From the NCBI GenBank assembly GCA_019750455.1, contig JAIEOM010000033.1, positions 1-41,254 of the forward strand: a DNA stretch of 41,254 nucleotides. Direction: 5' to 3'. The notes below the pieces were generated by a model. It worked only from the letters and a program-made list of their open reading frames with translations, was not told the DNA's origin and did not search any database. The DNA comes from Sphingomonadales bacterium (GTDB lineage: Bacteria > Pseudomonadota > Alphaproteobacteria > Sphingomonadales > Sphingomonadaceae). Below are positions 1 through 41,254 of the stretch, one piece after another (within the stretch, counting starts at the first letter, position 1; each line of letters opens with the position of its first letter). The position numbers and the translations under genes are program-made.

Positions 1-234
1 TTCAGGAACTGGCGGGTGCATCGCTGGATGCCGTTGCTGGTCGGGTTCGGTCTTGTCGCGCTGTTCATCTGGTTTGCCGAGAACATCGCCACCTTCGCCA
101 ATGCCTGGAACTATCCCGGGCAAGAGCAGCAATGGCGCATGGTCAGCATCGCCAAATACGGCAGCTGGTATCTGTTGATGCTGATCAGCTTCGTGCTGGT
201 GACCTTGGTGCAGCCGGTCCGCGCGCCGGATTAG
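1..234 (+). CDS. DUF817 family integral membrane protein, C-terminal part
   Basis: The reading frame is open from the first base, so the gene starts upstream of the window and only its last 77 residues are present. Two hydrophobic segments are visible, one around WMPLLVGFGLVALFIWF and one around WYLLMLISFVLVTLV. They are joined by a loop containing ENIATFANAWNYPGQ and SIAKYGSWYL, which I recognise as typical of the C-terminus of the DUF817 (YoaT-like) inner-membrane family. The function of that family is not established. The TAG stop overlaps the TAA stop of the convergent transporter gene by four bases. Family call is fairly confident; the missing N-terminus limits further description. Confidence 0.75.
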   Translation, partial: FRNWRVHRWMPLLVGFGLVALFIWFAENIATFANAWNYPGQEQQWRMVSIAKYGSWYLLMLISFVLVTLVQPVRAPD

Positions 235-1532
235 GCACCTTTCTGGTCGAGCTCTGCGTTCAGGTGCAGGCTGCATCGCCAGAAGAAGAACGCCGGCACC
301 AGCCCCAGCACCGCCGCGCCATAAAGCACATAGCGGACCGAGTCCGGCCCGAACATCGGCTTCAGCCAGTCCGACAGCACCCCGAAGAACAGCGGTCCCA
401 GCCCCAGCCCGATCAAGTTCTGGACAAACAGCAGCGCGGCAGCCGCAATCGCCCGGGCGCGCAGCGGGACGAGGCCCTGCGCGGCCGAGTAGCAGGGGCC
501 ATAGTAGAGCGAGTTGAACACCTGCGGCCCGAACAGCAGCACCAGCGCCAACGGCCAGCTTGGCGCGTGGTAGGCGGCAATCGCTAGCGGGATCGAAAGC
601 GTCATGCCCACCGCCGGTGCGGTGAGCACATGGCGGCGATTGCGGGCCCCGAAGCGGTCGGCAAGGTATCCGCCAAGCCACGTCCCCATCGCTCCGCCGA
701 TTCCGCCGATCAGCCCGAACCACAGCCCCACCTCGCCCGGGGTCAGATCATGGCTGCGCTGGAAGAAGATCGTCGTCCAGGTGGTCTTGCCGTAGGCGAG
801 GAAAGCGGCGGCGGACCCGGCGCACAGCAGCAGCAGATAGGCGCGTGATCCCATCACCTCGGCCAGCGCCTGCCGCAAGGGAAGCGCGGGCGCGGCGGCC
901 TTGGCTTGCAGGATCGCAGCGGCGTCAGAGCGGCGCGGATCCTTGAGCACAAACCACACGACCAGCGCCAGAATGACGCCAGGCAGCCCTACCACCACGA
1001 AGGCCTCACGCCAGCCCAGATAATCCGCGAGCTTGCCGCCGATCACCATACCCAGCAAAGTGCCGATCGGAATGCCAAGCGAGTAAAATGCGAGGGCGGA
1101 GGCGCGCTTCTCCGGCGGCACCATATCGCTGATCAGCGAATGCGCCGGCGGCGTGCACCCCGCCTCGCCGACGCCCACCCCGATCCGTGCCAGCAGCAAT
1201 TGCCAGAAATTCTGCGCCAGCCCGCACAGCGCCGTCATCCCCGACCACACCGCAAGAGCGACCGCGATCAGGCGGGGGCGATGGGTGGTCGGGCGGTCGG
1301 CGAAACGGGCGATCGGGATGCCAAGCACCGTGTAGAACAGCGCAAAGGCCAACCCGGTCATCAGCCCGATCTGCGTGTCGTTCAGATCCAGATCGCGTGC
1401 AATCGGCTCGGCCAGGATGTTGACGATCTGGCGGTCGATGAAATTGAAGACATAGACCGTCAACAGGATCCACAGGGTCACCCTTGCCGACTGCACAGCT
1501 GTGCCGGTGCCGCTTTCTGCCGCGGTTGCCAT
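231..1532 (-). CDS. MFS transporter, spinster-like
   Basis: A 433-residue protein with about twelve hydrophobic segments, the usual size for the major facilitator superfamily. The first segment holds LLTVYVFNFIDRQI followed by LGLSDTQIGL-like sequence (here LDLNDTQIGLMTGLAF). The loop 2-3 motif appears as GIPIARFADRPTTHR, and RIGVGVGEAGCTPPAHSL follows. These are hallmarks of the spinster-like MFS group common in sphingomonads. The substrate cannot be read from sequence. I chose the ATG at 1532 because GGGAGAG lies just upstream; the frame stays open to 1640 but that would overlap the NamZ gene. It lies 76 bp downstream of that gene on the same strand, so it may transport a peptidoglycan or sugar product, which is inference. 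Confidence 0.85.
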   Translation of the reverse strand: MATAAESGTGTAVQSARVTLWILLTVYVFNFIDRQIVNILAEPIARDLDLNDTQIGLMTGLAFALFYTVLGIPIARFADRPTTHRPRLIAVALAVWSGMTALCGLAQNFWQLLLARIGVGVGEAGCTPPAHSLISDMVPPEKRASALAFYSLGIPIGTLLGMVIGGKLADYLGWREAFVVVGLPGVILALVVWFVLKDPRRSDAAAILQAKAAAPALPLRQALAEVMGSRAYLLLLCAGSAAAFLAYGKTTWTTIFFQRSHDLTPGEVGLWFGLIGGIGGAMGTWLGGYLADRFGARNRRHVLTAPAVGMTLSIPLAIAAYHAPSWPLALVLLFGPQVFNSLYYGPCYSAAQGLVPLRARAIAAAALLFVQNLIGLGLGPLFFGVLSDWLKPMFGPDSVRYVLYGAAVLGLVPAFFFWRCSLHLNAELDQKGA

Positions 1533-1608
1533 TATCGTGTTCTCTCCCATCGGTGGCGGTTGGTCCGCCATCCTTGCGCTTGTCCAGTTGGTGCCGGAAT
1601 GACGCCAA

Positions 1609-2808
1609 TCAGTAAAGCAGGTGCGGTCGCACCGCGGCAACCCATGCGGCCTCCTCAGGTGACGTCATGGCGTCAAGGTCGTGCGGCGTGGCGGCAGGAT
1701 CATCGACCCATTCGCGTAAGGCCGGTCCGCCATTGATGACGTCAATCGCCAGACGGGTCAGTTCATACTCGTAAGGGAAATCGCGCCACAGCGGATAATC
1801 CGGATAGAGCAGCCGGATCGCCTTGAAGGCCAGCGCCTGAAGCCGCCACGGGCGGAAGGCGTGATGCGCGTAGAAGCCGCCTTCTGCGTGTATCATCAGT
1901 GCATTGCAGAGCTTTCCTGAGTGTTTGTGGAAAGTCGGCTCGAACCAGCATTCACGGATGGCGCAGCCCGCCAGCCACTCGGGTGCCAGCTTGCGCATGA
2001 CCGTCAGCACGCCGCCTGCATCCACATCGGGCGCGCCGAACAGCACCTCGAGCGGGCGGGTCGTGCCCCGTCCTTCGGACAGGGTGGTGCCTTCCAGCAT
2101 CACTGTTCCCGCATAGCTGCGGGCCATGTTGAGGTTGGCGGCATTGGGCGAAGGGTTGATCCACAGGCGTGACGCCGGCCAGCCGAAACCATCCGCTTCG
2201 TCAGGATGCCAGCCCTCCATCGCCACCACCTTATAGGCGACGTCGAGACCGAAGTGCTCGATGAACCAGTGGCCCATTTCACCCATGGTGAGGCCGTGGC
2301 GCATCGGCATCGGGGCGGCGCCGACGAAGCTTTCCTGTCCCGGCACCAGCAGCGTGCCCTCCACGGGGCGACCCGCAGGATTGGGCCGGTCGAGCACCCA
2401 CACTTCCTTGCCGGCCTTGGCTGCCTCCTCGAGAAGATAAAGCAGGGTGGTGACGAAGGTGTAGATCCGGCAGCCGAGGTCCTGGAGATCGAACAGGAAC
2501 ACATCCGCGCTCGACATCATCTGGCCGGTGGGGCGGCGCACCTCGCCGTAGAGCGAGAAGATCGGAATGCCGTAGCGCGGGTCCATCTCGTCCGCGGTTT
2601 CGACCATGTTGTCCTGCTTGTCGCCTTTCAGCCCGTGCTGCGGGCCGAAGGCGCTGTTGACCTGCACACCCGCCGCGATCAGCGCGTCGAGGCTGTGGGT
2701 CAGATCCGCCGTCACGCTGGCAGGATGAGCCACCAGCGCCACACGGCGGCTCTTGAGTTGGCGAAGGAGTTCAGGGTCGGCGAGCAGCCGGTCGATGCCG
2801 TTCTTCAT
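1609..2808 (-). CDS. DUF1343 / NamZ-like exo-beta-N-acetylmuramidase
   Basis: A 399-residue protein of the DUF1343 (YbbC) family, whose characterised Bacillus member NamZ removes N-acetylmuramic acid from the non-reducing end of peptidoglycan fragments. Seen here are HPASVTADLTHSLD near the N-terminus, then FGPQHGLKGDKQDNM, a GIPIFSLYG segment, FDLQDLGCRIYTF, a VLDRPNPAGR motif, and GTTLSEGRGTTRPLE in the second half; this order is typical of the family. I see no clear export signal at the chosen start, so its compartment is uncertain. The start at 2808 is the first ATG that leaves a normal N-terminus; the frame is open to 2844. It is followed by the spinster-like transporter, which suggests a joint role in cell-wall recycling. 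Confidence 0.82.
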   Translation of the reverse strand: MKNGIDRLLADPELLRQLKSRRVALVAHPASVTADLTHSLDALIAAGVQVNSAFGPQHGLKGDKQDNMVETADEMDPRYGIPIFSLYGEVRRPTGQMMSSADVFLFDLQDLGCRIYTFVTTLLYLLEEAAKAGKEVWVLDRPNPAGRPVEGTLLVPGQESFVGAAPMPMRHGLTMGEMGHWFIEHFGLDVAYKVVAMEGWHPDEADGFGWPASRLWINPSPNAANLNMARSYAGTVMLEGTTLSEGRGTTRPLEVLFGAPDVDAGGVLTVMRKLAPEWLAGCAIRECWFEPTFHKHSGKLCNALMIHAEGGFYAHHAFRPWRLQALAFKAIRLLYPDYPLWRDFPYEYELTRLAIDVINGGPALREWVDDPAATPHDLDAMTSPEEAAWVAAVRPHLLY

Positions 2809-2896
2809 GCGCCAAGCGTTGGAACAGCACGCGCGCAAAGGCAATCCTTGCCGATGGGGGTGGGAACATTGTCCGCAGTGTGCCAGTTAGGCCTGC

Positions 2897-3397
2897 ATGG
2901 ACATTGACTGGACCTCTGCCGCCATCGCCGCCGGTTGGGCGATCATTCTTGGCGGCGCGGGCGGCGCGTTGACCGATATCGGCCAATGGTATCGCGACCT
3001 TCGCAAGCCCCCCTGGCAGCCGCCAGACTGGCTGTTCGGTCCCGCCTGGACGGTGATCCTGGCCCTTGCCGGATGGAGTTTCTATGTGGGCCTGACACAG
3101 GCACCTTCCTCCGCAGCAAGGGCGGGCGTGTGGGCGCTGTTCAGCGCGAATTTCGTGCTGCACTTCCTCTGGTCGCCGCTGTTCTTCAAGCTGCGCCGTC
3201 CGGACTGGGCGCTCGCCGAGAATGTTCTCCTGTGGCTTTCGGTCGTGGGACTGATGGTGGTGCTGCCGCGGCTTGTGGGCGATAGCTTCGCAGGCTGGCT
3301 CAATGTGCCCTATTTCATCTGGGTCAGCTTTGCCTTTGTGCTGAATGCGAAGATCGTGCAGCTCAACCGGCCGTTCGGCAGGCCGGCTGCTGCCTAG
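2897..3397 (+). CDS. tspO: TspO/MBR family protein
   Basis: A 166-residue membrane protein with five hydrophobic segments, the size and topology of the TspO/peripheral benzodiazepine receptor family. The diagnostic loop WYRDLRKPPWQPPDWLFGPA is present at about residues 34-53, and later NFVLHFLWSPLFFKLRRPDWAL, with the conserved tryptophans. Family members bind porphyrins and in some phototrophic alphaproteobacteria modulate pigment gene expression; whether that applies here cannot be judged, as no pigment genes lie in the window. It is divergent from the NamZ gene with 88 bp between the two starts, and its TAG stop shares four bases with the stop of the convergent DOMON-like gene. The family call is confident. 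Confidence 0.9.
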   Translation: MDIDWTSAAIAAGWAIILGGAGGALTDIGQWYRDLRKPPWQPPDWLFGPAWTVILALAGWSFYVGLTQAPSSAARAGVWALFSANFVLHFLWSPLFFKLRRPDWALAENVLLWLSVVGLMVVLPRLVGDSFAGWLNVPYFIWVSFAFVLNAKIVQLNRPFGRPAAA

Positions 3398-3909
3398 CGT
3401 TCGACAATCAGTGCGCGGTTCGCCTCCGAGTGGAACTCGGGTCTGCCGGGCGGAAAAGCCAGTGCCCAGTATTGCTTGCTGCCATCGGCATGTTCGACGA
3501 TCGCGTTGAGTGCGACCTGAGCCGGATCGGGTAGATCGGCGGCGATGCTGGCCTTGAGAATCAGTCCTGCATCATCCTGCGCGCAGGCAATGGCGATGGC
3601 CTCAACTGGCGCATCGCGCATTCCTTCACGGAAGGAATCGAAATCATAGGCTGCCCATTGGCCCGAGGGCGAGAGGTTGAATTCGCGATAGGCTGACCCG
3701 CCAAGCGGCTGCCAGAAAATCTCGAAGCAGGTCGTCTGCCACAGATTGTCGCGGCGCGCGGGCGTGGCGGGAGGCGGCAGGATGATCGACGGGACATGCC
3801 CGTCGAGCCGGAATTCCGCCTCGCAGCCTTCCGGCGTCGCGACGACCGAAGCCGTGATGGCGCGAACCGGGCCGAGATCGCAGGTCACATGGAGCATCAG
3901 CGGGTGCAT
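3394..3909 (-). CDS. DOMON-like domain protein
   Basis: A 171-residue protein. The segment [21 protein letters not shown] followed by [25 protein letters not shown] matches the bacterial DOMON-like group, a beta-sandwich domain that binds haem or sugars in related proteins. I see no signal peptide and no obvious catalytic residues, so the function is unknown. The ATG at 3909 starts a natural N-terminus ([14 protein letters not shown]); the longer open frame to 3969 is rich in charged residues and would run close to the divergent tyrS start. The distance from the chosen start to tyrS is 77 bp, so this space must hold both promoters. Confidence 0.72.
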
Positions 3910-3986
3910 GGCCTCTGATTGCCGCGTCCCCTCGCCTCCGGCAAGCCACTTCCCGTCGCGCGCCCGCACTGATAGGGGCGCAGCCC

Positions 3987-5216
3987 ATGAGCAATTACGA
4001 ATCCGCCCTCCTGCGCCTGCTCGACGAGCGGGGCTATATCCACCAGCTGACAGACGCGGCGGGCCTTGATGCCCTGGCCGCGAAGCAGATAGTGCCGGGC
4101 TATATCGGGTTCGATGCGACTGCGCCTTCGCTCCACATCGGCAGCCTCGTGCAGATTATGATGCTGCGCCGCTTGCAGCAGACCGGGCACAAGCCGATCG
4201 TGCTGATGGGCGGCGGCACCACGCGGATCGGGGATCCCACAGGGCGCGATGAAAGCCGCAAGATGCTGACCGACGAGGCGATCGAGGCAAATGTGCAATC
4301 GATCTTCACGGTCTTCGACAAGCTGCTGAAATTCGGGGACGGACCGACTGACGCAGTGATGGTCAACAACCATGATTGGCTGGGCCAGCTCGGCTACATC
4401 CAGCTGCTTCAGGAAGTCGGCACGCACTTCACAGTCAACCGGATGCTGACCTTCGATTCGGTCAAGCTGCGGCTTGAACGCGAACAGCCGATGACCTTCC
4501 TCGAATTCAACTACATGATCCTCCAAGGCTACGATTTCAGGCACTTGTCGCGCGAACTTGGCGTGCGCCTGCAAATGGGTGGCAGCGACCAGTGGGGAAA
4601 TATCGTCAACGGGATCGAGCTTGGCCGGCGCATGGACGGGGCCGAGCTGTTCGGTCTCACCACCCCGCTGCTGACCACCGCGAGCGGCGCCAAGATGGGC
4701 AAGACCGCAGCCGGCGCGGTGTGGCTCAACGAGGAGCAACTGCCCGCCTACGACTTCTGGCAATACTGGCGCAATGTCGATGATGCCGACGTGGGCCGCT
4801 TCCTGCGCCTGTTCACCGACTTGCCGCTCGATGAAATCAAGCGCCTCGAAGGGCTTGAGGGTGCAGAGATAAATGCGGCCAAGATCGTTCTCGCCAACGA
4901 GGTGACGAAGCTTGTTCGCGGAGATGATGCCGCCGTTCGGGCCGAGGCGACCGCGCGCGAGACCTTTGCCGGTTCGGGTGCAGGCGAGGACCTGCCGACC
5001 CTCGCGACCGGCCCCGAGGGGATGCGCCTTGCCGCGCTGCTGACCGCGATCGGCCTGACCGCTTCGGGCGGCGAGGCAAAACGCAAGCTGGCCGAGGGTG
5101 CGGTCAGGCTGCAAGGGGAAACGGTCAACGATCCTGCCCAGCTGGTCCTGCCCGAAGAGGGGCAGACCCTGCGTCTCAGCCTGGGGAAGAAGCGGCACGC
5201 CCTTGTGACGCGATAG
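3987..5216 (+). CDS. tyrS: Tyrosyl-tRNA synthetase
   Basis: A 409-residue class I aminoacyl-tRNA synthetase that charges tRNA-Tyr in the cytoplasm. The Rossmann domain shows [13 protein letters not shown] with the HIGH-type motif at residues 50-53. [17 protein letters not shown] and the [11 protein letters not shown] tyrosine-binding segment at about 196-206 follow. The KMSKS-type loop reads KMGKT at residues 236-240, a variant seen in this group. The last 60 residues form an S4 RNA-binding domain. Length is normal for the bacterial TyrRS with the S4 domain. The ATG lies in a GC-rich context with GATAGGGGCG upstream as a possible ribosome binding site. It appears monocistronic, with 84 bp before the PilZ gene. 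Confidence 0.97.
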
Positions 5217-5300
5217 GATCTGCATCCGGCCTTTACCAATTGTCAGCCTTTATCCGGCATCTCGGGATGGTGACCCATTCGGAGAGAAGGATCGCGCCTC

Positions 5301-5639
5301 GTGGCCGGTGGAGCTAACCTCAGTGTGACCGATCTGCGCCGTGCTGCGCGACATCCGGTCGATTTTCCGGCGATCGTCGAGCACTTCGCTCACGGCGACC
5401 TGCATCTGCACATCTGCAATCTGTCGGCACACGGCTTCATGGTTGACGATGCCCGCGATCTTCAGCGCGGCGATCGCATCATTATCCGTCTGCCGGTGGT
5501 TGGCCGGATCGAGGCTTACGTGATCTGGACCCGCGATAGCCGCGCCGGATTCCAGTTCGAACGGATCATCCGTCTCGACGATTTCGTCGCGATTATCGAC
5601 GAGCTCCAGCCCAACCCGCGTCTGCGCCGCTCCCGCTGA
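5301..5639 (+). CDS. PilZ domain protein
   Basis: A 112-residue single-domain protein that probably binds cyclic di-GMP. The two ligand-binding signatures are both present: R-x-x-x-R at residues 13-17 (RRAAR) and N-x-S-x-x-G at residues 40-45 (NLSAHG). They are separated by beta-strand-like sequence, and the C-terminal part ends the barrel with VIWTRDSRAGFQFE. There is no second domain, so it would act as a small adaptor. The start is GTG; it is supported by a purine-rich GGAGAGAAGG ending ten bases before it, and there is no in-frame ATG that would keep the RxxxR motif. It stands between tyrS and an MFS gene, and its target is unknown. Confidence 0.86.
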   Translation: MAGGANLSVTDLRRAARHPVDFPAIVEHFAHGDLHLHICNLSAHGFMVDDARDLQRGDRIIIRLPVVGRIEAYVIWTRDSRAGFQFERIIRLDDFVAIIDELQPNPRLRRSR

Positions 5640-5713
5640 GCCGAAAGGCCCGCTGACAGCCTGACAAGTTTCGCCTGCTTGGCAGCACGCCAATCGCCTG
5701 CCATGGCGCGCGG

Positions 5714-6994
5714 GTGAAACCTGCTGTGACCGATCCAACCACTCCCCTGCAAATCGGCGACTACCGGCGTTACTGGCTGGCGCGCTTCATGGGCGTGTTT
5801 GCGACCATGTCGATGGTGGTGCTGCTCGGCTATCAGCTCTACGCGGTGGCGCGCGACGATCACGGCATGAGCGTGGCCGAGGCCTCGTTTCAGCTCGGGT
5901 TGCTTGGTCTTGCGCAATTCGTGCCGCTGTTCCTGCTGACTCCCCTGGCCGGGCTGGCTGCCGACCGCTTCGACCGACGCCATGTTGCGGCCTTCGCCAA
6001 CGGGATCGACGGATGCGTGGCGGTGGTACTCGCGCTGATGACCTGGGCTGACGCGTTGAACCTGCCTATTCTCTTCACGCTGGCTGCCGCGCATGGCGCT
6101 GCCCGTGTGTTTCTCGGTCCGTCGATGAGCGCGATTGCGCCCAATATCGTGCCCCCTGCCCTGCTGCCGCGCGCCATCGCCCTTTCGTCGATCGCCTGGC
6201 AGACTGCTAGCGTGGCGGGCCCGGCGGTGGGCGGATTGATCTTTGCCCGGGCGGAGTGGTTGCCCCATGCGCTTTCAGCAGGGCTGCTCGGCTGTTCGAT
6301 GCTGCTGATCCTGACTGTTCGCCCAGTGCGCGCCAAGCAGGACGGGCCGCGCCTCAAGCCGCTGAAGCAGATCGCCGAGGGGCTGGTCTATGTCTGGCGC
6401 GAGCGGTTTCTGCTCGGCTGCATCACGCTGGATCTGTTCGCCGTGCTGCTGGCCGGAGCAACCGCGCTGCTGCCGGTCTTCGCACGCGACATCCTGTTTG
6501 TTGGTCCTGAAGGGCTCGGCCTGATGAGAGCCGCGCCTGCATTGGGCGCGGCCAGCGTGGCGCTATGGCTCTCCTTCCGTCCGCTCCAGCGGGAAGTGGG
6601 CGTGAAGATGCTCTGGGCGGTTGCCGCCTTCGGGGCGCTGACCATCGCCTTTGCCTTCTCGCGAACATTCGCGCTGTCGCTGGCAATCCTTGCCGCCATG
6701 GGTGCGGTCGACATGGTATCGGTGTTCATCCGCTCGTCATTCGTCCAGCTCTTCACGCCTGATGACAAGCGCGGGCGGGTGTCGTCGATTTCGGGCCTTG
6801 CCATCTCCGCCTCGAACGAACTCGGCGAAATGCAGTCCGGGCTCGCTGCGGCGATGCTTGGCGCGGTGGGGGCGGTTGTATTCGGCGGGGCGGGTGCGAT
6901 AGTCGTGACACTGGTCTGGGCGTGGTATTTCCCCGAACTGCGCCGCGCCCGCAGCTTCGAGCCGCAAGAGCTTAAACGAGAGGTATCGACATGA
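5714..6994 (+). CDS. MFS transporter (EntS/MFS_3-like)
   Basis: A 426-residue protein with about twelve hydrophobic segments. The opening [19 protein letters not shown] is typical of the MFS_3 group that includes the enterobactin exporter EntS, and the loop 2-3 motif is [12 protein letters not shown]. The segment [34 protein letters not shown] in the second half is also characteristic. The substrate is unknown. The start is a GTG at 5714 with no strong ribosome binding site; it gives the usual short cytoplasmic N-terminus. The stop overlaps the start of the cysteine synthase gene by four bases (ATGA), so the two are translationally coupled and very likely co-transcribed. Confidence 0.85.
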
Positions 6995-7911
6995 AGGCTG
7001 ACAACATCCTCGCCACGATCGGCGGCACCCCGCATATCCGCCTTGCCCGGATGTTTCCCGACCACCAGGTGTGGGTGAAGTCCGAAAGGTCGAACCCCGG
7101 CGGGTCCATCAAGGACCGCATCGCTCTCGCCATGGTCGAGGATGCCGAGGCGCGCGGCGCCTTGAAGCCGGGCGGCACCATCGTCGAGCCCACCAGCGGC
7201 AACACCGGGATCGGTCTTGCGATGGTCGCTGCGGTGAAGGGTTACCGTCTGGTGCTGGTGATGCCCGAATCGATGTCGGTCGAACGTCGCCGGTTGATGC
7301 TCGCCTATGGTGCGAGCTTCGATCTTACCCCGCGCGAGAAGGGCATGAAGGGCGCGATCGAACGCGCGATGGAGCTGGTCGCGCAGACCCCGGGGGCATG
7401 GATGCCGAGCCAGTTCGACAATGCCGCCAACCCGGCGGTTCACGCCCGCACCACCGCGCAGGAAATCCTTGCCGACTTCGCCGATGCGCCGATCGACGTC
7501 ATGATCACCGGCGTCGGCACCGGCGGGCACCTTACCGGCTGCGCCGAGGAGCTTAAGAAGCACTGGCCGGTGATGAAGGCCTATGGCGTCGAGCCTGCAC
7601 TTTCGCCCGTCATCAACGGTGGCCAGCCCGGCCCTCACCCCATTCAGGGCATCGGCGCAGGCTTCATCCCCGGCAACCTCCACACCGCCGCGATTGACGG
7701 TGCGATTACCGTGGATGCCGAAGAGGCCAAGGAGATGGCCCGCCGCGCGGCGCGCGAGGAAGGCATGCTGGTCGGAATTTCCTCCGGCGCGACGCTTGCC
7801 GCAATTGCCGCCAAGCTGGCCTCCCTGCCCGCGGGGAGCCGTGTGCTTGGCTTCAACTACGACACCGGCGAGCGCTATCTTTCGGTCCCTGAGTTCCTGC
7901 CGGTGGAATGA
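6991..7911 (+). CDS. Cysteine synthase (O-acetylserine sulfhydrylase)
   Basis: A 306-residue fold-type II PLP enzyme. The PLP lysine is K41 in [10 protein letters not shown], the phosphate- and substrate-binding PTSGNTG lies at residues 67-73, and the glycine-rich [10 protein letters not shown] cofactor loop sits near residue 172. The ISSGAT segment follows near 270. This pattern is that of CysK/CysM, which make cysteine from O-acetylserine and sulfide or thiosulfate. Length is normal. I cannot separate CysK from CysM from sequence alone, so I give no symbol. It is coupled by four-base overlaps to the MFS gene before it and to the hydrolase after it. Confidence 0.9.
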
Positions 7912-8615
7912 CCATGCTCGAACGCATAACCTATTCCGACGCGGACACGCCGTTGACCGGGTGGCTGGCCCGGCCCGCTGGCCCGGCGCGCGCGGCGGTG
8001 GCGGTCTACCCGACCTTCATGAACACCTCGCCCGGGGTCGAAGCCAAGGCTGCCGCGCTGGCCGAGGCGGGGTGCATCGCCTTCATCGCGGACTTCTACG
8101 GCCCGGCCGCCCCGCATGATGCCGAGAGTGCCTTTTCCGCCATGAATGCCCTCTTGGCCGACCCGCACGCCATGCGGCGGCGGCTGCGCGCGGCGCTTTC
8201 CACGCTCGCGCGCGTCGCACCGGGCGTGCCGCCGGTCGCCATCGGGTTCTGTCTCGGCGGCATGGCGGTGCTGGAACTCGCCCGCGACGGGGCCGATCTC
8301 GAGCTTGCCGCAAGCTTCCACGGCTTGCTCAAGACCCCCCTGCCCGCTGCCGCACCGATCAAGCCGCGACTGCTGGTTTGCCACGGCGATGCGGATTCGC
8401 TGGTTCCGCGAGCCGATGTGAACGCCTTCTGGGAGGAGATGGACCGGGTGGGCGCCCACTGGCAGTTCCTGTCCTTCGCAGGGGTCGAACATGGCTTCAC
8501 CAACCCGCTCACTCCGGCGGGCGAGCCCAATCCGGCTTTCGATTCGCTTGCCGACAGGCAATGCTGGAACGCGTTGATGGTGCTGCTCGATGATGTGGCG
8601 CCTGCGCAGCACTAG
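7908..8615 (+). CDS. Dienelactone hydrolase family protein
   Basis: A 235-residue alpha/beta hydrolase. The nucleophile elbow is GFCLGG with cysteine at residue 115, as in dienelactone hydrolase rather than the serine of esterases. The acid is probably D163 in HGDADSLVP and the base H195 in GVEHGFTNP. Members of the family hydrolyse dienelactone in chlorocatechol degradation, but many have other unknown substrates, and nothing in the neighbourhood points to aromatic degradation. The ATG overlaps the cysK-like stop by four bases; a second ATG two codons later is equally possible. It ends the three-gene coupled unit that begins with the MFS gene. Confidence 0.86.
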
Positions 8616-8694
8616 GCGATTCTTAACCACCATCGCGTAAGCCGCTGGGTGGGTCGAAGTCGCGGCCTCTCTCCTTGTCCGGGAAGCGGTGCCC

Positions 8695-9213
8695 ATGAAG
8701 TTCATCAAGCTCGAATCGCGCGGCGGCAACTACCTCGTTGTTGCCTCGAACGTGGCTTGGCTACGCAGCGCGGAGAACGGCCAGACCAATGTCGGGATCG
8801 TCGGCGGACAGCCGCTTTTGGTGATCGGTTCGATCGAGGAAGTGGCCGACAAGATCCTTGCCGGTCTGGCTGGCGGCGACCCTGAGCCCGCTCCGGCGCC
8901 AGTTGTTGCCGAGGCCCCTGTGCCAGCACCAGCGCCGGCCGCCGTTGCCCAGCCCGTCGCGCCGCCGGTGACACCGCCTCCCGCTACACCACCGCCTGAA
9001 CCCGAACCGGAACCTGCGGCAATAGCTCCGGAGCCCGAGCCCGAGCCGGAGCCCATTGCTGCCGTTCAACGCCCCGCCGCCCCCGTTGCACCCACCCGCC
9101 CGCGGCAAGTGTCGGCACGTTCGGCCAGCATGTGGGAGCGCCCCGCCTCGGCCGCCGCGAAGCCGCTCAAAATCAAGGCCGGTTCGCAGCGCATGATGGG
9201 GCAGCTCGACTAG
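8695..9213 (+). CDS. Hypothetical protein with FlbD-like head and Pro/Glu-rich tail
   Basis: A 172-residue protein with two distinct parts. Residues 1-60 form a compact region (MKFIKLESRGGNYLVVAS, then VGIVGGQPLLVIGSIEEVADKI) whose strand-helix pattern reminds me of the small FlbD/YlzI fold, though I do not claim homology. Residues 62-142 are low complexity, made of Pro, Ala and Glu with PEPEP runs. The last 30 residues are basic and end MMGQLD. There is no signal peptide or membrane segment. The ATG at 8695 has GGGAAG about nine bases upstream; an in-frame GTG at 8689 is less likely. Function unknown; the tail could be a flexible spacer or protein-binding arm. Confidence 0.7.
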   Translation: MKFIKLESRGGNYLVVASNVAWLRSAENGQTNVGIVGGQPLLVIGSIEEVADKILAGLAGGDPEPAPAPVVAEAPVPAPAPAAVAQPVAPPVTPPPATPPPEPEPEPAAIAPEPEPEPEPIAAVQRPAAPVAPTRPRQVSARSASMWERPASAAAKPLKIKAGSQRMMGQLD

Positions 9214-9306
9214 CGCGAAGCGCGTAACTCACTCACCTGTGGGGAAAGCGATTGCGCTGACGGGTTCGCCTGATACCTCTTCCTGCCACGAACAGGGAGA
9301 GATCGC

Positions 9307-10812
9307 ATGAAACGAGCATTCGCCGGACTGACAATGGCTGCTGTCATCGCCTTGGCCAGCACGCCTCTTGCTGCGGAAACCCCGGCACGCGACCAGATCG
9401 TCGCCACGGTGGACGCGCAGCACGCAGCGACGGTTCAGGCGCTCAAGGATTGGGTTGCCCTGCCCACCATCGCCGCCGAGAAGCGCGGCACGCCCGAAGG
9501 CGCGGAATACATGCGCAAGCTCGCGCTGGATGCCGGGTTTCAACAGGCGAAGATCATCCCGACTGACGGCGTGCCAGCGGTATTTGCAACGCTCGACGCC
9601 GGGGCCAAGGTCACGGTCGGCATTTACTTCATGTATGACGTCAAGCAGTTCGATCCGGCCGAGTGGAACACCCCGCCGCTCGAAGCGACACTGGTCGATC
9701 GCCCGGGCGAGGGCACCGCGATCGTCGGACGCGGGGTGGTGAACCAGAAGGGGCCGCAGATGGCCTTCCTCGCTGCGCTGAAGGCCATTCAGGCGAGCGG
9801 GCGGCCACTGCCTGTCAACCTCGTGCTGGTTGCCGAGGGCGAGGAGGAAGTCGCCTCGACCCATTTCGATCAGGTGGTCGCCGTTCCCGAGGTCCAGGCC
9901 GCGCTGTCCAAGGCGATCGGCGTTTTCATCCCTTCGGCCAACCAGAACCGCGATGGCAGCGCGGGGATCACGCTGGGAGCGAAGGGGGCGGTCGAATTCC
10001 AATTGGTGGTGGGCGGCGAGACGTCAGACAGGTATCCCAAGACCGACATCCATTCATCGAACTACGCCCGGATCGAGAGCCCGGCATGGCGGCTTGTGAA
10101 GGCGCTCGATACGCTGGTGGCCGATGATGGTCACACCCCTGCAATCGATGGCTGGTTCGAAAATGTCCAGCCTTTGACGGCACGTCAGAAGGAGCTGATC
10201 GCCGCGAGCGTCAAGCCGGGTGCGGAGGAAGGCGAAAAGAAGCTGCTCGGCGTCGGCCGCTGGATCAATGACGAGGACTATACCACCAGCCTCGAACGGT
10301 TCTTCTCGCAGCCCACTGTGAACATTCAGGGGCTGGTTTCGGGCTATACCGGTGAGGGCGGGAAGACCGTGCTGCCGGGCCGTGCCGAAGCGAAGCTCGA
10401 ATTTCGCCTCGTCCCGAACATGACCAAGGCCGAGGCGGTCAGCAAGTTGCAGGCACATCTGGCAAAGCGCGGCTTCGATGATGTGCAGGTGACCGTCTCC
10501 GGCGGGTACGGCCCCAACGAGACTGCCGAGGATTCAGCCCTGATCCGCGCGCAGAAGAAACTCTTCGAGGCGCAGGGTATCCCCTACACCATCCGCCCGC
10601 GCAATGCCGGGAGCTGGCCGGGGGTGATTTTCAACGGCCCGCCTCTCAATTTGCCGGCCTCGCAATTTGGCCTCGGACGCGGCGGCGGAGCGCACGCGCC
10701 AAACGAATGGTTCCTGATCGAGAGCAGCGATCCCAAGGTCTACGGGATCGACGAGGCAACCATGGCCTATATCGATTACCTGTACGTGCTCGCGGAAGAA
10801 GCGGGCAAATAG
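9307..10812 (+). CDS. Secreted M20-family metallohydrolase with altered metal site
   Basis: A 501-residue protein with a signal peptide (residues 1 to about 23, ending PLAAE), so it acts outside the cytoplasm. The M20 layout is clear: YDV at 110-112, GRGVVNQKGP at 141-150, AEGEEE at 176-181 with the usual general base, and GGGAHAPNEW around 459-468 with histidine 463. Two normal metal ligands differ. The histidine of the usual HxD motif is M109, and the bridging aspartate of the usual GRG..D(x)KG motif is N146. This might be a conserved subfamily with another metal geometry or substrate. The start is supported by GGGAGAG about five bases before the ATG. It may be a peptidase or carboxylate amidohydrolase; substrate unknown. 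Confidence 0.85.
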   Translation: MKRAFAGLTMAAVIALASTPLAAETPARDQIVATVDAQHAATVQALKDWVALPTIAAEKRGTPEGAEYMRKLALDAGFQQAKIIPTDGVPAVFATLDAGAKVTVGIYFMYDVKQFDPAEWNTPPLEATLVDRPGEGTAIVGRGVVNQKGPQMAFLAALKAIQASGRPLPVNLVLVAEGEEEVASTHFDQVVAVPEVQAALSKAIGVFIPSANQNRDGSAGITLGAKGAVEFQLVVGGETSDRYPKTDIHSSNYARIESPAWRLVKALDTLVADDGHTPAIDGWFENVQPLTARQKELIAASVKPGAEEGEKKLLGVGRWINDEDYTTSLERFFSQPTVNIQGLVSGYTGEGGKTVLPGRAEAKLEFRLVPNMTKAEAVSKLQAHLAKRGFDDVQVTVSGGYGPNETAEDSALIRAQKKLFEAQGIPYTIRPRNAGSWPGVIFNGPPLNLPASQFGLGRGGGAHAPNEWFLIESSDPKVYGIDEATMAYIDYLYVLAEEAGK

Positions 10813-10815
10813 GCT

Positions 10816-11706
10816 TCAGGGCCGGGCGATCAGTGCAGCAGCGGCGGCGGCCATGCCGGCGTTGCTGTGGCCGATCCCCGGGACCCGTTCCAGTTGCCAT
10901 CCGAACGTGACGCCACTTGCAGCAGCGGCCGATTGTCCGCGAGCATAAAAGGCTTGCCCGCGGGCATAGCGCTGCAGGCCTTGGGCATCGGCCTCGGGCG
11001 TCTTGCGCAGATCTGGATCGGCCCTGTCAGTGTCAGCGGTTCCGAGCAGCACGATGAGCGGCTTGCCCAGCGCCGCAGCGAGGCTTCCTGCGCTGACCGG
11101 CGTATCGCCGAGCCCATAGGGAAAGCCGATGTCACGATCCGGCATGGTGTACCACCCGGCGTTGGCCGCCACGGCCCGCTTAATCCGAGCCTCTGGCATG
11201 AACAGGGTGAAGCGATGCACAAATTGTGCGCCGGCCGAGTGCCCGTATATACTGTAGTGTGTGGCTCCTGTGCCAAAGCGCATGCGGATATCGTCAAACA
11301 GCGGCTCGATGGCGGCGAACGACCAGAGGGCGCGGGGGCGCGGGATCCCGTCTTCCTCGGTGAAGTAACCGGTGTTGTAGCCTAGTGAGCCGGGAAAGTC
11401 GGTGTTGGCGAACTGTGGGACCACCGCAATGAAGCCATGCTGGCGAGCCAGAGCCGCCCATTCGTCGCGGTAGCGATCGGCATCGCGGTTGACGCCATGC
11501 ATTACGAACACAACTGGTGTGTCGGCTGTCACCTCCTCGGGGAGCTGGTAGAAAACCGGAAGTGCCGGGCCGGCCCAGGCGGTGAACACGAAGCGACCGG
11601 TTGCAGCCGCGTGCTGCTCCGCAGGAACCTCATGCGCCGCCAGCACTGCTGTTCCCGAAACAGCCAGCCACATGGCCACTACAATTCTCACAAGCACACG
11701 CCGCAC
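10816..11706 (-). CDS. Secreted alpha/beta hydrolase
   Basis: A 296-residue protein of the alpha/beta hydrolase fold. An N-terminal signal peptide is present (RRVLVRIVVAMWLAVSGTA, cleavage near VLAA), so it is exported. The nucleophile elbow is YGHSAGAQF, the oxyanion region includes VVFVMHGVNRDADRYRDEW, and a late GIGHSN supplies the likely base; D in LLGTADTDRAD is a candidate acid. The HGVNRDA element resembles polyhydroxyalkanoate depolymerase or feruloyl-esterase-like proteins, but the substrate is not evident. I chose GTG at 11706 because GGAAGG lies seven bases upstream and the signal peptide begins there; the frame is open to 11766. It ends three bases after the convergent M20 gene. 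Confidence 0.78.
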   Translation of the reverse strand: MRRVLVRIVVAMWLAVSGTAVLAAHEVPAEQHAAATGRFVFTAWAGPALPVFYQLPEEVTADTPVVFVMHGVNRDADRYRDEWAALARQHGFIAVVPQFANTDFPGSLGYNTGYFTEEDGIPRPRALWSFAAIEPLFDDIRMRFGTGATHYSIYGHSAGAQFVHRFTLFMPEARIKRAVAANAGWYTMPDRDIGFPYGLGDTPVSAGSLAAALGKPLIVLLGTADTDRADPDLRKTPEADAQGLQRYARGQAFYARGQSAAAASGVTFGWQLERVPGIGHSNAGMAAAAAALIARP

Positions 11707-11745
11707 CGCATGACCTTCCGCTGTTGCTGTGCGGTGCAAAGCACA

Positions 11746-11775
11746 GGGGCCGCCATGCAGCAACATGGCGGCCCC
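11746..11775 (-). terminator. Perfect 12-bp hairpin after the acyl-CoA dehydrogenase gene
   Basis: The arms GGGGCCGCCATG (11746-11757) and CATGGCGGCCCC (11764-11775) pair perfectly around a six-base loop. It lies just past the stop of the minus-strand acyl-CoA dehydrogenase gene and before the hydrolase start. There is no real T run on either side, so it could be a terminator, a bidirectional insulator or an mRNA-end stabiliser. Confidence 0.55.
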
Positions 11776-11808
11776 GAATTTGTGTCCAGCCTTTAGCCAG
11801 CGCCTGGC

Positions 11809-13611
11809 TTACGCGGCGGTTGCGAAAGCCTCAGCCGGAAGCTTCATCATGTACTCGCTGCCAGCTTCCAGCTTGCGGCGCAGCGCACCGGCATCGGGAA
11901 GGAAGCGTTCGGCATAGTAGTTGGCCGACACCAGCTTGGCCTCGTAGAACGCCTTGTCGTCGCCCTCGGCGAGCTTGGTTAGCGCCACCTTGGCCATCTT
12001 GAGCCAGAAGAAGCCGAGCGTCACAATGCCCATGATGTGCATGTAGTGGTGCGCACCCGCGCCGAGGTGGTTGGGGTTGGCCATCGCGTTCTGCATGAAC
12101 CACATGGTCGCCGCCTTCTGCTCGCCCAGCGCCTTTTCGAGCCGTTCGGCAACCGGCTTCAGAGCCTGGTCCTGCTTGGCAGCGGCGATTTCCTCGTCGA
12201 TCATCGCGAAGAAGGCCTGGATTGCCTTGCCTCCGCCCGCGGCCAGCTTGCGGCCGCACAGGTCCATCGCCTGCACGCCGTTGGCGCCTTCGTAGATCAT
12301 CGCGATGCGGCTATCGCGCACGAACTGCTCCATCCCCCACTCGCGCACATAGCCGTGGCCGCCGAAGACCTGCTGCATGTTGTTGGCGATGTCATAGCCC
12401 TTGTCGGTGCCGTAGCCCTTGATGACCGGGGTCATCAGTCCGATCAGGAGGTCGGCCTTCTCGCGCTCTTCGGGGGTCTGCGCCTTGTGGGTCAGATCGA
12501 CCTGGAGTGCGCCCCACAGGCACAGCGCCCGCATGCTTTCGGTGAACACCTTGGCGTCCATCAGCATCCGGCGCACGTCGGGGTGGACGAAGATCGGATC
12601 GGCCTTAGCCGCCGGGTCGGCCGGGCCAGTCAGCGCCCTGCCCTGACGGCGGTCGAGCGCGTAGTTCACCGCGTTCTGGTAGGCGACTTCGGCCTGGGCA
12701 TAGCCCTGAATGCCGACGCCAAGGCGCGCGGCGTTCATCATGATGAACATCGCGGCGAGGCCCTTGTTCTCCTCACCCACCATGTAGCCGGTGGCGCCGT
12801 CGTAGTTGAGGAGGCAGGTGGCGTTGCCGTGGATGCCCATCTTCTTCTCGATCGAACCACAGGTGACACCATTGCGCGCGCCCGGATTGCCGTTCTCGTC
12901 GAGAATGAACTTGGGGACGATGAACAGCGAGATGCCCTTGGTGCTGTCGGGCGCGCCCGGGGTCTTGGCCAAGACCAGATGGATGATGTTGCTGGTCAGG
13001 TCATGCTCGCCGGCCGAGATGAAGATCTTGGTGCCCGTGATCGCATAGGTGCCATCGCCGTTGGGCACGGCCTTGGTGCGGATCATGCCGAGATCGGTGC
13101 CGCAATGCGGCTCGGTCAGGTTCATCGTGCCCGACCACTCGCCCGAGATCATCTTGGGGACATAGGTCGCCTTCTGCTCCTCAGAACCCTTGGCGATAAT
13201 CGCCGAAATCGCCCCGGCAGTGAGGCCGGGGTACATCGCGAAGGCCTGGTTGGCGGTGCCGGTATATTCCTCGAGCACGAAGCCGAGCACGTGCGGCAGC
13301 CCCTGCCCGCCGAATTCCTCGGGCTGGGCGAGCGTGCCCCAACCGCTTTCGACATAGGCCTGATAGGCCTCCTTGAAGCCGGGAGGCGTGGTGACGCTGC
13401 CATCTTCGTGGCGGGTGCAGCCATGTTCGTCACCCGCCTGGTTGATCGGCGCGAGCACCTCGGCGCAGAACTTGCCAGCCTCGTTTATGACGGTCTCGAT
13501 CATGTCGGGGGTGGCGTTCTCGAAGCCGGGCAGATTGCCGTAGCTTGCAAGGTCCAGCACTTCGTTGACGATGAAGCGCGTGTCGCGGGTGGGCGCGGTA
13601 TAGGTCGGCAT
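11809..13611 (-). CDS. Acyl-CoA dehydrogenase with C-terminal extension (DmdC-like)
   Basis: A 600-residue flavoprotein, longer than the 380-residue classical acyl-CoA dehydrogenases. The FAD/substrate region shows MNLTEPHCGTDLGMIRTKA, the ITGTKIFISAGEHDL segment, and QVFGGHGYVREWGMEQFVRD before IYEGANGVQAMDL, where the glutamate of YEG is the usual catalytic base. After this comes a 150-residue helical extension typical of the DmdC/3-methylmercaptopropionyl-CoA dehydrogenase-like group and of other long-form family members. It oxidises an acyl-CoA, exact chain unknown. The ATG at 13611 has AAGGGA upstream; a GTG one codon earlier also fits. The MerR gene lies 55 bp upstream in the same direction, so the pair is probably one unit. 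Confidence 0.93.
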   Translation of the reverse strand: MPTYTAPTRDTRFIVNEVLDLASYGNLPGFENATPDMIETVINEAGKFCAEVLAPINQAGDEHGCTRHEDGSVTTPPGFKEAYQAYVESGWGTLAQPEEFGGQGLPHVLGFVLEEYTGTANQAFAMYPGLTAGAISAIIAKGSEEQKATYVPKMISGEWSGTMNLTEPHCGTDLGMIRTKAVPNGDGTYAITGTKIFISAGEHDLTSNIIHLVLAKTPGAPDSTKGISLFIVPKFILDENGNPGARNGVTCGSIEKKMGIHGNATCLLNYDGATGYMVGEENKGLAAMFIMMNAARLGVGIQGYAQAEVAYQNAVNYALDRRQGRALTGPADPAAKADPIFVHPDVRRMLMDAKVFTESMRALCLWGALQVDLTHKAQTPEEREKADLLIGLMTPVIKGYGTDKGYDIANNMQQVFGGHGYVREWGMEQFVRDSRIAMIYEGANGVQAMDLCGRKLAAGGGKAIQAFFAMIDEEIAAAKQDQALKPVAERLEKALGEQKAATMWFMQNAMANPNHLGAGAHHYMHIMGIVTLGFFWLKMAKVALTKLAEGDDKAFYEAKLVSANYYAERFLPDAGALRRKLEAGSEYMMKLPAEAFATAA

Positions 13612-13666
13612 CACTTGTTCCCTTGGGTGAGCGGCATGGTTGAAGCGGTGGTGTTCGCCCAGCGCG

Positions 13667-14125
13667 TTAGCGCAGGTCGAGCTTTTCGATCTCGGCGACG
13701 AAGTCGGTCAACTCGTTGATCGAGGAATCGATATCGTCACGCTGGGCCTTGAGCTTGGCAATGTGCGCGCGGCACTTCTCTACCGTGACGCGGCGCTGTT
13801 CGACACGGCCATCATCAAGGTCGTAGAGGTCGATCATTTCGCGGATTTCGGTGAGCGAGAAGCCGACATTCTTGGCGCGCATGATCCATGCGAGGCGGGC
13901 GCGGTCACGCTTGGAATAGACGCGGGTCAGGCCAACGCGCGCGGGGCTGATCAGTCCCTCGTCCTCGTAGAAGCGCAGAGCGCGCGCGGTACAGCCAAAT
14001 TCCGAAGTGAGATCGGAAATGGTGAATTGTTCGCGTTCGTGAACATCCGGCCGATCAAGATGTGCGCCGTTTCGGCGCGTCTCGCTTGCGGCGGAATCGG
14101 CGATATGAGCGGGAGCGGTAGCCAT
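13667..14125 (-). CDS. MerR-family transcriptional regulator
   Basis: A 152-residue regulator. The winged-helix DNA-binding domain is at about residues 34-78 and contains FTISDLTSEFGCTARALRF, YEDEGLISPAR and RVYSKRDRARL, the classical MerR pattern. A coiled coil (RRVTVEKCRAHIAKLKAQRDD) follows for dimerisation. The short C-terminus has no metal-binding cysteine pair, so it is not a metal sensor of the MerR/CueR type. Position before an acyl-CoA dehydrogenase gene fits the LiuR-like group that controls acyl-CoA and branched-chain amino acid catabolism. A palindromic site lies 13 bp upstream of the start, suggesting autoregulation. Which ligand it senses is inference. Confidence 0.88.
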   Translation of the reverse strand: MATAPAHIADSAASETRRNGAHLDRPDVHEREQFTISDLTSEFGCTARALRFYEDEGLISPARVGLTRVYSKRDRARLAWIMRAKNVGFSLTEIREMIDLYDLDDGRVEQRRVTVEKCRAHIAKLKAQRDDIDSSINELTDFVAEIEKLDLR

Positions 14126-14138
14126 ACCCGCGCTCTAC

Positions 14139-14154
14139 CTTACGTTTACGTGAG
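14139..14154. promoter_or_regulatory. Palindromic operator candidate of the MerR regulator
   Basis: The 16-bp sequence CTTACGTTTACGTGAG is an imperfect palindrome with 12 of 16 positions symmetric, of the form CTyACGTwwACGTrAG. It sits in the 31-bp gap between the MerR start and the hisI stop. As I recall, the LiuR-type sites of proteobacteria have a similar TTACGT-N2-ACGTAA core. It would therefore be the site at which the regulator controls its own gene and the acyl-CoA dehydrogenase gene. Confidence 0.6.
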
Positions 14155-14156
14155 CG

Positions 14157-14552
14157 TCAAGTGTCGATGCGTTTCAAAACCGGCGTGCCCTCGTGCATAT
14201 CAACTTGTCGATAGAAGCAGCTGCGCGCGCCCGTGTGGCAAGTCGGTCCTGCCGGCACGGCACGAATCAGAAGAGCGTCCTGGTCACAGTCGACGAACAT
14301 CGCCTCGACCCTAAGGACATGGCCCGAGCTCTCGCCCTTCATCCAGAGCTTGCCGCGTGAGCGTGACCAGAAATGGACATTGCCACTCGCAATCGTGGCA
14401 ACGAGAGCTTCTGCATTCATGTGTGCGACCACCAGCACCGAACCTGAAGCGGCCTCCACCACCACCGCGGTGAGAAGCCCGGACGCATCGAACTTGGGGG
14501 CGAAAACAGCACCCGCCTCGCGCTCTTCGGGGGTGAGAACAATGTCGGTCAC
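14157..14552 (-). CDS. hisI: Phosphoribosyl-AMP cyclohydrolase
   Basis: A 131-residue enzyme that opens the purine ring of phosphoribosyl-AMP in the third step of histidine synthesis. The metal-binding residues are all visible: D88, D90 and D92 in DCDQD for magnesium, and C89, C105 and C112 (in TCHTGARSC) for zinc. FWSRSRGKLWMKGESSGH at about 61-78 is the family signature. Length is normal for the single-domain form; HisE is not fused. I chose GTG at 14552 because GGAG lies eight bases upstream and the protein then has the usual length; the frame is open to 14624. It is not next to other his genes. Its own promoter must lie in the adjacent gene-free stretch. Confidence 0.95.
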   Translation of the reverse strand: MTDIVLTPEEREAGAVFAPKFDASGLLTAVVVEAASGSVLVVAHMNAEALVATIASGNVHFWSRSRGKLWMKGESSGHVLRVEAMFVDCDQDALLIRAVPAGPTCHTGARSCFYRQVDMHEGTPVLKRIDT

Positions 14553-14633
14553 GAAAACAACTCCATGCAAGCCGGGGGCGTGCTCATGCGATGATTGTTG
14601 CAAGCACACAACAGCCGGTGACAAAAAATCGCA

Positions 14634-14916
14634 AGTTGGAAGGTTTCATCTTCCGCACCATGCAACTCGGTGGAAGAAAGCCTGCGGAGCCTTCGCAAGA
14701 GGTTCTCCACCGAACAGTGATACCGCCCGGTATCAGGTTCAGGGGGTGACCGGACCGCAGATCTGGCAGCGGGGTGCCAGCGCGACCGGTTGAACGATAG
14801 GGACTGGATCCCGGCAGCGAAGTTAGGGGGTCGCTGCCTCGGCCCGCAAGGGTGGATCTGCACCGTTTCGTCACGTGGCGCCCGGGGCCCAAAAGGCCTC
14901 GGGCGTTATGTTTTTC
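14634..14916 (+). ncRNA. Candidate structured small RNA, unknown family
   Basis: The 378 bp between hisI and comF hold no credible gene but a run of stem-loops on the plus strand. These are GGAAG/CTTCC at 14638-14654, CGGTGGA(A)GAA with TTCTCCACCG at 14668-14712, TGATACC/GGTATCA at 14718-14735 (extended by GAAC/GTTC), CTGGCA/TGCCAG at 14763-14780 inside a GACCGG/CCGGTT stem, GGCAGCGA/TCGCTGCC at 14813-14838 and GGTG/CACC at 14851-14864. A strong terminator follows. The near-continuous pairing and the terminator suggest a transcript of about 280 bases. I looked for the signatures of tmRNA, RNase P, 4.5S and 6S RNA and did not find a convincing match. The promoter is not identified, so the 5' end is approximate. 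Confidence 0.5.
14879..14916 (+). terminator. Intrinsic terminator of the small RNA
   Basis: Arms 14879-14889 and 14895-14905 form an 11-bp GC-rich stem (core GCCCGGGGCC with GGCCTCGGGC, one G-U pair) around the loop CAAAA. The tail TTATGTTTTT follows at once. Only the plus-strand reading has the T run, and no plus-strand coding gene lies upstream, which is why I infer an RNA gene. It lies 15 bp before the stop of the convergent comF gene. Confidence 0.8.
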
Positions 14917-14930
14917 AGGACAGGACGGCA

Positions 14931-15626
14931 TCAGGGATGCGCGTGCTTGTGGTCCTCTTCCACCCGGGCAAAGCAGGCGACCGCGATCGAGGCAGGTCCT
15001 GCTGCTGCGATAGCCGCTATGCAGGCGCGGCTTGTCGCCCCGCTTGTCAGCACATCATCCACCAGCACCACGTCGCGCCCGTTGATTTGTTTTGCGGCGC
15101 CGGACCCAAGCCGGATCGCTCCGGTCAGCACCTTCTCCCGCGCCTCGCGCCCAAGGCCGCCAAGGTTGGGCGTGAGCCGATGACGGAGCAGCACGCCGAC
15201 TGCCGCTTCACCCTTCCCCATCTTCGCCAGATCGCGCGCCAGCAACGCGGCCTGATTGAAGCCGCGGTTCCATAGCCTCCAGCGATGGAGTGGCACCGGC
15301 ACCAGCAACGGCAAGGGGCGCCCTGCTTCCGGCTCGGGCAGCCGCGCCGCCATCAGCCGGGCGAGCAGACGCGAAAGCGCAATCCGGCCGCCGTGCTTAT
15401 AGGCTAACACCAGCTTGCGGGACGTGTCGTTGTAATAGGTCGCGGCGTAAACCGGCATGGCGTGGCCGGCAGCCTCGGCATGGGCGGGCACCTCAAGGCT
15501 GCTCCAGCAGTCCGCGCAAAGCCCCGCCTGGCTGGCAATCGCCATCCCGCACGACGGGCAGCGCGGCGGATAGACGAAATCCACCACGGGGGCGAAATGC
15601 CGGGCGAGGTGAGCGACCACTGCCAT
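14931..15626 (-). CDS. ComF family protein (phosphoribosyltransferase fold)
   Basis: A 231-residue protein with the ComF layout. A zinc cluster with C23, C26, C37 and C40 (CPSC and CADC) is followed by a type I phosphoribosyltransferase domain with the PRPP-binding motif VVLVDDVLTSGAT at 186-198. The central PVPLHRWRLWNRGFNQAALLA segment is typical of the family. ComF proteins take part in DNA uptake and have been linked to replication-fork repair, but the catalytic role is unsettled. I chose the ATG at 15626 because it begins the normal N-terminus; the open frame to 16232 overlaps the divergent methyltransferase gene and is a shadow. The 57 bp before that gene must contain two promoters. Confidence 0.9.
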   Translation of the reverse strand: MAVVAHLARHFAPVVDFVYPPRCPSCGMAIASQAGLCADCWSSLEVPAHAEAAGHAMPVYAATYYNDTSRKLVLAYKHGGRIALSRLLARLMAARLPEPEAGRPLPLLVPVPLHRWRLWNRGFNQAALLARDLAKMGKGEAAVGVLLRHRLTPNLGGLGREAREKVLTGAIRLGSGAAKQINGRDVVLVDDVLTSGATSRACIAAIAAAGPASIAVACFARVEEDHKHAHP

Positions 15627-15683
15627 CACATCCGAATGTCGCACGGCTTGCACTCCCGAGGCAAGCACGGCAGTGCGACGTGG

Positions 15684-16447
15684 ATGAGTGCCCCCAATGT
15701 CCCCTCGATCTTCGCCGAAACGCGCCGAATTGCCCGGGTCCTGCGCTCGGCAAAGCGAATGCGCTGTTCGGATGACGCGGCAACCTTCCTCCTCGACGAG
15801 ATCGCCGAGGATATGATCGACCGTTTGAGCTTCGTGCGCCACGCCCCTGCCAAAGCATTGCTGATTGGCGGCTGCACCGATGCACTCGCCGCCTATCTGC
15901 GGCAGGGCAATGCGGCACTGGTCGTTGATCCGGTTGCCAACCCGGCGGAGCCGCTCGCGGGGGGACCTTATGACTTCATCGGCGTTCTCGGCCAGCTTGA
16001 TGCGGTCAACGACCTGCCGGGCGCATTGATCCACCTTCGTGCCGCCTTGACCCCGGGCGGTCTGGTTATTGCGAGCTTTATCGGCGGCCAGAGCTTGCCT
16101 GCTCTGCGCGCATCGATGATGGCGTCCGAGCCGGATCGTCCTGCAGCCCGCCTTCACCCGCTGGTCGATGCCCGCGCCGCTCCTTCCCTGCTCCAGCGAG
16201 CAGGGTGGAAGGACCCGGTCGTGGACTCGCACACGCTCGGCGTGCGCTATGCCAGTCTTGATCGTCTGGTCAGCGATCTTCGCGATCAGGGGCTCGGCAA
16301 TGCGCTCGCCAAGCCCGCCGCACCGCTCGGCAAAGCCGCTATCGCCCGCGCCCGCGCCGCCTTTGCCGCACGGGCCGAGGCGGATGGCAAGGTGACCGAG
16401 ACCTTCGAGATCGTCACCCTCACCGGGCGACGATCCCTCGCGGGGAC

Positions 16448-16451
<4 letters not shown>
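15684..16451 (+). CDS. SAM-dependent methyltransferase-like protein (NDUFAF5/BioC-like)
   Basis: A 255-residue protein. Residues 30-60 (SDDAATFLLDEIAEDMIDRL) resemble the start of the NDUFAF5/BioC-like group of methyltransferases. ALLIGGCTDALAAYL at about 58-72 is the position of the SAM-binding glycine loop but is degenerate (IGGCTD), and LTPGGLVIASFIGGQSLPALR at 122-142 is the typical post-loop strand and helix. NDUFAF5 hydroxylates an arginine of complex I, and related bacterial proteins are uncharacterised. The weak glycine loop leaves activity uncertain. The ATG at 15684 is the only start that does not enter the comF promoter region. The TAG stop shares four bases with the stop of ppdK. 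Confidence 0.75.
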
Positions 16452-19120
<2,669 letters not shown>

Positions 19121-19146
19121 ATTGCTTCCTACGCTGTGTTGGGAAT

Positions 19147-19170
19147 GTGACAAAGGTTACAGCATGTCAC
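19147..19170. promoter_or_regulatory. Inverted repeat upstream of ppdK
   Basis: GTGACA (19147-19152) and TGTCAC (19165-19170) form an inverted repeat with a 12-bp spacer, 26 bp upstream of the ppdK start. It could bind a dimeric regulator. No known consensus is clearly met, so this is only a candidate. The rest of the 124-bp gap to glyS shows nothing else of note. Confidence 0.3.
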
Positions 19171-19244
19171 TTTCCATACAGGGATCATGGCCTTGAAATA
19201 CTGTGCCTTTTCTCAAGGTGACACGAAAAGATATGCGGGAGAAA

Positions 19245-21617
19245 TCACCCCTCGATCCGGCTGAAATCGGCCACACGGTGGACCGCATCACGGAACCGCG
19301 CCAGCAGTGCAAGGCGCGCGGCGCGCTTGTGGGCCTCCTCGGCGTTAACAGTCACCTCTTCAAAGAACCTGTCGATGGGCGCGCGCAAGGTGGCGAGCGC
19401 GGCCATCGCATCGGCGAACTGTTCGGCCTCCACCGCAGCGGCGGCGCGCGGGGCAGCGGCATCGAGTGCGTCGATCAGCGCCTTTTCGGCGGGTTCGGGC
19501 GTGTAGGAAAGTTCTGCATTGCCGCGCGCCTCGGCGGCGAGAATGTCCCCCACATCGGGATCGTCGACCATCGCCAGCGGGTCTTCCTCGCCGGTGTCGG
19601 GGATGGTGTCGTTGCCCTGCTTGAGGCTGGCGAGCACCTGCGGATCGGGCGTGCCGGTCGGGCCTTCGTAGCCCTCCTTTTTGAGGATGTTCGCCGCGCG
19701 CTTGTAGCCCGCGAGGAGATTGGTGCCGTCCTCGGTGCCGACGAAGGCTTGCAGCGCATGGACGCGGGCGAGCAGGCGGACGAGATCGTCCTCGCCCCCA
19801 AGCGCGAAGACCGCGTCAATCAGGTCGTGGCGGACACCGGCTTCGCGCTGCTGGACTTTGAGGCGGTCGGCGAAGAAGGCGAGCAACTCTATGCCGATTT
19901 GCTCAATCTCGAAGGCTACCTGATCGGCATAGTTCTTTGAAAGCGGCATATTTTCAGATGCGGCGATCCCGAAGGAAGCCTCACCCAACTCCGCAAGTCG
20001 TGACTTAATTTGCGGATTCTGATCAACAATCAGCTTTGCCGCGAAGTCAAAACACTTGAAAAGGCTCAACCTCAATCCGTTCTGCTGGATCGAGGCAAGA
20101 TTGCCCAGCGCGGCACGGCGAAGAGCAAAGGGATCCTTTGAACCAGTCGGCTTCTCGTCAATAACGAAGAAACCGACCAGCGTATCCAGCTTGTCCGCCA
20201 GCGATACCGCCACCGTCACCGGCGCCGTGGGCACATCATCGCCCTGCCCGACCGGCTTATAGTGATCGCGGATCGCCTCGGCGACCTCCTGCGGCAGACC
20301 TTCCTTCGCGGCGTAGTAGCCGCCCATCAGGCCCTGCAATTCGGGGAATTCGCCGACCATCTCGGTGACGAGATCGGCCTTGGCGAGGCGCGCGGCCTGT
20401 TCAGCGAGGTCGGCGAGCTGTTCGTTCGTCATCCCAGCGGAAGCTGGGATCGTTTTCGATTTGGCGCTCTGGGCGAGAGCGGTCCCAGCTTTCGCTGGGA
20501 CGACGATATTTTCCTCGCACAGCCAGCGCGCCAGCTTCGCCACGCGTTCGACCTTGTCGGCCACCGTCCCGAGCTTCTCGTGGAAGGTAATGCGCGACAG
20601 TTTCTCGGCGTGAACCGCGAGGGGGGTCTTCTGGTCCTGCTCCCAGAAGAAGCGCGCGTCGGAGAGGCGCGCGGCGAGGACCTTGCGGTTGCCGTCGACC
20701 ACCACGCTCGCGTCGCGCGGTTCGATGTTCGCGGTGCAGACGAAGGCGTTGGCGAGCTTGCCCGCGCTGTCCTCGCACACGAAATACTTCTGGTTCACCC
20801 GAGCGGTGAGCTGGATCACCTCGGGCGGCACGTCGAGGAAGGCTTCGTCGAAGCTGCCCAGAAGCGGCACCGGCCATTCGGTCAGCCCGGCGTTCTCGAT
20901 CACGAGGCCTTCATCGGCAACCAGCGTGAGCCCGGCTTCGGCAGCGGCCCTGGCCGCGCCTTCGCGGATGAGGGCGCAGCGTTCCGAAAAGTGGACGATC
21001 ACATGCGCGGCGCGCAGGGTTTCGACATAGGCTCCGGCGTCCGCGATCTCGACCGGGCCGGAGTGGTGGAATCGGTGCCCCATCGTCGTGCGCCCGCTGA
21101 CGATCCCGTCAACCTCGCAAGGCACAACCGCCCCATCGAGCAGCGCAATAATGCCGGACAGCGGGCGCACCCAGCGTAAGGACTCGGTGGTGATGGAACC
21201 CGCGCCCCAGCGCATCGACTTGGGCCAGGGGAAGGTGCGGACCACCGCCGGGATGGTTTCCGCGAGCACATCGGCGGTCGCCCGGCCCGGCTTTTCGACC
21301 ACGGCAAAATAGGCGCCGTCGCGCTCGACTAGCTGATCGGCGGCGAGGCCGACCTTGCGCAGGAACCCTTCGAGCGCCTGAGGGGGCGCGCCGACCTTCG
21401 GGCCCTTGGTCTCCTCGCTCACTGCCTCGGTCGCCAAGGGCAGGCCCTTGGCGATCAGCGCGAGGCGTCGGGGCGTGGCGAAGGCTTCGACGGTCTCTGC
21501 CGTCAACCCAGCCTTGGCCAGCGCATCGGTGAACAGCCGCGCCAGATCCTCCTTGGCCTTGGGCTGCATCCGTGCGGGGATTTCCTCGCAGCGCAGTTCG
21601 AGCAGGAAGTCGGCCAT
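19245..21617 (-). CDS. glyS: Glycyl-tRNA synthetase beta subunit
   Basis: A 790-residue subunit of the alpha2beta2 glycyl-tRNA synthetase; the N-terminus FLLELRCEEIPARMQPKAK and the later AARLAKADLVTEMVGEFPELQGLMG are diagnostic. It carries tRNA recognition, with the HD-like and anticodon-binding regions in the C-terminal half. Residues 371-398 are an insertion not expected in the family. They are encoded by an inverted palindromic repeat at 20427-20505 and read VVPAKAGTALAQSAKSKT and on to PASAGMTN. The insertion falls between two helices of the domain and keeps the frame. The start ATG overlaps the glyQ stop by one base (TGATG), so glyQ-glyS is a coupled operon. The frame is open to 21653. 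Confidence 0.97.
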   Translation of the reverse strand: MADFLLELRCEEIPARMQPKAKEDLARLFTDALAKAGLTAETVEAFATPRRLALIAKGLPLATEAVSEETKGPKVGAPPQALEGFLRKVGLAADQLVERDGAYFAVVEKPGRATADVLAETIPAVVRTFPWPKSMRWGAGSITTESLRWVRPLSGIIALLDGAVVPCEVDGIVSGRTTMGHRFHHSGPVEIADAGAYVETLRAAHVIVHFSERCALIREGAARAAAEAGLTLVADEGLVIENAGLTEWPVPLLGSFDEAFLDVPPEVIQLTARVNQKYFVCEDSAGKLANAFVCTANIEPRDASVVVDGNRKVLAARLSDARFFWEQDQKTPLAVHAEKLSRITFHEKLGTVADKVERVAKLARWLCEENIVVPAKAGTALAQSAKSKTIPASAGMTNEQLADLAEQAARLAKADLVTEMVGEFPELQGLMGGYYAAKEGLPQEVAEAIRDHYKPVGQGDDVPTAPVTVAVSLADKLDTLVGFFVIDEKPTGSKDPFALRRAALGNLASIQQNGLRLSLFKCFDFAAKLIVDQNPQIKSRLAELGEASFGIAASENMPLSKNYADQVAFEIEQIGIELLAFFADRLKVQQREAGVRHDLIDAVFALGGEDDLVRLLARVHALQAFVGTEDGTNLLAGYKRAANILKKEGYEGPTGTPDPQVLASLKQGNDTIPDTGEEDPLAMVDDPDVGDILAAEARGNAELSYTPEPAEKALIDALDAAAPRAAAAVEAEQFADAMAALATLRAPIDRFFEEVTVNAEEAHKRAARLALLARFRDAVHRVADFSRIEG
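20427..20505. repeat. Palindromic repeat doublet (REPIN/RPE-like) inside glyS
   Basis: Two copies of a 26-bp unit face each other, at 20427-20452 and (reversed) at 20480-20505, identical at 23 of 26 positions, with a 27-bp loop. Each unit is itself a palindrome with the core TCCCAGC-GGA-AGCTGGGA in the left copy and TCCCAGC-GAA-AGCTGGGA in the right copy. This is the structure of a REP doublet. Similar palindromes are scattered in sphingomonad genomes, and the protein-coding insertions recall the Rickettsia palindromic elements. I found no second copy in the window. Confidence 0.8.
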
Positions 21618-22561
21618 CAGACGAGACTCCACCCGGGGTATTTGGCCTGCCATTCGGGCGCCATCTTCTCGGCATAGGCCTCGCAGCTAGAGCGCGCGAG
21701 ATCGCGGACACGGCCCATGTAGCTGGCGCGTTCCTGCACGCTGATCACGCCGCGCGCCTGGAGCAGGTTGAAGACGTGGCTCGCCTCGACTGCCTGTTCG
21801 TAAGCCGCGATGGGCACGCCCGCCGACAGAGCGTTGCGGCACTCGGCCTCGGCCTTGGCGAAGAGGTCGAAGAGGGCATCGGTGTTCGCGACCTCGAAGT
21901 TCCACTTGGACATCTGGCGCTCGTTCTCGAGGAATACCTCGCCATATGTCACGCCCGCAGAGTTGAACGCCAGGTCATAGACGTTGTCGACGCCCTGAAT
22001 ATACATCGCGAGGCGTTCCAGCCCATAGGTCAGTTCGCCCGCGACCGGCTTACAATCGAAGCCGCCCATCTGCTGGAAATAGGTGAACTGGGTGACTTCC
22101 ATCCCGTCACACCACACTTCCCAGCCCAGCCCCCACGCGCCGAGCGTCGGGCTTTCCCAGTCGTCCTCCACAAAGCGGATGTCGTGCGCTAGCGGATCGA
22201 TGCCGATCGCTGCGAGGCTCTTGAGGTAGAGCTCCTGGATGTCCGAGGGCGAGGGCTTCAGGATCACCTGATACTGGTAATAGTGCTGGAGCCGGTTGGG
22301 GTTCTCGCCATAGCGTCCGTCGGTCGGGCGGCGGCAGGGCTGGACGAAAGCGGCGTTCCACGGCTCGGGCCCGAGAGCGCGCAGCGTCGTCGCGGTGTGG
22401 AACGTGCCCGCGCCCATGCGCATGTCATAGGGCTGGAGAATCACACAGCCAGCCTCGGCACTCCAGAAGTCGTGGAGCGTCAGGATCATGTCCTGAAACG
22501 AGCGCGCCGGATCGCGTGCCAAAGACCTTGGAGGGGGCGTAAAAAGGGGCTGAGCACTCAT
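21617..22561 (-). CDS. glyQ: Glycyl-tRNA synthetase alpha subunit
   Basis: A 314-residue class II catalytic subunit. The family segments are complete: [19 protein letters not shown] near the N-terminus, [56 protein letters not shown] and [13 protein letters not shown], which form the glycyl-adenylate site. The likely start is the ATG at 22561; the frame is open to 22591 and a later ATG at residue 25 would still leave the full domain. The N-terminal 20 residues ([12 protein letters not shown]) have no counterpart in E. coli GlyQ. It is the first gene of the glyQ-glyS operon; its promoter lies in the 200-bp region shared with urcA. Confidence 0.96.
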
Positions 22562-22657
22562 GGCGGCTCGCCATGGCCGAACACCCCCCAAGCGTCAATG
22601 CCGCAGCGCAGCACCCCTTCGTGTTCCGAGGGCGAGGTCACGTTTTTACGACATAAA

Positions 22658-22713
22658 GTCAGGTCATGTTGACATGGTCAGCGAATCACGACATATAGTC
22701 AGGGCAACCTGAC
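22658..22713. promoter_or_regulatory. Two operator-like palindromes, 40 bp apart
   Basis: GTCAGG-GCAA-CCTGAC at 22698-22713 is a perfect inverted repeat, and GTCAGG-TCAT-GTTGAC at 22658-22673 is a degenerate copy. Both are preceded by ACGACATA, so the repeated block runs from 22648 to 22675 and from 22688 to 22715, 23 of 28 positions equal, with a period of exactly 40 bp. Forty bp is close to four helical turns, so two bound dimers would face the same side of the DNA. The region lies between the divergent glyQ and urcA genes, and the regulator is unknown. Confidence 0.6.
22669..22699 (+). promoter_or_regulatory. Sigma-70-like promoter candidate for urcA
   Basis: TTGACA at 22669-22674 could be a -35 box. 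CATATA at 22692-22697 gives a 17-bp spacer, and TATAGT at 22694-22699 gives a 19-bp spacer. The -35 box lies in the right half-site of the first palindrome and the -10 box abuts the second, so binding of a repressor would block it. Start site not determined. Confidence 0.4.
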
Positions 22714-22763
22714 ATTTGGTTAGGTTGTAACGACACCAACTCTTCCTCCCCAGGAGATCCGTC

Positions 22764-23123
22764 ATGTCCCTTCGTCTGCCCTTTGCGATTGCTCTTGCCG
22801 CGCTGACCCTCACCCCCGCCGTCGCCCATGCCTCGCCGGTCAACGCGACCGACTTCGATGCGAGCGTCCCGCATGACGATCTCGATCTCACCACCCGCGA
22901 CGGCATTTCGCGCCTCGATGAGCGGGTGCGCACCAAGGTCCGCCAGATGTGTGCCAATGGTGGGCGCGACAGTGCCTCGGTGCGGCTCGAGCGTGAATGC
23001 CGCGACAGCGCCCTCGCGGCGACCGCGCCTGCAATCCGCGTCGCCATCGTCAATGCCCGCCTTGACCGCGTGCGCCTCGCCCAGACCGAAACGGCATCGC
23101 CCGCCGCCACTCCCGGCGCGTGA
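22764..23123 (+). CDS. UrcA family protein, secreted
   Basis: A 119-residue exported protein. A signal peptide covers residues 1-23 and ends in AHA before SPVNATDF. The mature part holds VPHDDLDLTTRDGISRLDERVRTKVRQMC, then a second cysteine in ERECRDSA (C63 and C79), followed by an AIRVAIVNARLDR helix. This matches the UrcA family, small periplasmic proteins of Caulobacterales and Sphingomonadales with no established role; the two cysteines may form a disulfide. The ATG has CAGGAG eight bases upstream. It is monocistronic, with the two palindromes before it and a strong terminator after it, which suggests an independently regulated gene. Confidence 0.85.
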   Translation: MSLRLPFAIALAALTLTPAVAHASPVNATDFDASVPHDDLDLTTRDGISRLDERVRTKVRQMCANGGRDSASVRLERECRDSALAATAPAIRVAIVNARLDRVRLAQTETASPAATPGA

Positions 23124-23130
23124 TGACCCT

Positions 23131-23167
23131 GGCGGAGGGGTGATGCCCCACCCCTCCGCCGCCCTTT
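23131..23167 (+). terminator. Terminator after urcA
   Basis: Arms GGCGGAGGGGTG (23131-23142) and CACCCCTCCGCC (23149-23160) form a perfect 12-bp stem with a six-base loop, followed by GCCCTTTG. The T run is short. It separates urcA from the membrane-protein operon. Confidence 0.8.
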
Positions 23168-23193
23168 GTAATTCAAGAGGACCATAACGGACG

Positions 23194-23676
23194 ATGGAAC
23201 TGCCCAGCCGAACCCCTAGAGAGCTGCGCTACCGCGCTTACTTCCGCCTGATGGATGCAAGCACGGTCGCCATTGGCATCGGGGCTGTGGACTATTTCGC
23301 TGATGCGCTGTTCCAGTCGGGGCTCGAAGCCTTCGTGCCCGCCCCGTGGATCTACGTGATCGGGCTTCCTGTGCTGTTCTTCAATTTCCTGGTGCCGATG
23401 GTGCTGGTCGTCGCGCGGTTCATGCGAGACGATTATGCCGAAGGCCTGTGGCGCCGCGCCATGCTGGTCGTGGGTTACGGGGTCGCAATCGGCCCTATCG
23501 TCCTGCTTGCCACGTCCTGGCTGCTGTATCTGGCCGTCGGCCCGGTCACACCGCCGTGGCTGCGCCCGGTCATCGATGAGCAGGAGCCGGTCATTGTCAT
23601 GCTCGTCCTGTGGCAGGCGCATCTGATGCTGTTCGTGTGTGCCTTCCAGTTCATGCGCTGGAGGGATGCACGATGA
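23194..23676 (+). CDS. Small membrane protein 1 of the XRE-linked operon
   Basis: A 160-residue protein with four hydrophobic segments, near residues 22-42, 52-74, 90-116 and 132-154, and no signal peptide. I do not recognise a family. After the second segment lies RDDYAEGLW at 78-86, a motif that recurs in modified form in the three other membrane proteins of this operon. The N-terminus is basic (RELRYRAYFR). It is the first gene of the unit and overlaps the next by four bases (ATGA). A purine-rich AAGAGGA lies some 14 bases before the ATG. A family of this type is often seen next to small XRE regulators, where the DER-motif protein DUF2178 has a similar size, but I cannot claim homology. 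Confidence 0.75.
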   Translation: MELPSRTPRELRYRAYFRLMDASTVAIGIGAVDYFADALFQSGLEAFVPAPWIYVIGLPVLFFNFLVPMVLVVARFMRDDYAEGLWRRAMLVVGYGVAIGPIVLLATSWLLYLAVGPVTPPWLRPVIDEQEPVIVMLVLWQAHLMLFVCAFQFMRWRDAR

Positions 23677-24050
23677 ACAAGGCGAACATCTTCATGGGTG
23701 CCAGCTGGACCGGATTGGTGGGACTGTTGCTGGTCGGCACGGCGCAATCAGCCGATGCGTGGGGCATGCTCGGGATGCCCGGCACCACGCTGCTGATGAT
23801 CGGCAGCTTTGCCATGCTGGCAACCCGCAAGACCGACGAATACACGCTTGGCCTGTGGAACGCCGGAGCCAGTGTCGCCTTTGGCACCATGCTGATCACC
23901 TTCCTGGGTCTCGCTTTTGTCGAAGGGTTTATCGACGGGCTGACCGGCAGTGATTCGGGTCGCACGATCCTCGCCGATACCGTGCTCGTGCTGCAGATTG
24001 CCGCCTTTTACATCGGCCTATTTGTCAAGCGCCTGCTGGGAGACATGTGA
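23673..24050 (+). CDS. Small membrane protein 2 of the XRE-linked operon
   Basis: A 125-residue protein with four hydrophobic segments, near 7-24, 34-50, 62-82 and 100-116. RKTDEYTLGLW lies at 52-62, directly after the second segment, matching RDDYAEGLW of the preceding protein in kind and position. No catalytic residues are visible and I cannot name a family. The chosen ATG at 23673 overlaps the previous stop by four bases; the open frame starts at 23610 inside the preceding gene and that part is a shadow. The stop overlaps the next gene by one base. The coupling argues for a fixed stoichiometry with its neighbours. Confidence 0.72.
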   Translation: MNKANIFMGASWTGLVGLLLVGTAQSADAWGMLGMPGTTLLMIGSFAMLATRKTDEYTLGLWNAGASVAFGTMLITFLGLAFVEGFIDGLTGSDSGRTILADTVLVLQIAAFYIGLFVKRLLGDM

Positions 24051-24514
24051 TGCCATACAAGCCCTATACCCCCACTGAGGCCGACCGTAGCTTTGCCTAC
24101 AAATATGCATGGGCCGGCGCTGCTGGATCCGTGATTTCACTCGGACTTTATCTGTTCGGCATCGACGGGATCGTGACCGGATGGACGCTCGGCGCAGCGG
24201 TTGGTGGCTTGCTGGCAAGCAAAATCAATCGCCGCATCGACGATTACTATGTCAGCCTGTGTTCGACGGGCGAGCGTTGGGTGGTTGTCGCGCTGGGTGT
24301 CTATCTCCTGAGTGGCTGGTTCACCTGGACGGTCGATTTGTCGATGCCTTCCGGTCTGGGGGTTCTGGCGCGAGAAGGCGCTCCCCTCCCGGATCGCGCA
24401 CCTGCGCTGTTCTTCGACGGGATGCTGGCCGCGCATGTGCTGGTGGTGATCTTCTATGCCGGCTACGCATTCCATTGGGTCCGCGACAGGTTCGAATCCG
24501 ACGAAGACGCATAA
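24050..24514 (+). CDS. Small membrane protein 3 of the XRE-linked operon
   Basis: A 154-residue protein. The hydrophobic segments are near 23-40, 43-58, 75-94 and 122-143. A cytoplasmic-looking N-terminus (YKPYTPTEADRSFAYKYA) precedes the first segment, and RRIDDYYVSLC lies at 61-71 after the second, again the shared motif. It ends in an acidic tail (ESDEDA). The ATG at 24050 overlaps the previous stop by one base; a GTG one codon earlier is also possible. The stop overlaps the XRE start (TAATG). Function unknown. Confidence 0.72.
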   Translation: MPYKPYTPTEADRSFAYKYAWAGAAGSVISLGLYLFGIDGIVTGWTLGAAVGGLLASKINRRIDDYYVSLCSTGERWVVVALGVYLLSGWFTWTVDLSMPSGLGVLAREGAPLPDRAPALFFDGMLAAHVLVVIFYAGYAFHWVRDRFESDEDA

Positions 24515-24708
24515 TGAAAAACCGCCTCAAAGTTCTGCGTGCCGAACGCAATTGGAGCCAGGCCGAACTCGCCACGCAGCTCGATGTCTCGCGTCAGGCG
24601 GTCAATGCCATCGAGACCGGCAAGCACGACCCTTCCCTGCCCCTCGCCTTCCGCATCGCGCGGCTGTTCGACATGAAGATCGAGGATATTTTCGATGACG
24701 AAGTCTGA
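24514..24708 (+). CDS. Small XRE-family transcriptional regulator
   Basis: A 64-residue protein that is essentially one Cro/CI-type helix-turn-helix. It contains MKNRLKVLRAERNWSQAELATQL, then DVSRQAVNAIETGKHDPSLP and FRIARLFDMKIEDIF. This is the typical short regulator found next to small membrane proteins in many bacteria. It has no ligand or dimerisation domain. The ATG overlaps the previous stop by one base, and its last 14 bases overlap the start of the next gene. It probably regulates its own operon; no obvious operator is visible in the 33 bp between the urcA terminator and the operon start. Confidence 0.9.
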   Translation: MKNRLKVLRAERNWSQAELATQLDVSRQAVNAIETGKHDPSLPLAFRIARLFDMKIEDIFDDEV

Positions 24709-25348
24709 TCTGGATGATTTCGCGGAAGAACCCTCGGCCGGCACGATCCTGCTGAAGCGCGCCCTGATCGCGATTGCGGGAGGGATTGTGCTGATCTTCA
24801 TCGCTGGCATGATCGCGGGCTATTCCAGCGTCATGATCAAGCGAGGTGGTCCGATTCTGAGGGATCTGGCCATGTTGAGCGCCATGCTGATGGTCGGCGG
24901 ACTTGTCGCCTATGGCATGTGGCGGTCCTGGCCGCGTGGACTGGAGGATGAGCCGGTTGCGCCGCGGGTGCGCAGTGCGCGCATGATCCTGTGGGCTTGC
25001 GTGGCGGTATCCATCCCGATCGGCATCATTCTCGGCACGACCGACGGCGGCGCCGCTAGCCTCCTGTCAAATACCCCGGTCAGTCCGGGCGTCGCCCTCG
25101 TCGTTATCGGCCTGTGGGCTGTGGCCGGGCCGGTCCTGACATGGCTGTGGTGGCAGCGCATCGACGAGCACGAGGCCGATGCCTACCGCGATGGCGCATT
25201 GATTGCGGCGCATGCCTACATCTTCGTGACCCCGGCCTGGTGGATGGCCACGCGCGCTGGCTGGCTGCCGCCACAGGAACCGATGGCTGTGCTGCTGATG
25301 GTCAGCTTGGTGTGGATGCTGGCCTGGTTTGTCCGCCGCTACTTTTGA
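24695..25348 (+). CDS. Membrane protein 4 of the XRE-linked operon
   Basis: A 217-residue protein with about six hydrophobic segments (near 22-42, 58-76, 96-114, 134-153, 168-184 and 197-212). QRIDEHEADAY at residues 154-164 repeats the motif seen in the three smaller proteins, again right after a membrane segment. The N-terminus is acidic (SDLDDFAEEP). No family recognised. The gene overlaps the XRE gene by 14 bases, more than any other junction of the unit, which makes coupled translation almost certain. It is the last gene of the operon, followed by 62 bp before a TraB gene that has its own ribosome binding site. Confidence 0.74.
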   Translation: MTKSDLDDFAEEPSAGTILLKRALIAIAGGIVLIFIAGMIAGYSSVMIKRGGPILRDLAMLSAMLMVGGLVAYGMWRSWPRGLEDEPVAPRVRSARMILWACVAVSIPIGIILGTTDGGAASLLSNTPVSPGVALVVIGLWAVAGPVLTWLWWQRIDEHEADAYRDGALIAAHAYIFVTPAWWMATRAGWLPPQEPMAVLLMVSLVWMLAWFVRRYF

Positions 25349-25410
25349 CCCTTTTTCACCGACTTTCTGACCTTGAATCCTCCTACCCCCTTACTCCAAG
25401 GAGCATACCC

Positions 25411-26430
25411 ATGAAGCTTGCCAATCTGCTTGTCCTGACCGCCGCGCCCTTCGCCCTGCTTGCCGCCAACCCCGTTGCAGCACAGGATCACGCCGGGCAC
25501 GCGGGCCATGCCGAAAAGGCCGCCCCCGCCACCAAGGGCCCCGCGCTCTGGAAGGTCGCCGACAAGGACACGACCATCTACCTGTTCGGCACGGTTCACG
25601 TTCTGCCCAAGGGCATGGACTGGTACGATGCGACCATCGCCAACGCTCTCGAAGGTTCGCAGACCCTCGTCACCGAGATCCCGATGGACCCGGCAAGCGA
25701 GGCGGCGATGCAGCAACTTGCCATGCAGCGCGGCGCATTGCCGACAGGCACCACCCTGCGTTCGCTTCTGACCGAGGAGCAGAAGACGCAATATACCGCG
25801 GCACTGACCAAGCTCGGCGGAAAGATCGAAACCCAGCAACTCGCAGCCGCCCCGGCCGAGGCACGCGCGCAGTACGAGGCCGCCAAGGCGCAGGGTCTGG
25901 TTCCCCCGCCCGCCGATGCGCTTGCGACCAGCTTCGATCCGCTCAAGCCGTGGATGGTAGGCCTGACGTTCTCGATCCTGCCGCTGACTCTGGAGGGCTA
26001 TGATCCCAACAGCGGTGTCGAAAAGGTGCTGATGTCCAAGGTTCCGGGCAAGGAGACGGGCGCGCTCGAAACCGCCGAATTCCAGCTCGGCGTTTTCGAC
26101 GGCCTGGCGCAGGATGCCCAGATCAGCTTCATGATGGAAGCGGCCAACGGCATCGACGAAGTCAAGCCGATGCTCGACAGCATGGTCGCCGAATGGGCCG
26201 AAGGCGATGCCGAAGGCCTTGCCGCGATCATGAACGAAGGGATGAATGATCCTGCCGTCGCCGAGGCGCTGCTCTACAAGCGCAACGCCAACTGGGCCGA
26301 ATGGATCGACACCCGTCTCGACACGCCCGGCACGGTGTTCATCGCGGTTGGCGCAGGCCACCTTGCCGGCGAAAAGAGCGTGCAGGATTACCTCGCCCAG
26401 AAGGGCATCAAGGTAACGCGGGTCAAGTGA
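25411..26430 (+). CDS. TraB/GumN family protein, secreted
   Basis: A 339-residue exported protein. A signal peptide runs to about residue 24 (PVAA). Just after it lies a histidine-rich stretch DHAGHAGHAEK. The two family motifs are present: LFGTVHVLP at 58-66 and GAGHLAG at 314-320. TraB/GumN proteins are thought to be metal-dependent proteases or proteins related to pilus and pheromone shut-off, but the bacterial members are poorly characterised. The start has AAGGAG eight bases upstream. It is followed by a second, divergent family member 20 bp downstream. Activity is inferred from family only. Confidence 0.85.
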   Translation: MKLANLLVLTAAPFALLAANPVAAQDHAGHAGHAEKAAPATKGPALWKVADKDTTIYLFGTVHVLPKGMDWYDATIANALEGSQTLVTEIPMDPASEAAMQQLAMQRGALPTGTTLRSLLTEEQKTQYTAALTKLGGKIETQQLAAAPAEARAQYEAAKAQGLVPPPADALATSFDPLKPWMVGLTFSILPLTLEGYDPNSGVEKVLMSKVPGKETGALETAEFQLGVFDGLAQDAQISFMMEAANGIDEVKPMLDSMVAEWAEGDAEGLAAIMNEGMNDPAVAEALLYKRNANWAEWIDTRLDTPGTVFIAVGAGHLAGEKSVQDYLAQKGIKVTRVK

Positions 26431-26450
26431 GACCACATCCGATCCGGGCG

Positions 26451-27371
26451 ATGATCGTGCGCTGCGCGGCTGCGATCATCGCTCCGCTTCTGCTTATCGG
26501 GCTGGCCGGGTGCAGCGATGCACCCGGCGGGTCCGATCCGGAGCGCCCCGCCCCCTCCCCGCTGCTTTACGAACTCGCCTCGGCTGACGGGACGGTGGAA
26601 GGCTGGATGTTCGGAACCATCCACGCCCTGCCTGACGGGATCGACTGGCGCACGCCCGCTATCGATGGTGTCATCGATGCAGCCGATCTGCTTGTGGTTG
26701 AGGTCGGCGGACTGAACAGGCGCGATGACCGGCGATCGATTTACGAGAGCCTGGCACAAAGCCCCGGCCATCCGCCGCTGGCCGAACGTGTTCCGGCTGA
26801 ATTGCGCCCGCAGCTTGCGGCCCTGATCGATCGTAGCGATCTCGATACCCGGGATTTCAGTGGGGAGGAAACCTGGGCGGTGGCCCTTGCCCTCGCCCGT
26901 GTCGGGGCTACGGGCAATCCTGCCAACGGCGTCGATGCAGCGCTGATCGACGACTTCTCGGGAAAGCGTCCGGTCCGGGAGCTGGAGGGACTGCGCGGGC
27001 AATTGTCCATCTTCGATCGCCTGCCAGAAACGCAGCAACGCAGCATGCTTGCTGCTGTCGTGCGCGAGAATGCGGAGGGCGGCAAGGACCCGGAACGCCT
27101 CCTGCGTGCATGGCTGACGGGCGATGCGACGGTGATCGAAGCTTCGACCCGCGAGGGCTTCCTCGCCGATCCGGCCACGCGCGAGGCGTTGCTGACGGGC
27201 CGGAACCGGCGATGGGTTGCCGCTCTCGTTCCGATGCTCGGGGAAGCCTCGCGCCCGCTCGTCGCGGTGGGCACCGCGCATCTTGTCGGCCCCGATGGGC
27301 TTGTCGCCCTCATTGAGGCGCAAGGCTATCGCGTCCGTCCGATCCCCACCGCCGCCCGCCCCGCACCCTAA
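26451..27371 (+). CDS. TraB/GumN family lipoprotein
   Basis: A 306-residue protein with a lipoprotein signal: a hydrophobic stretch ending LIGLAGC, so C21 would be lipidated. The TraB motifs are MFGTIHALP at about 53-61 and VGTAHLVG near 274-281. It is a paralogue of the preceding protein but differs in most positions. I chose the ATG at 26451. A GTG at 26427 would overlap the stop of the preceding gene by four bases and add eight residues, and the coupling makes it a real alternative. The pair is probably one transcript, with one soluble and one membrane-anchored member. Function unknown. Confidence 0.82.
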   Translation: MIVRCAAAIIAPLLLIGLAGCSDAPGGSDPERPAPSPLLYELASADGTVEGWMFGTIHALPDGIDWRTPAIDGVIDAADLLVVEVGGLNRRDDRRSIYESLAQSPGHPPLAERVPAELRPQLAALIDRSDLDTRDFSGEETWAVALALARVGATGNPANGVDAALIDDFSGKRPVRELEGLRGQLSIFDRLPETQQRSMLAAVVRENAEGGKDPERLLRAWLTGDATVIEASTREGFLADPATREALLTGRNRRWVAALVPMLGEASRPLVAVGTAHLVGPDGLVALIEAQGYRVRPIPTAARPAP

Positions 27372-27374
27372 ACC

Positions 27375-27402
27375 GGTTGCCTTTCGGGCAATCTCTCTCT
27401 AT
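27375..27402 (+). terminator. Weak terminator candidate after the TraB pair
   Basis: GGTTGCC (27375-27381) and GGCAATC (27387-27393) form a 7-bp stem with one G-U pair and a five-base loop, followed by TCTCTCTAT. The rest of the 119-bp gap to rplY shows nothing else I can support. Confidence 0.35.
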
Positions 27403-27490
27403 GGACCCGCGCTTCGATGCGTCCGGTCATCCCTGGAGGCGGTTGCATCGCTGACTACCTTTATCAAACACGCATTCGAAAGGCATCCGT

Positions 27491-28093
27491 ATGAGCGAGA
27501 CTCTTACCCTGCCGGCCGAAGCGCGCGAACGGGCTGGCAAGGGAGCCTCCCGAGCACTTCGCCGCGAAGGTCGGACCCCTGCTGTCATCTATGGCGGCAA
27601 GGAAGAACCCACCATGATCCACGTCGAGCAGAAGGAACTGGTGCGTCAGCTGGGCACCGGCCACTTCATGAACTCGATCGTCCTCATCGAGATCGGTGGC
27701 AAGACCGTCCGCACCCTGCCCAAGGATGTCGCCTTCCACCCGGTGACCGACCGCCCGACCCACGTCGATTTCCTGCGCCTGTCGGGTGACAGCAAGGTCG
27801 AAGTCTCGGTGCCGGTGGTGTTCGTCAACGAAGACGCCTCGCCCGGCCTCAAGAAGGGCGGCGTGCTCAACATCGTGCGTCACGAACTCGAACTGCTGTG
27901 CCCCAACGCGGACATTCCTGACGAGATCCAGATCGACGTCACCGGCCGCGAAATCGGCGATTCGATCCACATCAGCAACGTGACCCTGCCCAAGGGCGTG
28001 ACCAGCGTGATCACCGACCGCGATTTCACCATCGCAACCGTGATCGCCCCGTCGGGCCTCAAGAGCAGCGAAGGCGAAGCCGCTTCCGAGTAA
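27491..28093 (+). CDS. rplY: 50S ribosomal protein L25/general stress protein Ctc
   Basis: A 200-residue ribosomal protein of the long Ctc type. The N-terminal L25 domain begins [21 protein letters not shown] and contains [10 protein letters not shown]. The second beta domain ([25 protein letters not shown]) is characteristic of the Ctc form and binds 5S rRNA in the central protuberance. The C-terminal tail is short and acidic. The ATG has GAAAGGC upstream. It lies before pth, the common arrangement in alphaproteobacteria, but a strong terminator separates the two. Confidence 0.96.
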
Positions 28094-28120
28094 GCGCGCC
28101 GCCATTCACGGCTTTCAGAA

Positions 28121-28159
28121 CGCCGGGCTTCCTTCGCGGGAAGTCCGGCGTTTCGTTTT
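28121..28159 (+). terminator. Terminator after rplY
   Basis: CGCCGGGCTTCC (28121-28132) pairs with GGGAAGTCCGGCG (28138-28150, one G-U pair) around a TTCGC loop, followed by the T-rich TTTCGTTTT. It lies between rplY and pth. Confidence 0.85.
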
Positions 28160-28186
28160 ATGCAAGGGAGCGGTAGGGAACACGTC

Positions 28187-28756
28187 ATGCAGATCTGGGT
28201 CGGCCTTGGAAATCCCGGACCGCGCTATGCGCTCCACCGGCACAATGTCGGCTTCATGGCCGTGGACGTGATCGCGGACATGCACTCCTTCGGCCCGGAG
28301 CAGAAGAAATTCAGCGGTTGGGCGCAGGAGGGGCGGATCGGCACGCAGAAGGTGCTGCTGCTCAAGCCTGCCACCTTCATGAACGAAAGCGGCCGCGCCG
28401 TGGGCGAGGCGCTGCGCTTCTACAAGCTGGGCACCGACGCGCTGACCGTATTCCACGACGAGCTCGATCTTGCGCCCTTCAAGGTCAAGGTGAAGCAGGG
28501 CGGCGGACATGCGGGGCACAATGGCCTGCGCTCGATCGACCAGCATTGCGGGCCGGATTTCCGCCGCGTGCGGCTCGGGATCGGCCATCCCGGCCACAAG
28601 GATCGCGTGACGGGCCACGTCCTCGGCAACTTCGCCAAGGCCGAGGAGGATGATCTCGCCGCGATGCTCGGCGCGATCGGTGCGGAAGCGGAATGGCTCG
28701 CCAAGGGTGATGACGTGCGGTTCATGAACGATGTTGCGCTCAGGATGCAGGAGTAG
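28187..28756 (+). CDS. pth: Peptidyl-tRNA hydrolase
   Basis: A 189-residue enzyme that frees tRNA from dropped-off peptidyl-tRNA. GLGNPGPRYALHRHNVGF at about 6-23 contains N9 and the catalytic H19. PATFMNESG holds the next conserved asparagine and VFHDELDL the aspartate. GGHAGHNGLRS and RLGIGHP follow as in the family. Length is normal. The ATG at 28187 has AGGGA eight bases upstream; the frame is open to 28160. It follows the terminator of rplY and is followed six bases later by a DUF1330 gene. Confidence 0.97.
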   Translation: MQIWVGLGNPGPRYALHRHNVGFMAVDVIADMHSFGPEQKKFSGWAQEGRIGTQKVLLLKPATFMNESGRAVGEALRFYKLGTDALTVFHDELDLAPFKVKVKQGGGHAGHNGLRSIDQHCGPDFRRVRLGIGHPGHKDRVTGHVLGNFAKAEEDDLAAMLGAIGAEAEWLAKGDDVRFMNDVALRMQE

Positions 28757-28761
28757 CAGGC

Positions 28762-29184
28762 ATGGCCACGGAACGCGCATTTCTCGACGTCACGCCCGAA
28801 CAGGGAGCGTCATTCTTCGGTACGCCCGATCAGGGCCCGGTGGTGATGCTCAACCTCCTGCGCTTCCGCGAGACGGCAGACTATTCCCACGCCCCGGACC
28901 TTAGGCCGGCCGATGCCATCAGCGGCGCACAGGCCTATGCCCGCTACATGAGTGAGATGCGTCCATTGCTTGAGGCGAGCGGCGGTGCAGTGCTGTTTTC
29001 GGGCACCGGCGCGCCATTCCTGATCGGGCCGCAGGACGAATACTGGGACCATGTTCTGCTGGTGCGACAGGCCAGCAAGGCGGCCTTCCTCGCATTCGCC
29101 AGCGATCCCGAAGCGCAACGCATCACCGCCCACCGCACCGCAGCGATCAGCGATTCCCGGCTGCTGCCGATCCACGCCGACTGA
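28762..29184 (+). CDS. DUF1330 domain protein
   Basis: A 140-residue ferredoxin-like-fold protein. VVMLNLLRFRE at about 27-37 and QAYARYMSEMRPLLEASGGAVLFSG at about 56-80 are typical of DUF1330, which contains uncharacterised enzymes or stress proteins. The late DHVLLVRQASKAAFLAFASDPEAQR helix also fits. No catalytic residues can be named. It starts 6 bp after pth with AGGAGTAGCAGGC spanning the junction as its ribosome binding site, so it is translated from the pth transcript. It is followed by a P-loop protein 7 bp downstream. Confidence 0.8.
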   Translation: MATERAFLDVTPEQGASFFGTPDQGPVVMLNLLRFRETADYSHAPDLRPADAISGAQAYARYMSEMRPLLEASGGAVLFSGTGAPFLIGPQDEYWDHVLLVRQASKAAFLAFASDPEAQRITAHRTAAISDSRLLPIHAD

Positions 29185-29190
29185 TCCGCG

Positions 29191-29697
29191 ATGAACCGCG
29201 TCCTCATCATCGGACCCTGCGGTTCAGGAAAAAGCACGCTTGCCCGCGAACTCGCGCCGCGCATGGGCCTGCCGCTTGTCCACATGGACCAGTTGGGTTG
29301 GCGCGCTGGCTGGATCGAAACGGACAAGGCGGAACTGAACGCCCGCCTTGCCGAGGCCGTCGCGCAGGACCAATGGCTGATCGAGGGCAATTACGGCAGC
29401 ACTCTCGCCCCGCGGCTCGAACGGGCGGATACGGTGATCTACCTCGATTTCCCGATCCGGCTGTGCCTGTGGCGGCTGATCAAGCGGATCGTCACGCTGC
29501 GTGGCCAGTCGCGGCCCGACATGCCTGAAGGCTGCCCGGAACGCTTCGATGCGGCGTTTTTCTGGTATGTGATGAACTGGAACACCGGCCCGCGTCCCCG
29601 CACCGAGGCGAAGCTTGCGGGGTATGCCGGCAACCTTGTGCGGTTGACCTCGCCTGCGATGCTTGCGCAATGGCGCAAAGCCAATAGTCTGGACTGA
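29191..29697 (+). CDS. P-loop NTPase, adenylate kinase/topology-modulation-like
   Basis: A 168-residue protein. The Walker A motif is GPCGSGKST at residues 8-16, followed by LVHMDQLGWRAGW and LIEGNYGSTLAPRL. These resemble the FlaR/topology modulation group, whose members are annotated as adenylate kinase-like kinases of unknown substrate. There is no recognisable lid or ATPase sensor motif. FDAAFFWYVMNWN near residue 115-127 and RPDMPEG before it also fit the group. The stop TGA is followed by 26 bp and then the Tat-signal SDR gene. It continues the co-directional run from pth. Confidence 0.82.
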   Translation: MNRVLIIGPCGSGKSTLARELAPRMGLPLVHMDQLGWRAGWIETDKAELNARLAEAVAQDQWLIEGNYGSTLAPRLERADTVIYLDFPIRLCLWRLIKRIVTLRGQSRPDMPEGCPERFDAAFFWYVMNWNTGPRPRTEAKLAGYAGNLVRLTSPAMLAQWRKANSLD

Positions 29698-29722
29698 TCG
29701 CGTTCAGCCAAGGACTGCTCCC

Positions 29723-30718
29723 ATGACCCTCGATCGCCGCACCCTTCTTGCGGGCGCCGCCGCCACTGCCGCTCTTGCTACCCAGCGCGCGCAGGCGACC
29801 GAGCCGGTTTACAGCCCCGATGTCAGCTTGAAGGGCACAAGCGTGCTGATTACCGGATGCTCGTCCGGCTTCGGACGGCTGACGGCGGAGTTGCTCGCGC
29901 GGCGGGGCGCGCGGGTCTTTGCCACAATGCGCAATCTTCCACGCCCTGAAGCAGACGAGCTGATCGCGCTGGCGAAGGCCGAAGACCTCAAGCTGCATAT
30001 TATCGGCATCGACGTGACCGAACTCGATCAGGTCAATGCCGGTGTCAAGGAAGCCGAGCGCATCAATGGCGGGCCCTTGGACGTGCTGGTGAACAACGCC
30101 GGGATCGGTATCACCTCGCCCGTCGAGGTGCAGGATATGACCGCTACCCGCCTGATCTTCGATACCAACGTGTTCGGCCCGCACCGCATGGCGCGCGCCG
30201 TGCTGCCGGGAATGCGCAAGGCCCAGCGCGGTCTGATCATCCAGATTTCCAGCCAGCTGGGCCGCGTCATCACGCCGTGGTCCGGGCATTACTCGGCCAC
30301 CAAGTTCGCGCTGGAAGCCATGAGCGAACAGCTCGCTTACGAACTGGTGCCGCACGGCATCGACGTATCGATCATCGAACCCGGCGGCTATCCGACCAAG
30401 GTGTGGGTCAACCGCAATGCCTATTCGCTCGCGCTGAAAGCGCGTTCGATGGCGGTGCACAGCGCAGGCTATCCCGATCAGGTCGCGCGCATGGGGCAGG
30501 AGGATGGATCGGGCCGGAGCAACGATCCGGCGGATGTCGCGCGCGCCATCACGGCTTTGATCGCGCAGCCTCCCGGCACCCGCCCGCTGCGCCTGCCGGT
30601 CTCGCCCGGCAACAAGCCGCAGGTGCCGATCAACGAAGTCACGGCGCGGGTGCAGAGCGAGTGGCTGGGGGGCTCGCCCGTCATGGGTCCGCTGATGCGC
30701 GCGGTTCACGGACGGTGA
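29723..30718 (+). CDS. Short-chain dehydrogenase with a Tat-like signal
   Basis: A 331-residue SDR. The N-terminus MTLDRRTLLAGAAATAALAT has the twin arginine and hydrophobic stretch of a Tat signal, and the AQA site follows at 23-25. The Rossmann motif TGCSSGFG is at 44-51, NNAG at 124-127, serine at 176-177 and the catalytic pair Y190-K194 (YSATK). This gives a complete classical SDR active site. The presence of an export signal on a nicotinamide-dependent enzyme is unusual. It could be a folded cofactor-loaded export, a misread start or a membrane-tethered enzyme. The ATG at 29723 has AAGGA nine bases upstream; an in-frame upstream region to 29663 is a shadow. Substrate unknown. Confidence 0.86.
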   Translation: MTLDRRTLLAGAAATAALATQRAQATEPVYSPDVSLKGTSVLITGCSSGFGRLTAELLARRGARVFATMRNLPRPEADELIALAKAEDLKLHIIGIDVTELDQVNAGVKEAERINGGPLDVLVNNAGIGITSPVEVQDMTATRLIFDTNVFGPHRMARAVLPGMRKAQRGLIIQISSQLGRVITPWSGHYSATKFALEAMSEQLAYELVPHGIDVSIIEPGGYPTKVWVNRNAYSLALKARSMAVHSAGYPDQVARMGQEDGSGRSNDPADVARAITALIAQPPGTRPLRLPVSPGNKPQVPINEVTARVQSEWLGGSPVMGPLMRAVHGR

Positions 30719-30785
30719 GGCTCTAGCCATCTGCCCCCCTCCCCGCTAAGGGCGGCGCTTTCCAGCTAGCCAGGGCACAATCATC

Positions 30786-31886
30786 ATGGGTTTCCGTTGC
30801 GGGATCGTCGGCCTGCCGAATGTCGGCAAGTCCACACTGTTCAATGCGCTCACCGAGACGCAGGCCGCACAGGCGGCGAACTATCCCTTCTGCACGATCG
30901 AGCCCAATGTCGGGCAGGTCGCCGTGCCTGATGAACGCCTCCAGAAGATCGCCGCCATCGCCAAGAGCGCGAAGATCATCGAAACCCAGCTCGGCTTCGT
31001 CGACATCGCCGGCCTCGTGAAGGGCGCGAGCAAGGGTGAAGGGCTCGGCAACCAGTTCCTCGGCAATATCCGCGAGGTGGATGCCATCGTCCACGTGCTG
31101 CGCTGCTTTGAGGATGACGACATCCAGCACGTCGCCAACAAGGTCGATCCCATTGCCGATGCCGAAGTGGTCGAAACCGAGCTGATGCTCTCCGATCTCG
31201 AAAGCCTCGAAAAGCGGGTTCCCGCCGCAGCCAAGCGCGGGGCCGCCGGCGACAAGGAGGCCAAGGCGATGGCGAGCGTCCTCGGGCAGGCGCTGGAATT
31301 GCTGCGCGATGGCAAGCCCGCGCGCCTGACAGAACCCAAGGACGAGGAAGAAGCGCGGCTCTTCAAGCAGGCGCAGCTGCTCACCGCCAAGCCTGTGCTC
31401 TATGTCTGCAACGTTGCCGAAGAGGACGCAGCGACAGGCAATGCGCTGTCCGAAAAGGTCTTCGCCAAGGCAGCAGCCGAGGGCGCCGAGGCGGTGGTGG
31501 TCTCGGCCGCGATCGAGGCCGAACTGGTCGCCATGCCTGAAGAAGACCGCGGCGAGTTTCTCGAAGCCCTCGGGCTGACCGAAAGCGGCCTCGCCCGGGT
31601 GATCCGCGCCGGATACAAGCTGCTCGGCCTCAAGACCTTCTTCACCGCCGGCCCCAAGGAAGCGCGCGCCTGGACTTTCCCGGCGGGCGCCAAGGCCCCG
31701 CAGGCGGCGGGCGAGATCCACTCGGACTTCGAACGTGGGTTCATCCGCGCCGAGACCATTGCCTATGACGATTACGTCACGCTCGGCGGCGAAGCGGGCG
31801 CCAAGGAAGCGGGCAAGCTGCGGCAGGAAGGCAAGGAATACGTGGTGCAGGACGGCGACGTGCTGCTCTTCAAGTTCAACGTCTGA
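30786..31886 (+). CDS. ychF: Redox-regulated ATPase YchF (OLA1 family)
   Basis: A 366-residue Obg-like protein. The G1 loop is GLPNVGKST at 9-17, NYPFCTIEPNVG at about 36-47 is the switch I region, DIAGLVKGASKGEGLGNQFL is the switch II signature, and the C-terminal TGS-like domain ends VVQDGDVLLFKFNV. YchF/OLA1 prefers ATP to GTP and binds the ribosome; it affects stress responses. Length is normal. No strong SD is visible before the ATG. Monocistronic or first of a short run with the ENPP-type gene. Confidence 0.97.
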   Translation: MGFRCGIVGLPNVGKSTLFNALTETQAAQAANYPFCTIEPNVGQVAVPDERLQKIAAIAKSAKIIETQLGFVDIAGLVKGASKGEGLGNQFLGNIREVDAIVHVLRCFEDDDIQHVANKVDPIADAEVVETELMLSDLESLEKRVPAAAKRGAAGDKEAKAMASVLGQALELLRDGKPARLTEPKDEEEARLFKQAQLLTAKPVLYVCNVAEEDAATGNALSEKVFAKAAAEGAEAVVVSAAIEAELVAMPEEDRGEFLEALGLTESGLARVIRAGYKLLGLKTFFTAGPKEARAWTFPAGAKAPQAAGEIHSDFERGFIRAETIAYDDYVTLGGEAGAKEAGKLRQEGKEYVVQDGDVLLFKFNV

Positions 31887-31933
31887 GCCCGGCTGCCACA
31901 AGCCTGTCCCGCAACGCCTTTAGGGCATATGCC

Positions 31934-33135
31934 ATGCGCATCGTTCTGCTGATCATCGCCCTGCTCGCCGCTCCCTTTGCCGCTGCTGCAAAGGACGTGC
32001 AGCGTCCCGTGACCGTGCTGGTCGGAATCGACGGGTTCCGGGCCGATTATCTCGAGCGGGGCGTCACGCCCCGCCTCTCCGCACTCGCCAAGGCAGGCAC
32101 CAGCGCGGCGATGCGCCCGTCCTTCCCCACCAAGACCTTCCCCAACCACTATGCTCTGGTCACCGGCAAGCGGCCCGACCGCAACGGGATCGTCGGCAAT
32201 TCGATGATCGATCCGCGCCGTCCGGGTGTGATGTTCAGCCTGGGCAACACGCAGCAAGCGCTCGATCCCTTCTGGTGGAACGAGGCAGAACCTGTGTGGA
32301 TCACCGCCGAAAAGGCAGGTCTGCGCACCGCGACGATGTTCTGGCCGGGAAGCGAGGTACCCTTCGAAGGCCGCCGCCCGGCGGACTGGCTGCGCTATGA
32401 CCAGAACGTCACCAACGTGCAGCGGGTCAACACGCTGCTCGACTGGTTGCGCCGCCCCGCCAGCATTCGTCCGGCCTTCGCGACGATCTATTTCGACACG
32501 GTCGACACCATCGGCCACCGCTTCGGACCCGACAGTGCGGAAGTGAACGCAGCGCTTGCGGAAGTGGACGCCCGGATCGGCGAACTGGTGGACGGCGCGG
32601 CGGCGTTGGGCGTACCGCTCAACCTTGTGATCGTCGCCGACCACGGGATGCGCGCGGCCGACGATAGCCGCGTGATCCAGCTCGATACGATCATCGACCG
32701 GGCAAGCTACATCGCGGTCGAGACTGGCCCCTATGCCGCGATCGAGCCGGTGGCTGGCACCGACAACCGCGTGGCCGATGCGCTGCTGGTCCCGCACGAA
32801 CACATGACCTGTTCGCGCAAGGAAGACCTGCCCGCGCGCCTGCACTGGGGCAAGCATCCCCGCGTCGCAGCGATCATCTGCATCGCCGAGGCAGGCTGGA
32901 CCATTCTTTCGGGCACACCGGCCTACCCGGTGCGGGGCGGAGCCCATGGTTATGACAATGCCGATCCGGAGATGCTCGCGATCTTCATCGCCAGCGACCC
33001 CGCCTTCGCAAAGGGCGCACAGCTGCCAGTGTTCGATAACGTCGCGGTGACCGCATTGCTGCGCGCGGCGCTGGGTTTGCCCGAGGATGCAGACGCGGAT
33101 GGTAGCCTGGCTGACGTGAAGGCCGCGCTTCGGCG

Positions 33136-33139
<4 letters not shown>
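31934..33139 (+). CDS. Ectonucleotide pyrophosphatase/phosphodiesterase-type hydrolase, secreted
   Basis: A 401-residue alkaline-phosphatase-superfamily enzyme with a signal peptide (residues 1 to about 19, APFAAAA). The metal-binding and catalytic pattern is complete. It has D33 in GIDGFRADY, the nucleophilic threonine T68 in SFPTKTFPNHY, FDTVDTIGHRFGPDS, VIVADHGM and GAHGYDN near the C-terminus. This matches the ENPP family of bacterial nucleotide pyrophosphatases and phosphodiesterases, with likely periplasmic localisation. The substrate is not fixed by the sequence. The TAG stop shares four bases (TTAG) with the stop of the convergent mutL gene. Confidence 0.9.
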
Positions 33140-36242
<3,103 letters not shown>

Positions 36243-36278
36243 TCCGCGCCGATGTGATCCAGAAGGGACTATAGAGCC

Positions 36279-37232
36279 ATGGCGCACCCCTCTTCGCGCC
36301 GCGCCGGCTTCTCGAAAAAAGCGCAGTTTTCGCTGTTCACCGGCTACCTGCTGGCCGGTGGCGGAGCATTGTTGGGCGCGGTGCTGCTCGCCTTGTCATT
36401 GTGGCAACCGGAAGCTTTTGCACCTCTGCGCGGCGTTGCGGGCGAGGTTGTCGCCCCGGTCGGCAGCGGCACGGCTGTCGCGCGGTCGAGCGGACAGGGT
36501 TTTTTCGCCAGCATCGCTGCCTATTTCAACGCCGGCGCCCAGAACGCCGAGTTGCGCCGCGAGAACGAGCTGGCGCGCATAAGGCTGGCCGAAGCCGATG
36601 CCATCGCTGCCGAAAACCGCCGGCTGAAGGGCCTGCTTGGCCTGCGCGATGGCGAGAGCAAGCCGGTGGCGGTCACGCGCCTGGTCGGCTCCACGGCGAC
36701 GAGCGGGCGGCGCCATGCCTATATCGGCGCCGGCTCGGCCAGCGGCGTGCAGCCGGGGATGCCGGTGCTTTCGGAAAGGGGCGTGATCGGCCGGGTGCTG
36801 GAGACCGGGCGGAATTCGGCGCGCGTGCTGCTGCTTACCGATAGCGAAAGCGTGCTGCCGGTGCGCCGCGCGACCGACAATGTCATCGCCTTTGCCGAAG
36901 GACGCGGTGACGGACTGCTGCGCATCCGTCTGGTCAATCTCGGCGTCAATCCGCTTAAGGTCGGCGACATGATGGTGACCAGCGGCGCGGGGGGATATTA
37001 CCGGCCGGGTGTGGCGGTTGCGGTGATCGCCAAGATCACCCCCGACGGCGGCATCGCCCGTCTGGTAGCCGAGCCGGGGGCGACCAACTTTGTGTCTGTC
37101 CTGCCGGTGCATCAGGCTCAGGCCATCGCGGAACTTGAGGCGCCCGAGAGTGTCGGGGACACGCCCTCCCCCGCGCCGACCTCTGCCGCGTCCGCTTCGG
37201 CGGCTGTCCCGCCTGCGACGGCGGAGGAGTGA
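36279..37232 (+). CDS. mreC: Rod shape-determining protein MreC
   Basis: A 317-residue bitopic protein. A single hydrophobic segment at about residues 16-44 is followed by a coiled coil (FNAGAQNAELRRENELARIRLAEADAI, near 82-108) and the beta-barrel domain, with RRHAYIGAGSASGVQPGMPVLSERGVIGRVLETG. It links MreB to the periplasmic wall enzymes. The C-terminal 50 residues are Pro/Ala/Ser rich. The stop overlaps the mreD start by one base, with GGAGGAG just before the junction as the ribosome binding site. Second gene of the elongasome operon. Confidence 0.96.
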   Translation: MAHPSSRRAGFSKKAQFSLFTGYLLAGGGALLGAVLLALSLWQPEAFAPLRGVAGEVVAPVGSGTAVARSSGQGFFASIAAYFNAGAQNAELRRENELARIRLAEADAIAAENRRLKGLLGLRDGESKPVAVTRLVGSTATSGRRHAYIGAGSASGVQPGMPVLSERGVIGRVLETGRNSARVLLLTDSESVLPVRRATDNVIAFAEGRGDGLLRIRLVNLGVNPLKVGDMMVTSGAGGYYRPGVAVAVIAKITPDGGIARLVAEPGATNFVSVLPVHQAQAIAELEAPESVGDTPSPAPTSAASASAAVPPATAEE

Positions 37233-37786
37233 TGGAGCGGCTCGATCCACGCGCCCGCTCGGACATTTACGGAAGGCGCATCAACCGTGCGCCCGATCCA
37301 TGGCGCGTGCGGCTCGTGCCTTATGCCTCGATCATGCTCGCATCTGTCCTGCCGGTTCTGCTGATCGCCGATACCATGCCGCTGTTGCCGTCCCTCGGCT
37401 TCCTGCTGCTGCTGGCCTGGCGCATGGTCCGGCCCGGGCTGCTGCCGCTATGGGCCGGTGCGCCGCTCGGGGCTTTCGATGATCTGGTCAGCGGCCAGCC
37501 CTTCGGCTGCGCGATCTTTCTGTGGTCGCTTGCGATGATCGCCATCGAACTGATCGAGACCCGCTTTCCCTGGCGCGGGTTCTGGCAGGACTGGTTCACC
37601 GCCAGCGTCATGTCGGTTGTCTACTGGCTTGCCAGCCTGTTGTTCTCCGGCGCGAGCCTCACCCCAGAAATGGTGGGTGCCGCCGCCCCGCAGGCCTTGC
37701 TTGCGATACTGCTTTATCCGATCATCACCCGCATTGTAGCCGGACTGGACCGGTTCCGCCTCGCCCGGGCGCGGACAATCGACTGA
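37232..37786 (+). CDS. mreD: Rod shape-determining protein MreD
   Basis: A 184-residue membrane protein with about five or six hydrophobic segments, the usual form of MreD. The family is little conserved, so the call rests mainly on size, topology and position between mreC and mrdA. Recognisable pieces are LPLWAGAPLGAFDDLVSGQPFG and ETRFPWRGFWQDW. The ATG overlaps the mreC stop by one base; a GTG one codon earlier is an alternative. The stop overlaps the mrdA start by one base, so the three genes are coupled. MreD is thought to assist MreC in the inner membrane. Confidence 0.92.
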   Translation: MERLDPRARSDIYGRRINRAPDPWRVRLVPYASIMLASVLPVLLIADTMPLLPSLGFLLLLAWRMVRPGLLPLWAGAPLGAFDDLVSGQPFGCAIFLWSLAMIAIELIETRFPWRGFWQDWFTASVMSVVYWLASLLFSGASLTPEMVGAAAPQALLAILLYPIITRIVAGLDRFRLARARTID

Positions 37787-39930
37787 TGAAAATTCCCTTT
37801 CTGCAACGCGGCCCCCAGCGCCCTGCCAAGATGATCAACGCATCGATCCTGCGCGCCACTTTCGACCGGCGCGCGGTGGTAATCGGTGCGGTGCAGGGCG
37901 GGATTGGCGTGCTGCTGGCGCTGCGGCTCGGCTATCTGTCGGTTGCGGAGAACGAGAAATACCGGCTCGAATCCGAAAGCAACCGTGTCAACCTCACGCT
38001 GATCCCGCCGCGCCGGGGCTGGATCCTTGACCGTGACGGGGCGCCGCTGGCGTCGAACCGCGCGGACTTCCGCGTCGATCTCATCCCCGAACGGCTCGTG
38101 GATGCGCAGGCCACCATCGACCGTCTGGGCGAATTGCTCTCGCTTGAACCGGCGCGGATCGCCGACATCAAGGACAAGGTTGCCACCGCCCGCGGGTTCC
38201 AGCCTGTCGAAGTGGCAAGCGGGCTGCGGTACGAACAATTTGCGGCCCTCAGCGTGCGCCTCCCGGACCTGCCCGGTGTCGTGCCGCAGCGCGGTTTTTC
38301 CCGCTACTACCCGACCGCCTCCAGCGTAGGCCACCTGATCGGCTATGTCGGCCCCGCCTCGGCCGAGGAGTACGAGAAGGACCCCAACCCGCTGCTCATC
38401 ACGCCGGGCTACAAGATCGGCAAGGACGGGCTGGAGAAGCAGTTCGAAAAGGAACTGCGCGGCGTTCCGGGTGCCCGGCGGGTCGAGGTCACGGCGGGCG
38501 GGCGGATTGTGCGCGATCTCGAAACGCGCGAGGATGTGCAGGGCAATCCCATCCGCCTCACCATCGATGGTCCGCTTCAGGATTACGCGGCCCGCCGCAT
38601 CGGGCTAGAAAGCGGCTCGGTGGTGGTGATGGATTGCCGCACCGGCGACCTGCTGTGCATGGCTTCCATGCCGAGCTTCGATCCCAATTCCTTCTCGGAC
38701 GGTATCGGCGGGGTGGAATACGCGATGCTGCGCGATGATGAACGCGTGCCGCTGCGCAACAAGGTGCTGAAGGGGCTCTATCCGCCCGGCTCGACCGTGA
38801 AGCCGATGGTGTCGATGGCCTTCATGCAGGCCGGGATCGACCCGAACGAGACGGTCTATTGCGGCGGCGGCCTGCGTGTGGGCAACCGCGTGTTCGGCTG
38901 CTGGAACCGGCGCGGTCATGGCGCGGTCGACATGGCCAAGGGCATCTACCAGAGCTGCGACGTCTATTTCTACGCCATGGCCCAGCGCATCGGCATGGAC
39001 CCGATTGCCGCCATGGCACGCCGCTGCGGCATGGGGCAGGAATTCCCCTTGCCTGTCATCAGCCAGTTCTTCGGCACTGTCCCCGATCCGGCATGGAAAA
39101 TGAAGAAGTGGGGGCGCGAATGGCAGGCCTTCGACACGGTCAACGCCACGATCGGGCAGGGCTACATGCTCTCCAGCCCGCTCCAGCTGGCGGTGATGGC
39201 CTCGCGCCTTGCCACGGGGCGGCACGTCATGCCGCGCCTGACGCTCGATACGAAACCGCAGGGGTTCGACAAGATCGATTTCTCTCCGGAGCAGGTCGCC
39301 TATGTCCAGAAGGCGATGAGCGATGTGGTCAACGGCCCCGGCACCGCAGGCCGCGCGAGGCTGCCGATCGAAGGCATCCAGATGGCCGGGAAGACGGGGA
39401 CGGCCCAGGTCGTCTCCCTTTCGATCTCGAACGGCAAGTCGGGCCCGTGGAAGTATCGCGACCACGGCCTGTTCATCTTCTTCGCGCCCTATGACAACCC
39501 GCGGTATGCGGGCGCGGTGGTGATCGAGCATGGCGGCGGGTCGGGCGCGGCCTATCCGATCGCGCGCGATGTCATGACCTTCCTGTTTGATCCGGCCAAG
39601 GGGCTGGAGGCGCTCAACACACTTGAGGCCGGGTGGGGCGGCACCGCGCAGCAGCGCCTCGAACGGCGTTATGCGGCCTATGCTGCCGAGCGCGGCGCAA
39701 CGGTCAGCCGTCCACCGCGGCGCGACGAGGAAATCTTCGACCGTGTCGAAGCGGAGGCGCGCCGCGCCGCGACCCAGACCGATGCCATCGCCGGCGAAGT
39801 GATTGCACCACGGCCTGAGGCCAACCCCTCGGCCACGCCGCCGGGTCCTGCGGCGCCCGCACCGGCGCCTGCCGCAACGCCCGCCCCGTCAGCCCCGCCC
39901 ACGGGCGGCGCGGGGGAGACCGCCGGATGA
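37786..39930 (+). CDS. mrdA: Penicillin-binding protein 2
   Basis: A 714-residue transpeptidase of the elongasome. A single N-terminal membrane segment (VVIGAVQGGIGVLLALRLGYL) is followed by the pedestal domain with IPPRRGWILDRDGAPLA. The catalytic domain has S336 in GSTVK, S390-C-D392 as the SxN-type motif and K536 in KTGTA. It crosslinks new peptidoglycan made by RodA. After residue 640 comes a long tail of Pro, Ala and charged residues with no fixed fold. The ATG at 37786 overlaps the mreD stop by one base. The frame is open far upstream to 37522 but only as a shadow of mreD. Confidence 0.97.
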   Translation: MKIPFLQRGPQRPAKMINASILRATFDRRAVVIGAVQGGIGVLLALRLGYLSVAENEKYRLESESNRVNLTLIPPRRGWILDRDGAPLASNRADFRVDLIPERLVDAQATIDRLGELLSLEPARIADIKDKVATARGFQPVEVASGLRYEQFAALSVRLPDLPGVVPQRGFSRYYPTASSVGHLIGYVGPASAEEYEKDPNPLLITPGYKIGKDGLEKQFEKELRGVPGARRVEVTAGGRIVRDLETREDVQGNPIRLTIDGPLQDYAARRIGLESGSVVVMDCRTGDLLCMASMPSFDPNSFSDGIGGVEYAMLRDDERVPLRNKVLKGLYPPGSTVKPMVSMAFMQAGIDPNETVYCGGGLRVGNRVFGCWNRRGHGAVDMAKGIYQSCDVYFYAMAQRIGMDPIAAMARRCGMGQEFPLPVISQFFGTVPDPAWKMKKWGREWQAFDTVNATIGQGYMLSSPLQLAVMASRLATGRHVMPRLTLDTKPQGFDKIDFSPEQVAYVQKAMSDVVNGPGTAGRARLPIEGIQMAGKTGTAQVVSLSISNGKSGPWKYRDHGLFIFFAPYDNPRYAGAVVIEHGGGSGAAYPIARDVMTFLFDPAKGLEALNTLEAGWGGTAQQRLERRYAAYAAERGATVSRPPRRDEEIFDRVEAEARRAATQTDAIAGEVIAPRPEANPSATPPGPAAPAPAPAATPAPSAPPTGGAGETAG

Positions 39931-41063
39931 ACACGCTCGCCACCCGCAGCGGGATCGTGCCCGAACCGATCGCTCGCCAACCCTGGGAAATGCTGATCCC
40001 GCTGGTGCTGCTGACCTCGTTCGGCGGACTGGTGCTCTATTCGGCAGGCGGCGGGTCGATGCAGCCTTTCGCCCTTCCCCACTTCATCCGCTTTGGCGTG
40101 TTTGCCGTGATGACCGCGATCATCGCCTCGCTTCCGCGCGATCTGGTGCGGCTGCTGACCTATCCCTCCTACCTCATGGTGCTGCTGCTGCTGCTGGCGG
40201 TGGAGATCGTCGGGCAGGTCGGCGGCGGAAGCCAGCGCTGGCTGGAGGCCGGACCGATCCGCATCCAGCCATCGGAGCTGATGAAGCCGGCCGTGGTCCT
40301 CGCCATGGCGCGTTTCTACGAGACGCTGCCTTCCGGAATGATCGGTTCGTGGCGCTCGGTGGTCCCGGCGGGGATGCTGATTCTGCTGCCGATCTCGCTG
40401 GTGCTGCTGCAACCCGACCTCGGCACATCGGTGGCCATCGCCTTCGGGGGCGTGGTGGTTATGTTCCTTGCAGGACTGCCCTTGTGGTGGTTCCTCACCG
40501 CAGGGGGCCTTGGCGTTGCCGCCCTGCCCCTGATCTATTTCTTCGCCCTCCACGATTACCAGCGCGCTCGTGTCACCACCTTCCTCGATCCCGAGAGCGA
40601 TCCGCTCGGCGCGGGCTATCACATCGCCCAGTCGAAGATCGCGATCGGGTCCGGCGGCTTGTTCGGCAAGGGCTTCAATAACGGCACGCAGAGCCACCTC
40701 AATTACTTGCCCGAACCGCACACCGACTTCGTCTTCGCCTCGATGGCCGAAGAATGGGGGCTGATGGGGGGATTGTTTGTGCTCGCCATGTACACATTCA
40801 TCCTGCGATGGGGATGGAAGGTCGCCGCAGAAAGCCAGGACCGGTTCTGCGCCCTGCTGGCAGCAGGCGCGACGGCGACGATCTTCTTCTACATCGCGAT
40901 CAACCTGCTGATGGTCATGGGCATGGCCCCGGCCAAGGGCATTCCGCTGCCATGGATGAGCCACGGCGGCTCTTCCATGATGACCAACATGATCTGCATC
41001 GGCCTGCTGATGATGGTCAACCGCTGGAACCGCGAGGCACCGCGAAGGGGTCTGGCGGTCTGA
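39927..41063 (+). CDS. rodA: Rod shape-determining protein RodA (SEDS glycosyltransferase)
   Basis: A 378-residue SEDS protein with about ten hydrophobic segments. It polymerises lipid II into glycan strands with PBP2. The long periplasmic loop has RVTTFLDPESDPLGAGYH, QSKIAIGSGGLFGKG and LPEPHTDFVFASMAEEWG, which contain the catalytic aspartate and the SEDS signature. The C-terminus ends with PLPWMSHGGSSMMTNMICIGLLM, the other signature. The ATG overlaps the mrdA stop by four bases (ATGA). It closes the mreB-mreC-mreD-mrdA-rodA operon. Confidence 0.97.
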   Translation: MNTLATRSGIVPEPIARQPWEMLIPLVLLTSFGGLVLYSAGGGSMQPFALPHFIRFGVFAVMTAIIASLPRDLVRLLTYPSYLMVLLLLLAVEIVGQVGGGSQRWLEAGPIRIQPSELMKPAVVLAMARFYETLPSGMIGSWRSVVPAGMLILLPISLVLLQPDLGTSVAIAFGGVVVMFLAGLPLWWFLTAGGLGVAALPLIYFFALHDYQRARVTTFLDPESDPLGAGYHIAQSKIAIGSGGLFGKGFNNGTQSHLNYLPEPHTDFVFASMAEEWGLMGGLFVLAMYTFILRWGWKVAAESQDRFCALLAAGATATIFFYIAINLLMVMGMAPAKGIPLPWMSHGGSSMMTNMICIGLLMMVNRWNREAPRRGLAV

Positions 41064-41101
41064 TTTGCCGCGCGTGCGAAAAAGGCCCTTGCCATAAGAT
41101 C

Positions 41102-41125
41102 GAGGCGCGCTAAATGCAGCGCCTC
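41102..41125. terminator. Hairpin between rodA and tRNA-Lys
   Basis: GAGGCGC (41102-41108) and GCGCCTC (41119-41125) pair over seven bases with a ten-base loop. No T run follows, so it is at best a Rho-dependent or weak terminator of the mre operon. Confidence 0.35.
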
Positions 41126-41183
41126 ACGCGAATCGGGACATGGCTTCGGCTCCCCGGTCTCGCGCTTCCGGCCAGGTCGGAAT

Positions 41184-41254
<71 letters not shown>

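Follow-up and report, generated by a model that had tools for sequence, protein, structure and literature searches.

In-frame palindromic repeats in a glycyl-tRNA synthetase loop that appears to be recurrently colonised in sphingomonads

The window analysed here is a 41,254-nucleotide stretch of a Sphingomonadales genome (assembly GCA_019750455.1, contig JAIEOM010000033.1). It carries glyS, the gene for the beta subunit of glycyl-tRNA synthetase (GlyRS), and within this gene lies a pair of short palindromes of the REP type, arranged as follows:

19245..21653, minus strand: glyS, coding for the beta subunit of glycyl-tRNA synthetase; counted from its first ATG, it runs uninterrupted for 802 codons
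20427..20505: 79-bp dimer of palindromes (REPs) with CGTC tags that face outward, the HH arrangement of Di Nocera 2013
20427..20451, plus strand: unit 1, with the CGTC tag at 20427-20430, an 8-bp stem at 20431-20438 / 20443-20450 and the 4-nt loop GGAA
20452..20480, no strand assigned: spacer between the units, in the glyS frame without an in-frame stop
20481..20505, minus strand: unit 2, inverted, with the CGTC tag at 20505-20502, an 8-bp stem and the 4-nt loop GAAA

The product is recognised as GlyRS beta by its match to PF02092 (E 5.9e-186), together with DALR_1, in Pfam, and by its similarity to E. coli GlyRS beta (7yse; E 2.8e-95 with phmmer). Unit 1, with stem arms and loop ATCCCAGC/GGAA/GCTGGGAT, departs from the pattern CGTCATCCCAGCGAAAGCTGGGATC at one position, and unit 2 (GTCCCAGC/GAAA/GCTGGGAC), in which a G-C pair occupies the first stem position, at two. 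The original prediction, made from the letters of the window, was of two inverted 26-bp palindromic units alike at 23 of 26 positions, and this is what is found: the spans 20427-20452 (plus strand) and 20480-20505 (minus strand) differ at three positions. An inverted-repeat search returns somewhat longer arms, 20426-20458 and 20474-20506, of 33 nt and 85% complementarity. The frame is kept and the gene is otherwise complete, as had also been claimed, with 802 open codons and the PF02092 match. Read on the minus strand, the dimer supplies residues 384-409 (26 codons). The in-frame position of the insert had thus been given correctly, but its numbering as residues 371-398 had not; those numbers fit a start 12 codons downstream. 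The insert is presumably translated, to judge from the open frame only.

Units of this kind are dispersed in the genome of the window (G000; 3.06 Mb in 289 contigs). When the unit pattern was sought across it, 14 matches were obtained at no more than three mismatches, the two in the window included, so that 12 copies exist besides the glyS pair; the reversed control gave none. Two further genes of the same genome contain such sequences in frame. One, for a nitrite/sulfite reductase (C95), has a dimer; the other (C273) has CGTC-type units and encodes a protein of the DNA polymerase III alpha type with a PHP domain. The corresponding reductase loop is short in 10 of 11 aligned same-genus homologues. 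In the reductase of G111 the loop is longer and a CGTC-type pair can be read by eye, with an inverted-repeat score of 11.5, below the cut-off of 12. A search for a Y1-type transposase (PF01797) gave no match in the genome of the window, with 5 of 14 control genomes positive, and this protein is present in only 7 of the 114 genomes of the genus. Mobilisation by a RAYT is, on these counts, not supported.

The host had been guessed to be a sphingomonad, rightly, and 114 genomes of the same GTDB genus were searched for the gene. It was found in 109, of which six with fragmentary matches were left out, giving 103 GlyS sequences with that of the window. Loop length was measured between the conserved anchors L378 and A420, which in the window enclose 43 residues; it is 15-23 residues in 64 sequences, 27 in three and 41-64 in 36. 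Alignment of close relatives, one of the checks proposed originally, therefore places the insert as absent from most of the genus. The 14 unit matches in the genome against none in the control, together with the short loop in 64 of 103 GlyS, indicate that the glyS dimer is not a product of chance. The insert is neither present in all relatives nor lacking in further genomic copies, the two outcomes on which the original prediction was to be abandoned. It had further been described as adding residues. It is indeed absent from short alleles, but the change is a replacement rather than a simple addition, with 43 residues between the anchors in place of, mostly, 17-18; the GDP-type residues that precede the second helix in short alleles are missing from the window allele. 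Near relatives that have or lack the insert were compared by eye for a target-site duplication, and none was recognised.

The comparison was extended to 179 GlyS, made up of the 103 genus sequences and 80 named records less four duplicates (L161, L162, L163 and L169) among the 183. Inserts of at least 17 residues occupy the site in 61 of these (36 from the genus, 25 from sphingomonads outside it), and the loop is short in all 23 rows of the non-sphingomonad outgroup. Nine rows with odd or intermediate loops, six of them in the genus, were labelled x_other and kept out of the load test and the IQ-TREE analysis described below.

The insert had been predicted to lie between two helices, and an AlphaFold2 model agrees. 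The model has a mean pLDDT of 90.7 and residue numbers 13 lower than those of the open reading frame; in its own numbering a helix at 351-367 is followed by coil at 368-396 and a second helix at 397-410, with the insert modelled as coil. Block means of pLDDT over 371-400 are 79, 62 and 92. The equivalent site in E. coli GlyRS beta is residues 378-386, which would be near the start of the HD domain. Contacts of the E. coli HD domain with tRNA are given, in the available text of PMC9908026, at residues 439, 473-482 and 531; the contacts named there fall elsewhere in the sequence than the insert site.

An inverted repeat of score at least 12 is present in 50 of the 61 inserts, compared with 4 of 610 codon shuffles. 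A scan of whole genes located 78 long inverted repeats in 58 of the 179 glyS, 18 genes containing two or three each. By codon, 45 of them lie at 390-409, 15 at 660-699, seven near 290-299 and two at 550-579, with six at or before the start and three elsewhere. Codons 538-590 were considered as a second such site, with 132 rows carrying at least 17 residues there, but were rejected, only 4 of the 132 being palindromic. The long open reading frame over the copy in L013 has a composition taken to be that of an antisense frame and was disregarded.

BLAST single linkage at 1e-6 divides the inserts into nine clusters, four of them singletons and five with at least two members (30 CGTC-type; 13 and 7 C-rich; 5 and 2 GTTCG). 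The number of clusters shifts with the cut-off, being 7, 9, 11 and 14 at 1e-4, 1e-6, 1e-8 and 1e-10, and the 13 family labels made by hand are finer than the data force. As both C-rich clusters and both GTTCG clusters share short motifs, the cautious reading is of three broad types, CGTC, GTTCG and C-rich. Ten consensus units have four to six of their six frames free of stops. The occupation of the same site by several dissimilar palindrome families in other species goes beyond what was originally envisaged.

The window dimer itself belongs to a known kind. According to the available text of PMC3733652, CGTC REPs form HH dimers, have no dedicated transposase and occur as in-frame intragenic copies that encode 20-30 residues. 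The CGTC-1 element is there defined by an unpaired CGTC (or TGTC/CCTC) tag at one end, an 8-bp stem with a 4-nt loop and A-T pairs almost invariably at the first two positions, and a short unpaired tail that is mostly CCA. The window dimer shares the tag, the 8-bp stem, the 4-nt loop, the HH form and the dispersed copies, and the PF01797 search points to no dedicated transposase for it either. CCA follows the stem in neither of its units; the source ascribes CCA to most tails, not all. The same text names tRNA synthetases of E. litoralis (there ‘E. lithoralis’) and S. alaskensis as REP-bearing, and those it tabulates may include glyS. It also records REPs at about the same recB site in two Xanthomonas species. 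In-frame REPs, in sphingomonad tRNA synthetases among other genes, are thus already described. The parts of PMC3733652 available describe neither a single site that several dissimilar families share throughout an order, nor a relation to repeat load, nor a coding-only subtype, and none of these three was found in print elsewhere in the literature compared. No report of the glyS site was found beyond that paper, in a search that was thin on subscription journals.

The REPIN/RAYT system combines a GTAG tag with a RAYT gene, unlike the window dimer, with its CGTC tag and a genome devoid of PF01797 matches; the likeness is that of short inverted dimers, whose mobilisation is presumed to occur in trans (PMC3733652, in part). 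The original analogy with Rickettsia palindromic elements has a basis in print, since the available text of PMC3733652 equates CGTC-1 with RPE-6 and counts RPE-6 and RPE-4 as CGTC elements. By their description in the accessible part of PMC10969869, Rickettsia palindromic elements are in-frame palindromes in unrelated genes, and what is shared is insertion in frame into a gene that stays open. The present case differs in its sphingomonad host, its shorter dimers and the several families found at one protein site. Ogata (2000, 2002) is said to have reported the Rickettsia elements in frame in unrelated genes. The C-rich (T1-T5) and GTTCG (S1, S2) palindromes of sphingomonads are likewise inverted dimers, and also occur at the glyS site in other species. 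S2, T1 and T4 were counted as dispersed in genomes of the genus. For the C-rich and GTTCG palindromes no family name was found in the literature compared, as far as its text was available, and the T and S labels are those of this analysis.

Copies of one dimer subtype recur in other synthetase genes. The 76-bp glyS dimer of G017, searched in 11 chosen genomes, has near copies in ileS, valS and uvrA; it is 99% identical to ileS dimers of G038 and G008 and 95% identical to the glyS dimer of G038. IleRS, ValRS and UvrA were named by phmmer from one fragment each, and the other IleRS, ValRS and GlyRS copies by the likeness of their flanks. The uvrA copy, of a related 76-bp dimer, indicates that the wider family extends beyond synthetases. 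A set of 50 CGTC dimers was compiled, comprising only dimers that fit the pattern and chosen in part because they lie in glyS. The 22 that lie in coding sequence have no CTAG and are 76, 79 or 82 bp long, with 20 in the V-x-P-A frame and two in another, whereas CTAG is present in 26 of the other 28, 27 of which measure 81-83 bp.

A marker unit of the 76-bp type, sought in any gene of the 114 genomes, gave 51 copies in 28 genomes. All 17 of the 76-bp dimers are in one frame (V-x-P-A ... G-M-T) and lie in three tRNA synthetase genes: five at the GlyRS site occupied in the window, four in a linker at GlyRS 664, six in IleRS and two in ValRS. The other 34 marker copies looked non-intragenic, and 23 of them have CTAG. 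The coding test caught 15 of the 17 intragenic dimers, L282 and L290 being recognised from their translation; a looser test flagged 6 of the 34 others, none of which, by eye alone, lies in a conserved protein. Within one genome, dimers from different synthetases have a higher mean likeness (0.94, 6 pairs) than dimers at the same site in different genomes (0.88, 32 pairs), with p=0.02 for pairs that are not independent. The higher likeness within genomes suggests recent spread from gene to gene, by transposition or gene conversion. The window dimer, 79 bp long, is related and uses the same frame, and no copy of the 76-bp marker unit was found in its genome. It is conceivable, though on present evidence somewhat doubtful, that a branch of CGTC REPs has specialised for coding sequence, having no stop-bearing CTAG spacer of the kind found in its intergenic sisters, holding to 76 bp and one frame and being copied between synthetases (GlyRS at two sites, IleRS and ValRS) as a mobile module of 25 residues, and that the GlyRS loop acts as a revolving dock, each palindrome family being overwritten by a dissimilar successor.

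Within the genus, the long form is scattered on the GlyS tree about as shuffled labels are. On an IQ-TREE phylogeny of 98 genus rows, built with the insert columns excluded, presence and absence require 25 changes, at least 14 of them forced by starred branches, compared with a shuffled mean of 26.6; shuffles were as low in 155 of 500 cases for the short label and 132 of 500 for the long. Four partial or split genes (L034, L044, L056 and L058) were left out of the IQ-TREE and flank tests, as was L121 (ORF of 702 aa), for which exclusion was needless. Over all 179 rows, a set that includes the 23 all-short outgroup rows, the short-loop label is clustered beyond chance. On the FastTree phylogeny it requires 46 changes, with x_other rows counted as not short, and at least 26 of these are forced; the shuffled mean is 55.5, and 0 of 500 shuffles were as low. 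Fifteen labels taken together require 67 changes (shuffled mean 68.9, as low in 20 of 200). Tree changes cover gains and losses together.

Occupation of the site rises with the repeat load of the genome. Load was taken as the summed copies of four palindrome patterns, entered by hand, in 97 genus genomes with a clear state. The site is occupied in 3 of 33 genomes with 0-5 copies, 6 of 21 with 6-25, 12 of 23 with 26-60 and 15 of 20 with more than 60 (p=3.7e-8, uncorrected for kinship). These counts include the glyS copies themselves; with six copies taken off each occupied genome, p is 5.9e-6, again uncorrected for kinship. The family resident in glyS is also clearly commoner in its own genome for three of the four families tested. 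With two own copies taken off and all other genomes as the comparison, p is 9.2e-5 for R1 (9 genomes), 0.0056 for T1 (3) and 0.0078 for T4 (2), and 0.060 for S2 (5), for which the match is weak; kinship is uncorrected here too. Against genomes with other families resident, the values are 0.0068 for R1, 0.029 for T1, 0.082 for T4 and 0.30 for S2.

It is quite probable that the insert is a CGTC-REP dimer, a mobile palindrome that is dispersed and probably non-autonomous, lying in frame in a permissive loop of GlyRS beta, and that this loop has been colonised recurrently in sphingomonads by families that their genomes carry. Some activity would copy dimers into glyS; copies that keep the frame would be near neutral in a flexible coil and hence survive, while those that break it would be removed because glyS is essential. 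Later dimers would replace earlier ones, and the peptide would be a passive loop rather than a functional gain. An alternative with an appreciable, if minority, claim is that a single ancestral insertion occurred in early sphingomonads, that the long allele then spread by homologous recombination with only its palindromic content being exchanged, as in a revolving dock, and that short alleles were retained or re-imported. The flanks of the insert are where this alternative draws its strength. In 61 of 61 long alleles, whichever palindrome they contain, the residue aligned to D415 is immediately preceded by Leu-Ala, and within the genus the Leu codon is TTG in 16 of 36 against a background of 12% (p=1.4e-6); together these favour common descent of the flank, or strong selection, over a fresh insertion each time. 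Long alleles also resemble one another in the codons adjacent to the site more closely than would be expected from the rest of the gene, a similarity of short range, within about 15 codons. In rows scattered through the genus, the upstream sequence LVESD accompanies R1 inserts seven times and an R5 insert once; no short allele has it, and distinct types of short allele recur as well. The flank signal is weak, however, when restricted to synonymous positions (p=0.006 and 0.088), and selection may perhaps maintain Leu-Ala as the opening turn of the second helix, whose start in the model is ORF residue 410. Further, one glyS dimer is best matched by ileS of other genomes and not by their glyS, and occupation tracks the repeat load of each genome itself.

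Three further readings were weighed. The insert could be adaptive, kept because its peptide or an mRNA hairpin alters the activity, assembly or expression of GlyRS. The finding of the 76-bp subtype only in three tRNA synthetase genes and in one frame is what such a role might produce, and the authors of PMC3733652, in its available text, speculate on a function for REPs in repair genes. An adaptive insert is nonetheless unlikely: dissimilar sequences fill the site, near relatives do without any, the coil is predicted at lower confidence than its surroundings, and in-frame units occur in two unrelated proteins of the same genome. Loop length varies in many proteins, and glyS itself has inserts at codons 182 (L043), 196 (L120) and 620 (L053) whose palindromy is no greater than that of shuffles; an ordinary variable loop with accidental symmetry can still be rejected with near certainty, given the copies elsewhere in the genome and the excess of inverted repeats over shuffles. 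Misassembly of a repeat-rich draft is just as improbable. The genome of the window is indeed fragmented, but same-genus assemblies with just one or two contigs (G033, G039, G045 and G095) have open-frame inserts as well.

The case for selfish palindromes as a source of protein sequence has rested largely on Rickettsia. The sphingomonads would extend it to an essential enzyme, at a single homologous codon position where the insert is present or absent across dozens of species. They thereby form a naturally replicated set in which to compare the ways mobile DNA turns into coding sequence, the properties that make a loop permissive, and movement in the absence of any known transposase. Should the 76-bp subtype prove to be restricted to tRNA synthetases, it would be a mobile element adapted to protein, and its confinement would call for explanation. 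The glyS loop looks like a docking place at which repeat DNA becomes protein-coding sequence.

Two palindromes were found to be abundant in a genus-wide search: CGTTCGYCCTGAGCYTGTCGAAGGRC had up to 71 matches per genome when two or fewer mismatches were allowed, and CCCCTCCCGCTTGCGGGAGGGG up to 64 with no more than one mismatch. No family name for either was found in those parts of the literature that were examined.

In other species, in-frame palindromic dimers related to the CGTC-tagged dimer of glyS are present in two further tRNA synthetase genes and in uvrA.

In-frame CGTC-type dimers in genes of other species
ileS, isoleucyl-tRNA synthetase: palindromic dimer of the same CGTC type (loci L224, L227, L239, L285, L295, L290)
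valS, valyl-tRNA synthetase: palindromic dimer of the same CGTC type as in ileS (loci L238, L280)
uvrA, UvrA: dimer related to the ileS/valS type (locus L240)

The window's own genome (G000) carries such units in two other proteins. A CGTC dimer lies in frame in a nitrite/sulfite reductase (contig C95, 1-1674; L202), where it replaces the native loop; the corresponding loop of the homologue in G111, a genome of the same genus, is also longer and, read by eye, contains a CGTC-type pair (L203; inverted-repeat score 11.5). A PHP-domain protein of the DNA polymerase III alpha type also carries CGTC-type units in frame (contig C273, near 33162; L018).

GlyRS beta of other species has palindromic inserts at glyS codons 290-299 and 660-699 as well (e.g. 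L022, L031, L070 and L076), drawn from more than one palindrome family, with three in the single glyS gene of L022. Insertions of 20-33 residues whose palindromy does not exceed that of shuffles are found at codons 620 (L053), 182 (L043) and 196 (L120).

The glyS matches in genomes G092, G105 and G054 each contain one TGA within the aligned stretch, which may reflect a pseudogene, an assembly error or alignment overrun.

Short-loop GlyS proteins include separate types, LASEGIVPNCD-like (e.g. L065, L081, L131, L175) and LVFDAK-PNGD (e.g. L082, L147, L157), each found in different genera, and this recurrence hints at local recombination within glyS.
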